Assembly (NCBI GenBank): GCA_002898535.1
Contig: BEHN01000020.1
Location: 1 to 53,127 of the forward strand
Origin: a bacterium HR11
GTDB taxonomy: Bacteria; Acidobacteriota; HRBIN11
Length of the DNA stretch: 53,127 bases
Direction: 5' to 3'
Shown here: positions 1 through 53,127 of the stretch, in pieces
Position numbering within the stretch: position 1 is the stretch's first letter
Layout: the number at the start of each line of letters is the position of its first letter
The notes under the pieces: model-generated
What the model saw: the letters and a program-made list of their open reading frames with translations, nothing else
The model's database searches: none
Told to the model about the DNA's origin: nothing
Made by a program: the position numbers and the translations under genes

Positions 1-76
1 GCCACTGCCACAGCCAGACCTGATGGAGGACTGTCTCGGGGATGTCCATGGCGTGACGGCCTTGTTTCAAGCATTC

Positions 77-150
77 GGCAGATGGGCAGGTGGGCAGATG
101 GGCATTTGGCAGATGGGCAGATGGGCAGGTGGGCAGATGGGCAGGTGGGG
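77..150. repeat. period-8 tandem array (GGGCAGAT-type)
   Basis: About nine degenerate octads of the form GGGCAGAT / GGGCAGGT lie in tandem upstream of the first gene. The units diverge but keep the 8-base phase, apart from one interruption near position 105. No reading frame here looks protein-like. It is one of many period-7 or period-8 arrays in the gaps of this window. The units are contiguous with no spacers, so it is not a CRISPR. Confidence 0.85.
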
Positions 151-168
151 CGACGGGCGTCTATCTCC

Positions 169-196
169 GGGACACCGGCCGCCATGCCGGTGTCCC
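169..196. repeat. perfect 11-bp hairpin
   Basis: GGGACACCGGC (169-179) pairs perfectly with GCCGGTGTCCC (186-196) across a 6-base loop. There is no T-tract, so it is not a clear terminator. A second, weaker hairpin-like stretch follows up to about 230. Similar GCCGG-rich hairpins recur in the 30.68-30.77 kb gap. I saw no gene in 1-488 apart from this hairpin, the octad array and the dispersed repeat. Confidence 0.65.
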
Positions 197-239
197 CATG
201 TCCCGGCGCCGCCCGTCATGGCGGTGTCATCCTTAACAA

Positions 240-315
240 GCTTGAAGAATCGAGATCGCCGGGCCACCGTTTTCCCGGATGGGAGCAGCATTTCTCCTAA
301 CCGAACAGCTCTGAT
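240..315 (+). repeat. dispersed ~70-bp repeat, copy 1
   Basis: This diverged copy of the dispersed repeat begins with CTTGAAGAATCG, compared with TTGAAAAATCGT in other copies. It ends near CCTAACCGAACAGCTCTG, compared with CACGAACCGAATGGCTCTG at 27.5 kb. The central part keeps the TTCCCGG/GGGA palindromic theme. Other copies lie near 18.6, 22.5, 25.3, 25.5, 27.45, 32.1, 32.25, 32.3 and 51.8 kb. Confidence 0.55.
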
Positions 316-488
316 AAGACAGCCGACCCGCCGGGGTCCACCCCGGACGGGACACGCGCCTACGGCCCATCGGACGTGCAAGTTCGATGCCGCTGACCCG
401 TCCGACGGTCCGACCCCGGGGCCGTTTGGCTTCCTGACCGAACCCGTTTACCGTATATCGAAGACGACGGATTCGCCCCGGAGGCTCT

Positions 489-1394
489 ATGGCGTGGTAC
501 GGCTGGGCCGGACTGGGCGTGATCGTCCTCGCCAAGGTCGTCCGCTGGGTCGGTGCCCGCTACGGCGTCCTGCCGACCCTCCACCGATGGGTCGCCACGT
601 GGTTTACGCCCATCGTCTGGTGGGGCTACATCCTGTTTCTGGACGCCTGGCTGGCCCGCCGGACGCGTCGGTCCTTCATCCGGGACTTCCCCGGCGAGTT
701 CGTCTTCATGCTCGTCGCCTCCAACGTATGCTGGCTGATTTTTGAGGACTACAACCTGCTCCTGCGGAATTGGGTCTACCTGAACCTCCCGGAGAGTATC
801 GTCGAGGAGTGGGTCGGCTCCTTTTTTGCGTATGCGACCATCTTCCCGGGCATCTTCTGGACGGCCTCGGCCATCGCCCAGCTTTTGGACCTACCCCTGC
901 TGGCCGTTGCTCGGCCCCTGTCGGTGCGGGCCCGACGGCTGTCGATCGGCCTCGGCCTGGCGATGCTCCTGGGGCCCCTGGTCGCCCCGGGCCGGTATCG
1001 ACCCTACCTGTTCGCCCCCGTGTGGCTGGGCTTTATCTTCCTGCTCGATCCCATCAACGAGCGGCTCGGCGGGGTCTCGCTCCTGGCCCAGGCGAAGGCC
1101 CGGAATTTCCAGTGGGTCGGGACGCTCCTGGCGGCCGGCTACGTTTGCGGATTCCTCTGGGAGTACTGGAATTCCTGGGCCGAGACGCGATGGATTTACA
1201 CGATTCCGTTCCCGGCGGTCTTTCGCATCTTCGAGATGCCCGTCCTGGGCTTTCTGGGCTTCGGCCCCTTCGCCCTGGAGTGCTTCTGCATGTACGAGAC
1301 GTGCCGCCTCGTCTGGCGGCGGGCGTTCCGGCGGCCCCGGATGGCCGAGACATTCCTGACGGGGGCCTCGGTGCGGTCCCTGGTCTGGCATTGA
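489..1394 (+). CDS. unknown polytopic membrane protein
   Basis: This 301-residue protein has several hydrophobic segments, probably six to eight membrane helices, starting at residue 7. Aromatic-rich loops contain acidic and Trp/Tyr residues, for example WEYWNSWAETRW near residue 224 and a following stretch rich in Phe, Pro and Gly. The ATG is preceded by GGAGG at 480-484. I do not recognise the family. The conserved-looking polar residues within hydrophobic segments would fit an intramembrane enzyme or carrier, but that is inference. It stands alone upstream of groESL on the same strand, and the groES promoter lies in the 137-bp gap after it, so it is probably a separate transcription unit. 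Confidence 0.8.
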   Translation: MAWYGWAGLGVIVLAKVVRWVGARYGVLPTLHRWVATWFTPIVWWGYILFLDAWLARRTRRSFIRDFPGEFVFMLVASNVCWLIFEDYNLLLRNWVYLNLPESIVEEWVGSFFAYATIFPGIFWTASAIAQLLDLPLLAVARPLSVRARRLSIGLGLAMLLGPLVAPGRYRPYLFAPVWLGFIFLLDPINERLGGVSLLAQAKARNFQWVGTLLAAGYVCGFLWEYWNSWAETRWIYTIPFPAVFRIFEMPVLGFLGFGPFALECFCMYETCRLVWRRAFRRPRMAETFLTGASVRSLVWH

Positions 1395-1447
1395 GGGGGG
1401 CTTCGGGGCGGGGGCCGGTTGGAAGTTCAAGGCCGGACCGGCGGGGC

Positions 1448-1476
1448 TTGACAGGTGGTCCGCCCTGCTTTATATT
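1448..1476 (+). promoter_or_regulatory. groESL promoter (sigma-70 type)
   Basis: TTGACA at 1448-1453 is separated by exactly 17 bases from TATATT at 1471-1476. This is close to the housekeeping sigma consensus and places the transcription start near 1483, about 50 bases before groES. Confidence 0.85.
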
Positions 1477-1491
1477 TTAAGGCTAAACATT

Positions 1492-1512
1492 CTTGAGTCC
1501 CCCCTACTCAAT
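1492..1512 (+). promoter_or_regulatory. HAIR-like HspR operator upstream of groES
   Basis: CTTGAGT (1492-1498), seven bases, then ACTCAAT (1506-1512) matches the known HspR-associated inverted repeat CTTGAGT-N7-ACTCAAG at 13 of 14 positions. It lies just after the predicted transcription start, where a bound repressor would block initiation or clearance. A dnaK-linked hspR gene is present at 44736-45176. No CIRCE element (the HrcA site) is visible. Confidence 0.8.
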
Positions 1513-1531
1513 GCCACTCGGGAGGTGGTCT

Positions 1532-1831
1532 ATGGCGTGGCAGTTGCGTCCCCTTTATGATCGGGTCGTCGCCAAGCGCATCGAGCCCAAAGAGGAAGTG
1601 CGGGGCGGGATCATCATTCCCGACGTGGCCCGGGAGAAGCCGATGCTGGCGGAAGTCGTCGCCGTCGGGACGGGTCGGGTCCTGGAGAACGGCAAGGTCC
1701 TTCCCTTAGACGTCCAGCCCGGCCAGAAGGTCCTGATCGGCAAGTACGCTGGCTCGGAGATCAAGATCGACGGCGTCGAGTATGTGATCTTGCGGGAGGA
1801 CGAGATCCTGGGCGTCGTCGTGGAGGAGTGA
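1532..1831 (+). CDS. groES: co-chaperonin GroES (Hsp10)
   Basis: This 99-residue protein forms the heptameric lid of the GroEL folding chamber in the cytoplasm. The N-terminus has the typical LRPLYDRVVAKR block, followed by the mobile loop (about residues 18-33) with the hydrophobic III tripeptide that docks on GroEL. The length is normal. An in-frame TTG at 1493 would add 13 residues, but it overlaps the HAIR operator, whereas the ATG at 1532 has a GGGAGGTGG ribosome site at 1520-1528, so I chose 1532. It is followed 195 bases later by groEL, presumably on the same transcript. Confidence 0.97.
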   Translation: MAWQLRPLYDRVVAKRIEPKEEVRGGIIIPDVAREKPMLAEVVAVGTGRVLENGKVLPLDVQPGQKVLIGKYAGSEIKIDGVEYVILREDEILGVVVEE

Positions 1832-1895
1832 AAGTGGGTCCCGACCCCGACGCGGGGCGGGGACGACCCGACCGGGTCGAGCCTGCTAATCGTGA

Positions 1896-3640
<1,745 letters not shown>

Positions 3641-3654
3641 TTCCTCCTATCCCC

Positions 3655-3692
3655 CGCTACGGGTCCGGTCCCACGGACCCGTAGCGTTACCC
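3655..3692 (+). terminator. groESL terminator hairpin
   Basis: A perfect 13-bp stem, CGCTACGGGTCCG (3655-3667) with CGGACCCGTAGCG (3674-3686), encloses a 6-base loop 14 bases after the groEL stop. The T-tract is weak (TTAC, then ACTCTTT), so it may be a terminator or an mRNA-stabilising end. Confidence 0.75.
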
Positions 3693-3700
3693 CACTCTTT

Positions 3701-3745
3701 AGACCACGGACCATAGACCGTGGACCTTGGACCCATAGACCTTGG
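3701..3745. repeat. period-7 array (GGACCAT/AGACCAT-type)
   Basis: Degenerate heptads of the GACCATA/GACCTTG kind follow the groESL terminator. This is a one-armed relative of the palindromic elements at 19.3, 25.1 and 27.3 kb and lacks their core. The gap up to 3802 holds nothing else I can identify. Confidence 0.7.
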
Positions 3746-3802
3746 CCGCCCGGCCGCCTCGGGTCTCCATTCTCCTTTTGAGGGGTTGCGGTTTTCAAAG
3801 CC

Positions 3803-4531
3803 TCATGCCCCATGATTCCCTATCCCCTCCTTTCGGCCGGCCCAGTCAGGCTTCCGGGCCAGGTACAGGGTCGCCACGCCGCCGGCCAGGGGTCGTAGCG
3901 TCGTCGGCTGGAAGCCGGCCTGCGTCAACCATGCCTGGAGGGCCTCGTAGTGAGGGAAGGCCTGAATGCTCTGCCGCAGGTACTCATAGGGCGCCCGGTG
4001 ACCCGTGATCCATCCGCCCAGGACGGGCAAGACCCGGTTCAGGTAAAGGCTGAAGGCCCATCGCCAGGGCCGCCATCGGGGCAGGGTAAACTCCAAGACG
4101 GCGAGCCATCCGCCGGGTTGCAGGACTCGGAAGAACTCCCGGAGTCCTTCGAGGGGGTCCGTCAGGTTCCGCAGGCCGAAGGCGATCGTCACGGCGTCGA
4201 AGGCGTCGGCCCGGAAGGGGAGCCGCAGGGCGTCAGCCTCGACCCAGGCGACGGCCACGCCTCGCCGCCGGGCCTTGTGACGGGCGAGGGTCAGCATCGG
4301 CCGGCTGAAGTCGAGGCCGACCCGGAGACCCAAGGGCCGTCGAAAGCATAAGAGGGAATCCCCACTGCCGGTGCACACGTCGAGGACGGCGGCGTCGGCG
4401 TCGAGGGGCAGACTGCGGGCCATCGTTCGCCGCCACCGGAGGTCGAGACCCAAGCTCAACCAGCGGTTGGCCCGGTCGTAGCGGGCGGCGATGGTATCGA
4501 ACATCTCTCGAATTTCCAAGGCTCGGCCCAT
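3803..4531 (-). CDS. UbiE/MenG-family methyltransferase
   Basis: This 242-residue class I SAM-dependent methyltransferase is of the type that C-methylates demethylmenaquinone or the ubiquinone precursor at the membrane. The N-terminal MFDTIAARYDRAN block and following LSLGLDLRWRR are the UbiE/COQ5 signature. The SAM motif is DVCTGSGD, and FGLRNLTDP plus RVLQPGGWLAVLEF are the later family motifs. I use the ATG at 4531. A TTG 12 codons upstream is possible, and neither has a strong ribosome site. The last residues (after about RKPDW) are low-complexity and look like heptad-array sequence taken into the frame. It is the last gene of the minus-strand cluster. The quinone type is not decided by sequence, but menaquinone would fit. 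Confidence 0.85.
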   Translation of the reverse strand: MGRALEIREMFDTIAARYDRANRWLSLGLDLRWRRTMARSLPLDADAAVLDVCTGSGDSLLCFRRPLGLRVGLDFSRPMLTLARHKARRRGVAVAWVEADALRLPFRADAFDAVTIAFGLRNLTDPLEGLREFFRVLQPGGWLAVLEFTLPRWRPWRWAFSLYLNRVLPVLGGWITGHRAPYEYLRQSIQAFPHYEALQAWLTQAGFQPTTLRPLAGGVATLYLARKPDWAGRKEGIGNHGA

Positions 4532-4590
4532 CGTTCCGGGATGGGGGAATTCCAGCCCCGCTCGCAAGGGGCAGGGTCATATGCGAGACG

Positions 4591-6270
4591 TCATCCAGGC
4601 CCCGAGCCCCGGGACCCGGCTCCCCCTATGGTCCGCTCCCGGGCCTGGGCCGCCACGTCCAGCCAGAAGGCCATCCCGTGGACCGTCCAGGCAAAGAGCG
4701 TCACGCCCCACATCGTCAGGTATAGCCCGCCCCATAGGAACAAGCGAGTTTCACCCACTGCCTCGATGCGGGCCAGCCAGCCGGGCGACAGGAGGCTCCC
4801 CCAGACCCGGGCCGGCGGCGTCCGGTATATCACGTACGTCAGGCCCGTGGCGAGCATGGCTGTCCCCCAAAGCAGGGACCCCTGGACGGCGTGGCCCCGC
4901 CAGAAGCGAGAGGCGCCTGGGATCAGGAAGCCGAGGCCCCGAGCGACCCAACGACCGATCTGCCCGAGACGGTCGTGCAGATACCGTAAGGCTCCGCCGA
5001 CGAAAAGCAGGACTCCGAACCCGAGACCCCACCAGGGGATCCGGCGGACGACCCACATGCCCATCAAGTGGCCGGCATTCTTCAGAATGGCAGGCCATCG
5101 GGCCGAGGCCGATAGGGTATGAAGTTCCGGCCATGTCGGTACGGGTGGGATCAATCGGTCTGGCACCAGGTCCCGCCAGGGTCCGATGAGGTAGGGCGCC
5201 GTCTGACGGACGTCGTCAAGGCGGTCGACGTCCCGGGCCAGCAAGGCCCGATCATATTCCAGGACGGGACTATCGCCGCGGACCTGGGACCAGAGTTCCG
5301 GCGAGCGGAGCAGGTAAGCCTGCCAGCGGATCGACAGGGCGCGCAGGGCTCGGGGTAGGTCCCGAGGCTCGGTCGCTGGCCTGAACAAGGCGTCCCAGGG
5401 TGGCGGCGGTCGCCGGATGAAACCGTCCCGCAGGAGCGAATCCCGCAGGACCTGCCAGGTCGAGAAGGCGCTAACGTACCAAGTCTGTAGGATGGCCAGG
5501 ACTCCAGCCAAGACGCCGGCGCCTAAAAGGAGTCCCACCCATATCCGAATTGGCCGGGTTGACCGAGGCGAGGCTCCCAGGGTCATCCCGAGGGCCAGAC
5601 CGGCGGCGACGACCCACCCCCAGACGTCCAGGGCCGATTCGAGGAGCGTCACTCGGGCCCGCCACTCCAGAGGTGCCACGCGGTAGGCCGCAAAGTCTCG
5701 GGCCAGGACCCGCTCCGTCTCCCGGATTCGCAGGTCCCAATCGACCGCACCCTGCTGTCGAAAGGTCTCGGCCAGGAGGCCGCTACGCACGCCTCGGTCC
5801 CAGAGGTTCGGCGTCCAGACGGATGCCCGAAGGAAGCGTTCGGCTAAAGCCGGCGTGACGCCCTGGTGAGCATACTCGGCTTCCCAGAGGCGCCACCACG
5901 GGAAAGCCTCAGGGGCCTGAGCATACACCGGGATGCCACCCTTTCGCAGATAGGTCCTCAAGCCCGCGGACCAGGCTTGCTGGGCAAGATCCTCCGCTCC
6001 ACAGAAATGCAGGACGTAAGCGGCCGCCTGGAGGGGTTCCCAAGCGCCCCGGGCCGACCAGCCCCGGATATGGACTTCCCACGTCTCGGCCGACCATTCG
6101 GGCCATCCGTCCGGGAGCCACGGCCGAGCGGCCGGAACCAGCCAGCGGAGACCCTCGGGAGACAGACAGACGCCGGGATAGGTGCCTCCCCCATAGGCCG
6201 ACGCGCTAAGCCCAATCCACAGACCCAGCCAGCCCACCGCCCACCGGCACAGACGACTGCGCATACCCAA
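4591..6270 (-). CDS. unknown large membrane protein with signal peptide
   Basis: This 559-residue protein starts with a signal peptide or anchor (CRWAVGWLGLWIGL). A soluble Trp-rich region of about 180 residues follows, which may form helical repeats. Two hydrophobic segments lie near residues 215-265, a second soluble block spans about 270-400, and three to four more membrane segments lie between about 410 and 545. I do not recognise the family. It begins three bases after the secretin stop codon on the same strand, so co-translation with the secretin is likely, and an envelope role is inferred. The C-terminal GAGSRGSGPG tail is encoded by a period-7 GC-rich array (about 4598-4626). The same residue pattern recurs in a loop of the GT-C enzyme at 35364. 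Confidence 0.8.
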   Translation of the reverse strand: MGMRSRLCRWAVGWLGLWIGLSASAYGGGTYPGVCLSPEGLRWLVPAARPWLPDGWPEWSAETWEVHIRGWSARGAWEPLQAAAYVLHFCGAEDLAQQAWSAGLRTYLRKGGIPVYAQAPEAFPWWRLWEAEYAHQGVTPALAERFLRASVWTPNLWDRGVRSGLLAETFRQQGAVDWDLRIRETERVLARDFAAYRVAPLEWRARVTLLESALDVWGWVVAAGLALGMTLGASPRSTRPIRIWVGLLLGAGVLAGVLAILQTWYVSAFSTWQVLRDSLLRDGFIRRPPPPWDALFRPATEPRDLPRALRALSIRWQAYLLRSPELWSQVRGDSPVLEYDRALLARDVDRLDDVRQTAPYLIGPWRDLVPDRLIPPVPTWPELHTLSASARWPAILKNAGHLMGMWVVRRIPWWGLGFGVLLFVGGALRYLHDRLGQIGRWVARGLGFLIPGASRFWRGHAVQGSLLWGTAMLATGLTYVIYRTPPARVWGSLLSPGWLARIEAVGETRLFLWGGLYLTMWGVTLFAWTVHGMAFWLDVAAQARERTIGGAGSRGSGPG

Positions 6271-6273
6271 ACC

Positions 6274-7974
6274 TCATCGGGGCGGCTTTTCCCGGTCCCC
6301 CGGCGGGGTCGGCGGCTGGGGGATGGGGAAGATCGACGGCGGCGCCGTCGGAGCCCCGCCGCTGGGGGCCGGGACCTCGATGGCCTGGTACTGGACGGGC
6401 GCTCGGGGGCGGACCAAGTAGGGCGTCAGTAGGACGATGATCTCGTTTTCCTCCCGCTCCCGGGAATGACGACTCAGCAGACCCCCCAAGAGAGGAACCG
6501 ACTCAAGTCCCGGCAGACCCTCGATGACGTCCCGGAGCTGTTCCCGGATGAGGCCGGCGATCAGGCTCGTTTCGTTCGGGCGCAGGCGGATCGTCTTCTC
6601 GATCCGGCTCGTCGAAAACACGGGGGCGCCCCCGAAGCCCTGTCCGGCGACGGAACTGCTTTCGACGATGACCTGAATCGTGATGTCCCCGTTCTCGTGA
6701 ACCTTTGGCGTCAGGTCGATGTTCAGGCCGATGACGCGATAGATGAAGGACGTGATGGGCTGGGTGGCGGGACCGCCCGTGGCGAAGGGGACGAAGGTCG
6801 TCTGGGGTACGGGGATTTCGCTACCGAAGCGAATCCGCCCGGGGACGCCCTCGACGGTCCGGACCGGGACGCTCTGAAGGAGACGGGCATGAGTCGACTG
6901 CTTGAGCAGACGGGCGACCAACGACGGCAGATTGACCAGGGCAAAGTCGGACCGACTCAGGATCGGCCCCGGGTCGAGTTGAATCTTGGGCTCCGGTTGA
7001 AGCGCCGACTCGACGCCGGGGACGCCCGGCGAGGCGACCTGAAGGCCATACTGCTGAAGCAGGGAACGGTTGATTTCTAAGATGTCCATGTGGATCAAGA
7101 CCTCGGCCGGAGCCACGTCGACCTGGGCGATGAGCCGGGCGGCCGCTTCGACCTGGTCCCGGGCGCCGACGACCGTGATCGTCTCCTGCTGGGGGTCCGT
7201 GGCGACGTAATCGAGGCGGAGGGTCTGCCGGAGGACCTGGAGGACGTTAGCGGCGCGGGTGTACTCGATACGGAACGTATACATCCAGTAATCCTGATAC
7301 CGCTGGCGCTTTTCCGGCGTGTCCGGGGCGACGACCAGCGTGCGGGCATCTAAGAATCGGAAGAACAAGCCGTAATTTCGGGCCAACTGGGTCAGGGCCT
7401 GTTCGAGCGTCGTGTCTGCAAATTGCACGGTCACGGGCGTCGACGGGACGTCCGGGTCTACGACTAACTGCAAGTGCAGGACCTGGGCCAGACTCTTGAG
7501 GACCGTCGGCAGGGGCGCCCCCGAGAAGTTCATGTTCGTGATGGGCCGACGCAGGACCTCCTCCGGCGGGGTTGTAAACTGCAGGGTCGGCCCCGGCGCC
7601 GGCGGCGGCGTCGGGGCCGGTTTTAAGCGCTGACGGAGGTCCTGGAGATACTGCTGGATCTCGGCGTTCGTCGGGTCCAGGTCGGCGGCCGTCTCGAGCT
7701 CGACGAGGGCCCGTTCGAGGTCGCCCGCCCGTTCGGCCTGATGGGCCCGTAAGAGATGCGTCTGGGCCGCCCGGAGGCGGACCCACCAGTAGCGGGTCTG
7801 GAACTCCAGCCGCTCCGGGGACTGCTGGACCAGACGGCTGTAGAGAGCGACGGCCTCGTCCCAGGCCTGGCGGCGGAAGGCCCGGTCGGCTTCCCGTTCG
7901 AGTCGGGACGGATAGGCGCAGGCCGAGGCCAGCAGGCCGACCATTCCCAGCGTCCAGGCGAGGCGACGGGTCAT
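6274..7974 (-). CDS. lipoprotein secretin (GspD/PilQ superfamily)
   Basis: This 566-residue outer-membrane pore subunit is of the family used by type II secretion and type IV pili. The precursor has a lipobox, LLASAC, with Cys at residue 19. A TPR-like helical region (about 20-130) is followed by a Pro-rich linker, two or more N-domain/STN-like modules (about 150-310) and a C-terminal secretin domain with the conserved VPLLGGLLSR and ENEIIVLLTPYLV blocks. The start at 7974 is chosen for the GGAAGG ribosome site and the ideal signal peptide; an upstream in-frame ATG at 7998 is less likely. TPR plus secretin on a lipidated protein resembles Tad/RcpA-like or GspD-like variants. No other secretion-system gene is adjacent, so the system it serves is unknown. 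Confidence 0.88.
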   Translation of the reverse strand: MTRRLAWTLGMVGLLASACAYPSRLEREADRAFRRQAWDEAVALYSRLVQQSPERLEFQTRYWWVRLRAAQTHLLRAHQAERAGDLERALVELETAADLDPTNAEIQQYLQDLRQRLKPAPTPPPAPGPTLQFTTPPEEVLRRPITNMNFSGAPLPTVLKSLAQVLHLQLVVDPDVPSTPVTVQFADTTLEQALTQLARNYGLFFRFLDARTLVVAPDTPEKRQRYQDYWMYTFRIEYTRAANVLQVLRQTLRLDYVATDPQQETITVVGARDQVEAAARLIAQVDVAPAEVLIHMDILEINRSLLQQYGLQVASPGVPGVESALQPEPKIQLDPGPILSRSDFALVNLPSLVARLLKQSTHARLLQSVPVRTVEGVPGRIRFGSEIPVPQTTFVPFATGGPATQPITSFIYRVIGLNIDLTPKVHENGDITIQVIVESSSVAGQGFGGAPVFSTSRIEKTIRLRPNETSLIAGLIREQLRDVIEGLPGLESVPLLGGLLSRHSREREENEIIVLLTPYLVRPRAPVQYQAIEVPAPSGGAPTAPPSIFPIPQPPTPPGDREKPPR

Positions 7975-8064
7975 AGCGCCTTCCCCCACGGTGCGCATGG
8001 AAGCATTATAGTCCACGGTCCCTCGGGACGGCTATGAAACCCGTCGCCCCGTCGCCGGCCCGGG

Positions 8065-8733
8065 TTAGCGTTGGGCACCCCGGATAAGCCCAAATAGAGC
8101 CAAACCGCCCAGGGCCATGAGGGCCCCGACACAGAGGCACACGACCCCAATGGGGATCAGGACGGCCAGAGCCGCTTTCCCCGTCGTCGTGCGATGGGCC
8201 TCCCGAAGACCCACGATGCTCAGGTAGATCCACCACAGGAAACCGACCAGTCCGCCCAAGACGGGGATGACCTGGGCCAAGTTGTTGACGCTGGCATAGG
8301 CCAAAACCCGAAAGGTCGCCTCCCACGGCTGGGTCGCCGCCTTCAGGAGGACCAGCATGAGGTGGAAGATCAGCGTGCCGATGAGTAGCCCCACGACCAG
8401 GCCGATCGGGGTGAAGAAGATGACCCCGATCAGGCCCATCCCGCCGCCCACGAGACCGGAGAGCAGGCCACCCCCCCGGGCGCCGAGCAGAGATGTCAGA
8501 GAGAATTGAAACAGCATGTTGTAGATCCAGCCGAAAATCGCCCCGATGTATGCGCAGATCAGGGCAAACAGGAAGGGCTTCAGGTAATTGCCCGTCGTCG
8601 GGGCCATGCGCCGGAAAAAGTCGGTCGCCCCCGTCACGAGGAGCTTGACCGAATCCAACCAGCCCTGGACCGGCGACGCGCCGGCCGCCTCCCACGGGAC
8701 GGCGCCTTCTGTGGGTTCATAGGGAGTCGCCAT
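8065..8733 (-). CDS. Yip1-domain membrane protein
   Basis: This 222-residue protein has about five membrane helices. It starts with a soluble region of about 45 residues containing VQGWLDSVKLLVTGATDFFRRM, a typical lead-in for bacterial Yip1-domain proteins, and then has Gly-rich helices. Bacterial members have no settled function. It lies between the secretin and the thioesterase in the same-strand cluster, with a good ribosome site (GAGGAGGG) upstream. Confidence 0.75.
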   Translation of the reverse strand: MATPYEPTEGAVPWEAAGASPVQGWLDSVKLLVTGATDFFRRMAPTTGNYLKPFLFALICAYIGAIFGWIYNMLFQFSLTSLLGARGGGLLSGLVGGGMGLIGVIFFTPIGLVVGLLIGTLIFHLMLVLLKAATQPWEATFRVLAYASVNNLAQVIPVLGGLVGFLWWIYLSIVGLREAHRTTTGKAALAVLIPIGVVCLCVGALMALGGLALFGLIRGAQR

Positions 8734-8751
8734 GGAAATCCCTCCTCACTC

Positions 8752-8786
8752 GATAAGGCAGTAGGGCAATAAGGCAGTAAGGCAGG
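8752..8786. repeat. period-8 array (AGGCAGTA-type)
   Basis: About four octads of AGGCAGTA/GGGCAATA lie immediately upstream of the ribosome site of the Yip1-like gene, in the 85-bp gap after the thioesterase gene. Confidence 0.75.
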
Positions 8787-8818
8787 GGGGCCGATGAGGG
8801 GTATGAGGACGCTCGTCG

Positions 8819-9295
8819 TCATGGGAGCGTCGGGCGGTCGCCCCCCGTCGGCTCGTCGGCGGGCGAGTCCCCCAGCCGCAAGAAGGTGGCGACCCCCAAA
8901 GCGCACAGGGTATCCCCCTCTCCCCAGACGTGACAGACCGTGACCGCCGTGCGCTTCCCCAGGTGAACCAGACGGGCGTGGGCCTGAACGGCCCCGCCCC
9001 GGATGGGCCGAAAGTAGTTGACCTTCATCTCCAGCGTACGGATTTCCGTCCATGCAGACATGGCGCTGAAAACGGCCAGGGCGCTGGCGACGTCGATGAG
9101 ACTGGCCACGATCCCGCCGTGGAGGAGACCGGCGACCTGGAGCATCTCGGGGCGCACGGGAAGTCGGACCTGACTGTGGCCCGGTTGGAGGTCGACGACC
9201 TGCACCCCCAGCCAACGCAGGAAGGGCATATTCCCGATGACCTGCTGGACGGATTCCAGCCAGTCCGCGGTCGGACGCCCGGGGCCTTTCACCAT
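8819..9295 (-). CDS. PaaI/YigI-type hotdog-fold thioesterase
   Basis: This 158-residue protein is a probable acyl-CoA thioesterase. The hotdog core is recognisable, with the helix motif GLLHGGIVASLIDVASALAV carrying HGG and the downstream Asp. A second family block follows, LEMKVNYFRPI. The ATG at 9295 has a GAGGGTGG ribosome site and gives a normal length; starts at 9352 or 9376 would add residues without family resemblance. Substrate unknown. It sits just downstream of the giant TamB-Omp85 gene in the same orientation. A link to lipid supply for the envelope is speculation. Confidence 0.82.
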   Translation of the reverse strand: MVKGPGRPTADWLESVQQVIGNMPFLRWLGVQVVDLQPGHSQVRLPVRPEMLQVAGLLHGGIVASLIDVASALAVFSAMSAWTEIRTLEMKVNYFRPIRGGAVQAHARLVHLGKRTAVTVCHVWGEGDTLCALGVATFLRLGDSPADEPTGGDRPTLP

Positions 9296-9379
9296 GCGGC
9301 CACCCTCACAGCCCCGCAGGGCCTCTTCATTGTATCCGTTGGCCGTCGGCATTATCAACCGGCCCAGCGATATCACCTG

Positions 9380-9418
9380 CCGAACTCCCGAATTCCCGAA
9401 CGGCCGAACTCCCGAAAT
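9380..9418. repeat. period-8 array (CCGAACTC-type) abutting a stop codon
   Basis: Five octads of CCGAACTC/CCGAATTC type end where the stop codon (TAA, complement of 9419-9421) of the TamB-Omp85 gene begins. Related octads appear in the 30.48-30.95 kb gap and near 39.0 kb. Confidence 0.85.
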
Positions 9419-12400
9419 TTACAGGATGGGCCCCAACGCCAGGGACCACCGGCTCCGGCGCTCCCCGGGCCGGGCGTCCAGGAGATAGGCCCAGTCGAGT
9501 CGAATCAGACCGATGGGACTGTACAGCCGCAGGCCCACGCCGGCTGCCTCCCGGACGGCCGATAAGCTCAGTCGGATATCCGACGGCTTGGCGAACACAT
9601 TCCCCACGTCCAGGAAGCCGGCGACTCCGACGTACCGGTGAAGGCGTCGGGTCACTTCCAGGTTGACCAGGAGGAGGGCTTCACCGCCGTCGGGCGCCCC
9701 CAAAATGTCGCGGGGTCCCAGGGCGTCGGTCGGCAGACCCCGGAAGGACGTCGGCCCGCCGGCGAAGAAGCGCTCCGTCGAGAGCAGGACCGGCTCCGTG
9801 AGGGGGTACGCCAGGCCCAGGCGGAGGCCGCTCACGGCCGTCCAGGTCGGATAGTCCCACGACCAGTACCGCTGGCCCTGAAAAAAGAGCTTCACGTAAG
9901 GCGTATCGCTCTTCAGCCAGCCGGGCGCGTACTCGACGTCCATCGACAGGAAGTGGCCCCGGCCGGGAATGACCCGGGCGTCTCGCGTGTCCCACTGCAG
10001 GCCGGCCGCCAACCGCCGCAGGTGAATCCGAAAATCCAGGGGGACCTCCCGGATGTCCTTGTCCTGGTAGCGATACCGCAGGAGCCAGCCGGGTCGGACC
10101 TGGACGATCTGCTCGACCGACCACGTCTGCTCGGTCGTCTGGGCCGTCCGGTGCGCGCCGGTCTCCAGGCCCGTCCGGGACTCTTCGATTCGGTCGTTCA
10201 GGTAGAACACGTTCGTCTGGACCGGCCACCCCAAGAGGTGACCCCACCCGAGGCCGAGCCGCCACTGGCGCAGGGTCGTCTCGACCCGGGTCGGCTCCCC
10301 GAAGAGCACGTCCTCCTCTGTACGGCCGGCCCGTCCCAGGCGAAGGCCGACGAGGGCCTGAAGCCCCAGACCCACGGGGTCCCGGGTCTGACCCGTCAGC
10401 TCGCCCTGGAAGGGCGGCGACCCGCCCCGGCGGCTGATGAAGGCATACCGCAGGCCGCCGCCGAGCTGGAGCAGAGGCCGCGGCGTCCCCTCGATGCGGA
10501 CCCGCCGAGCGTCCGGCGGGCTCTCGGGGTCCTCGTAGACGCGCACCTGGTGAAAGATGCCCAGGGCCATGACCCGGCGGCGGGCCCGCTCGAGGTCGTC
10601 GGGCCGAATCCGTTGGCCCGGCCGCAGGCCGGCGAGCCGCTTCAACCACGGGGCGCGGACCGGCAGACCGCTGGCCTCGATGGACCCGAGATGATAGGCC
10701 GGCCCGGGCGTCACACGAACCCGAAGGAGGCCGTCTTCAGGTCGCCAAGTCCACCCCAACTCGGCTTTCGCATAGCCCCGCCGGACGAGACGCCGGCGGG
10801 CTTCCTCGATGAAGGGGCGGACCTCTTCGTCCGTATAGAGCCGGCGGGTCAAGCCTTGTAGGAACAAACCGACGGGGGCTACATCTGGCGGCAGGCCCTC
10901 GACCTCGACCCGCCGGATGAGGGCCGGCCGTAGGACGACCGTGACGGTCCCCCGGTCGCCCGACGGCTCAAAGACGGACCGCACGTCCACGAGGGACCAG
11001 CCCCGGTCGGCGGCCCATTCCCGCCACGCCCGTTCGCACACCCCCGGCCGGTGCTTCAGCCACCACCAGGCGGGCGCTCCGGCCAGGGCCGGCGTGCCCT
11101 GACAGGCCTGAGCCCACGCCGCCGGGTCTTGGATGGTCCGGACGACGTCTTCCGGCAGGCCCTCTCCGTCGACGACCTGCCAGGCCCATCGGACATCGGG
11201 TCGCCGGCGTTGGGCGACGCCCGTCCAGACGGTCTCGACAAGGATGGATTCAGCATTCTCGTGAACCCGTACCCGGACGGGGGGCGTGTCCCAGCCCTCA
11301 AATCGGGCCCATGCCGCCAGGGCCGCCTCCATGCAGGCCTGTCCCCAGACGACGAGTGTGTGGCCCTGCCAGCACGGATAGGCCCATCGGGCCGGCGGCG
11401 GGGGCGTCACGTCAGGCGGCCATCCCGTCCGGACCCACTCGAACCGGGGTCCCCGTCGGACCTGCACGTGGAGCCGGTATGTCGGCTCCGCCCCCGACCG
11501 GGGTTCCAGGAACCACAAGACCTGGGCCCCCCAGTAGCCCATCTGCTGAAGGGCCGCCTCCAAGCGCGGGACCTGCCCTTGGATGCGCCCCACGTCCAAG
11601 GACTGGCCGGCGCGAATCCCCAGCAGTTTTTCCGTCTGCGGACCCGACCACGGGCCGTCTCCGGCGACCCGGACCTCCGCGATGACGGTCCGGGTCGCCT
11701 TCGCCGGACCCCGGCCGGCCGTCCACCCCGGCGCGGCCGCCCGGGGATACACGAACTGGGGCAGGGCGCTGAGGACCCATGAGGCGTCATCGTTGCGGGC
11801 GACTCGAAGCTGAAACCAGGCCCACGGCTGGGCCGAGACAATCCACGTCTGACGGCTCGTATTCCGGGCGTCGATGGAAAACAGCGTGTTCAGCCATGGG
11901 AGGAACGAGCGCTGGACGGTGATCCGGGCCGTCGGGTCGACTTCCGTCCCGCCCGTCAGGGACTGGACGGACTGGACCTCAGCGACCGGCACCCCGACAG
12001 TGATCGCCTCGATGCCCAGCAGGCGCGTGACGGGCCGCAGGAGGCCGACGGCGGCTTGCCCGCCCAGGGACATCACCATCGCCTGGCCCACGGCTCGAAG
12101 GGACATAGACGTGTCCGCCTCCCCGGCCAGGACCTTCTCCCGCGGTGCGGGCACGGCCCCGCCGCCCGTGACGAGGGCCAGGATTTCCGTCTCCGGGAGT
12201 GGCGGATCCGAGGTCAATCGGAGCATCGGCTCGATCAGGGTCCCCGTGATACCGACCTGGATTCGGTAAGGCTCCCGCGTCGTCTCCGACGGGGGCACCG
12301 TCGTCTCCATCTGGAACTCGACCCGGGGCTCCCAGGGCGCCGTCTGCGTCCACAGGAGGCGGGCCTGCGTGAGGCGATACGTCCTCTGCTGGAACGTGAT

Positions 12401-15400
12401 GGTACCGCCCGGCTCGGCGGCCCACTCGCCGTCCACGACGGGCGCCGTGACGGGGCCCCGCACGGTCCACTCCCCGGAGGACCGCACGACGGCCAGGTTG
12501 TTCTGAATGTCCCAGCGGTCGACCCGCAGACGCACGTCCAGGTCCAGGGGGACGGCGACCGGACGGGCCGGCGTCTCCGGGGCGGGGCCCGCACGGGTCA
12601 GGAGCATCGGGAGCCGAATCGGGAGCGTGAACACGCCCTCCGGGACTCGGACCTCCCCGCGTAAGACCCACGGGGTCGAGCGCGTGTCCAGGTCGAGCCG
12701 GCCGTTCAGCGAGAGGGACCAGCCGCCGGCCCCCAGGATGAGCAGGTCCTCGGCCGTCCATCGGGCGACGGGCCACGCCCACCGCCGCCGGTCCCACCGC
12801 CATCCGCCCTGCCATTCCAAGCGCCAGCGTCCCCGGAGGCCCGCCGCTTCCAGAAAGCCGCGGACGTCTTCCAGGCCCCGGACCTGGGCCTGAAGACGCA
12901 CCGGGTGAAAGCGAAGGCCCCCTTCGGGTAGATACCATTCGCCGTCGTCCATCCGGACCTCGCCGACGACGAGGGGATGCGCCAGAGGGCCCGATACCTG
13001 GAGGCTCCCCCGGAGCGTCCCGGCGATGGGCCACCCGAACCACGGCCGCATGAACGCCAGGTCTAAGGGACCCTGCCACGTCGCCTGGACGGCCCAGTCC
13101 CGCCAGGCCTGGGGCCGAAGCCACGCCGACCAGCTCCTCTCTCCGACCGGGCCGACCTCGACCCGCAGATGAAGGGCCTGCTGATTGACCGTCAGGGGCG
13201 TCAGGTCCGCCGCCAGCCGGTCCGGCGTCCATTCGACCCGCAGGGGTGCCGATAGGCTCAGGACCGTCGCCGCATAGACCAGCTCCAGAGCGTGAACTTC
13301 GAGGCTCCACTGAGGTCGGGGCCGGTGGATGTAGGTCCACGTCAGGTCCAGCCGACCCGGGGCCAGCAACTGCTCGGGTTGCCACCACGTCAACCACGTG
13401 CCGGGCTCGCCGTTCTGCAATCGCAGACGGACCTGCCGGCCGTCGGCCTCCAGCTCCCAGACTTCATCGCCGCGGACCAGCCGACACGGGCCGCCTTCCG
13501 GGACCGCCGCGGCCCATCGGCCCCGGAGCGTACAGGCATCCATCGTGTAGCCGTGCGGGCCTCGGAGGGACGTGACGGTCAGCGTCCATCCGGACAGACC
13601 CGACCGCCATCGCTCGGGCAGGCGGACCGAACCGACGACCTCGCCCGTCCAGCCGGTCGCCTGGGGCCCGAAGGCCGCCAGGTCCGAGAGACGGACCCGG
13701 TGCGTGACGACCAAGCCGTCCGGTCCGCCCCGGACCTCCCCGTGACCCAACCGGCCGGACCAGGCGCCGGCCTCGACGCTTCGAATGCGGTCTGCATCGA
13801 GGACGACGCCGAGCGGCCGGTTCAGGGCCAGGAGAGGCGTTCCCTCGAACTGCCACTCGAAGCGGTCGAGTCGGACCTCGACGGCCTCCACGGGTCGGCC
13901 CAGCCGAGGCGGCCAATCGCCGTCCGCCCGCAGGCGGGCGCCGTAAGCCCACCGGTGGGCCTTGAAAGCGAGGCCATCCCGTTGAAGCGTGACGGCCAGG
14001 CTCCATCGGGCGGGTCCGGCCGGCGGACCCTGCCAGCGGGCCTCGGCCCGAAGGCCCGGGACCGGGGCTTCCATCCGCAGACGGTAGTCCAGGGCCTTGG
14101 GCGTTTCGATATGGAGGCTCAGGTCTCCCAAGGCTTGGCCGTCCCAGCGGACGTCCTGCCAAAGGATTTCCCCCGAGAGGCGGGGCGCATCCAAACGGCC
14201 GGCGCCCTGGAGTCTCCAGTCCAGACCCCCGTCTTGAAGCCGGACGTCGGCCCACCAGGCCCGGACGGTCGTCCGGCCCGTGATGGTCCATTCCAGACTC
14301 CCCTGACGTTCGTCCCACCGACCGATCGCCTCGGCCGTGACGAGGCCGTCCCGGACGTGGACGTGAAACCGCCAGACGGGTGCCGAGGCCCGTTCAATGC
14401 GGGCCTCCAGGATGCCGACGGTCTGCCACGAACCCGGCGCCGGTCCCCGGTACCGGAGCGGCGTCGTCCGGAGGGATACGGCGGAGGGACCCCACCGAAC
14501 GCCGACGCCCTGCAGGTCCAGCGTGGCCTCGGCGACGGTCCCTTCGACGGACGGGGTCGAAGCCGTCGGCCGCGGCGGCCATCCGAAAGGCCAGTCCCGG
14601 AGGCGCCCCTTTAGGTTCCACCGGAACGGCACGTCGGGGAAGCCTGTAAAGGTCAGGTCCCACGTGCTTTGATACCGACCGGCGGCCGAGCCCGTCTCGA
14701 TGTGGGCCTGACCCGTGACGCGACGACCCGCCTGCTGAAGGTGTCCCTCCTGTCGAACGTCGATGCCGGGAAGCCACGGCTTGTAGGCCAAAGTCATGGC
14801 GGCCGACCATCGGGCCTGCCAGCGGCGGCCGTCCGTCGTGCCCTCTGCCTCGACGCGCCATGGGTGGGGATGCCAGGCCAGGCCGGTCGGAAGCCGGTAA
14901 GACGGGAACCATGCGAGGACCTCGCGGACGGCCCGTTCGTGCCAGTCCCGGCCCGTCGCCTGAAGCCGCCAGGTCGCCGACCGCGTGTCGACGGACGCCT
15001 CGGCCCGGACGAGTTCATCCGGCGGCCCGGCTTTCGAAGCATCTGCACGGTCCAGGCTCAACCGAAAGACCCACCGGTCCGGCGTCGGGAGGGTCAGCGT
15101 CCCGGACTGCCGCCACAGGGCCATCGCCGTCGGCCAGGCGACTTCCCAACGGGCGTGGCCTCGGGTCGGAAGCGGCGCGCCCGTCGCGCCCTCGAGGTCG
15201 AGCTCGCCCGTCAGGCGCGGCGGCCGTCGCCAGCGTTCGGGCCATCGGTCGCCGACGCCGGGCCACAGAGCGTCCCACCGGGCCGAAAGCCGCCACGCTC
15301 CGCCCTGGACCGAAGCCTCGGCTTGCACGGGCGACCCCGCCGGGGATTCCAGACGGAGCCGGCATCGGGATTCGTCCGGTCGAACTCGGCAGTCCGCCCG

Positions 15401-16306
15401 GACCTGCCAGACGGCTCCGTCCGGTCCAAGGCTCGCCGTGAGGGAAATCGGGCGGCCCCCGGCCATGTCGGCCTGAAAGGTCCATCGGCGGGTCCAGAGG
15501 TCCCGGACGGCCACGCCCGTATAAGCTTCCCAGGCGGCCCACCGATCCATCCCGGCGGGGAGCGGCAGGAAGAGGTGGCCGTCCGCTCGGGCCTGCCAGA
15601 CGCCCGTGACCAGGTGGTAGTGGCCGGACCCGTGGACGCCCCACCCGCGGCCGTCGGGCGCATCATACCGGAGGTCTGTCTCGAAGGCGGCGTCCATCCG
15701 GGGATCGACCCGCACGTCGGCCGTCAGGACCAGGGGGGTCCACGTCGTCGCCTGCCATTGAAGGGTTCCCTCAATCCGGGTCTGAAACCGGTAGCCCGTG
15801 CCGTCGGGCATGGGGACGGTCGTGCCGTCCATCCGAACGGACCGAAGCTCGGCCGTCCACGTCCGCCAGGGGTCCTGGCCGGCGAGTCGGCCGGCATGGA
15901 CCACGAGGGTCGGCAACGGTTGGACCCAGGCGCCGCCGCCCCTGAGAGGCGGTACGTTCCATCGGTCCGGCGCCGTGCGGACGACCTGGAGGGTCGGCGC
16001 AAAGACCTCGACGCGCTGAAGGGGTTGGCGAAACCGCCACCACCGAAAGACGAGGTCCAGTCGTTCAATGGACAGGAAGGGCGGTGCTTCGGGACCTGAC
16101 CCGACGGCGAGGCCTTCCAGCGTGACACGCGTCCAGAAGGGGCTGGCCCGGAGGTCCCGCCACGTAACGAACCAGCCCCACGACCGCTGAAGGGCCTGCT
16201 GGACGACGTGGCGAACCCACCGGGCGAAAAGGGGCGAGTGGGAGAACCCAAGCAGGATGAAGAAAACTCCGACAATTAGGAGTGTGGTCCGTCCTATCCG
16301 ACGCAT
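9419..16306 (-). CDS. TamB-Omp85 single-chain fusion (TAM-like translocation/lipid transport)
   Basis: This 2295-residue open frame joins two proteins that are normally separate. Residues 7-28 are an uncleaved hydrophobic anchor. Residues about 35-1520 are TamB-like: beta-rich and repetitive, with the family-typical C-terminal region (about 1270-1510) including GGTITFQQRTYRL and ALVTGGGAVP. From about 1539 POTRA-like modules follow, including VIAEVRVAGDG, RRVEVEGLPP (about 1795) and LGSIEASGLPV (about 1870). A 16-strand-sized Omp85 barrel occupies about 1940-2295. The loop-6 VRGF equivalent is SFRGLPTDALGPRD. TamB (inner membrane) and TamA (outer-membrane Omp85) form the TAM complex in Proteobacteria, and TamB-family proteins are implicated in phospholipid transport. 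Here one chain would run from the inner to the outer membrane. No in-frame stop or frameshift is seen. The upstream ribosome site is weak, suggesting coupling to the DsbA-like gene. Confidence 0.9.
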   Translation of the reverse strand: MRRIGRTTLLIVGVFFILLGFSHSPLFARWVRHVVQQALQRSWGWFVTWRDLRASPFWTRVTLEGLAVGSGPEAPPFLSIERLDLVFRWWRFRQPLQRVEVFAPTLQVVRTAPDRWNVPPLRGGGAWVQPLPTLVVHAGRLAGQDPWRTWTAELRSVRMDGTTVPMPDGTGYRFQTRIEGTLQWQATTWTPLVLTADVRVDPRMDAAFETDLRYDAPDGRGWGVHGSGHYHLVTGVWQARADGHLFLPLPAGMDRWAAWEAYTGVAVRDLWTRRWTFQADMAGGRPISLTASLGPDGAVWQVRADCRVRPDESRCRLRLESPAGSPVQAEASVQGGAWRLSARWDALWPGVGDRWPERWRRPPRLTGELDLEGATGAPLPTRGHARWEVAWPTAMALWRQSGTLTLPTPDRWVFRLSLDRADASKAGPPDELVRAEASVDTRSATWRLQATGRDWHERAVREVLAWFPSYRLPTGLAWHPHPWRVEAEGTTDGRRWQARWSAAMTLAYKPWLPGIDVRQEGHLQQAGRRVTGQAHIETGSAAGRYQSTWDLTFTGFPDVPFRWNLKGRLRDWPFGWPPRPTASTPSVEGTVAEATLDLQGVGVRWGPSAVSLRTTPLRYRGPAPGSWQTVGILEARIERASAPVWRFHVHVRDGLVTAEAIGRWDERQGSLEWTITGRTTVRAWWADVRLQDGGLDWRLQGAGRLDAPRLSGEILWQDVRWDGQALGDLSLHIETPKALDYRLRMEAPVPGLRAEARWQGPPAGPARWSLAVTLQRDGLAFKAHRWAYGARLRADGDWPPRLGRPVEAVEVRLDRFEWQFEGTPLLALNRPLGVVLDADRIRSVEAGAWSGRLGHGEVRGGPDGLVVTHRVRLSDLAAFGPQATGWTGEVVGSVRLPERWRSGLSGWTLTVTSLRGPHGYTMDACTLRGRWAAAVPEGGPCRLVRGDEVWELEADGRQVRLRLQNGEPGTWLTWWQPEQLLAPGRLDLTWTYIHRPRPQWSLEVHALELVYAATVLSLSAPLRVEWTPDRLAADLTPLTVNQQALHLRVEVGPVGERSWSAWLRPQAWRDWAVQATWQGPLDLAFMRPWFGWPIAGTLRGSLQVSGPLAHPLVVGEVRMDDGEWYLPEGGLRFHPVRLQAQVRGLEDVRGFLEAAGLRGRWRLEWQGGWRWDRRRWAWPVARWTAEDLLILGAGGWSLSLNGRLDLDTRSTPWVLRGEVRVPEGVFTLPIRLPMLLTRAGPAPETPARPVAVPLDLDVRLRVDRWDIQNNLAVVRSSGEWTVRGPVTAPVVDGEWAAEPGGTITFQQRTYRLTQARLLWTQTAPWEPRVEFQMETTVPPSETTREPYRIQVGITGTLIEPMLRLTSDPPLPETEILALVTGGGAVPAPREKVLAGEADTSMSLRAVGQAMVMSLGGQAAVGLLRPVTRLLGIEAITVGVPVAEVQSVQSLTGGTEVDPTARITVQRSFLPWLNTLFSIDARNTSRQTWIVSAQPWAWFQLRVARNDDASWVLSALPQFVYPRAAAPGWTAGRGPAKATRTVIAEVRVAGDGPWSGPQTEKLLGIRAGQSLDVGRIQGQVPRLEAALQQMGYWGAQVLWFLEPRSGAEPTYRLHVQVRRGPRFEWVRTGWPPDVTPPPPARWAYPCWQGHTLVVWGQACMEAALAAWARFEGWDTPPVRVRVHENAESILVETVWTGVAQRRRPDVRWAWQVVDGEGLPEDVVRTIQDPAAWAQACQGTPALAGAPAWWWLKHRPGVCERAWREWAADRGWSLVDVRSVFEPSGDRGTVTVVLRPALIRRVEVEGLPPDVAPVGLFLQGLTRRLYTDEEVRPFIEEARRRLVRRGYAKAELGWTWRPEDGLLRVRVTPGPAYHLGSIEASGLPVRAPWLKRLAGLRPGQRIRPDDLERARRRVMALGIFHQVRVYEDPESPPDARRVRIEGTPRPLLQLGGGLRYAFISRRGGSPPFQGELTGQTRDPVGLGLQALVGLRLGRAGRTEEDVLFGEPTRVETTLRQWRLGLGWGHLLGWPVQTNVFYLNDRIEESRTGLETGAHRTAQTTEQTWSVEQIVQVRPGWLLRYRYQDKDIREVPLDFRIHLRRLAAGLQWDTRDARVIPGRGHFLSMDVEYAPGWLKSDTPYVKLFFQGQRYWSWDYPTWTAVSGLRLGLAYPLTEPVLLSTERFFAGGPTSFRGLPTDALGPRDILGAPDGGEALLLVNLEVTRRLHRYVGVAGFLDVGNVFAKPSDIRLSLSAVREAAGVGLRLYSPIGLIRLDWAYLLDARPGERRSRWSLALGPIL

Positions 16307-16416
16307 GAAAGCCGTTGGCCGACCCGAGTGACCACCGACGAACGACCGTCCTGATCAGTGAAGCCGGTGAGACCGCCTATCTGCCCGCCGGCCGACCTGC
16401 CTAAGACGGTGGCCCG

Positions 16417-17334
16417 TCACTTGGCATTGGCCAGGGCCATGTTGATGTACATCTTGAACTGGTCAAAGGGAATGGCGCCCGTGACGACCGCCCCGTTGAT
16501 GATAAAGGTCGGCGTCGAGCTCACGCCCAAGGCCTGCGCCTCATTCATGTCGGCCTCGACCTCGGGCCGGGTCTCCTCCTTGTCGAAGCAGGCCAGGAGC
16601 CGGTTCGTGTCCAGGTTCAGCTCCCGGGCGATCGCCTGAAAGCGATCTCGGAGGTTCTCGACCCGGATCTCGTTCTGACTCTGGAACAGGCGGCTGTGTA
16701 AGTCCCAGTAAGCCTTCGGATGATACTTGTGGACACACAGGGCGGCGATGGAAGCCTTGAAGGCCCAAGGGTGAATCGGGAGCGGGAACTGTTTGTAAAC
16801 GAACTTCACCTTATCGCCATACTGTTGCATCAGTTGGGGTTCGATCTGTTCGAAGGCCCGCCGGCAGAAGGGACACTGGTAGTCCGAGTACTCGACGACG
16901 ACGACCTTCGCATTGGGGTTCCCCTTAAAGGGGCGGCCGTCGAGCTTGATCTTGCTCATCCGCTCCTCGGCCCCCTCGGCGACCTTGGCCCACAAGGCCT
17001 TCTGGGGGTCCATCCGGAGGTCGTAGATGCAGTCCTGGCAAAGGATCAGGAAGCTCCCGTCCCGGCTGACGAACACCGCGCTCTCCTGCGATCGATTCTG
17101 GGCCGTGTAGGTCAGGACGACCCGATAGAAGGGCGCTCCTTTTTCCTCGGTGAAGGACTTCACCTGCAGGTCCTGGACCATGGGGAACATCGTTTTGATG
17201 TAGTTCACGACCTTCGCCTGGAGGTTTTCCGTATTCGGGGCCGACTTCTGCTGAGCGACCAGTAGGGAAGCCGTCAGCAGGCCGAGGCCGGCCACGCCGG
17301 CCGTCAGGCCGATCCATCGATAGCGTCGAAACAT
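16417..17334 (-). CDS. periplasmic DsbA-like thiol oxidoreductase
   Basis: This 305-residue exported thioredoxin-fold protein has a signal anchor at about residues 5-27. An N-terminal domain of about 90 residues contains a CQDC pair. The DsbA/DSBA_oxidored domain carries the active site C154-P-F-C157 (context YSDYQCPFCRR) and the cis-Pro loop STPTFIING. It is likely a disulfide oxidase or isomerase in the periplasm. The extra N-terminal domain resembles the arrangement of disulfide-interchange proteins with a dimerisation domain, but the match is uncertain. The start at 17334 has AGGAGG six bases upstream. It is the first gene of the minus-strand envelope cluster, directly before the TamB-Omp85 fusion, which has few cysteines; a folding link is only contextual. 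Confidence 0.88.
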   Translation of the reverse strand: MFRRYRWIGLTAGVAGLGLLTASLLVAQQKSAPNTENLQAKVVNYIKTMFPMVQDLQVKSFTEEKGAPFYRVVLTYTAQNRSQESAVFVSRDGSFLILCQDCIYDLRMDPQKALWAKVAEGAEERMSKIKLDGRPFKGNPNAKVVVVEYSDYQCPFCRRAFEQIEPQLMQQYGDKVKFVYKQFPLPIHPWAFKASIAALCVHKYHPKAYWDLHSRLFQSQNEIRVENLRDRFQAIARELNLDTNRLLACFDKEETRPEVEADMNEAQALGVSSTPTFIINGAVVTGAIPFDQFKMYINMALANAK

Positions 17335-17362
17335 CTGTGCCTCCTGGAAGAGTTTCCCGGGG

Positions 17363-17391
17363 ATCATATCAGAGGTCGGCACCGCGGGCAA
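17363..17391 (-). promoter_or_regulatory. promoter for the dsbA-like/tamB cluster
   Basis: Reading the minus strand, TTGCCC (17391-17386) and TATGAT (17368-17363) are separated by 17 bases. Transcription would start about 20 bases before the ribosome site of the DsbA-like gene. The -35 box is weak (4/6) and the -10 box is good (5/6). Confidence 0.5.
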
Positions 17392-17559
17392 ACGGGCCCG
17401 TCACGCCGACGGCAGAAAGCGCCGAGCGCCCGCCGTCGTACAGGCGGCTGGCTTCAAATAGACCCATCGGGTGTGCAAAATAGGGGTCGGGAACCGACTG
17501 TCCGGTGTGGGGTCTTGCCCGTCGGCCGACCCATCCCGGATGCTCCACCGGAGGGCTGA

Positions 17560-18315
17560 ATGCCGGTCCGCCGTCGGGGCGACGTCACCGGCGCGTTTCG
17601 GGACCGGTGGGCCGTCATCACGGGGGCCTCGAGTCCCGTCGGACTCGCCGTTGCGGCGCATCTGATGAGCGTGCACGGGATGCGGGGGGTCCTGCACTGC
17701 CGGGTCCGCCGCCGTCCCCTCGTCCAGTTGGTCGAGCGCCTCCGCCGGGAGGGGCTCGACGTCCCCGTCCTGATCACGCAGGCCGACCTGGCCGATCCCC
17801 GGGCCCTGGACCGGTGGATCGCCCGCGTCCGCCGACAGGTCGATCGGGTGGGCGTCCTCTTTTTCAATGCCGCCGACTTTTACAAGACCCCCTGGGCCCA
17901 GATGAAGTGGCGGGACTTCCTCCGTATGATGGTCCTGCACGGGTGGGCCCCCCTTCGAATCGTTCAGAAGCTCTATGAGAAGATGGAGCCGCCCGCCCGG
18001 GTCATCTTCATGACCGACGCCGGCATCGAGCAGGGCTACCCGGCGTATGCGGCCTACACGGCCTCGAAGGCCGTCATGGCCCACTGGACCCGTCTGTTGG
18101 CCCGGGTCCTGTCCCCGTGGATCACCGTCCACGCCATCGCTCCCTACTGGATCCGCCGGGAAGACGAGGCCTCGGAACCGGTCCTCTCTCGCATCGCCCG
18201 GGGGGAACCGGCTTCCCTGGCGGCCCTCCTGCGGGCCGTGGACCTCATCCTCGAGGGCGGCGGCGCCATGACGGGCCAGGTCCTGTGGATGGACAGCGGC
18301 CGTTGGCTGGGATGA
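17560..18315 (+). CDS. short-chain dehydrogenase/reductase (SDR)
   Basis: This 251-residue NAD(P)-dependent oxidoreductase has a Rossmann fold. The cofactor loop TGASSPVG lies at residues 21-28, the NAA motif is present in LFFNAADF, and the catalytic Y166-T-A-S-K170 follows a TDAG strand. The variation from TGxxxGxG and the N-terminal RRR suggest NADP use, by inference. It resembles pteridine/enoyl-ACP-reductase-like SDRs, but the substrate cannot be assigned. GGAGGG lies just before the ATG. It is divergent from the DsbA-like gene. A possible weak promoter with boxes TTCAAA and CAAAAT spaced by 17 lies upstream in the 225-bp gap. Confidence 0.85.
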   Translation: MPVRRRGDVTGAFRDRWAVITGASSPVGLAVAAHLMSVHGMRGVLHCRVRRRPLVQLVERLRREGLDVPVLITQADLADPRALDRWIARVRRQVDRVGVLFFNAADFYKTPWAQMKWRDFLRMMVLHGWAPLRIVQKLYEKMEPPARVIFMTDAGIEQGYPAYAAYTASKAVMAHWTRLLARVLSPWITVHAIAPYWIRREDEASEPVLSRIARGEPASLAALLRAVDLILEGGGAMTGQVLWMDSGRWLG

Positions 18316-18360
18316 GGACCTGCAAGGGCATCTGGGAAGGCTAAGCATCCACCCCCGTCC

Positions 18361-18594
18361 TTACAGGCGGGTTTCGGATCTTCCATTCTCCCCATTCCCC
18401 ATTCCCCATTCCTCATTCGATTCGACCTCCCGTCCGCAGGCGGGGCATCGGGTTCGCCGCGGGGAGACCGGCCATTCGGCGCCACAGTCGGGGCACTCGA
18501 CCCGCACGGGGGCTCCACACTGGAAGCAGAAGCGGGCCCCGTAAGGAAGGAATTCTCCGCACGCCGGGCACACGGGCGGGGCTTCATGGAGCAT
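18361..18594 (-). CDS. double zinc-ribbon protein with repeat-derived tail
   Basis: This 77-residue protein has four CxxC knuckles (C9/C12, C23/C26, C34/C37, C50/C53), which make two zinc ribbons of the kind found in bacterial membrane- or nucleic-acid-associated adaptor proteins. After residue 57 the sequence (NEEWGMGNGENG) is the translation of a period-7 CCCCATT array at about 18383-18420, so the natural C-terminus may have been replaced or extended by repeat DNA. It lies downstream of the unknown helical protein at 18737-19240 on the same strand. Function unknown. Confidence 0.75.
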   Translation of the reverse strand: MLHEAPPVCPACGEFLPYGARFCFQCGAPVRVECPDCGAEWPVSPRRTRCPACGREVESNEEWGMGNGENGRSETRL

Positions 18595-18599
18595 GGCCG

Positions 18600-18700
18600 T
18601 TCATCCCGTAAGAATCCTGATCGAATCGGCTTTTTCGGCCCTTCGAGAAAGGCGATTGAGCAAATGGCGAATCGCGAGCGGCGAGTAGCGAATGGTCTGT
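18600..18700. repeat. dispersed repeat copy (minus strand) plus period-7 GGCGAAT array
   Basis: Positions 18600-18647, read on the minus strand, match the subtype of the dispersed repeat with GAAGGG, GGAAAAAGCCGA and GGATTCT blocks. Positions 18649-18696 hold heptads of GGCGAAT/GGCGAGT. The same heptad word recurs inside the metallopeptidase gene at about 23.85 kb. Confidence 0.65.
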
Positions 18701-18736
18701 GGCCTGGAGTCCGGGTCGGTACCGAACCCCCCCCCT

Positions 18737-19240
18737 TCACGGACGGCCCGTCATCTCCGTGCGTTGGTCGAAGAGCGCTTGAATCCGGTGGACGGCTTCC
18801 GTGAGGTCCCGTAGGTACAGGCCGGGGTCGACGGCCGATGTCATCTGGTCCATCAGGTGTTCCAGGTCTTGCAGAGCCTGGATGAGGGCCGTGTCTATCT
18901 CATAGAGACGTGTCATCTGTTCGACGGTCAGCGGTCCCCGGCTGAAGAAATCTGCATACGTGTAATCGGCCGTCCGGAGGCGGTCGGCCAGTTGGGTCAT
19001 CCGGTGGGCCAGAAATTCGACGTCGTCGAGCAGGTCGACCCGGCCGCTCCGGAGGAGGAAGTTACGGAATGCACCCAACTGACCTCGGTAGCGGTCCAGC
19101 TCGTCGGCCAGGTAGGCCCGCAGGCGGTGGTCTGTCTGGACGGCCGCCCCGGACTCTTGATAGCCCCGCACGTCGGGCAGACGGGCCCCGATGGCTTTTC
19201 GGAAGCGTTGCTCGTACTGCTTCAGATTCGGCCGCGCCAA
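18737..19240 (-). CDS. conserved-looking helical protein of unknown function
   Basis: This 167-residue, mostly helical, charged protein has no signal peptide or membrane segment. The middle contains a long amphipathic stretch with alternating hydrophobic and acidic/basic residues (LLDDVEFLAHRMTQLADRL), consistent with a coiled coil or helical bundle. I do not recognise the family. The composition is clearly coding. The neighbouring zinc-ribbon gene downstream on the same strand may be functionally linked, since similar zinc-ribbon plus coiled-coil pairs occur in bacteria; this is inference. Confidence 0.75.
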   Translation of the reverse strand: MARPNLKQYEQRFRKAIGARLPDVRGYQESGAAVQTDHRLRAYLADELDRYRGQLGAFRNFLLRSGRVDLLDDVEFLAHRMTQLADRLRTADYTYADFFSRGPLTVEQMTRLYEIDTALIQALQDLEHLMDQMTSAVDPGLYLRDLTEAVHRIQALFDQRTEMTGRP

Positions 19241-19339
19241 TGACCCCCTCGAGGAAAGCGATGGGGCAGTGAGTCAGGTCGGCAGATAGCAGGCGAGACG
19301 CCTGCGCGCCAGACAACGGGACGGGGCTCGGACCCTCGA

Positions 19340-19449
19340 CATCCGACCCCAGACCATGGACCATAGACCATGGACCATAGACCATGGACCCCTTGGGCCC
19401 AAGCCGGTCCATGGTCTGGGGTCTATGGTCTGTGGTCGATGGTCGGATG
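19340..19449. repeat. palindromic heptad element A with conserved 23-bp core
   Basis: Perfect 9-bp ends CATCCGACC (19340-19348) and GGTCGGATG (19441-19449) enclose two arms of period-7 units (GGACCAT/AGACCAT, and the complement on the other arm). The 23-bp core at 19387-19409 is centred on TTGGGCCCAA. The core agrees at 22 of 23 positions with the one at 27.39 kb and 21 of 23 with the one at 25.22 kb. A further GTTTATGAGACGG, like the outer end of the other elements, lies at about 19472-19484. The unit lies in the 278-bp gap between secA and the unknown protein, and nothing else is visible there apart from a small hairpin at 19289-19305. Confidence 0.85.
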
Positions 19450-19518
19450 GACGCGAGCGCTTCCAGGCGCCGTTTATGAGACGGCTTGTAACACATTTTT
19501 TCCCCATTGCCCGACCCT

Positions 19519-22350
19519 CTAAGCCGTCTCTCGGAGGAGACAGCATTTCTTGTACTTCTTGCCGCTCCCGCATGGACAGGGGTCGTTGCGACCGACCTTC
19601 GGCTGGGCCCGCCGGAAGGTCTTGGGGACGCCGGCCGCGGCGGCCTCGGCCGGTTCGTCCTCGGCGACGGCCGTCGCCGGGGCGGCCCGGGCTGAGACGG
19701 CCCGCTGGACCTCGGGCCGGGACATCTGGTACCGCCGGGGCGTGCGGCGTCGGACGACGGCCGTCTCGGGGACCTCGACCTGGACCCAGTAGATGTACCG
19801 GAGGGCCGTCTCCTCGATGCGGTCGAGCATTTCCTCAAACAGATGGAAGCTCTCCCGCTTGAACTCGACGAGGGGGTCCCGCTGGCCGAACCCCCGCAGG
19901 CCGATCGTGTCCCGCAAGAGGTCGAGGGCGTACAGGTGCTCCTTCCAGTGGGTGTCGATGACGTAGAGGACGACGTCTCGCAGGAAGGCGTTCCACCGGT
20001 CGGCGTCGGGGACGAGGACGGCTTTGGCCCGAAGGCGCTCCCGGAGCTGTTCGACGAGCCAGTCCTGGAGGGCCGTCGGGCTCATGACGTGGGCGTCCGT
20101 CGCCGCCCGGTAGAGCTCATCCGGAGCGACGTTCCACTGAAAGACCTCATGGATGCCCTGGGCGAGGCTCGCCCAGTCCCAGTCCGGCGGGTCCCGCCGC
20201 TCGGGGCAGGCGTCGGCGACGAGGCGCCCGACGACGTTTTCCAGGGCATTGTCCAGGAAGTTCGCGACGGGGTCCCCGCCGGCCATGATGCGGTGGCGCA
20301 GGCCGTAAATGAGCTCCCGCTGGCGGTTCATGACGTCGTCGTATTCCAGCAGGTGCTTCCGGATGTCGAAGTGCCACTGCTCGACCTTCTTCTGGGCGTT
20401 CTCGATGAGCTTCGTGATCGTCCGGTGCTCGATGGGCTCGTCGTCGGGCATCCCGAGCCGGTGCATCAGGCGCTTGAGACGGTCCCCGCCGAAAAGCCTC
20501 AGGAGCTCGTCTTCCAACGACAGGAAGAACTGCGATGACCCAGGGTCGCCCTGCCGGCCGGCCCGGCCCCGGAGCTGGTTGTCGATCCGACGGGCTTCGT
20601 GGCGCTCCGTCCCGATGACGTGGAGGCCGCCGAGCTGGACGACCTTCTCGTGGTCCCGGGCGGACTCCTCCCGGATGCGGACCATCTCGGGGATGACCGA
20701 CAGGTCCAGACCGTCGAGTTCCTGGGCTATCTTGCGAGCTGTCTCCAGGTCGTCCCGCAGGACGGCCTTGATGAAGAGCTCGACCCGCCAGTCGTAGCGG
20801 CTGAAGCCCTGCCGTTCGAGGAGCTTGGCGCAGAGGGCCTCGGGGTTGCCGCCCAGGATGATGTCCGTCCCCCGGCCGGCCATGTTCGTGGCGATCGTGA
20901 CGGCCCCGCTCCGACCGGCCTGGGCGACGATCTCGGCCTCCTTTTCGTGGTACTTGGCGTTGAGGACGACGTGGGGGATGCCCTCCCGGCGGAGCATCTG
21001 GCTGAGACGCTCGGACTTCTCGATGGACGTCGTCCCGACGAGGATGGGCCGGCCCATCTCGTGAAGTTCCTTGATGGCCCGGACGACGGCCCGGAACTTG
21101 GCGGCCTCCGTCTTGTAGATGACGTCGGGGTACTCGGTCCGCCGGAGGGGCTTGTTGGTCGGGATGACGACGACGTCGAGGTTGTAAATCTTCTCGAACT
21201 CGGCCGCTTCCGTCGCCGCCGTCCCCGTCATCCCGGCCAGCTTCTTGTACATCCGGAAGTAGTTCTGAATCGTGATCGTCGCCAGCGTCTGGTTTTCCGT
21301 CTCGATGCGGACGCCCTCCTTGGCCTCGAGGGCCTGATGGAGACCGTCACTGTACCGGCGACCCGGCATCAGGCGGCCCGTAAATTCGTCGACGAGGATG
21401 ACCTTGCCGTCCTTGACGATGTAGTCGACTTCGTTCTTGAACAGGTAGTGGGCCCGGATGGCCTGGATGACGCCCTGGAGGTCGTCCAGGTGCCGAGGGT
21501 CGTAGAGATTCTCAATGTGAAGGAGCTCCTCGACGTGATGAACGCCCGTCTCGGTCAGGGTGACCGTCTTACGCTTCTCGTCCAGCTCGAAGTCCTCGCC
21601 GGGCCGGAGGCGGCGGGCCACGCGATCGTAGACGTAATACCGGGACGTGTCCTCCTCGACGGGGCCTGAAATGATGAGGGGCGTCCGGGCCTCGTCGATG
21701 AGGATGCTGTCGACCTCGTCGACGATGGCGTAGTTGTGGCCCCGCTGGACCATGTCTTCGAGCCGGACCTTCATGTTGTCCCGCAGGTAGTCGAAGCCGA
21801 ACTCGTTGTTCGTCCCATACGTGATGTCGCAAGCGTAGGCCCGGCGGCGCTCCTCATCGTTCATGTCGTGCTGGATGACGCCGACGGTCAGGCCCAGAAA
21901 CTCGTAGACGGGACCCATCCAGTAGCGGTCCCGCTTGGCCAAGTAGTCGTTGACGGTGACGATGTGGACGCCCTCGCCCGTCAAGGCGTTGAGGTAGGCC
22001 GGGAGCGTGGCGACCAGGGTCTTCCCCTCGCCGGTCGCCATCTCGGCGATCTTGCCCTCGTGGAGGACGATCCCGCCCATGAGCTGAACGTCGAAGTGAC
22101 GCATGTTGAGGACCCGGCGGGCCGCCTCCCGGACGACGGCAAAGGCCTCGACGAGGAGGTCGTCCAGCGTCTCGCCGGCGGCCAGCCGGCGCTTGAACTC
22201 GTCGGTCTTCGCCCGAAGCTCGGCGTCTGAGAGCCTCTGCATGTCGGGCTCCAGGGCGTTGATGCGGTCGACGATGCGCCGGAGCCGCCGGATTTCCCGT
22301 TCGTTTTTCGTCCCGAAGATCTTGCCCAGGACGGTCGTGATCAGTGACAT
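19519..22350 (-). CDS. secA: preprotein translocase ATPase SecA
   Basis: This 943-residue motor drives Sec-dependent export through SecYEG. Walker A is MATGEGKT (residues 104-111) and the DEAD-type Walker B is in [19 protein letters not shown]. The preprotein cross-linking domain, helical scaffold and wing domains are all in order. The C-terminal SEC-C zinc motif [13 protein letters not shown], which binds SecB or ribosomes in many bacteria, is intact. The length is typical. An Ala/Arg-rich linker of about 60 residues precedes the zinc motif. It stands alone, flanked by repeat-bearing gaps. Confidence 0.98.
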
Positions 22351-22715
22351 AGCGGAGTTCCGTCCAGTTCCCTCATGATGTTTTCAGGGCCGGGGTCGGG
22401 TTTCGGGAATCAGGGGTCGGGAAGCAGGGACCCGCATCCCTATACCTCCGCCCCTAAAGAGTCTGATACCGAGCCCCCAAGACCCCACGTTAAGTAATCA
22501 TCGCTCTGAGCCGACCCAAAAGCAACCGGTCCATCAGCAGAGCCGTTCGGTTCGGGAGAATGGTGTCGGGACAGCCTTTCCCACGGTCCGAAATAAAGGG
22601 CGAACAGCGAATGGGGCCCTACTTCCCCTTCGCCCGTCCATCCGCTGACAGGATACCGACGTTCCCCACCCATGGTCCATAGTCTATGGTCCATGGTCGA
22701 TGGTCTTATGGTCTT
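22351..22715. repeat. repeat-filled gap upstream of secA
   Basis: No gene is visible. Contents: a GGGTCGGG/GGGAATC period-7-like stretch at about 22388-22430; a dispersed-repeat copy on the minus strand at 22538-22597 whose CCATTCTCCCGAACCGAACG block is very close to the copy at 27.5 kb; and six heptads of GGTCCAT/AGTCTAT type at 22674-22715. The last heptad ends at 22715, flush with the stop codon (complement of 22716-22718) of the metallopeptidase gene. The secA promoter presumably lies at about 22355-22480 but I could not identify it. Confidence 0.75.
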
Positions 22716-24008
22716 TCACGGCGTGGCGACCCAGAAATGGACGGTCCGGTCCTCCCGGCGGACGTCCCACCGGACGGCGAGGACCCGGTCGGCCCGGGCC
22801 CGGCGGTCCATCGCCTGCCGGACGGCCTGCTCGAATTCCCGAGCGTCCGTCTCCGACTCCCACCGGGTCACGGCCTCCCACCGCCAGCTCTGGGGACCCT
22901 GCTGAACGAGCACGCTCATGTCGCCGGCCCATCCGTCGGCGGCCCGGGCGGCCGTCGGGCGGTCCGTAAAGTGTTCCAGCCATATGAGCCAGCTTAGCTC
23001 GCCGACCCGGTCCCGGTCCAGGACTCGGCCGGGCGGGGGCGTCGGCGGCGGCACGGGTCGGCCCGGGCGGTCCTGGAAGTAGCGCTCGGGGTGAAGGAGC
23101 TGGCTCGTGTCGGCCGGCGGGCGCCGGTAGAGGCCGTTGACGCCGGTCCAGCCGTCCCGCCGGAAGGCCGCCAGGACCAGCCGGAGGCCGTCGATGTAAG
23201 GAGCGACAAAGAGCCGGACGAGCCAGGGCGGGTAGCGGGCGTCGCCGGCCGGGAAGTCGGCGAAGGCTTCCAGGAGCTGGTCCATGGCCTCGGGGTCGGC
23301 CTCCAGGAGCTCGGCAAGATTTGTCGTGTCCAGGCCCATCGTCTCCATTTGGTATTGGAGCATGACGAGAGTGGCATCGCCCTCGGCGACGGCTTGACGG
23401 GCCATACGGGCTTCCCCATCCTGTTGGACTTCCCGGCCATATAGATAGGGCACCAAGTCAAAGTTCTGGTCGACCAGGGCATGGGAAAGCTCGTGGACGA
23501 TGATTAACCGTTCGGTTAAGCCCAGCGTGTCCTGGCGCCAAAACAGGGCCCGGCTCCGGGGGTCATACACCCCGACGACCTGTTCTCGGTAGAGGGACTC
23601 CACGAGGGGCCATAGACTCTGCCGGGCCTCGAGGAGGCCCAAGAGCTGGAGGATCTTCTCGCTGGCCTCATACCGGCGGGCCTGCTCTTTCCGCTCGGAC
23701 TCCAAGAGTTGGCGAAGCGTGGCGTCTGTCAGGGGCTTCGTCGTCAACAGGCGGCGGAATCGAAGCTGGCGGATCCGCTCGGCGGCGTCCATCAGGGGCC
23801 GGAGGGCTTCCGGGGAGGATGATGCGACGGGGGCTGGCCCGATGTGAAGAGGGTGAATGGCGAACGGCGAACGGCGAATCGCTATCTGCCCTCCCAGGGC
23901 GGAGGACGCATCCGAGGCCGAGGGAAGCGCCCCGTAGCCGCTACCGAACCCGCCGACGGCGAGGGCCAGACCGACGACGATGAGGCCGACCCATCGAGAC
24001 CGCCTCAT
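22716..24008 (-). CDS. exported HExxH putative metallopeptidase
   Basis: This 430-residue protein has an N-terminal hydrophobic signal (RWVGLIVVGLALAVGG). A zinc-binding HELSH motif lies at about residues 172-176 in context LIIVHELSHALVDQNF, preceded by YDPRSRALFW. The layout resembles uncharacterised bacterial proteins annotated as putative metallopeptidases, and the third zinc ligand is not certain. The start at 24008 is used because the 18 codons before it are the translation of a TGCATCC period-7 array. Inside the gene, residues about 42-53 (IAIRRSPFAIHP) are encoded by a GGCGAAC heptad array, so repeat DNA seems to have entered the coding sequence in frame in the linker after the signal. 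Confidence 0.8.
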   Translation of the reverse strand: MRRSRWVGLIVVGLALAVGGFGSGYGALPSASDASSALGGQIAIRRSPFAIHPLHIGPAPVASSSPEALRPLMDAAERIRQLRFRRLLTTKPLTDATLRQLLESERKEQARRYEASEKILQLLGLLEARQSLWPLVESLYREQVVGVYDPRSRALFWRQDTLGLTERLIIVHELSHALVDQNFDLVPYLYGREVQQDGEARMARQAVAEGDATLVMLQYQMETMGLDTTNLAELLEADPEAMDQLLEAFADFPAGDARYPPWLVRLFVAPYIDGLRLVLAAFRRDGWTGVNGLYRRPPADTSQLLHPERYFQDRPGRPVPPPTPPPGRVLDRDRVGELSWLIWLEHFTDRPTAARAADGWAGDMSVLVQQGPQSWRWEAVTRWESETDAREFEQAVRQAMDRRARADRVLAVRWDVRREDRTVHFWVATP

Positions 24009-24034
24009 GCGTGCCTCCCTGCCCCGAGACCCGT

Positions 24035-24085
24035 CTTGCATCCTGCATCCCGTATCTTGCATTCTTGCATCTTCCGTCTTCCGGA
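24035..24085. repeat. period-7 array (TTGCATC-type) before a ribosome site
   Basis: About six heptads of TTGCATC/CTGCATC type fill most of the 86-bp gap between the divergent metallopeptidase and nucleotidyltransferase genes. They end at the CCGGAGG ribosome site of the latter. A near-identical arrangement precedes the zinc-ribbon gene at 27600. Confidence 0.85.
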
Positions 24086-24094
24086 GGCAAGGCC

Positions 24095-25120
24095 ATGCAG
24101 GTCCTGATCCTGGCGGCCGGGTACGGCATGCGGCTCCGGCCCCTGACGCTCGTGTATCCCAAAGTCCTGGTCCCCGTCCTGAACGTCCCCCTCCTCCAGC
24201 TTCAGTTGGACCGACTTCGGGGCGACGGCCGAATCCGAGAAATCTATGTCAACCGGCACTACATGGCCGACCGGTTCCCGCCGCCGACGGCCTGGGACAG
24301 CCCCGTCCCGGTCCAGTATCTCGACGAAGCCGACTTTCCCTACGGCACGGGTGGGGCGATCCGAAACCTCTGGAATGCGACGGGTCGGTCCGACGACGTC
24401 CTCGTCCTCAACGGGGATTCCCTGGGGCTCGTCGATACGGCGGCCTTTCTGGACTTTGCCCTGGGGACCGACGCCGACGCCGTCCTGTACGTGCGGACGG
24501 TGAACGCCGGGGCTTCCGATTATACCCTTTTCTACCTGGACCCGAGGACGTCCGACCTGTACCCCTCGGCGGCGCCCGGCCGGGCGGCCGTCCTGTACGC
24601 TGGGCTGGCCTTCCTGCGCACGTCGGCCCTCCGGGGCCTGCCGACCGAATTCCCGTCCGACTGGTTCCGGGACGCCGTCGCCCCGGCCTGGCAGGCCGGG
24701 ACCCTCCGCCTCGTCGGCTATCGGGACGACGGTCCCTGGTGGGACTTCGGGCACGCCGACCGCTTCCGGGCGACCTACAGGGATCTTGTCCGGACCTGGC
24801 AGGCACGGCCGGCGGCCTTTGGCTCGCTCCGGTCCCGCCTGGAAGCGGCGGGAACCTGGCGTCGCCCCGGCCTATGGGTTCATCCGACGGCGCATGTCGC
24901 CGACGATGTCGCCGTCGAAGAGTGGGCCGTCGTAGGGGCCGAATGTTTCGTCGAACGGGCCGCCCTTCGGGCCAGCGTCCTGGACCGGTCCGTCCGGGCC
25001 CGGCGGACTCGCCTGGTGAACGCTTTCATCGGCCCGGCCGTCGTCATCGACGGCTTCGACATCGAGGACGCCATCGTGGCGGCCGACGCCTCGGAAAACC
25101 TCCAGACGTGGACTTGGTAG
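24095..25120 (+). CDS. NDP-sugar nucleotidyltransferase (sugar-1-phosphate)
   Basis: This 341-residue enzyme would transfer a nucleotide to a sugar-1-phosphate to make an activated sugar for surface glycans. The N-terminal Rossmann-like domain starts with the signature LILAAGYGMRLRP and conserved PKVLVPVLN, and the metal/nucleotide motif NGDSLG lies near residue 108. The C-terminal third is a left-handed beta-helix of hexapeptide repeats (PTAHVADDVAVEEWAVVG onward), as in mannose-1-phosphate guanylyltransferase-like or glucose-1-phosphate thymidylyltransferase-like proteins. The sugar cannot be decided. The ATG at 24095 follows GGAGG. Confidence 0.88.
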   Translation: MQVLILAAGYGMRLRPLTLVYPKVLVPVLNVPLLQLQLDRLRGDGRIREIYVNRHYMADRFPPPTAWDSPVPVQYLDEADFPYGTGGAIRNLWNATGRSDDVLVLNGDSLGLVDTAAFLDFALGTDADAVLYVRTVNAGASDYTLFYLDPRTSDLYPSAAPGRAAVLYAGLAFLRTSALRGLPTEFPSDWFRDAVAPAWQAGTLRLVGYRDDGPWWDFGHADRFRATYRDLVRTWQARPAAFGSLRSRLEAAGTWRRPGLWVHPTAHVADDVAVEEWAVVGAECFVERAALRASVLDRSVRARRTRLVNAFIGPAVVIDGFDIEDAIVAADASENLQTWTW

Positions 25121-25131
25121 TGCTTTGAACC

Positions 25132-25285
25132 GGTCTCATCAATCCGACGGGACCGGCGATATCCGACCCCGAACCATGGACCACAGACCCCGGACCATGG
25201 ACCATAGACCATGGACCATAGACCCCCTGGGCCCAAGCCAGTCTATGGTCTGTGGTCTATGGTCTATGGTCGGATTTATGAGATC
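25132..25285. repeat. palindromic heptad element B with terminal inverted repeats
   Basis: The 17-bp ends (25132-25148 and 25269-25285) are inverted copies matching at 15 of 17 positions, of the form GGTCTCATAAATCCGAC. Inside are period-7 ACCATGG/ACCATAG arms around the 23-bp core at 25221-25243, which has one mismatch to the core at 27.4 kb in the opposite orientation. The unit starts 11 bases after the nucleotidyltransferase stop. It encodes no protein. Confidence 0.88.
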
Positions 25286-25299
25286 GCTTGTCGTTATTA

Positions 25300-25371
25300 G
25301 GGCCCTTCGGTTCGTGAAAACCCGCATGGATTCAGCCTTTCCGACCCTTCGGGGCGGACGATTTTTTGAAG
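25300..25371 (-). repeat. dispersed repeat copy, minus strand
   Basis: On the minus strand this reads AAAAAATCGTCCGCCCCGAA, then GGAAAGGCTGAATCC, then TTTTCACGAACCGAAGGGCC. It is the CCGCCCCGAAGGG subtype, shared in part with 32249-32271, and lies 14 bases from element B. Confidence 0.8.
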
Positions 25372-25375
25372 GGAC

Positions 25376-25540
25376 AGAATGGCGAAGTGATAGAGGGACG
25401 GAGTGATGAAGTGACGACGAAGTAACGAAGTGACGAGCCAGGGTGATGGATGGTTCATAGCCCCTATCGGCTCATGGCCCATGTGGGCTCATAGCTCATA
25501 GCTGATGCTCATGGGACTATAAGCCATGAGCTGTGAGCCA
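25376..25540. repeat. period-8 array and palindromic GCTCAT array
   Basis: Positions 25381-25436 carry octads of ACGAAGTG/ACGAAGTA type. Positions 25469-25539 form another imperfect palindrome with different words: GCTCATGGC (25470-25478) pairs with GCCATGAGC (25523-25531), and GGCTCA pairs with TGAGCC at the outer edge. This shows that the palindromic-array design is not tied to a single word. Confidence 0.75.
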
Positions 25541-25660
25541 ATAAAGCCGAATCCATGCGGGTTTTCACGAACCGAACGGCCCTGCTATGTTAGAAGCGGT
25601 CTCATAAATCCCACGGCCCCCTCTCCCCCTGGGAGAGGGGCTGGCAGCGGTTGATGAGAT
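25541..25660. repeat. dispersed repeat copy plus mini-element with the same ends
   Basis: Positions 25541-25587 carry a plus-strand repeat copy ending CACGAACCGAACGGCCCTG. At 25598-25611, GGTCTCATAAATCC faces GGTTGATGAGAT at 25649-25660, the same type of ends as element B. Here they bracket a different perfect hairpin, CCCCTCTCCC (25618-25627) with GGGAGAGGGG (25631-25640). The rest of the gap to 25707 contains only the malQ ribosome site. Confidence 0.75.
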
Positions 25661-25707
25661 AGGCACTCGAGACCTGACGCCGACCGCCGATCCCGGAGGT
25701 TCGGGCT

Positions 25708-27204
25708 ATGAGACGTCGGGGGAGCGGCATCCTGCTCCACGTCACTTCGCTACCGTCCCCTTTCGGGGTCGGGGACCTGGGTCCCTGGGCTTACCGGTTC
25801 GTGGACTTCTTGGCTGAGGCTCGACAGAGCTTCTGGCAGGTCCTCCCCCTGACCCCGACGGGCCCCGGCGGGGGCGCCTCCCCGTACAATGCCGTGTCGG
25901 CCTTTGCAGGCAATCCCCTCCTCATCAGCCCGGAACGCCTCGTCGAGGACGGCTGGCTGACTCCTGAAGACCTGGCGTCTCGTCCCGACTTGCCTGAAGA
26001 CCGGGTCGACTATCCTGGGGCCTACGCCTTCAAACGGCGCCTCCTGGAGAGGGCCTTCGAGCGGTTTGGGCCCCGTCGGCGGGACCCGGACTACCAACGG
26101 TTCGTCGAGGCGCATGCGGCCTGGCTCGATGACTATGCCCTCTTTGTGGCCCTGACGGAGCACTTCAGGGGTCAGACCTGGGACCGGTGGCCGCGTGTCC
26201 TGCGGGACCGGCATCCGGCGGCCCTGGACCGGGCGCGTCGACGTCTGGGCCGGCGGGTCGCCATGGAGAAGTTCTGGCAGTATCTGTTCTTTCGCCAATG
26301 GCAGGCCTTGCGGGCCTACGCCCGGGAGCAGGGTGTCCAGATCATCGGGGACCTCCCCATGTATGTCGATTATCACAGCGCCGACGCCTGGGCCCATCCC
26401 CACCTCTTCAAGCTGGACGACCAGAAGCGGCCGACCCACGTCGCCGGCGTCCCGCCCGACTACTTCAGCGCCACGGGTCAGCGGTGGGGCCACCCCGTCT
26501 ACCGGTGGGACGTCCTGCGTCAGCGGGGCTACGACTGGTGGGTCCGACGGATAGCGCACAACCTGAGTCTTTATGACTTCGTCCGAGTCGACCACTTTCG
26601 GGGCTTCGTGGCCTACTGGGAGGTCCCGGCCCATGAGCCGACGGCAGTCCACGGGTATTGGGTCGAGGCACCGGCCGACGACTTCTTTCGGACTCTGTCC
26701 AAACACTTTCCCTGCCTGCCCATCATCGCCGAGGACCTGGGCGTCATCACGCCGGACGTCCGGGAGGTCATGGAGCGATGGGGCTTTCCGGGCATGCGAG
26801 TCCTGCTTTTTGCCTTCGGACCCGACATGCCCACGAATCCGTATGCCCCGCACAATCACGTCCGGCACTGCGTCGTCTACACGGGGACCCACGATAACAA
26901 CACGGTCCGGGGCTGGTTCGAACAAGAAGCCTCGGACGAGGACCGCCACCGCCTCTTCCGATACCTGGGCCGGACGGTGACGGCTGACGAAGTGGCTTGG
27001 GAGATGGTCCGCTTGGCCATGATGTCGGTCGCCGACCGGGTCATCATCCCTATGCAGGACGTCCTCGGCCTGGGAGCCGAGGCTCGGATGAACACCCCGG
27101 CGACTCCGACGGGCAACTGGGAGTGGCGTCTCCAGCCTCATCAGATCACGTCGGAACTCGCCCGTCGCCTGGCCGACCTGACGGAAACCTACGGTCGGGC
27201 ATGA
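25708..27204 (+). CDS. malQ: 4-alpha-glucanotransferase (amylomaltase, GH77)
   Basis: This 498-residue cytoplasmic enzyme transfers 1,4-glucan segments between maltodextrins or glycogen-derived chains. The catalytic residues are all visible: nucleophile D295 in RVDHFRG, acid/base E342 in IIAEDLG and transition-state stabiliser D396 in THDNN. This is nearly the numbering of the Thermus amylomaltase. The N-terminal GILLHVTSLPSPFGVGDLG and the ASPYNAVSAFAGNP block are family hallmarks. The length is normal and GGAGG precedes the ATG. No other glycogen gene is adjacent. Confidence 0.96.
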   Translation: MRRRGSGILLHVTSLPSPFGVGDLGPWAYRFVDFLAEARQSFWQVLPLTPTGPGGGASPYNAVSAFAGNPLLISPERLVEDGWLTPEDLASRPDLPEDRVDYPGAYAFKRRLLERAFERFGPRRRDPDYQRFVEAHAAWLDDYALFVALTEHFRGQTWDRWPRVLRDRHPAALDRARRRLGRRVAMEKFWQYLFFRQWQALRAYAREQGVQIIGDLPMYVDYHSADAWAHPHLFKLDDQKRPTHVAGVPPDYFSATGQRWGHPVYRWDVLRQRGYDWWVRRIAHNLSLYDFVRVDHFRGFVAYWEVPAHEPTAVHGYWVEAPADDFFRTLSKHFPCLPIIAEDLGVITPDVREVMERWGFPGMRVLLFAFGPDMPTNPYAPHNHVRHCVVYTGTHDNNTVRGWFEQEASDEDRHRLFRYLGRTVTADEVAWEMVRLAMMSVADRVIIPMQDVLGLGAEARMNTPATPTGNWEWRLQPHQITSELARRLADLTETYGRA

Positions 27205-27599
27205 GTCACCCCCGCACACACCCTGGGCCCCTCTCGACGCGCCCCCAGCGTGACCCAATCCGCTCAAAACATTCTCCCTGGAGGAGCGGGCAAGGTGAGA
27301 GTCTTGATCTAAAGCTTCTTTCTCACGGGGGATCAGGGAGTTTTGTCATAAATCCGACCACAGACCACAGACCATAGACCGTAGACCGGCTTGGGCCCAG
27401 GGGGTCTATGGTCCATGGTCGGTGGTCTATGGTCGAATTTATGAGACTTGAAAAATCGTACTTCCCGGGGGATGGGAAAGGTTGTCTCGACGCCATTCTC
27501 ACGAACCGAATGGCTCTGGTATCTTGGGACCGTGGCTGTCTTGCATTCTGCATCTTGTGTCTTGTATCCTGCATCTCGGTTCCTCCCGGAGGCTGCGCC
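27205..27599. repeat. malQ-fmdB gap: palindromic element C, dispersed repeat and leader array
   Basis: Element C (27343-27447) has 17-bp ends matching at 14 of 17, heptad arms and the 23-bp core at 27384-27406 in inverted orientation relative to elements A and B. A dispersed-repeat copy abuts it at 27448-27521 (TTGAAAAATCGT to ATTCTCACGAACCGAATGGC). A TTGCATC-type heptad array follows at 27536-27577, just before the TCCCGGAGG ribosome site. Positions 27205-27342 show no gene and only short GC-rich sequence. Confidence 0.85.
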
Positions 27600-27959
27600 G
27601 TGCCGATCTATGAGTACATCTGTCACGACTGTCGGCGCCGGGTCAGCCTCTTCTGGTGGACGGCCCGCCAGGCCGAGACAGAGACGGCCCGGTGTCCCCG
27701 TTGTGGTCAGACGCGCCTGACCCGCATCCCCTCCCGGGTCGCCTTCCTGCGGTCCGAGGAAGACCGTCTCGAATCCCTCCTCGACCCTTCGCATCTCGGG
27801 GACGTCGACGAGAACGACCCCCGGAGCGTCGCCCGCTGGATGAAGCGGATGGGCCGGGAACTCGGTGAAGACCTCGGCGAAGATTGGGACGCAATGGTCG
27901 AAGAGATGGAGGCGGAGGGAGAGGCTTCCGGGGAGACAGGGGAGGGGTCCTCCGATTAG
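27600..27959 (+). CDS. FmdB-like zinc-ribbon protein
   Basis: This 119-residue protein starts at GTG 27600, seven bases after GGAGG. The start is fixed by the FmdB/CxxC family N-terminus PIYEYICHDC. Cysteines 8, 11, 32 and 35 form one zinc ribbon. The C-terminal half is strongly acidic (EDLGEDWDAMVEEMEAEGE) and helical. FmdB-family proteins are small putative regulators, and the molecular role is unknown. It lies upstream of the ABC exporter genes on the same strand, 75 bases apart. Confidence 0.88.
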   Translation: MPIYEYICHDCRRRVSLFWWTARQAETETARCPRCGQTRLTRIPSRVAFLRSEEDRLESLLDPSHLGDVDENDPRSVARWMKRMGRELGEDLGEDWDAMVEEMEAEGEASGETGEGSSD

Positions 27960-28034
27960 ATGCGGCATGCTTCCTGCCCCTTTCCCCCTTCGTGATTCGA
28001 GATTCTCGACTGCACATCGAGAGGGACGGTATCC

Positions 28035-28940
28035 ATGTCGGCGGCCCTCGTCCTGGAGAACGTCACGAAGCGATTCGGGAACGTCACGGCCGTCTCGGAC
28101 CTCTCCCTCCGGGTCCCGGCCGGCACGATCTACGGCTTCCTGGGACCCAACGGAGCGGGGAAGACGACGACCCTCCGGATGATCGTCGGCATTCTCTGGC
28201 CGGACGAGGGCCGTATCGCAGTCTTGGGCCACGCCCGGCCGGAGGACGTTCGGCCTCGTGTCGGCTATCTCCCCGAGGAGCGGGGCCTGTACAAGAAGAT
28301 GAAGGTCGCCGAGCTCTTGGCCTACTTGGCCCGCCTGAAGGGTCTGGACGGTCCGACGGCCCGTCGGCGGGCCCATGAATGGCTCGAGCGCCTGGGCCTC
28401 GCCGAGTGGGCCCGCAAGCCCTGCGAGACCCTTTCGAAGGGCATGAGCCAGAAGGTCCAGCTCGCCGCGGCCCTCGTCCACGACCCGGAGCTGGTCGTCC
28501 TGGACGAACCCTTCGCCGGTCTCGACCCCGTCAATCGGGACCTCCTGCGGGACGTCGTCCTGGACCTGAAGCGTCGGGGCCGGACCGTCCTGTTTTCGAC
28601 CCACATCATGGAGCAGGCCGAGCAGATCTGCGACGCCGTCGTCCTCATCCATCGGGGCCGCAAGGTCCTGGACGGACCCCTGGCCGACGTAAAGGCCGCC
28701 GGGGGCCGGGCCATCCATCTGGATTACGACGGGGACGGCCGCGTCTTGCGGGAGCTGACCGGCGTCCGGCGGGTCAACCACTCGGGGAAGTATGCCGAAA
28801 TCTTTCTCGACGACGGGGCCGACCCCCAGGCCGTCCTGGCCCAGCTGGTCGGTCGTGTGCGCATCCGCCGGTTTGAGGTCCGGGCCCCCTCGCTTCACGA
28901 GATCTTCATCCGCACCGTCGGAGGCGAAATCCATGCGTAA
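28035..28940 (+). CDS. ABC-2 transporter ATP-binding protein
   Basis: This 301-residue ATPase has Walker A GPNGAGKTTT, a signature LSKGMSQKVQLAAAL, Walker B LVVLDEPFAGLD and the H-loop STHIMEQAE. The C-terminal 80 residues are the DUF4162-type extension seen in NatA-like exporters. It pairs with the permease whose start overlaps its end by 8 bases. Together they would form an ATP-driven exporter such as the sodium exporter NatAB or a drug/lipid exporter; the substrate is not determinable. Confidence 0.93.
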   Translation: MSAALVLENVTKRFGNVTAVSDLSLRVPAGTIYGFLGPNGAGKTTTLRMIVGILWPDEGRIAVLGHARPEDVRPRVGYLPEERGLYKKMKVAELLAYLARLKGLDGPTARRRAHEWLERLGLAEWARKPCETLSKGMSQKVQLAAALVHDPELVVLDEPFAGLDPVNRDLLRDVVLDLKRRGRTVLFSTHIMEQAEQICDAVVLIHRGRKVLDGPLADVKAAGGRAIHLDYDGDGRVLRELTGVRRVNHSGKYAEIFLDDGADPQAVLAQLVGRVRIRRFEVRAPSLHEIFIRTVGGEIHA

Positions 28941-30483
28941 GGCCCTTCTCATCGCTCTCCGGGAGTACGTCGAGAACCTTCGCACGAAGACCTTCTGGAT
29001 CGGCATCCTCTCGTTCCCCGTCATCCTGGTCCTGGCGGTCGCCCTCCCGGCCTGGCTCGAGCGGGCGAAGGCCCCCCGGCGATATGCCGTGCTGGACCGC
29101 TCTGGATGGCTCGCTCCGGCGGTCCAGGCCCAGGCCGACGCCGAGGACCTTGCCCTCATCTTTCAGGTCGCCGTCGAGCGGTCCCAGGCCGGCGACGTCG
29201 GTCTCGCCACGCTCCCGCCGGCCCTGCGCCGGGTCGCCCCGGCCCTGGCGACCTTGAAGGAAGACCGGCTCCGGGTCTTGGCCCACCGCATCGTCGGTGG
29301 CTTGGGCGACCCGACGGGAACGACGGCCTCCCCGGAAATCGACCGGATTCTCCAGGAGGCAGGCCCGGACCTGCGGGCGTGGTGGCAGGGCCTGACGCCG
29401 AAAGAGGCGAGGCGGCTCCACAGCGGCCTGGCCCGAAGCCGATTCGTCCGGGTCGAGGTCCCCCGGACGGCCGGCGACCCCGTCGAGGTCCTCAACCGCA
29501 TGGTCCGCGAGGGAGACCTATTCGCCTACTTTGTCATCGGGCCGGACCCCCTCCCCGACTGTCGGGACTGCCGGTACGTCTCGAAAAACCTGACGGATAC
29601 GGACCTGTACGATTGGTTTACCGAACAGACCACCCGCGTCCTGCGGGCCCGGCGTCTGGCCGACCGGCGCATCGACGAGACCGTTCTTCAGTGGCTCCAA
29701 GCGCCGGCCCGCTTCGAGAAGGTCCGTGTCACGGCGGCCGGCGAGGCCGTTCGGGCCGGGATGACGGATACCTTCCGGCAGTGGGTCCCGGTCGCCTTCG
29801 TGTACCTGCTGTGGATTTCCGTCGTCACGTCGGCCCAGCTCCTCCTGACGAACACCATCGAGGAGAAGTCCAGCCGGGTCGTCGAGGTCCTGCTCTCGTA
29901 CGTGTCGCCAGAGCAGTTGATGACGGGGAAGGTCCTGGGTTCGGCCCTGTCGGGCCTCACGATGGTCGGGGCGTGGGTCGCCTCGTTGGTGGGTCTCGGA
30001 TGGGTCGCCGTGAGTCGGCTCGGCGGGGGGCTGGACGTCGGGCTGGTCCGGGCCGCCGTCGACGTCGCATACCTGGGACCCTTCTTGGTGTACTTCCTGC
30101 TGGGGTATCTGTTGTATGCGGCCCTGTTGGGGGGCCTCGGGTCGGTCTGTGACAGCCTGCGGGAGGCGCAGAACCTCCTTCAGCCTGTATTCTTCTTCCT
30201 GATCGTGCCCCTCCTCACGATGGTCCCCATCGCCCGAGACCCGGACGGGGCGTTGGCCCGTATACTGTCGTACGTCCCGCCGTACACGCCCTTCGTGATG
30301 ATGAACCGGGCGGCCGGCGACGTTCCCCTCTGGGAATACATCACGACCGGCGGCCTGCTGGTCCTGTCCGTGGCGGCGGCCTTCTGGGCGGCGGCCCGGG
30401 TCTTCCGGGTCGGCGTCCTGATGACGGGCCAGCCGCCGCGCCTGCGGGAGATTTACCGCCTCATCCGGTCGGCCGGGGGATAG
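28933..30483 (+). CDS. ABC-2 type permease (NatB-like)
   Basis: This 516-residue protein has one N-terminal helix (about 20-40), a large extracytoplasmic domain of about 250 residues and then five to six helices, the architecture of NatB/ABC-2 exporters. NTIEEKSSRVVEVLLSYVSPEQLMTGKVLG just after the second helix is the diagnostic family block. The ATG at 28933 overlaps the ATPase gene, indicating translational coupling. The stop codon is followed at once by an octad array. Confidence 0.9.
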   Translation: MRKALLIALREYVENLRTKTFWIGILSFPVILVLAVALPAWLERAKAPRRYAVLDRSGWLAPAVQAQADAEDLALIFQVAVERSQAGDVGLATLPPALRRVAPALATLKEDRLRVLAHRIVGGLGDPTGTTASPEIDRILQEAGPDLRAWWQGLTPKEARRLHSGLARSRFVRVEVPRTAGDPVEVLNRMVREGDLFAYFVIGPDPLPDCRDCRYVSKNLTDTDLYDWFTEQTTRVLRARRLADRRIDETVLQWLQAPARFEKVRVTAAGEAVRAGMTDTFRQWVPVAFVYLLWISVVTSAQLLLTNTIEEKSSRVVEVLLSYVSPEQLMTGKVLGSALSGLTMVGAWVASLVGLGWVAVSRLGGGLDVGLVRAAVDVAYLGPFLVYFLLGYLLYAALLGGLGSVCDSLREAQNLLQPVFFFLIVPLLTMVPIARDPDGALARILSYVPPYTPFVMMNRAAGDVPLWEYITTGGLLVLSVAAAFWAAARVFRVGVLMTGQPPRLREIYRLIRSAGG

Positions 30484-30952
30484 GGAATTCGGCAGTTCGG
30501 GAATGCGGGCGTCCGGGAGTGCGGCCGTTCGGGCGCGGGGAACGGATCCGAGTCGCCTATAGGGACAGCTTCATCGTCAAACGGCGAATGGTCTGGGGGG
30601 ATCTGGGCTTTGGATCCCCCCAGTCCAGCTTACGGGTGGCCTATCCGTCTACACGCGGGTAGTGATCATAGGGGACGGGCGCCGGCATGACTGCTGGTGC
30701 TCCGATGGGATGGACGCCGCCGTCGCCGGCGGCGCCAGGACAGGGGGGACGCCGGGATGACTCCCGGCGTTTTGAAGAGATCAGGCATAGTCATTGCCTT
30801 GATCACTATCCCTGCGCGGTTCCCCCCTGATCCGCCCGTTACCTCGAGTCGACTCTCCAATGCCGGACTCTTGAATTCCCGGACCGCCGGCTTGCCGGAC
30901 TCCCGGATTGTCGGCCTGCTGAATTCCCGGACTCCTGGATTCCCGAACTGCC
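30484..30952. repeat. 469-bp gap framed by inverted octad arrays
   Basis: Six octads (GGAATTCG/GCAGTTCG type) run from the first base after the permease stop (30484-30531). Ten octads (GAATTCCC/GGACTCCC type) fill 30873-30952 up to the stop codon of the convergent DUF1028 gene. The outer parts contain a perfect 14-bp inverted repeat (GGCAGTTCGGGAAT at 30491-30504, complement at 30939-30952). The interior has no gene. It holds an 11-bp stem CTGGGGGGATC (30593-30603 with 30613-30623), a GCGCCGGC/GCTGGTGC hairpin with loop ATGACT near 30680-30701, a 7-bp stem at 30715-30734, and the terminator-like hairpin listed separately. Confidence 0.85.
30749..30773 (+). terminator. possible intrinsic terminator in the ABC-DUF1028 gap
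   Basis: ACGCCGGG (30749-30756) pairs with CCCGGCGT (30763-30770) around an ATGACT loop, followed by TTT. It lies about 270 bases after the permease stop, between convergent genes. The short T-tract and the similar neighbouring hairpin with the same loop make a repeat origin equally possible. Confidence 0.45.
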
Positions 30953-32029
30953 CTACTTCTTCAGGGCGGCCCGGACCCGTTCGAGGATGGCCGGGTCGGA
31001 CGGGAGCAGGCCGACCTTCGGGAGCCGCTCGAGGAGGACCATCCAACGGGCGTCCTTGCGGAGGATGGGGACCAGGATGGGCAGGGCCTCGTCGAGACGG
31101 CCGACGCCGATGAGGCCGACGGCGTGCCAGAAGCGCATCTCCAGATTGTCGGGGGCGAGGGCCTCGGCGGCGGCGTACTCCCGCATGGCCGTCGCCATGT
31201 CGTTCTTCTCTAAGGCGGCGTCCCCGGCGTTCATGTGGGCATAGGCCCGGTGAAGCTGAATGAGCCGCCGAAGCTCCTTTAAGGGGGCGGGATGGTCCTC
31301 GACCCGAAGCTCCATCACGACGTTCCGCCACCAGGGACCCTCCGGCCGGACCCGGACGATCTTAATGGCCGCCGACTGGCGGCCCCGCAGGTCGCCGCCT
31401 TCGGCCTCGGCCGCTTCGAGGGCCGCCATCAGGCGTTCCGCCAGGTCGCCCTTCGTCGTCTCGAAGGCCCGGGCCATCGCCGGCCAGACGGTCGCCTTGA
31501 GCATCAGGTTGGCCTGCACCGAGTAATTCTTCCCGACCTGATGGCCCGCCTCGGGGATGCAACGGCTTCCCGTATGGGCGACGACGTTTCCCCGGACGTC
31601 CAGCATGGCGACCTGCCGGACTTCCCGGCCCTCGTCGGCCCGGAGGAGTGCTTGCAGGGCCTCCGATGCCGTCTTGCCGCCCCGCATGAGGTCCAGGCCC
31701 AGGGGGCCGTAAGAGACATCGACCAGCGACTGGGTCGCCACGACGCCGACGCCCGGCTCGGCCCAGGTCACGACCGACCCGACGGAAAACCAGTGGGACT
31801 GCACGGCCACGCCCATCTCATTGGCCTCAGGGTCGATGGCGATGATGGAGTACGTACTGACCGGGCGGAGCGGTGAGGTCCGAGGCCGGCCCGGTCCCAA
31901 GGTCAGGTCGGCCCTCCCTGCCGGAGACGCGCCCCAAGCCGGGCTCAGGGCCATTCCCCAAATCAGACACCACAGGCCCGGCCAGAGGCCTGCGCACCTT
32001 CCCGTGAAGCTTGCCAGGAATCCCTGCAT
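30953..32029 (-). CDS. exported DUF1028-family protein with C-terminal TPR-like region
   Basis: This 358-residue protein begins with a signal peptide (CAGLWPGLWCLIWGMALSPAWG). A DUF1028 domain of about 200 residues follows (STYSIIAIDPEANEMGVAVQSHWFSVG to GHQVGKNYSVQANLM), a family predicted to be Ntn-hydrolase-like. The last 110 residues are helical, with a TPR-like pattern (NAGDAALEKNDMATAMREYAAAEALAPDN). The ATG at 32029 has GGAGG upstream; an earlier in-frame start at 32101 lies in repeat sequence. The activity is unknown. The export signal suggests a periplasmic hydrolase, by inference. Confidence 0.85.
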   Translation of the reverse strand: MQGFLASFTGRCAGLWPGLWCLIWGMALSPAWGASPAGRADLTLGPGRPRTSPLRPVSTYSIIAIDPEANEMGVAVQSHWFSVGSVVTWAEPGVGVVATQSLVDVSYGPLGLDLMRGGKTASEALQALLRADEGREVRQVAMLDVRGNVVAHTGSRCIPEAGHQVGKNYSVQANLMLKATVWPAMARAFETTKGDLAERLMAALEAAEAEGGDLRGRQSAAIKIVRVRPEGPWWRNVVMELRVEDHPAPLKELRRLIQLHRAYAHMNAGDAALEKNDMATAMREYAAAEALAPDNLEMRFWHAVGLIGVGRLDEALPILVPILRKDARWMVLLERLPKVGLLPSDPAILERVRAALKK

Positions 32030-32518
32030 CGACGGCCTCCTGTGAGGGAATGTTTTGAATTTGTGACGTCGTAACGGCGTAACGACGTCACGACGTCGCA
32101 AGGCTTGAAAACCGTTCTCCCCGAACGGTCGGAAAAGCCGATCCCATCGGGATTCTCACGAGCTGAGCCGCTCTGTTGGGCAGGTCGGCAGTGGGCCGTT
32201 TTTTATCCAAGCCCCGCTCGCCCGAGCGGGGTCGCGGCCATCCGGCCGCCCTTCGGGGCGGACGATTTTCTGAGTGACGGGCCACGGCCTTGGGCCGACG
32301 GGCCGGTCGGGAAATCGTGCTTCCCGGGCAATAGAAAAGGCCGTCCTGACGGCATTCTGCCGAACCGAACGGTCCTATTTAAGGACCCTGATACAGGGTC
32401 CGGGCTTGCGTTGTTCCATTTTAGCCTGCTCCCGGCCGTCCACCGGAACGGGGAGCCGGCCGTGATGATGGCATCTTCGCAACACGTGGGCTCATATGCA
32501 AATTAATTGTGTATATAC
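32030..32518. repeat. repeat cluster upstream of the DUF1028 gene
   Basis: No gene is seen. Positions 32060-32098 hold octads of CGACGTCA/CGGCGTAA type, like the short run at 49195-49226. Dispersed-repeat copies lie at 32105-32176 (plus, GGAAAAGCCGATCCC subtype), 32249-32271 (minus, partial) and 32308-32380 (plus, TCGTGCTTCCCGGG subtype). Positions 32381-32510 are unique sequence ending in an AT-rich tract just before the promoter at 32519. Confidence 0.75.
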
Positions 32519-32547
32519 TTGACAATCGGGCCTGTCCCCTTTATCAT
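32519..32547 (+). promoter_or_regulatory. promoter of the 32.7-34.7 kb operon
   Basis: TTGACA (32519-32524), a 17-base spacer, then TATCAT (32542-32547). An AT-rich tract with the palindrome GTATATAC lies directly upstream and could act as an UP element or operator. It serves four plus-strand genes, and the leader before the first is about 115 bases. Confidence 0.75.
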
Positions 32548-32667
32548 TGGGTCATTGGGATGGAAGAAGGGGACGACCGGCGAAACGGGACACGACGTTC
32601 CCAAACGCCGGACCCCGGAAATTCAGCCCCATTCTTAAAAAGACCAGCACCCTATCGGGAGGGAACG

Positions 32668-33018
32668 ATGTTGAACGTCGCCATCGGAGCCTTTGCCGTC
32701 GCCGCCCTCGTCGGCGTCGTCTTGGCCGCTCTTCACCTGGGGCGGAAGCCCGTCGCCGTCCCGGTCGCCCTCTTGCACGGGCTCTTCGCCGCAACCGGCT
32801 TGGTCCTCGTCCTCCTCCTCTTTCTCCAAGGTCACACGGCCACTCCCGTGGCCCTGCCCCTGGTCTTGTTTGTCATCGCCGCCCTGGGCGGCTTCATCCT
32901 GTTCTTTATTCACTTGCAACGCAAGCCGCTCCCGGCGCTCCTGATCGTGACCCATGCCCTCGTCGCCGCCACGGCCTTCGTGATCTTGCTCCTGGGCGCC
33001 CTCGGCGTCCTCCGATGA
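32668..33018 (+). CDS. small four-helix membrane protein, unknown
   Basis: This 116-residue, very hydrophobic protein has four predicted membrane helices with His residues near the ends of several (ALHLGRK, LLHGLFA, FIHLQRK, VTHALVA), repeating an H-aromatic/Leu pattern. The His placement could suit haem or metal binding, but this is speculation. The ATG at 32668 follows GGAGGGA. It is the first gene of a putative operon with a DUF2231-like membrane protein and a SufR-like regulator. Confidence 0.78.
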   Translation: MLNVAIGAFAVAALVGVVLAALHLGRKPVAVPVALLHGLFAATGLVLVLLLFLQGHTATPVALPLVLFVIAALGGFILFFIHLQRKPLPALLIVTHALVAATAFVILLLGALGVLR

Positions 33019-33031
33019 CCGGTGAAGTCCC

Positions 33032-33535
33032 GTGTCGCCCCGCGTGCGATTCCTGGGTCACCCCGCCCACGTCGTCCTCACGGACTTTCCCATAGCCCTG
33101 TGGGTGACTTCCGTCCTGGCCGACGGCTTGACCCTCGGATTCGGGCCGTCCCCATGGGAACGCTGGGCCTTCGGATGCCTTGCCCTGGGCCTGCTGATGG
33201 CCGTCCCGACGATTCTCACGGGCCTGCTGGACTATCTGGCCCTGCCGGCGGACCATCCGGCCGTCCGGGCGGCGACCGTCCATATGACGCTGATGTTGAC
33301 GGCGACCGGAGCGTTCACGACGAGCCTGGTCCTCCGGGTCGGGGTCTCGCCTCCGACGGGCGTTCGATGGCTCGCCGCCCTCGTTTTTTCGGGAGCCGGC
33401 TTGGCCGCTCTCGTCGTCGGCGGCTGGTGGGGCGGTGAACTCGTGCTTCGCTACGGCGTCGGCACCCGGGTCTTTGACTTTTCCGGTGTGAGGCCTCAGG
33501 ATCGTCCGATTGATGAGCATGCATCGGGCGAGTAG
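33032..33535 (+). CDS. DUF2231-like membrane protein
   Basis: This 167-residue protein starts at GTG 33032. The N-terminus LGHPAHVVLTDFPIALWVTSVLAD matches the pattern of DUF2231 proteins (HPxHPxLVxFPIGLW), and four helices follow. Family members are predicted inner-membrane proteins, some with haem-like His pairs; here His 10 and His 13 are at the start of helix 1. It lies 13 bases after the preceding small membrane gene, so co-expression is likely. Function unknown. Confidence 0.8.
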   Translation: MSPRVRFLGHPAHVVLTDFPIALWVTSVLADGLTLGFGPSPWERWAFGCLALGLLMAVPTILTGLLDYLALPADHPAVRAATVHMTLMLTATGAFTTSLVLRVGVSPPTGVRWLAALVFSGAGLAALVVGGWWGGELVLRYGVGTRVFDFSGVRPQDRPIDEHASGE

Positions 33536-33571
33536 CCCCCAGGTGGAGTAAGACCGTGCGGGAGCGGACCT

Positions 33572-34276
33572 ATGAGCGCCATGGGTGGGTTCTCGGACCT
33601 GCAACGAAGCATCCTCCGACTGATCAAGCAGACCGGCCCCCGGACGCTTCACGAAATGGCCGAGCGGTTGGGCGTGACGGTCGAAGCCGTCCGGCAACAG
33701 ACCCTTCGGTTGGAACGGGAGGGCTGGGTCCAGCGTCAAGTCCAGCGGCGGCCGACCCCCAAAGGGGGCCGACCCAGCTATCGCTATTCCCTGACGCCGG
33801 CCGGTGAGGAGCTGTTTCCCAAGGACTATGACGACCTGGCCGTCGAGATCATCGACCGGGTGGCGGGTCTCTTCGGTCCCGAGGGCCTTCACCGGGTCCT
33901 GACCGATATGGTCGAGACCCGGGTCCGGTGGTGGGAGCCGCGCCTTCGGGGAATGAGTCTCGAGGAACGTCTGGCCGCCCTGACGGCCATCTACCAGGAC
34001 GGCGACCCCTACATGCGGCTGGAGCGCGACGAACGCGGCTACTACCTGGTCGAGCAAAACTGCCCCTTCCTGAACGTGGCCCTGCGACGGCCGGTCCTCT
34101 GCAGTGTGACCGTATCGACCCTGACCCGCCTCTTGGGCGCCCGTGTCATCCGGGAAGAACGCTTCCAACGGGGCGACGGCCGGTGCGTCTTCCGGGTCGC
34201 CCCCGACCGCCCTGTGGACCCGACGGCCTTCCGTTGGGCGCCCGAGACGGACGCCTCCGAGAGCGGGGCAGATTAG
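33572..34276 (+). CDS. SufR/COG2345-type HTH regulator with Cys cluster
   Basis: This 234-residue protein has an N-terminal winged HTH (LQRSILRLIKQTGPRTLHEMAERLGVTVEAVRQQ) with a GGRPSYRYSLT wing. A C-terminal sensor region has Cys residues in CPFLNVALRRPVLC and GRCVFRV, the spacing used for Fe-S cluster ligation in SufR-like repressors. This suggests a redox- or iron-responsive repressor, perhaps controlling its own operon. The ATG at 33572 follows GGGAG. It lies within the operon after the DUF2231-like gene and before the DUF488 gene. Confidence 0.85.
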   Translation: MSAMGGFSDLQRSILRLIKQTGPRTLHEMAERLGVTVEAVRQQTLRLEREGWVQRQVQRRPTPKGGRPSYRYSLTPAGEELFPKDYDDLAVEIIDRVAGLFGPEGLHRVLTDMVETRVRWWEPRLRGMSLEERLAALTAIYQDGDPYMRLERDERGYYLVEQNCPFLNVALRRPVLCSVTVSTLTRLLGARVIREERFQRGDGRCVFRVAPDRPVDPTAFRWAPETDASESGAD

Positions 34277-35210
34277 GATCGGGACCATGACGCCCGTGCA
34301 GAAACTCCCCGTGATTCGGGTCAAGCGGGTGTATGACCCGCCGGAAGCCGACGACGGCGTGCGCTTTCTCGTCGAGCGCCTGTGGCCCCGGGGCTTCTCG
34401 AAGGAGAGCCTCCGTCTCGACGGCTGGCTCCGGGACGTCGCCCCGAGCCATGAACTCCGCCGCTGGTTCGGCCACGACCCGGCCCGCTGGGAGGAGTTTC
34501 GTCGGCGGTACTTTGCCGAACTGGATGCCAAGCCCGAGGCCTGGCGCCCCATCCTGGAAGCGGCTCGACGGGGGCCTGTGACGCTTCTCTACAGCGCTCG
34601 GGACACCGAACGCAACAACGCCGTCGCCCTTCGGGACTACCTTCAGGCCCGCATGCTGGAAGGCGTACCCGTCGGACCGTAAGCCCTCGACGCCGATACG
34701 TTCGAGGACGTCCCGCCGAAAGACCTTGAACCCGGCCGTGGCGTCCCGGACCCTCAGACCGGTCACCCACCGGGCGTACAGATTGCCGAGCCGGCTCAGC
34801 CATCGCCGCCACCGGGGCCACCGTCGGTCCACGCCGCCCCCCGCCACGTAGCGGGAGCCGACGACCACGTCCGCATCCCGAGCCTTTTCGAGGAGCCGAG
34901 GCAGGTCCTCCGGGGCATGGGAGAGGTCGGCGTCCATCTGGACGACCCACGAGACGCCGTCTTGCAGGGCACGGCGAAATCCCGCCCGGTAGGCCGCCCC
35001 GAGGCCCGTCCGGCGGGCCTGGTGGATCACGTAGATGCGGCCGGGATACCGGTCGGCCAGGCGGTCGGCGACCTGGCCCGTGCCGTCGGGCGAGGCGTCG
35101 TCCACGACGATGACACGCAGGGACTCCAGCCCAAGGGCCATCAGGCGTTCGATCAGGGCCGGCAGGTTTTCGGCCTCGTTGTACGTGGGAATCACGACCC
35201 CGACGGTCAT
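34146..35210 (-). pseudogene. polyprenol-phosphate-type GT2 glycosyltransferase, 3' end lost
   Basis: Residues 1-185 are a clear GT2 domain of the dolichol/polyprenol-phosphate mannosyltransferase type: VVIPTYNEAENL, VVDDASPDGT, the metal motif QMDADLSHAP, and DATAGFKVFRRDVLERI. Homology stops at DGYAFQ (about 34656), where the family normally continues for 50-60 residues. From there the frame runs antisense through the whole DUF488 gene into the end of the regulator gene (354 residues in total), a composition with no family match. The gene thus appears truncated by a rearrangement and fused to antisense sequence. The catalytic part is complete, so partial activity cannot be excluded. It is divergent from the GT-C gene at 35364. 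Confidence 0.7.
34287..34682 (+). CDS. DUF488 family protein
   Basis: This 131-residue protein has the DUF488 signature: VKRVYDPPEADDGVRFLVERLWPRG near the start, RWFGHDPARWEEFRRRY in the middle, and LLYSARDTERNNAVALRDYL near the end. Function unknown; many members are conserved cytoplasmic proteins linked to stress genes. The ATG lies 10 bases after the regulator stop. The final 10 residues (after YLQ) fall outside the family pattern and overlap, on the other strand, the end of the recognisable glycosyltransferase sequence. Confidence 0.88.
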   Translation: MTPVQKLPVIRVKRVYDPPEADDGVRFLVERLWPRGFSKESLRLDGWLRDVAPSHELRRWFGHDPARWEEFRRRYFAELDAKPEAWRPILEAARRGPVTLLYSARDTERNNAVALRDYLQARMLEGVPVGP

Positions 35211-35242
35211 GGGTCCGGCGCTCCGAAGCGGGCGGCAGAGGG

Positions 35243-35248
35243 ATTATA
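35243..35248 (-). promoter_or_regulatory. -10 box upstream of the GT2 gene
   Basis: On the minus strand the sequence reads TATAAT, a perfect -10, about 33 bases before the GT2 start. No good -35 is present at 16-18 bases upstream (ACCTTA/CCTTAG), so this is tentative. Confidence 0.4.
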
Positions 35249-35271
35249 CTGGACTTCTAAACTTCTAAGGT

Positions 35272-35320
35272 CGCCGGGTGTCGAGTCCCAGGTCCTCAGC
35301 TAAGGACCTAACGCCCGGCG
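35272..35320. repeat. nested hairpin in the GT2/GT-C divergent gap
   Basis: AGGTCCT (35290-35296) pairs with AGGACCT (35303-35309). An outer CGCCGGG (35272-35278) pairs with CCCGGCG (35314-35320). The GGTGTCGAG word resembles the GGTGTCG heptads at 44.6 kb and 51.75 kb. Confidence 0.55.
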
Positions 35321-35363
35321 CCCTGCTACCGCCCCCGGATCACCGGGACCTGAGACTCCTTCG

Positions 35364-37016
35364 ATGGACATGGCCTCTCGTCGGCAGGACCGGACGTACG
35401 TCGGGACGGCCCTCGGGCTGGGGGTGCTGGCCCTGGGGCTTCACTGGGCCGTGATCGTTTTCCGGGCATTTGACGGCCTGTACGGCCAGGACGCCTTTGC
35501 CTACTACGACTATGCCGTTCAGCTTCGGGCGAGTCTCCGGCAGGGTCGATGGCCGCCGCCCTTCTTCTGGCCCGTGGGCTATCCGGCCCTGGTCGCCGCC
35601 CTATTCCCCCTGGTCGGGGTCACGCCCCGAGCGGGTCAAGTCGTCAGCTCCCTGGCCGGGGCCGGCGTGGTCCTCTTATGCGTCGGGATCGTCCGTAGAC
35701 TCCTGGAACAGCAGGGATTCCGTCTGGGAGAGGCTCGTCGGGTCGGTCTACTGGCCGGCCTCATCGCCCTGGCTTCGGGCCAGTTATGGCACTGGAGCCT
35801 TACTGTCATGGCTGACACGGCGGCCCTCTTCTGGGGCGCCCTGGCCGCCTGGGCGGCCGTCCGGTATGGCGGGTCGGGGCGTCTCCGGTGGGTTCTCCTC
35901 TCGGCCTTCGCCCTGGCGTGGGCTGTCCTGACCCGATGGGTGTATGCGCTCTTAATCCTCCCCCTGGGCATTTACGGGCTCTGGGCCGTGCGGCGTTACG
36001 GTCGAAAGGCCCTGGCTCATGGCCTCCTGGGGTGCGTTGTGGGCCTGTCGGTCTTGGCCCCGCAGGCCGTCCTTCTCCGGCATTCCGGGCATGTCCCGTG
36101 GCGCCATCCGTGGCTGACGGGGTGGTCTCCCGGCCATGCCTTCCGCCGGACGTTGGAGACCGTCGACGGGCACGCCGAGTATCCGCTCCCGGTCGCCCTC
36201 TTTTACGCCAAGGCCTTCGTCTCCCCGCGGTCGCTGTTCCCGCTATGGACGCCCTTCTGGGTCCTCGGCCTATGGACCGTGTTCCGGCACCGGTGGGGAC
36301 GTATCTTAGCCCTGCTGGGCGGCTGGACGGCCGGGATGTACGGATTCCTGGCCGGGATTCCTTATGAGAACTTTCGATTTGCCCTGGCGCTCCTGCCGGC
36401 GACGGCGGGCCTGACGGCCATCGGCCTGTATCAGTCGGGGGGTGGCCTCGGGTCCCGGGGGTCGGGTCCCGAGGAGGGTCCAGGCGTCGAGAGACGGGGG
36501 ATTCGAGCCTTTGTTTTACGGGTCCAGGGGATCGGGAGACGTGTCCTGAGGCCCTTGGGTCCGACGGGGCGCCGTCGGCTGGTCGTCGGGAGTCTGGTCG
36601 TGGGCGGGCTGGGGAGCCTGGCTTACAACGGGCGCGTGATCGACGCCTTCCTGGACCGAAAGGACGCCGACCTGGCCGTCGCCCGGTGGGTCGAGCGGAC
36701 GGTCGAGCCGGACGCGCGGGTCCTTGCCTTCGGCATCACGCTGACCCTGCGGTACTATACGGGGTTGGACGTGGCGGAGCTATACACTTGCACGCCTCAG
36801 GACCTGGCCCGCCTGGGAGAAGACGGCCGGCCGGCCTATCTGGTCGTTCCCCTGGCAGACCTGGCGCGGCAGTGGCGGGACCGCCCCCCGGAACGGAACT
36901 ATCGGTGGCTTCGGGACGGACCCGGGCTCCTCCCGGTGGGGTCCCAGGGGGGCTACACTCTGTTTCGGGTCGGGGTCAGCCGAGAAAACGCCGGACCCAG
37001 GCGGCCTGGAGGATGA
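35364..37016 (+). CDS. GT-C family membrane glycosyltransferase (PMT/ArnT-like)
   Basis: This 550-residue protein has about ten to twelve membrane helices. The first periplasmic loop carries the acidic motif GLYGQDAFAYYDYAVQL, a typical GT-C catalytic Asp position, as in lipid-linked-sugar transferases. A C-terminal soluble domain of about 130 residues follows the last helix. Between helices near residue 355, a GGGLGSRGSGPEEGPG loop is encoded by a period-7 GC-rich array (36446-36480), so this loop is probably an array insertion. The 3' end overlaps the convergent PEPC gene by 41 bases. Acceptor unknown. It may work with the neighbouring GT2 domain that makes polyprenol-phosphate sugars. Confidence 0.82.
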   Translation: MDMASRRQDRTYVGTALGLGVLALGLHWAVIVFRAFDGLYGQDAFAYYDYAVQLRASLRQGRWPPPFFWPVGYPALVAALFPLVGVTPRAGQVVSSLAGAGVVLLCVGIVRRLLEQQGFRLGEARRVGLLAGLIALASGQLWHWSLTVMADTAALFWGALAAWAAVRYGGSGRLRWVLLSAFALAWAVLTRWVYALLILPLGIYGLWAVRRYGRKALAHGLLGCVVGLSVLAPQAVLLRHSGHVPWRHPWLTGWSPGHAFRRTLETVDGHAEYPLPVALFYAKAFVSPRSLFPLWTPFWVLGLWTVFRHRWGRILALLGGWTAGMYGFLAGIPYENFRFALALLPATAGLTAIGLYQSGGGLGSRGSGPEEGPGVERRGIRAFVLRVQGIGRRVLRPLGPTGRRRLVVGSLVVGGLGSLAYNGRVIDAFLDRKDADLAVARWVERTVEPDARVLAFGITLTLRYYTGLDVAELYTCTPQDLARLGEDGRPAYLVVPLADLARQWRDRPPERNYRWLRDGPGLLPVGSQGGYTLFRVGVSRENAGPRRPGG

Positions 37017-38475
37017 GGTCGCTGAGACCCTCAAGGCTTCGGGCCTGGAGTTTCTGAAGGATCTTGGACGTGATGTCCCGATGGACCGGGTCCGGGGCGA
37101 AATCGACCCGGAGGCGGCGCAGGGCCTTCCGGGTCTCTTCGACCTCGCTGGGCGGCAGGAGGCTGAAGGCGTCTTCGTTCAGGTAGCGCAGGGCATCGCC
37201 GAGGTCGGTCTCCCAGTGGGGGTAGACTCGGCGGATCAGGTCCCGGTCCTCGGGGCGGAGGTCGGCCAGGCCCAGAATCTCGGGCGGCAGGCCCAGGGCG
37301 TAGAGGGCGGCGCAGAAGGGGATCGCCCGCGGCAAGGATACGCCCCCGATGTTCCGGCTGTATCCGAAGAGGCCGATATGGAGTTTCCGGGCCCGTCGGC
37401 GGGGTACGAAGGGCGCGACGGTGTTCACGAGGGGCGCCAGACGCTGGACCTGGCGTTGGTAACAGGCAGACGTCCGCTCGATGAGGTCCAGGACCCGGGG
37501 TTCCGACTCGATGGGCCAGGGCTCGCCTCGGGGCGTCCGTTTGATGGTCTCGATGGCCTGGACGATGGCCGGGGCCGGATGGTCATACTTGAAGGCCGAT
37601 TGAATCGTAAAGGTCTGGACGCTGGGATGCTCCTTGAGGTACCGCTCGACCGTATCGGGCCGGAAGTTCCCCCGAAACGGGGCACTGCCGGCGCCCAGGA
37701 TCGGATAGATGGGAATCCCCACGGCCCGCTCGAGTCGGTCCAGGCGATGCAGGGCGACCTTCACAAGGAGGGCCGCCGCCAGCATCCCATAGTTCAGGGC
37801 GGGGTCGGACCGGGCCAGGAAGACCCGTTGGTACGGGAGGTCCTTGTCCCGGAGGTAGTTGCCGACGATGGCGTCGGCCTGAAGCAGGGACGCCTTGTCC
37901 TCGACGAGGGGGATGACTTGAATCGTCTTGGGGTGGAACTCCCCGATCCATTCCCGCAGGGGGCGGTCGCCGGGGATCAGGGCCGTTTCCTCCTTGCCCG
38001 TGACGAAGACCTGATAGTACCGTAAGACCCGGTTGAGTTCCTCGGCCGACGTCGTCATCGGGAAGATGATCTCAAAAATGGGGGCGATGCCTTCTCCATA
38101 AAACAGACGAGCGACGTCATAGGCCCGGGGGATGGCCTGCAGGACTTCCAGCAGGATCTTGCCCTGGGCCTTATCGACGGCCGGGTTCGGGACCCGAACG
38201 GTCAGATAGACGGCCCGTCCCAGGGGGAAGAGGCGGAAGAAGCTTTCATACGTCGTCAGGAGCTTTTCGACGACGAACTCGTCGACCTCCTTCCCCTCGA
38301 AGTCCCACATCTGTTCGTCACAGCCCAGGTGGGAGAAGGCGTAGTAGGCCTCCCGGATCTCGTCGACCCCTTCCATGACAGGCCCCTGGGCGAAGAAGGG
38401 GACGGTGACGTTGTCCGGGTGCTGAGTGCTCATGCAACGGGGGACCCGACGGTCCCGGCTGTTCTCAGACGCCAT
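36976..38475 (-). CDS. ppcA: archaeal-type phosphoenolpyruvate carboxylase
   Basis: This 499-residue enzyme would carboxylate PEP to oxaloacetate, the anaplerotic step. Its size and N-terminal CMSTQHPDNV (residues 14-23) are those of the short archaeal-type PEPC, not the bacterial type of about 900 residues. Other family blocks include LGCDEQMWDFEGKEVDEFVV, PRAIPFCAALYALGLPPEILG and RVPNPAVDKAQG. The start at 38475 gives an N-terminus typical for this family; it overlaps the upstream Dabb gene by 11 bases and lacks a ribosome site of its own, which suggests coupling. Archaeal-type PEPC is uncommon in bacteria, so ancient transfer is plausible. Confidence 0.93.
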   Translation of the reverse strand: MASENSRDRRVPRCMSTQHPDNVTVPFFAQGPVMEGVDEIREAYYAFSHLGCDEQMWDFEGKEVDEFVVEKLLTTYESFFRLFPLGRAVYLTVRVPNPAVDKAQGKILLEVLQAIPRAYDVARLFYGEGIAPIFEIIFPMTTSAEELNRVLRYYQVFVTGKEETALIPGDRPLREWIGEFHPKTIQVIPLVEDKASLLQADAIVGNYLRDKDLPYQRVFLARSDPALNYGMLAAALLVKVALHRLDRLERAVGIPIYPILGAGSAPFRGNFRPDTVERYLKEHPSVQTFTIQSAFKYDHPAPAIVQAIETIKRTPRGEPWPIESEPRVLDLIERTSACYQRQVQRLAPLVNTVAPFVPRRRARKLHIGLFGYSRNIGGVSLPRAIPFCAALYALGLPPEILGLADLRPEDRDLIRRVYPHWETDLGDALRYLNEDAFSLLPPSEVEETRKALRRLRVDFAPDPVHRDITSKILQKLQARSLEGLSDLILQAAWVRRFLG

Positions 38476-38779
38476 AGAGCATCCGGTAGTCGGTCGTGAT
38501 CCGGTGGACGGCCATGGGCCGGAAGACTTCGTTGGCGAATCGTACGTGGATGGGATGGTCCCGATAGAGGTCGATGACCGATTCGTTGGCAAAGTCGACG
38601 ATCAGGAGGTATCGGTAGGCCGGCTTCGGGGAGACGGCGACGCCGAAAGAGACGCCGACGACACCCGGGACTTGGATGAGGACCTCACGCGCCTCAGCGG
38701 CCATTCGAAGGCACGCTTCCTCGGCCGTGCCGTCCGCCACGTTAAACACGATCACGTGCTTGACCAAAGGCCGGGCCAT
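38465..38779 (-). CDS. Dabb (stress-responsive A/B barrel) domain protein
   Basis: This 104-residue protein has the Dabb pattern: VKHVIVFNVADGTAEE at the start, VPGVVGVSFGVAVSP in the middle and the DLYRDHPIHVRFANEVFRPM block with the conserved His-Pro-H motif. Such ferredoxin-like-fold proteins are usually dimeric and of uncertain function. The ATG at 38779 is chosen over the earlier in-frame one at 38800 because it begins the conserved domain and has GGGG upstream. Its 3' end overlaps the PEPC start. Confidence 0.85.
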   Translation of the reverse strand: MARPLVKHVIVFNVADGTAEEACLRMAAEAREVLIQVPGVVGVSFGVAVSPKPAYRYLLIVDFANESVIDLYRDHPIHVRFANEVFRPMAVHRITTDYRMLYGV

Positions 38780-39212
38780 GAGTTTGCCCCTTGACGGCAC
38801 TGAGTGACCCTACCGACGATCCGGCCGTGGGATCGCCGCTGGCGGACCCCCGGCCCCAGGAGGGGGGAGGGAGGGGTTGGAGCGCCACGCCGGCCGAAGG
38901 TCCGCCGACGGTGAGAGCTTCAGCGGCGATCTCCCCGCGGTTTCCTACGTCCGGGGAACCCAAAATAGTGCTTCGTTAGCTTATATTCTTTAGGAATCTA
39001 GCCCTGCCCAACTGCCGAATGCCCGAACGGCCGGCCCGCCGCTCCCGACGCCTTGCGAGAGCGACGTCCTTCCAGGCCATCCGTATAGTGATACGGAGCC
39101 CCTCGAGAAACCACAGGCAAAGGGATGGGACGCCCCCCGCCAAAAGGGGGAAGGGCGCCCCTGGTCATTCGGCCAGGGAAGGGGCAGGGACCCGGCGGAC
39201 GTTTTCGTACAG
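38780..39212. other. non-coding gap before the korA promoter
   Basis: No gene is visible. Contents: a diverged octad-like run CAACTGCCGAATGCCCGAACGG at about 39008-39030, a 6-bp hairpin CCGTAT-AGTG-ATACGG at 39080-39095, and a GC-rich structured stretch (CCCTGG 39159-39164 with CCAGGG 39173-39178, plus a GGGGG/CCCCC stem before it). The stretch CACAGGCAAAGGG superficially recalls a c-di-GMP riboswitch, but the rest of that motif is absent. Confidence 0.5.
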
Positions 39213-39245
39213 TTGTCAACGCCGGATGGGCTACCTATAATAGGT
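39213..39245 (+). promoter_or_regulatory. korAB promoter with palindromic -10 region
   Basis: TTGTCA (39213-39218), 17 bases, then TATAAT (39236-39241). The -10 lies inside the palindrome ACCTAT-A-ATAGGT (39233-39245), a possible operator. A weaker GGCGC/GCGCC inverted repeat follows just downstream. Confidence 0.75.
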
Positions 39246-39335
39246 AAGGCGCCATAAGCGCCAGCGCCACGCTTGTTATCCGAACCGCCTCGGCTTCGCC
39301 CACCGGCTAATTTTGCCGACGGTGAGGATCTCGCC

Positions 39336-41303
39336 ATGCAGGAACCGGTATCCTGGATGATCGGCGGCGCCCAGGGGAGCGGTGTCGATACGGCGGCCAA
39401 TCTATTCGCTCGGGCCTGTGCGTTTGCCGGTCTGCACGTCTTCGGAAAACGGGAGTACTACTCCAACATCATGGGAAAACACAGCTATTTTCAGGTCCGC
39501 GTGCATCCCGAACGGCCGGTGCTGGCTTCCTGTGCCGCCGTGCACCTCCTGGCGACCTTCGACGTGGAAACCCCGATGAAGCACTTCCGTTCGGTCGTCC
39601 CGGACGGCGGGATCATCTTTGACCCCAAGCTCCTCTCGTCGACCGTGGACAGCCCCCCCAATATGGAGCGCCGCTACAAACAAGACCTTAAGGCTTACCT
39701 GACCTCGAAGGGCCGGGGCCTGACTCTGGAAGACGTCTTGAACGATGCGGCCGACCGGGGCGTGCGGCTGTTTGCCGTCCCGTATGACGACCTCTTCAGG
39801 CGCCTGGGCCAAAAGATCGGGGAAACCGAGTACGCCAAGCTGTCCCGCACGCTGAACACGATGGCCGTCGCCGTGTCCCTCGCCCTCTTTCAATTCGACA
39901 TCGAGTACCTGGACCGGGCCATCGAGGACCAGTTCAGGGGACGGGCCCGCATCGTCGAGACGAACCAGGTCGCCGCCCGGGTCGCCTACGAATACATCCG
40001 GGAGACCTTCCCGGAGCCCTTTGCCTTTCGGCTGACGCCCGTGCCCGTCCGCCAACCCCGGATTTATCTACAGGGCACGCAGGCGGTCGCCTTAGGCAAG
40101 CTCCTGGCCGGTTGCACGTTCCAGACGTATTATCCCATCTCGCCGGCCACGGATGAGAGCGTGTACCTGGAGTCCCATGAGAACGTGCCCCTGTTCCCCA
40201 ACGGGAAGGGGCATGGGGGGCCCGACAAGGCCCCCGTCGTCGTCGTCCAGACAGAGGACGAAATCGCCGCCATCACGATGGCCGTCGGGGCGGCCATCGC
40301 CGGGGCCCGGGCCAGCACGGCCACCTCGGGGCCGGGGTTCTGTCTGATGATGGAGGGCCTCGGCTGGGCCGGTATCAGTGAGGTGCCCGTCGTCGTCACG
40401 GTCTACCAGCGGGGCGGCCCCAGCACGGGCCTGCCGACCCGGACGGAGCAGGGCGACCTCTGGTTCGCCATCCACCACGGCCACAGCGAGTTTCCCCGGA
40501 TCGTGATCGCCTCCGGCGACCACCGGGAGATGTTCTACGACGCCGTGCGGGCCTTCAACTATGCGGAGCGGTACCAGGTCCCCGTCATCCACCTGACGGA
40601 CAAGTACCTGGCCAACAGCACCAGCACGTACCCTCTCTTCGAGCTGGACGCCGTGCGCATCGACCGGGGCCTCCTCCTGGACGATGAGACCCTGGCGGCC
40701 CGGTATGCCGACCAGGTGTTCCGGCGCTACGAGTTCACCGAATCCGGCCTTTCCCCCCGGAGCCGACCCGGCCAGAAGTACGGCATCTTCTGGATGACCG
40801 GGGATGAACACGACGAACTCGGTCACATCACGGAAGACGTCGTCCTCCGGGACCGCATGATGGAAAAGCGCATGTCCCGCCTGGAGCTGATCGTCCGGGA
40901 GACCCCGGAGGCCGAGAAGTGGGCCTTCTGGGGGGAGCCGGACACGGACACCCTGATCGTAAGCTGGGGTTCGACGAAGGGGGTCGTCTTGGAGGCGATG
41001 GAGGAGATCGCCCGCCGGACGGGTCGGAGGCTGGGCTTCCTCCAGCTCCGCATGCTGTGGCCCCTGGACGGCGAGCGCCTGGCCGAAATCCTGCGACGGT
41101 ACGCCCGTCTGATCGCCATCGAGAACAACTACTCGGCCCAGATGGCGGGCCTCATCCGGCGGGAGACGGGCATCGCTATCCCCCACAAGATCGTCAAGTA
41201 CAACGGCCGCCCCATGGTCGTCGAGGAAGTCCTGGAGGCCATTCAGCAGGTCCTCCAGAAAAACGCCTCATCCTCTCGGACGGTGTTGCGCCATGGCATT
41301 TAA
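39336..41303 (+). CDS. korA: 2-oxoacid:ferredoxin oxidoreductase, fused gamma-alpha subunit
   Basis: This 655-residue protein with KorB would decarboxylate a 2-oxoacid (probably 2-oxoglutarate) to acyl-CoA while reducing ferredoxin, or run in the reductive direction. The gamma domain occupies about residues 1-190 (SWMIGGAQGSGVDTAANLF). The alpha domain follows from LQGTQAVALGKLLAGCTFQTYYPISPATDESVYLE. Such gamma-alpha fusions are typical of KorA-type two-subunit enzymes. The ATG at 39336 has GGTGAGGA upstream; an earlier in-frame start at 39273 lacks one. It overlaps korB by 11 bases. The substrate is inferred from family, not proven. Confidence 0.93.
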   Translation: MQEPVSWMIGGAQGSGVDTAANLFARACAFAGLHVFGKREYYSNIMGKHSYFQVRVHPERPVLASCAAVHLLATFDVETPMKHFRSVVPDGGIIFDPKLLSSTVDSPPNMERRYKQDLKAYLTSKGRGLTLEDVLNDAADRGVRLFAVPYDDLFRRLGQKIGETEYAKLSRTLNTMAVAVSLALFQFDIEYLDRAIEDQFRGRARIVETNQVAARVAYEYIRETFPEPFAFRLTPVPVRQPRIYLQGTQAVALGKLLAGCTFQTYYPISPATDESVYLESHENVPLFPNGKGHGGPDKAPVVVVQTEDEIAAITMAVGAAIAGARASTATSGPGFCLMMEGLGWAGISEVPVVVTVYQRGGPSTGLPTRTEQGDLWFAIHHGHSEFPRIVIASGDHREMFYDAVRAFNYAERYQVPVIHLTDKYLANSTSTYPLFELDAVRIDRGLLLDDETLAARYADQVFRRYEFTESGLSPRSRPGQKYGIFWMTGDEHDELGHITEDVVLRDRMMEKRMSRLELIVRETPEAEKWAFWGEPDTDTLIVSWGSTKGVVLEAMEEIARRTGRRLGFLQLRMLWPLDGERLAEILRRYARLIAIENNYSAQMAGLIRRETGIAIPHKIVKYNGRPMVVEEVLEAIQQVLQKNASSSRTVLRHGI

Positions 41304-42273
41304 GGTCGCTGAATACAAGACCGACGTACACATCGACTGGTGCCCCGGTTGCGGGGACTTCGGGATCACGTCGGCCCTCCAGCAGGCCCTGGCCGAGCTG
41401 GAGATCGAGCCTCATAACGTGGCCCTCTTTTCAGGGATCGGCTGTTCGGGGAAGTTCCCCCATTACGTGAACGCATACGGGATTCACACACTCCACGGCC
41501 GGCCCCTGCCCTTCGCCATCGGCTGTAAGCTGGCGAATCCCCATCTGACGGTCATCGCCATCAGCGGGGACGGGGACGGCCTCGGCATCGGCGTCGGCCA
41601 TTTCGTCAACGCCGGCCGTCGGAACGTGGACATCACATACATCGTCGCCAACAACGGCGTCTACGGCCTGACGAAGGGCCAGGCGTCGCCGACCCTCCGA
41701 CTGGGCCTCAAGACGAAGTCCCTCCCCAAGCCCAACATCAACGAGGGCATCAACCCCCTGCTTCTGGCCTTTGCCAGCGGATACACGTTCATCGCCCGGA
41801 CTTACAGCTACGACGTCCGCCATCAGGTCGAGACCTTCAAGCAGGGCATCCTCCACCGGGGCCTGGCCTACATCGACGTCCTCCAGGGGTGCCCCACGTA
41901 CAACGACCTGTGGACGAAGGACTGGTACATGGGCCGGGACCACATCGACCCCGAGACGGGCAAGCCCCAGCCCCGGCTGTACCGCCTGGAGGACACGGAC
42001 TACGACCCCGTGATTCCCCCCGAGGGGCTCTCGAAAGAAGAGTATGAAGCCCGCGTCGCCCGGTTCGTCCAGAAGGCCCTCGAGTGGGGCGACCGCATCC
42101 CCATCGGCGTGTTCTGGAAGGACGAGTCGGTCTCGACCTACGAGGACCGGATCCGGGCGACGGCCCCGACGTACCTGGACCTACCCCCGGCCCTGCGGCC
42201 CATCTGCGACGAGGACGGCCGGCCCCTGACGGACATCCGCAAGTTCCTCGACGAACTCCGCGTCACGGGCTGA
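41293..42273 (+). CDS. korB: 2-oxoacid:ferredoxin oxidoreductase, beta subunit
   Basis: This 326-residue thiamine-diphosphate subunit has CPGC (C17/C20) and GIGCSGKFP (C51), and a fourth Cys in GCPTYN near residue 200, the ligands for the single [4Fe-4S] cluster of this class. The ThDP/metal motif GDGDG lies at residues 92-96, followed by NNGVYGLTKGQASPT. No separate delta ferredoxin gene is nearby, which fits the two-subunit type using soluble ferredoxin. It is co-translated with korA. The stop lies only six bases from the convergent epmA stop. Confidence 0.94.
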   Translation: MAFKVAEYKTDVHIDWCPGCGDFGITSALQQALAELEIEPHNVALFSGIGCSGKFPHYVNAYGIHTLHGRPLPFAIGCKLANPHLTVIAISGDGDGLGIGVGHFVNAGRRNVDITYIVANNGVYGLTKGQASPTLRLGLKTKSLPKPNINEGINPLLLAFASGYTFIARTYSYDVRHQVETFKQGILHRGLAYIDVLQGCPTYNDLWTKDWYMGRDHIDPETGKPQPRLYRLEDTDYDPVIPPEGLSKEEYEARVARFVQKALEWGDRIPIGVFWKDESVSTYEDRIRATAPTYLDLPPALRPICDEDGRPLTDIRKFLDELRVTG

Positions 42274-42279
42274 CAGGCT

Positions 42280-43572
42280 TTAACTATCTTCCAGGGCCAG
42301 GCGGCGGGCAAAGGGGAAGGGGAGGGTAGCGGCGACGTCGGGGGCGTTCATGAGGAGGGCGACCAGGCGGTCCACGCCGAGGGCCACGCCGCCGGCCGGG
42401 GGCATCCCCAACCGGAGGGCCTCCAGGAAAGCCTCGTCGACCGCCACGGGGGGGACGCCCCGGCGGATGCGCTCTTCTCGCTCCTGCTCGAACCGGCGGG
42501 CCTGCTCGTCGGGGTCCGTCAGCTCGGTGAAACCGTTGGCCAGTTCCAGACCGCCGACGTAGAGCTCAAACCGTTCGGCCACGCCGTCGGCCTCTCGGAC
42601 GCGGGCCAGGGCGGCCATGGAGGCGGGGTAGTCGATGACGAAGACGGGCCTGTCTCGTCCCAGGTGGGGTTCGACGTAAGTGATGAAGAGCCACAGGACG
42701 GCGTTATTCCAGTCGAGGCCCGCCGGCATGGGGCCGAGTCCGCTCGCCTCGACGGCCCGCCGGAGGCTCTCGACGTCGCCGGGATAGGCCCGAATGTCAA
42801 TCCCCGTAAATTGCCGGATGACTTCGGCGAAGGGCGCCCGGGGCCACGGGGGTGTGAGGTCCAGGACACCGTCCCGCCAGGGGAGCCGGCACGCCTGATG
42901 GCGAGTCAAGTAGACCAGGAGGGCCTCGACCTCGGTCATGATGTCCCGATAGTCGGCCAGCGCCCGGTACCATTCCAGCAAGAGAAATTCCGGCTCGTGC
43001 CACCGGCTGAGCTCGCCGTTGCGGAAGGCATGGGCAATCTGGAAGATGCGGGAGAAGCCCAGGGTCAGGAGCTTCTTCATCCCGTACTCGGGCGAGTACG
43101 GCAGGTAGGCTCGGACGCGCCGGGCGCCCTGGACGAATTCGGTCTCGAAGGGGTCCAGATAGGGCTCCATCCCGGGGGAGGCGACCAGGAGGGGCGTATC
43201 GACCTCCGTGTAATCCCGGTCGTAGAAGAACTGACGGATCTGGCGAAGGACGGTCCACCGATGGGCCCCGGCGGCCCAGGCCGAAGCTTGTGCCCAGGCA
43301 TGGTCCGATGACCAGGTTTGAGTCGGCGTCAGGCGTTCGGCGACGGGGACCCCCGGGAGGGGTTCCAGGGCGACAAGCCACCAGTCCCCCAAGTGCCAAG
43401 TCTGGCCGGCCAGGTCTTCCTCGGCGACTTCCCATGTGAAGGTCTGGTCGCCGGTCTGGAGAGTCCACGTCCATCGACCGGGGGCGAGGCATTCGGCCCG
43501 GACGAGGCGGCCCCAGCGAATGCGGGCCGCCGGGCCCATCGACCGTGCACGTGCCGACCGGAGCGAGACCAT
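42280..43572 (-). CDS. epmA: EpmA/PoxA-like lysyl-tRNA-synthetase paralogue
   Basis: This 430-residue protein has a class II aminoacyl-synthetase core (about residues 95-430). Motif 2 is FRNGELSRWHEPEFLLLEWY and motif 3 is GVALGVDRLVALL, as in EpmA (GenX/PoxA), which attaches beta-lysine or lysine to elongation factor P. The class II core lacks the LysRS anticodon-binding domain. An extra N-terminal part of about 90 residues (GRLVRAECLAPGRWTWTLQTG onward) is beta-rich and OB-like; standard EpmA lacks this. It could bind RNA or be a remnant of the LysRS anticodon domain. Neither EF-P nor EpmB is in the window. The start at 43572 has no strong ribosome site, and 43539 is an alternative. Confidence 0.85.
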   Translation of the reverse strand: MVSLRSARARSMGPAARIRWGRLVRAECLAPGRWTWTLQTGDQTFTWEVAEEDLAGQTWHLGDWWLVALEPLPGVPVAERLTPTQTWSSDHAWAQASAWAAGAHRWTVLRQIRQFFYDRDYTEVDTPLLVASPGMEPYLDPFETEFVQGARRVRAYLPYSPEYGMKKLLTLGFSRIFQIAHAFRNGELSRWHEPEFLLLEWYRALADYRDIMTEVEALLVYLTRHQACRLPWRDGVLDLTPPWPRAPFAEVIRQFTGIDIRAYPGDVESLRRAVEASGLGPMPAGLDWNNAVLWLFITYVEPHLGRDRPVFVIDYPASMAALARVREADGVAERFELYVGGLELANGFTELTDPDEQARRFEQEREERIRRGVPPVAVDEAFLEALRLGMPPAGGVALGVDRLVALLMNAPDVAATLPFPFARRLALEDS

Positions 43573-43648
43573 TCCGCCCGACCTGAAAGCAGGGTCATAC
43601 CGCCGGGGCTGACACCTGGGACCCGGTCCCGGCTATCCCTCGGAGGGT

Positions 43649-44590
43649 TCAATTCAGGTTCGAGAGGATGGACTTGATCTTCTGATGCTGACGGAGCTTC
43701 TCGATGGCCTTCATCTCGATCTGGCGGACCCGCTCCCGGGAGAGGCCGACGATCTTGCCGATCTCCTTAAGCGTGTGGGTCCGGTTGCCCTTCAGGCCGA
43801 ACCGGAGTTCCAGGATCTTACGTTCCTTGGGGTCGAGCTCCTGCATGGCCTCTTCCAGGAGCTCCTGGACGATCTTGGAGAAGGCCTGTTCCTCCAGGTG
43901 GACGGACTCGTCGCTAATCGTTTCCCCGACGACGATGTCGCCCTCCTGATCGACGGGCTGGCTCAGGGAAATCCCCGGCGCCGCCAGCTCCAGGATGTTC
44001 TCCAGGTTCCGCTCGGAGACGTGAAGTTCCTCGGCGATCTCCCGGATCGTCGGCCGTCGTCGGAGTTCCCCGGCCTGCCGCTGGATCGTCTGGCCGACCC
44101 GGTAGACCATGTTGGCGACCTTGGGCGGCAGGCGGAGGGGGTGGCCCAGGGCCGACAGGGCCTGGAGGATGGCCTGGCGAATCCACCACACGGCATAGGA
44201 CGTGAACTTCACATTCCGGTCGGGGTCGAACCGGCGGGCCGCTTCGATGAGACCCAGGTTGCCCTCGTTGATGAGGTCGACGAAGGGGACGCCGTAGCCT
44301 CGGTATTTCTTGGCGATCTTGATGACGAACCGCAGGTTGGCCTCGACGAGCCGCCGCAGGGCCTCTTCGTCGCCCTGCTGGATACGGCGGGCCAGTTCCT
44401 TCTCCTCCTCGGGGGTCACCTGGGGGATGCGGGCGACGTCCTTCAGGTAGAGTCGAAGGGTCCGGTTGGTGACCCGCGGGGGATAGACCTTGGCCTGTTC
44501 CCGTTCCTTGACGGACAGGCGCTCCTCTTCCTTTTCTTTCGGGAGCGGAACCTCCGCCACGACGCTGGACGGTACACGCTTACGGGTCAA
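43649..44590 (-). CDS. RpoD/RpoS-family sigma factor
   Basis: This 313-residue sigma-70 factor lacks region 1.1. Region 1.2 is at about 42-75 and region 2 at about 80-150 (EANLRFVIKIAKKYRGYGVPFVDLINEGN, then FDPDRNVKFTSYAVWWIRQAI). Region 3 precedes region 4 with the HTH HTLKEIGKIVGLSRERVRQIE. The DNA-contact residues of regions 2.4 and 4.2 look like those of the housekeeping sigma. The size suggests a group 2 factor or a short primary sigma. It lies after hspR on the same strand, with a GGTGTCG-type heptad array between. Confidence 0.92.
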   Translation of the reverse strand: MTRKRVPSSVVAEVPLPKEKEEERLSVKEREQAKVYPPRVTNRTLRLYLKDVARIPQVTPEEEKELARRIQQGDEEALRRLVEANLRFVIKIAKKYRGYGVPFVDLINEGNLGLIEAARRFDPDRNVKFTSYAVWWIRQAILQALSALGHPLRLPPKVANMVYRVGQTIQRQAGELRRRPTIREIAEELHVSERNLENILELAAPGISLSQPVDQEGDIVVGETISDESVHLEEQAFSKIVQELLEEAMQELDPKERKILELRFGLKGNRTHTLKEIGKIVGLSRERVRQIEMKAIEKLRQHQKIKSILSNLN

Positions 44591-44611
44591 TGGACGCTTC
44601 TCCGTATGATT

Positions 44612-44692
44612 CGGTGTTGGGTGTCAGGTGTCGGGTGTGGGGCGAGTCTTGAATAAAGACCGAACACCCAGCACCTAACACCTATATTTAGA
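44612..44692. repeat. palindromic GGTGTCG heptad array
   Basis: Heptads GGTGTTG/GGTGTCA/GGTGTCG (44613-44640) face the complementary ACACCCA/GCACCTA/ACACCTA run (44664-44686). A small GTCTT/AAGAC hairpin lies at the turn. It occupies most of the gap between the sigma-factor start and hspR. Confidence 0.8.
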
Positions 44693-44735
44693 GCCCGCGC
44701 CTCCTCGACTGTTACAAGGCCTCGGGTCGACGGTC

Positions 44736-45176
44736 TCATGAAGATTGAGACGGTTCGGCCTCGCCTTCCGTTCGGACCCAATCGTCCAGGGGGATCATCG
44801 ACATCCGGGGTGCCCGCACGAGGGCCGTCCGCATCCGGGCGTCGAAGTCCTGGATCTCCTGACTCAGTTCTTCCTGGAGGTATCGCAGGAGTTGGTTGAT
44901 CTGGACCTTCATCTCCTCGATCTTGTCTAATAGGTTCATGATGATCTCGACGCCGGCCAGGTTCACGCCCATCTCCCGGGTCAGGTTGAGGATCGTCTCC
45001 AGCCGCTTGAGGTCCTCTTCCGAGTAAAGACGGGTGTTCTTGGCCGTCCGGGACGGGCGAAGCAGGCCCTCTCGCTCGTAGAGGCGGAGCGTCTGGGGGT
45101 GGATATTGTACATCTTGGCGACGACGCCGATCGAGTAAAACTTCTTCCGTTCGTTGGCCGCCCGACGCGTCTTCAT
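44736..45176 (-). CDS. hspR: heat-shock repressor HspR (MerR family)
   Basis: This 146-residue MerR-family protein has an HTH in [27 protein letters not shown] (about residues 13-39), a wing with [21 protein letters not shown] and a C-terminal coiled coil. HspR represses dnaK-operon and chaperone genes by binding HAIR sites and needs DnaK as co-repressor. Its ATG overlaps the dnaJ stop by four bases. HAIR-like sites are present upstream of groES (1492-1512) and, less perfect, in the dnaK promoter (48344-48364). Its stop codon lies inside a GTCTCA/TGAGAC inverted repeat like the ends of the palindromic elements. Confidence 0.94.
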
Positions 45177-46324
45177 GACACCGTCCTCAAGAGCTCCTTC
45201 CGGGGGTCCTCCCGGTAAAGGTGTTCAAGCTCCCGGAATAGCTGGCGGGACCGCTCGTCCTGGACCTCCGGGACGACGACCCGGACTTCCACGTACTGGT
45301 CGCCCCGACCGTCCCCCGGGATGGGGACGCCTTTGCCGGGGATGCGGAAGACCTGACCCGATTGCGTGCCCGGCGGGACCCGCATCGTCACGACGCCGTC
45401 GACCGTCGGGACCTCGATCCGGGCGCCCAGGACGGCCTCCGGGACCGTGATGGGGACCGTCACGTAGATATCGTGGCCCTCCCGGCGGAACACGGGATGG
45501 GGCTGGACCTGCACGACCAGGTAAAGGTCGCCCGGCGGGCCGCCCCCCTCACCGTCGTGACCGTAGCCGGCCACCCGCAAGCGAGCGCCGTTTTCGACGC
45601 CGGCCGGGATGCGGACCCGGACCCGTTCCGTGCGCGTCGTCCACCGCTGGCCGCGACAGACGCTACAAGGCGGGCCCGCTACGCCCCCCGTGCCCCGGCA
45701 CACCGGACACGTCACGGCAAACCGCATGTACCCGGACGCCCGGGTCACGTAACCGGCCCCCTGACACGTCGGGCACGCCTGCGAACGGCCGGCCCCATGG
45801 CCGGTCCCATAGCAGGCACTGCAGGCCACCCGTCGGGTGACCTCGACCTCGATCTCCCGCCCCCGAACGGCGTCCAGGAAGCCGATGGTGACCGAGACCG
45901 TGATGTCCTCGCCCCGGCGGGGTCGAGCGGTGCCCCGGCCGGCCTGACGGCGACGGCCCCGGATGAAGTCGAAGAAGTCGCTGAAGACGTCCCGGAAGGT
46001 GTCGGCCCCGAAGCTTCCGAAGTCGAAGTCCTCGACGAAGACCCGGAAGTCCTCCGGCGGGGGACCACCCGGACCCGGAGCGCCGCCCTCGAAGACCGTC
46101 CCGTAGCGGTCGTACTGCTCCCGGAGCTTGGGGTCGCTGAGGACCCGGTACGCCTCCTGGATCTTCTTGAACATCTCCTCGGCCTGCTTGTCGCCGGGAT
46201 TCAAGTCCGGATGATACTTGCGGGCCAGCTTCCGGTAAGCCTTCTTGATCTCCTCCAAGGAGGCGTCCCGCGATACGCCCAGGATCTGGTAGTAATCGTC
46301 CCGCGGACCGCCCGACCACGCCAT
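45173..46324 (-). CDS. dnaJ: co-chaperone DnaJ (Hsp40)
   Basis: This 383-residue type I Hsp40 stimulates DnaK ATPase and delivers clients. The J domain has HPD at residues 38-40. A G/F-rich, acidic linker ([25 protein letters not shown]) follows. The zinc region has four CxxC pairs (CSAC, CPTC, CPVC, CSVC). The C-terminal substrate domains end at about 370. It lies 61 bases after dnaK and overlaps hspR. No grpE lies between dnaK and dnaJ, unlike many operons of this type. Confidence 0.96.
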
Positions 46325-46385
46325 CGCTGACCCCTCTACCGGGTCCGGGTCTCAGACGCCGATGCCCCTGACACCCCGACCGGGT

Positions 46386-48293
<1,908 letters not shown>

Positions 48294-48334
48294 GGATTCC
48301 CTCCACGACCCCAGAGCTTCTTGACTCACTCTAT

Positions 48335-48363
48335 AGAATAGGACTTAAGTATGGTGTTGTCAA
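48335..48363 (-). promoter_or_regulatory. dnaK operon promoter
   Basis: On the minus strand TTGACA (48363-48358) is separated by 17 bases from TATTCT (48340-48335). It is a near-consensus sigma-70 promoter giving a leader of about 35 bases before the dnaK ATG. Confidence 0.85.
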
Positions 48364-48364
48364 G
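48344..48364. promoter_or_regulatory. imperfect HAIR-like site in the dnaK promoter
   Basis: CTTAAGT (48344-48350), seven bases, TGTCAAG (48358-48364) matches CTTGAGT-N7-ACTCAAG at 11 of 14 positions and covers the -35 box. A further half-site CTTGACT lies at 48320-48326 near the transcription start. This fits autoregulation by HspR, but the palindrome is weaker than the groES one. Confidence 0.55.
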
Positions 48365-48383
48365 AAACGATGACAATGTCAAA

Positions 48384-49187
48384 CTAACCCAGGGGCCTCG
48401 GAAGCCGACCGATGAAGGCCAGAAGCCGACCCGCGTCCCCCCGCCGGTGGGAGAAAAACCAGCTCCCATTGCAGTACGTGCACAACCGGAGGGGATGAAT
48501 CTGGGCCCGCCGGAGGCCCCGCCGCCGGGCCTGTAGGATGTTGAGGCCTACCAGGTCCAGGAACCACCCCTGGGATCGGCGCTCGACGACGTAGGGGGCC
48601 CAATCGGGATAGGCTTGATGGACCGCCTCGAGGACATCCAGGCCGACCGCATAACAGCACCGCTGGATCGAGGGACCCAGGACGATCTCGACTTGCGACA
48701 GGTCACTCCCCTGGGCTTCCAGGGCGTCCAGGGCCGCCTCCAGGACGCCCCGGACCGTCCCCCGCCACCCGGCGTGGACGATCCCGACGGCGGGCAGGGC
48801 CCGGTCGTAAATCCATATCGGGATGCAGTCGGCGACCGTGACGCCCAGGAGGAGGGCCGTCCGGTCGGTCATCAGGCCGTCGGCCTCGGGCAGGTCCGTC
48901 CCGTGGACGGGCGACGGGTTCCACAGGACGGTCGTCCCGTGGACCTGGGCGGCGTAGGCGACCCCCCAGTCGGCGATGTCCAAGAGGTCCATCAGGAGGC
49001 CCAATCGTCGTTGAAAGTCTTCCGACTTCTTGAGGCTGAAGTCGGGGGCCTCGGGCCATTGCCACCGAGGAAGCGTCGGCTGGAGCCGCCGGGTCACCAG
49101 GCCATGCAGGACGGGACCCTGCTGGAGCCATCGGTCATAGCCCAGCAGGTACCAACCGTTGTTTAACGTCCACCACTGATAGCCCAT
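48384..49187 (-). CDS. pgeF: peptidoglycan editing factor PgeF (laccase/YfiH family)
   Basis: This 267-residue protein is of the multicopper-oxidase-like YfiH family, now linked to removal of mis-incorporated residues from peptidoglycan precursors. It has QVHG at residues 81-84, ADC ending at C121, HAGWRG at 138-143, GPSIQRCCYAV, and FFSHRRGDAGR near the end, all family metal/active-site motifs. It lies upstream of the dnaK promoter on the same strand. The 39-bp gap to the next gene upstream holds octads of TAACGGCG type. Confidence 0.92.
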   Translation of the reverse strand: MGYQWWTLNNGWYLLGYDRWLQQGPVLHGLVTRRLQPTLPRWQWPEAPDFSLKKSEDFQRRLGLLMDLLDIADWGVAYAAQVHGTTVLWNPSPVHGTDLPEADGLMTDRTALLLGVTVADCIPIWIYDRALPAVGIVHAGWRGTVRGVLEAALDALEAQGSDLSQVEIVLGPSIQRCCYAVGLDVLEAVHQAYPDWAPYVVERRSQGWFLDLVGLNILQARRRGLRRAQIHPLRLCTYCNGSWFFSHRRGDAGRLLAFIGRLPRPLG

Positions 49188-49226
49188 GGTCCCAACGTCG
49201 TAACGGCGGGACGTCGCGTCCTGCCG

Positions 49227-51659
49227 TCATGGTGTCACGGGCCCCTCGGGCCACACCTGCCAGCCGTCCGCCCGCAGGCCCGGCCCCGGATTGATCCAGA
49301 GGAAAGTATACGACCCGGCCTCAGGATTGATTTCCGTCCAATCGTAGACTTCATAGTGGCCCGAGGGTTCGACTCGGAAGGTCTTTCGGACGCGAAGGCG
49401 ACCGGTCTGGTCCAGGACCCAAAGGGGAAGGTCCAGGGCGCCACCGGCCTCGTTCCGGACCCGGAGTCGCAAGTGCCACCGGCCGGCCGGCAGGTCCATC
49501 GTCCAGACGCACAGGGCCTGACCGACGCGGGTCCACGACCGGAGGGCAACGCCCTGGGACGCCCGGGGGTCCCATACGGGGAGGCCGCCCTCCCGGGGGC
49601 ACCGTTCGAATTCGATGACCGTATCGACCGAGGGGAGGGGCCGACCGGGCGGACCGGGGGCTTCGCCGGGTCGAAGTCGGACCGTTTCCACTTGGCCCGG
49701 CTCGAATCGATACTTGGAACCCCGGGGGAGTCGCCCTTCGTGGGACCACAGAGGGTCCGTATTCTCGATGACGACCGAGACGGTCCCATCCGGATGGGTT
49801 TCCGTCCTTCGGACCCACAGACCGGGTGTCGGCGGCGGAAACCGGCTCCACAGCTCGACCCGCCGGTTCCGAAGGGGGAAGAAAAGGAGGAACCGGACTC
49901 GCTCCGACTCGTCGGGCCGGGACGAAAGATAGGCCAGGTTCCCCAGGAGTTGGTCCCGGTCATCGGGAAAGTCGACCAGCACGAAGTGGGTAATCCCAAG
50001 GCGGTCTAAGACACCGGCTTCCCAGTTGAGCTTACGGGGCTCATAGATGGGGTGGGCCCGGAAGGGTGTCTCCAAGGCCAGGGTCGGGCTGAAATTACCC
50101 GTCAGGACGCTCCCGGGCGGGAGGTACTCGGCCAGAAATCGGGAAAAGTCCCGCAGGCGGGTCGAGGGTCCGTACCGCCACCAATGGACGGCCCAAGCGG
50201 CCTGGGCCAGGACCTCGGTCCCGATCAAGACGGCGACCCCGGCGATGACCCAGGGCCTTGGCTGGCCGGTTTCGGGACCGACGCGGGCAGGGGCTGCCGT
50301 CGAGGCCGTCGCTGGGTTCGAAGGCCCCGGAGGCCGGGCCCTCCGGCCTTTCCATCTCCGCCCGAGGCCGACCCCCAGGAGGGTCCCGACCGTCGCCAGG
50401 GCGGCCAGCAGGGCCAGGGTCTGGTAGGCCCCGTAGTAATTTTGGGGAAACGGTCGGGTGTCGTAATTCAAGAGCGATGGCCACCGCTCCCGAAGGATAT
50501 AGAAGACGCCCGAGTTCAGGATCGTCTTGATGACCTCCCCCCACCACAGGAAGTACCAGGGTGCCCATCGCCACGAGCCGGCGGAGCCGAACGACCCGGC
50601 GACGATTCGGTAGAGGCCCGCCAGGGCCAGGAAGAACATCGCCAGGAAAGCCGGGAGCCAAAACCGGAGGTACCGGTAGTACAGGAGGCTGTAAGCCCCG
50701 AACTCGGTCACGAACCACAGCCAGGCGAGTCGCTCAAGGGGCACCGTCGGCCCGCCGCCCAGGCGGCGGATCGGGACCATCAGGACCTGAAGGGCGCCGA
50801 CCAGCGTCAGGACGGGCATATACCGAAGCATGTAGGCCGCCCCGGGCTCTGTCCAGAGATGACGGAGGACGTCCAGCCAGGACCGGGGCCGCCGGAGGTC
50901 CCAGTCCCATCCGAAGAACATACGAAACACATCCCGGTGAGGCCAAAAGACGAAGAGACCCCAGGCCAGGAAGCCAAGGCCCAGGCCCCACAAGAGCCAG
51001 CGGTATCGGTTCCACACCCGTCGGAGGGACCGGCCTTCCCGTTCGACGGCCACGTCCAGGGAGGCCAGCAGGAGGGCCAGCGTAAAGGGATGGGTCAGGC
51101 TCTTGGTCATGTAGGCCAGGGCCGTCGCCAGGCCGGCCCCGAACCAGGACCGGGGCCGCTCGACGCCCCGAACCCAGAGATACACGGCCAGGGCCAGAAA
51201 AAAGAGGAGCTCGCCGGTCCGATTCCCGATGCGGGCGTAGGTCCAGTGCAGATAGTGAATCCCCAGGAGGACCATCCCGAGGTAGGCCCACAGAAAGCCA
51301 AAGGTCCGATACAGGACGGCGAACACGACCCCCAGGGTCAGGCTCGAAAAGAGGGCCGGCACGACCTGGGTCTGCCAGTAGCCGACCCCCAGGAGGCGGT
51401 AGCTCAGGTAGGTGAAGAGATGGGGCACGGGGTTCAGATACATGAGGTTCCATTCATCGAGGGTCCACCGACCCGTCAGGACCCTGTTGCGGGCGTTGAC
51501 GGCGTAGTTGCCCGAATCGACGAGTTCGCCCCAGCTCCAGTCCAGGTCCTCCGGGGCGTCGTAGGCCAGAAAGGCCCAGCGGGGGACGCACAGGAGGAGC
51601 CACGTGACGACGACGAGGAGCTGTCGCCGGTAGGACGGACCAGGAGATACTACTGACAT
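49227..51659 (-). CDS. large GT-C-like membrane glycosyltransferase with C-terminal beta domain
   Basis: This 810-residue protein has a first helix (about 10-25), a periplasmic loop with acidic residues (EDLDWSWGELVDSGNYAVNARN), and ten or more further helices to about residue 520, the layout of GT-C/PMT-family enzymes. Residues about 530-810 form a soluble region rich in beta strands, ending in a sandwich-like domain (WHLRLRVRNEAGGALDLPLWVLDQ). Such C-terminal domains often bind carbohydrate, but this is inference. Donor and acceptor unknown. The Asp pattern differs from the protein at 35364, so they are not close duplicates. Confidence 0.8.
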   Translation of the reverse strand: MSVVSPGPSYRRQLLVVVTWLLLCVPRWAFLAYDAPEDLDWSWGELVDSGNYAVNARNRVLTGRWTLDEWNLMYLNPVPHLFTYLSYRLLGVGYWQTQVVPALFSSLTLGVVFAVLYRTFGFLWAYLGMVLLGIHYLHWTYARIGNRTGELLFFLALAVYLWVRGVERPRSWFGAGLATALAYMTKSLTHPFTLALLLASLDVAVEREGRSLRRVWNRYRWLLWGLGLGFLAWGLFVFWPHRDVFRMFFGWDWDLRRPRSWLDVLRHLWTEPGAAYMLRYMPVLTLVGALQVLMVPIRRLGGGPTVPLERLAWLWFVTEFGAYSLLYYRYLRFWLPAFLAMFFLALAGLYRIVAGSFGSAGSWRWAPWYFLWWGEVIKTILNSGVFYILRERWPSLLNYDTRPFPQNYYGAYQTLALLAALATVGTLLGVGLGRRWKGRRARPPGPSNPATASTAAPARVGPETGQPRPWVIAGVAVLIGTEVLAQAAWAVHWWRYGPSTRLRDFSRFLAEYLPPGSVLTGNFSPTLALETPFRAHPIYEPRKLNWEAGVLDRLGITHFVLVDFPDDRDQLLGNLAYLSSRPDESERVRFLLFFPLRNRRVELWSRFPPPTPGLWVRRTETHPDGTVSVVIENTDPLWSHEGRLPRGSKYRFEPGQVETVRLRPGEAPGPPGRPLPSVDTVIEFERCPREGGLPVWDPRASQGVALRSWTRVGQALCVWTMDLPAGRWHLRLRVRNEAGGALDLPLWVLDQTGRLRVRKTFRVEPSGHYEVYDWTEINPEAGSYTFLWINPGPGLRADGWQVWPEGPVTP

Positions 51660-51751
51660 CCGACGTCGGGCTCACCCGGGGCAATTCGGATGTCCATCAT
51701 TGTGGCCGGACGCCACGGCCGGATGCAAGCCATGACGACCGGGATTCGGTG

Positions 51752-51897
51752 TCAGGTCTTTTTTCCAGGACCTAACCCCCAATACCCAGCTTGTTTGAAA
51801 AATCGTGCCTTCCGGGCGCTGAAAAAGGCCGCCCCGACGCCACTCTTCACGAACTGAACGGCCCTGTCGGGTCTGTAGTCTGGGGTCTATGGTCCGT
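51752..51897. repeat. dispersed repeat copy and stop-flush heptads before rtcA
   Basis: Positions 51752-51790 carry a GGTGTCAGGTC-type run with an AGGTC/AGGACCT pairing. Positions 51795-51870 carry a plus-strand dispersed-repeat copy (TTGAAAAATCGT to CACGAACTGAACGGCCCTG). Four heptads of GGTCTGT/GGTCTAT type occupy 51870-51897 and end flush with the rtcA stop codon (complement of 51898-51900). Confidence 0.85.
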
Positions 51898-52953
51898 TTA
51901 CGGCCGAGTCGCCGTGATGAGGCCGTCTTCCCGGACGTCCCACCGAACGTCGGGGAGGAACTGACGGGCTACGTACAGGCTCGCTCGCGTGTGGGGCGTG
52001 ATGGCCGACGTCCGGAGGCACCCCCCGGTCCACGCCAGAAAGGGCACGATCTGGTCGGCCAGGTGACGGTCCGCGCATGCACCGGCTTCAAGTTCCTCCA
52101 GCAGGGCTTGGGCGGCCCGGATGCCGACGGTCTCGGCCGGCACGCCCCGTTCGCCAAGGGCCGAGGCCCCGAGACGGTACTCGACAGTCGGGTCGTCCAC
52201 GTCCCGCAGGACGGCCCAGAGGACGATCCCGGCCCCGGGCGAAGCCGTTTCCTGATAGTCTACTCGAACCGACACAGGGACGTCGGGCGGCCGCCGTAAG
52301 GCGTTGATAGCCGCCTCCCGCATGCGCTCGGCCACGCGAGCCGACCGCAGGTGGTGGGAGGCGTGGGCCACGCCCTCAATTCGGACGAGCCGTCCCGAGC
52401 CGTCCAGCCGAAGGGGCATCGGCAGGGCTCCGTGGGGCCGGGCCCGAAACTCGACGTGACCCCCACCGGCCGGGTAGTAACCCCGTCGGAACAAGCGAAA
52501 CGAGACCTGAGCCCAACGTTGGAGGTGAAACAGTAAGACGGCCTCAAAATAATCCGCCGGGATGCTCCAGGGCACGTCCGTCCCGCCCCGGACGACCCAC
52601 CGGGTCTCGACCGGGCCCATCACGACGGGCAGAAGGACGGCCTGCAAAAGGAGGGTCACCGAGCCGGCCGTGCCGATGTCGATCTCATAATCGCCGGGTC
52701 GGATAGGCCCCGGTTCGAACTCCAACTCCGTCGAGCCGACCGAGTCGCCACGGACCCGGGCCCCGCACAGGCGGGCGGCCGCCCGAACGCCGTGCAAGTG
52801 CTGGGGCCGCAGGCCCGGCCGGGGTCGGTTCGCCCGGATATGCTGGATCCGAAAAGGCCGGCCCGTCAGGACACTGAACCCCAACGCGTGCCGCAGGATC
52901 GAGCCGCCGCCTTCCTCTTCCCGTCCGTCCAGTTCGACCCAGTCCGCTCCCAT
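51898..52953 (-). CDS. rtcA: RNA 3'-terminal phosphate cyclase
   Basis: This 351-residue enzyme converts an RNA 3'-phosphate to a 2',3'-cyclic phosphate with ATP. The N-terminus ELDGREEEGGGSILRHALG and FRIQHIRANRPRPGLRPQH are family hallmarks. GTAGSVTLLLQAVLL and RGYYPAGGG follow, then ADRHLADQIVPFLA. The likely adenylated histidine is H321 in TPHTRAS, aligned with the catalytic His before the final helix. The length is normal. No rtcB or rtcR is in the window. The start is ATG 52953. Confidence 0.94.
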   Translation of the reverse strand: MGADWVELDGREEEGGGSILRHALGFSVLTGRPFRIQHIRANRPRPGLRPQHLHGVRAAARLCGARVRGDSVGSTELEFEPGPIRPGDYEIDIGTAGSVTLLLQAVLLPVVMGPVETRWVVRGGTDVPWSIPADYFEAVLLFHLQRWAQVSFRLFRRGYYPAGGGHVEFRARPHGALPMPLRLDGSGRLVRIEGVAHASHHLRSARVAERMREAAINALRRPPDVPVSVRVDYQETASPGAGIVLWAVLRDVDDPTVEYRLGASALGERGVPAETVGIRAAQALLEELEAGACADRHLADQIVPFLAWTGGCLRTSAITPHTRASLYVARQFLPDVRWDVREDGLITATRP

Positions 52954-53127
52954 CCGGATCGTCCCGCCGCCTATGGGCTCGAATGGCTCGGGGCTGACAC
53001 CGGCCGGAAGTGTAGGACTTTGTTGACCTAGGACTTACGCAGTTGCCTGCGCTTCCCCCTGTGTCCGGGCGGCCGGCCGCCGACCCGGGCGTCGGCCGTC
53101 CGGCCCGACCCGGACAGGAAGGGGGCG
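52954..53127. other. upstream region of rtcA at the window edge
   Basis: Two direct copies of TAGGACTT (53013-53020 and 53029-53036) lie about 60-85 bases before the rtcA start and may be an operator or a repeat remnant. Beyond 53040 the sequence is GC-rich and no gene start is visible before the window ends. Confidence 0.4.

Follow-up and report, generated by a model that had tools for sequence, protein, structure and literature searches.

TAM of Escherichia coli consists of two proteins encoded by two genes in the order tamA-tamB: TamB, which has an N-terminal anchor and a C-terminal PF04357 domain, and TamA, an Omp85 barrel with three POTRA domains and its own signal peptide. In the TamAB complex, the last TamB strand pairs with strand 1 of TamA and the adjacent strands fold within the barrel; this strand contact is absent from a second state, and lipid-like density is reported on TamB (PMC12800296). 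BamA-TamB of Borrelia, a BAM-TAM hybrid in which TamB works with a five-POTRA Omp85 protein and in which genes and proteins are separate, is predicted to form a similar hybrid barrel (PMC13382580). The nearest relatives of the protein described here are the acidobacterial TamB and a second BamA-like Omp85 encoded nearby in the genome (Heinz et al. 2015, PMC4494059). The TamB is of the same type, but in that survey of TAM evolution the two were treated as separate genes, the Omp85 has up to seven POTRAs, and the consulted parts of the survey mention no fusion. The closest single-chain precedent comes from an unrelated family: in the elongated MlaD of Veillonella parvula, one chain combines an anchor in the inner membrane with a barrel in the outer membrane at its C-terminus and is proposed to form a lipid bridge, but MlaD is an MCE-domain hexamer with a ten-strand non-Omp85 barrel and the opposite proposed direction of transport (PMC10665443). 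Omp85 barrels are also known with variable N-terminal modules, but in the consulted parts of Heinz and Lithgow 2014 (PMC4104836) none of the ten architectures has a TamB/DUF490 module. The reviews and surveys that we searched, in the parts consulted, treat TamB and Omp85 as two distinct proteins and contain no description of a single-chain TamB-Omp85, agreeing with a first-pass annotation that knew of no characterized single-chain TAM; this search extended neither to whole articles, paywalled journals or preprints nor to databases of domain architecture, and such a fusion may be listed somewhere already.

TamB and an Omp85 protein are encoded in one intact reading frame

The DNA analyzed here (the window) is a stretch of 53,127 nucleotides from the acidobacterial genome of bacterium HR11. 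On its minus strand, an ORF at 9419-16306 runs from an ATG at 16306 to a stop codon ending at 9419 and comprises 2295 codons with no internal stop, confirming the continuous frame that had been read from the letters without mention of the strand. Judged from its Pfam matches and homologues, this ORF is a true fusion of TamB and Omp85. The protein begins with a hydrophobic signal anchor at residues about 7-27 (TTLLIVGVFFILLGFSHSPLF; 16226-16288), which was read from the sequence and has similar counterparts in many fused homologues, followed by the TamB repeat region with its AsmA/YhdP-like N-terminal part (residues 28-1165; 12812-16225), the TamB domain PF04357 (residues 1166-1457; 11936-12811) and the TamB C-terminal beta strands (residues 1458-1520; 11747-11935), the counterpart of the E. 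coli strands that enter the TamA barrel. A fusion linker (residues 1521-1539, PRAAAPGWTAGRGPAKATR; 11690-11746) then leads to five POTRAs and an Omp85 beta-barrel (residues 1945-2295; 9422-10474) with a loop-6 FRG motif (residues 2188-2190; 9737-9745). The anchor, the TamB-like region of about 1500 residues (the TamB part ends at about residue 1520), the several POTRA modules and the barrel with its FRG motif had all been proposed in the first-pass annotation and are borne out.

Because the window DNA is a metagenome assembly and split neighbors in the phylum may be only one stop codon apart, we considered that an assembly or annotation error had merged two neighboring genes. This explanation is already ruled out because independent genomes carry the fusion: it is present at full length in a same-genus genome (G001/L037; 87% identity), in a second genome (G002) its sole interruption is the end of the contig beyond residue 1716, and it recurs in G059, a complete genome in one contig, and across more than 20 families. 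A stop or frameshift near residues 1520-1540, which had been named as an observation that would overturn the fusion, is found neither in the window nor in these two relatives, and a linker stands in place of the signal peptide of the partner. Compared with L037, dN/dS is below 1 in every segment and thus on both sides of the joint: 0.27 in the TamB N-terminal part, 0.33 in PF04357, 0 in the TamB tail (zero amino-acid changes across 60 codons), 0.27 in the POTRAs and 0.09 in the barrel, the most constrained segment. These values indicate that the fused gene is under purifying selection.

Both parts are divergent members of their superfamilies

The N-terminal part has the features of the TamB family, i.e. 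the anchor, an AsmA-like repeat region and a PF04357 match well above the cut-off (78.2 bits versus 22.4), together with a weak DUF748 match below cut-off at residues 6-119. Because the whole N-terminal 1160 residues align with stand-alone acidobacterial TamB in hhalign (1091 columns, E 6.6e-94, probability 100), this part is TamB and belongs to no other family; descent from a family unrelated to TamB/AsmA, the other way in which the initial reading could have failed, is thereby ruled out.

The C-terminal part has the hallmarks of the Omp85 superfamily. Specifically, Pfam identifies a PF01103 barrel at residues 2088-2292 (107 bits versus a cut-off of 24) and a POTRA at residues 1873-1936 (31.1 bits versus 21.3), and the arginine of the loop-6 motif (R2189) is invariant in an alignment of 18 fused homologues. 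Divided into parts, this alignment also served for comparison with reference proteins, and its C-terminal part aligns with both E. coli BamA (E 3.4e-37, residues 87-809) and TamA (E 1.3e-22). In a sequence search of solved structures, E. coli-type TamA matches the barrel (residues 2109-2293) and, weakly, the adjoining POTRA.

The POTRA arm comprises POTRA1 (residues 1540-1620; 11447-11689), the divergent POTRA2 (residues 1621-1699; 11210-11446), POTRA3 with an extra helix (residues 1700-1795; 10922-11209), POTRA4 (residues 1796-1869; 10700-10921) and POTRA5 (residues 1870-1944; 10475-10699), all of these starts being approximate. The number of five is based on inspection by eye, a length match to E. 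coli BamA, hhalign of POTRA1 to POTRA4 (POTRA1 and POTRA2 to the BamA POTRA arm), the Pfam match in POTRA5 and an AF2 model of residues 1380-2295. Because this model was built from an alignment of two sequences (window and L037) and has a mean pLDDT of 35, we took from it the POTRA secondary structure alone; the beta-alpha-alpha-beta-beta order is seen in POTRA1, POTRA3, POTRA4 and POTRA5 and mostly in POTRA2, in which the first helix is not predicted. A POTRA HMM iterated from the sequences collapsed to a 38-column helix core and gave numbers that are too low; therefore, POTRA counts rely on Pfam, hhalign and the AF2 model. In fused relatives, Pfam detects five POTRA stretches in L094 and four in L087.

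At the level of equivalogs, the protein scores far below the cut-offs for TamB (NCBIfam NF047952, 16.8 bits versus 825), TamA (NF047950, 74.8 bits versus 625) and BamA (TIGR03303, 90.1 bits versus 297), and we therefore regard it as a divergent member of both superfamilies. Its five POTRAs set it apart from the three of TamA and are a trait shared with BamA that is insufficient for assignment to BamA. Accordingly, the first-pass annotation was right that the partner is an Omp85 protein with POTRAs, but the name TamA is too specific. Compared with E. coli TAM, the same two functions are paired and the TamB C-terminal strands likewise adjoin the Omp85 part, but here they are carried by one chain with TamB first.

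Fused genes are common in Acidobacteriota and arose repeatedly

To determine how widespread the fusion is, ORFs in about 85 regions from Acidobacteriota genomes were scanned with profiles grown from the window protein. In about 40 cases, drawn from more than 20 Acidobacteriota families, we verified that one ORF contains both TamB and Omp85; these ORFs are 1855-2779 aa long. In a draw of 99 Acidobacteriota genomes, each at least 90% complete, TamB was found in 87, and its frame reaches 1850 aa or more in 26 of these; the same frame contains an Omp85 barrel in 25 of the 26 (partial in L151), and the remaining one (G003, L085) has an assembly gap inside the barrel. The profile search that the first-pass annotation had suggested thus shows, within Acidobacteriota, that the fusion is common in the phylum, and it corrects the published picture of acidobacterial TAM as separate genes. 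A search of a plasmid collection returned Omp85-barrel matches only.

In the other genomes TamB and Omp85 are separate, usually with TamB directly 5' of Omp85 and sometimes in the reverse order. In L092 and L111, separate TamB and Omp85 lie in one frame with a single stop codon between them (TAA at L092:7629-7631; TGA at L111:9149-9151), a plausible precursor of the fusion or possibly a post-fission state. Many genomes, including that of the window, have a fused copy and another TamB. In G059 (complete, single contig), G035 and G007, the fused TamB is the only one found; in each, an additional Omp85 frame of full length (887-1130 aa) stands apart and is probably BamA.

A tree of 73 taxa based on the TamB and barrel domains requires four changes between the fused and split states, at least three of them forced by well supported branches. 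In addition, an AU test on 36 taxa, a set and a question both picked after the 73-taxon tree had been seen, rejected a single clade of all fused proteins (p 5.8e-5) and, hence, one origin for all fusions. Because the trees reject a single fused clade, fusion (or fission) occurred at least three times; the number of state changes does not distinguish between the two. The fusions of families f25, which has seven POTRAs where most fused members have five, and f12 nest within the split group. The grouping of clade I, which contains the window protein, with clade II has a support of 70, and the two are separate in the 73-taxon tree; they may or may not share one origin.

One genome (G024) carries two different fused genes (contigs C10 and C51; L076, L079), one with a much shorter POTRA arm. 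In the 2779-aa fused protein L087 (G111), about 2000 residues belong to TamB, far more than in the others, which may reflect a wider periplasm.

The junction directly follows the TamB C-terminal strands

Separate TamBs end in a beta strand and an aromatic residue directly before the stop codon. An HMM built from their last 80 aa matches 41 of 41 sequences (38 fused ORFs, near-copies and the gap-broken L085), many to the final HMM position; thus, the tail strand segment is kept in all fused members. It is weakly recognizable in the window protein, whose TamB tail has diverged further than that of any other member (14.6 bits, E 5e-5) and in which the HMM match ends at position 66 of 79 and the last strand was assigned by eye. 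In the fused proteins, the tail is followed by a linker of roughly 12-45 residues (~19 in the window protein) that is Pro/Arg-rich and poorly conserved, and then by POTRA1. Separate Omp85s start with a signal peptide that is absent from the fused proteins, in which the linker takes its place. Because the junction follows the full TamB tail and the signal peptide of the partner is gone, the fusion joins a complete TamB to a complete mature Omp85. As judged from these alignments, the junction lies directly after the last TamB strand, i.e. the strand that pairs with the lateral gate of TamA in E. coli TamAB.

Short, Pro/Arg-rich and poorly conserved linkers would also suit a polyprotein that is cut in the linker after export to give an ordinary TamB and Omp85 pair. 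The linker of f25 is longer and in some members has by eye a hydrophobic stretch, which may be a signal-peptide remnant. Against this, inspection by eye of clade I and II linkers, including that of the window protein, found no hydrophobic signal-peptide core and no common cleavage motif, and POTRA1, being without its own signal peptide, would need the cleavage. We therefore consider such a polyprotein improbable; processing of the chain in vivo is possible.

The PF04357 match in the window protein ends at profile position 328 of 381. Together with the incomplete tail HMM match and the presence of a separate TamB in the same genome, this would be expected of a paralogue that has lost hybrid-barrel engagement and whose Omp85 part is merely the outer-membrane anchor of a TamB lipid bridge. 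However, the barrel is the most constrained segment, the TamB tail is unchanged in amino acids between species, and other fused members have kept the full tail, making this loss unlikely.

The single chain likely bridges the cell envelope

We consider it likely that the fused protein acts as a TAM-like bridge across the envelope in a single chain. Its N-terminal helix would anchor the chain in the inner membrane, and the TamB part of ~1500 residues would form a groove-lined beta-taco across the periplasm, with the five POTRAs at the outer membrane and the Omp85 barrel in it. Consistent with the proposal in the first-pass annotation, the TamB C-terminus is joined to POTRA1 in an order that permits one chain from inner to outer membrane and fixes a 1:1 stoichiometry. 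Phospholipids, and possibly nascent barrel proteins, would travel along the TamB part to the lateral gate of Omp85; by analogy, the mode of action is most likely that of separate TamB-Omp85 complexes. The retained TamB C-terminal strands are probably still able to engage the gate, with the linker returning to POTRA1. If a hybrid barrel forms as in E. coli, the direction of the strands suggests a periplasmic location for the end of the last TamB strand, and a linker of ~19 residues, spanning at most ~65 Å when extended, could reach POTRA1, although tightly with five POTRAs. Because the reach of the linker is tight, the gate could be engaged in cis, in trans through a second molecule, or only transiently.

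The fused state would amount to permanent pairing, and a permanent 1:1 TAM-like bridge is the most likely arrangement. Because such fusions are widespread in the phylum and originated on several occasions, the fused pair probably acts as one inner-to-outer-membrane unit. A more specific version, which we put forward tentatively and with less than even confidence, is that the chain is a full lipid bridge from inner to outer membrane in which its own C-terminal TamB strand closes or opens its own Omp85 gate in an intramolecular hybrid barrel, and that this arrangement evolved repeatedly and is the sole TAM in some lineages.

These considerations bear on whether TamB and Omp85 form a fixed complex, in which ratio, and whether the TamB C-terminal strand acts at the lateral gate. 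Repeated natural fusions right after this strand are strong evolutionary evidence for TamB and Omp85 as a unit, and they limit the topology: a free TamB C-terminus is unnecessary, and the C-terminus must lie close enough to POTRA1 for the linker to span the distance. With stoichiometry and pairing fixed, the single chain is a convenient structure target for an envelope-spanning bridge.

Gene neighborhood and related genes

The fused gene in the window is flanked by DsbA-like, thioesterase, Yip1, secretin, SDR and SecA genes, four of which (DsbA-like, Yip1-like, thioesterase and secretin) had been taken to suggest a dedicated envelope cluster. These neighbors are common to the same genus only. 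Next to fused genes outside the genus none of the flanking genes recurs except for a short SecA C-terminal match in L118, and among clade I fusions we found no partner gene that is conserved. Because the DsbA-like, Yip1, thioesterase and secretin genes never recur beside fused genes beyond the genus, a dedicated cluster is ruled out. Beside the secretin gene, a 559-aa ORF (4591-6270, minus strand) has no Pfam match and no homologue in the corresponding regions of relatives, whose contigs end nearby.

Split TamB-Omp85 pairs have a SurA-N-like chaperone gene alongside in 15 families, mostly in the order TamB-Omp85-SurA_N. Among the conserved third genes beside split pairs (L112:12443-13090, L124:11301-12008, L128:4177-4815, L131:11569-12306 and L133:4037-4702), those of L128 and L131 match SurA N-terminal chaperone families, and those of L112, L124 and L133 cluster with them.

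The chaperone gene links the TamB-Omp85 family to OMP biogenesis, five-POTRA Omp85 proteins are barrel assemblers (BamA), and TAM is reported to catalyze OMP assembly in vitro (PMC11341756). The fused protein could, therefore, be a single-chain OMP assembly machine, in which the Omp85 gate inserts a subset of clients, TamB serves as scaffold and lipid transport is secondary. However, the SurA-like gene is found only by split pairs, a separate BamA is present, and the long TamB part would be expensive for a mere tether; we view this function as conceivable but not as the one to be expected. For the bridge that we favor, the role of the fused copy in this bacterium may be specialized or redundant because BamA, a stand-alone TamB and a further POTRA-bearing Omp85 are encoded in the same genome. 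Contig C3 of this genome carries a separate five-POTRA Omp85. Contig C9 encodes a 971-aa protein (L145:6675-9590) that combines PD40 repeats of the WD40-like type with an Omp85 barrel and resembles the class of WD40-like Omp85 proteins in Heinz and Lithgow 2014.
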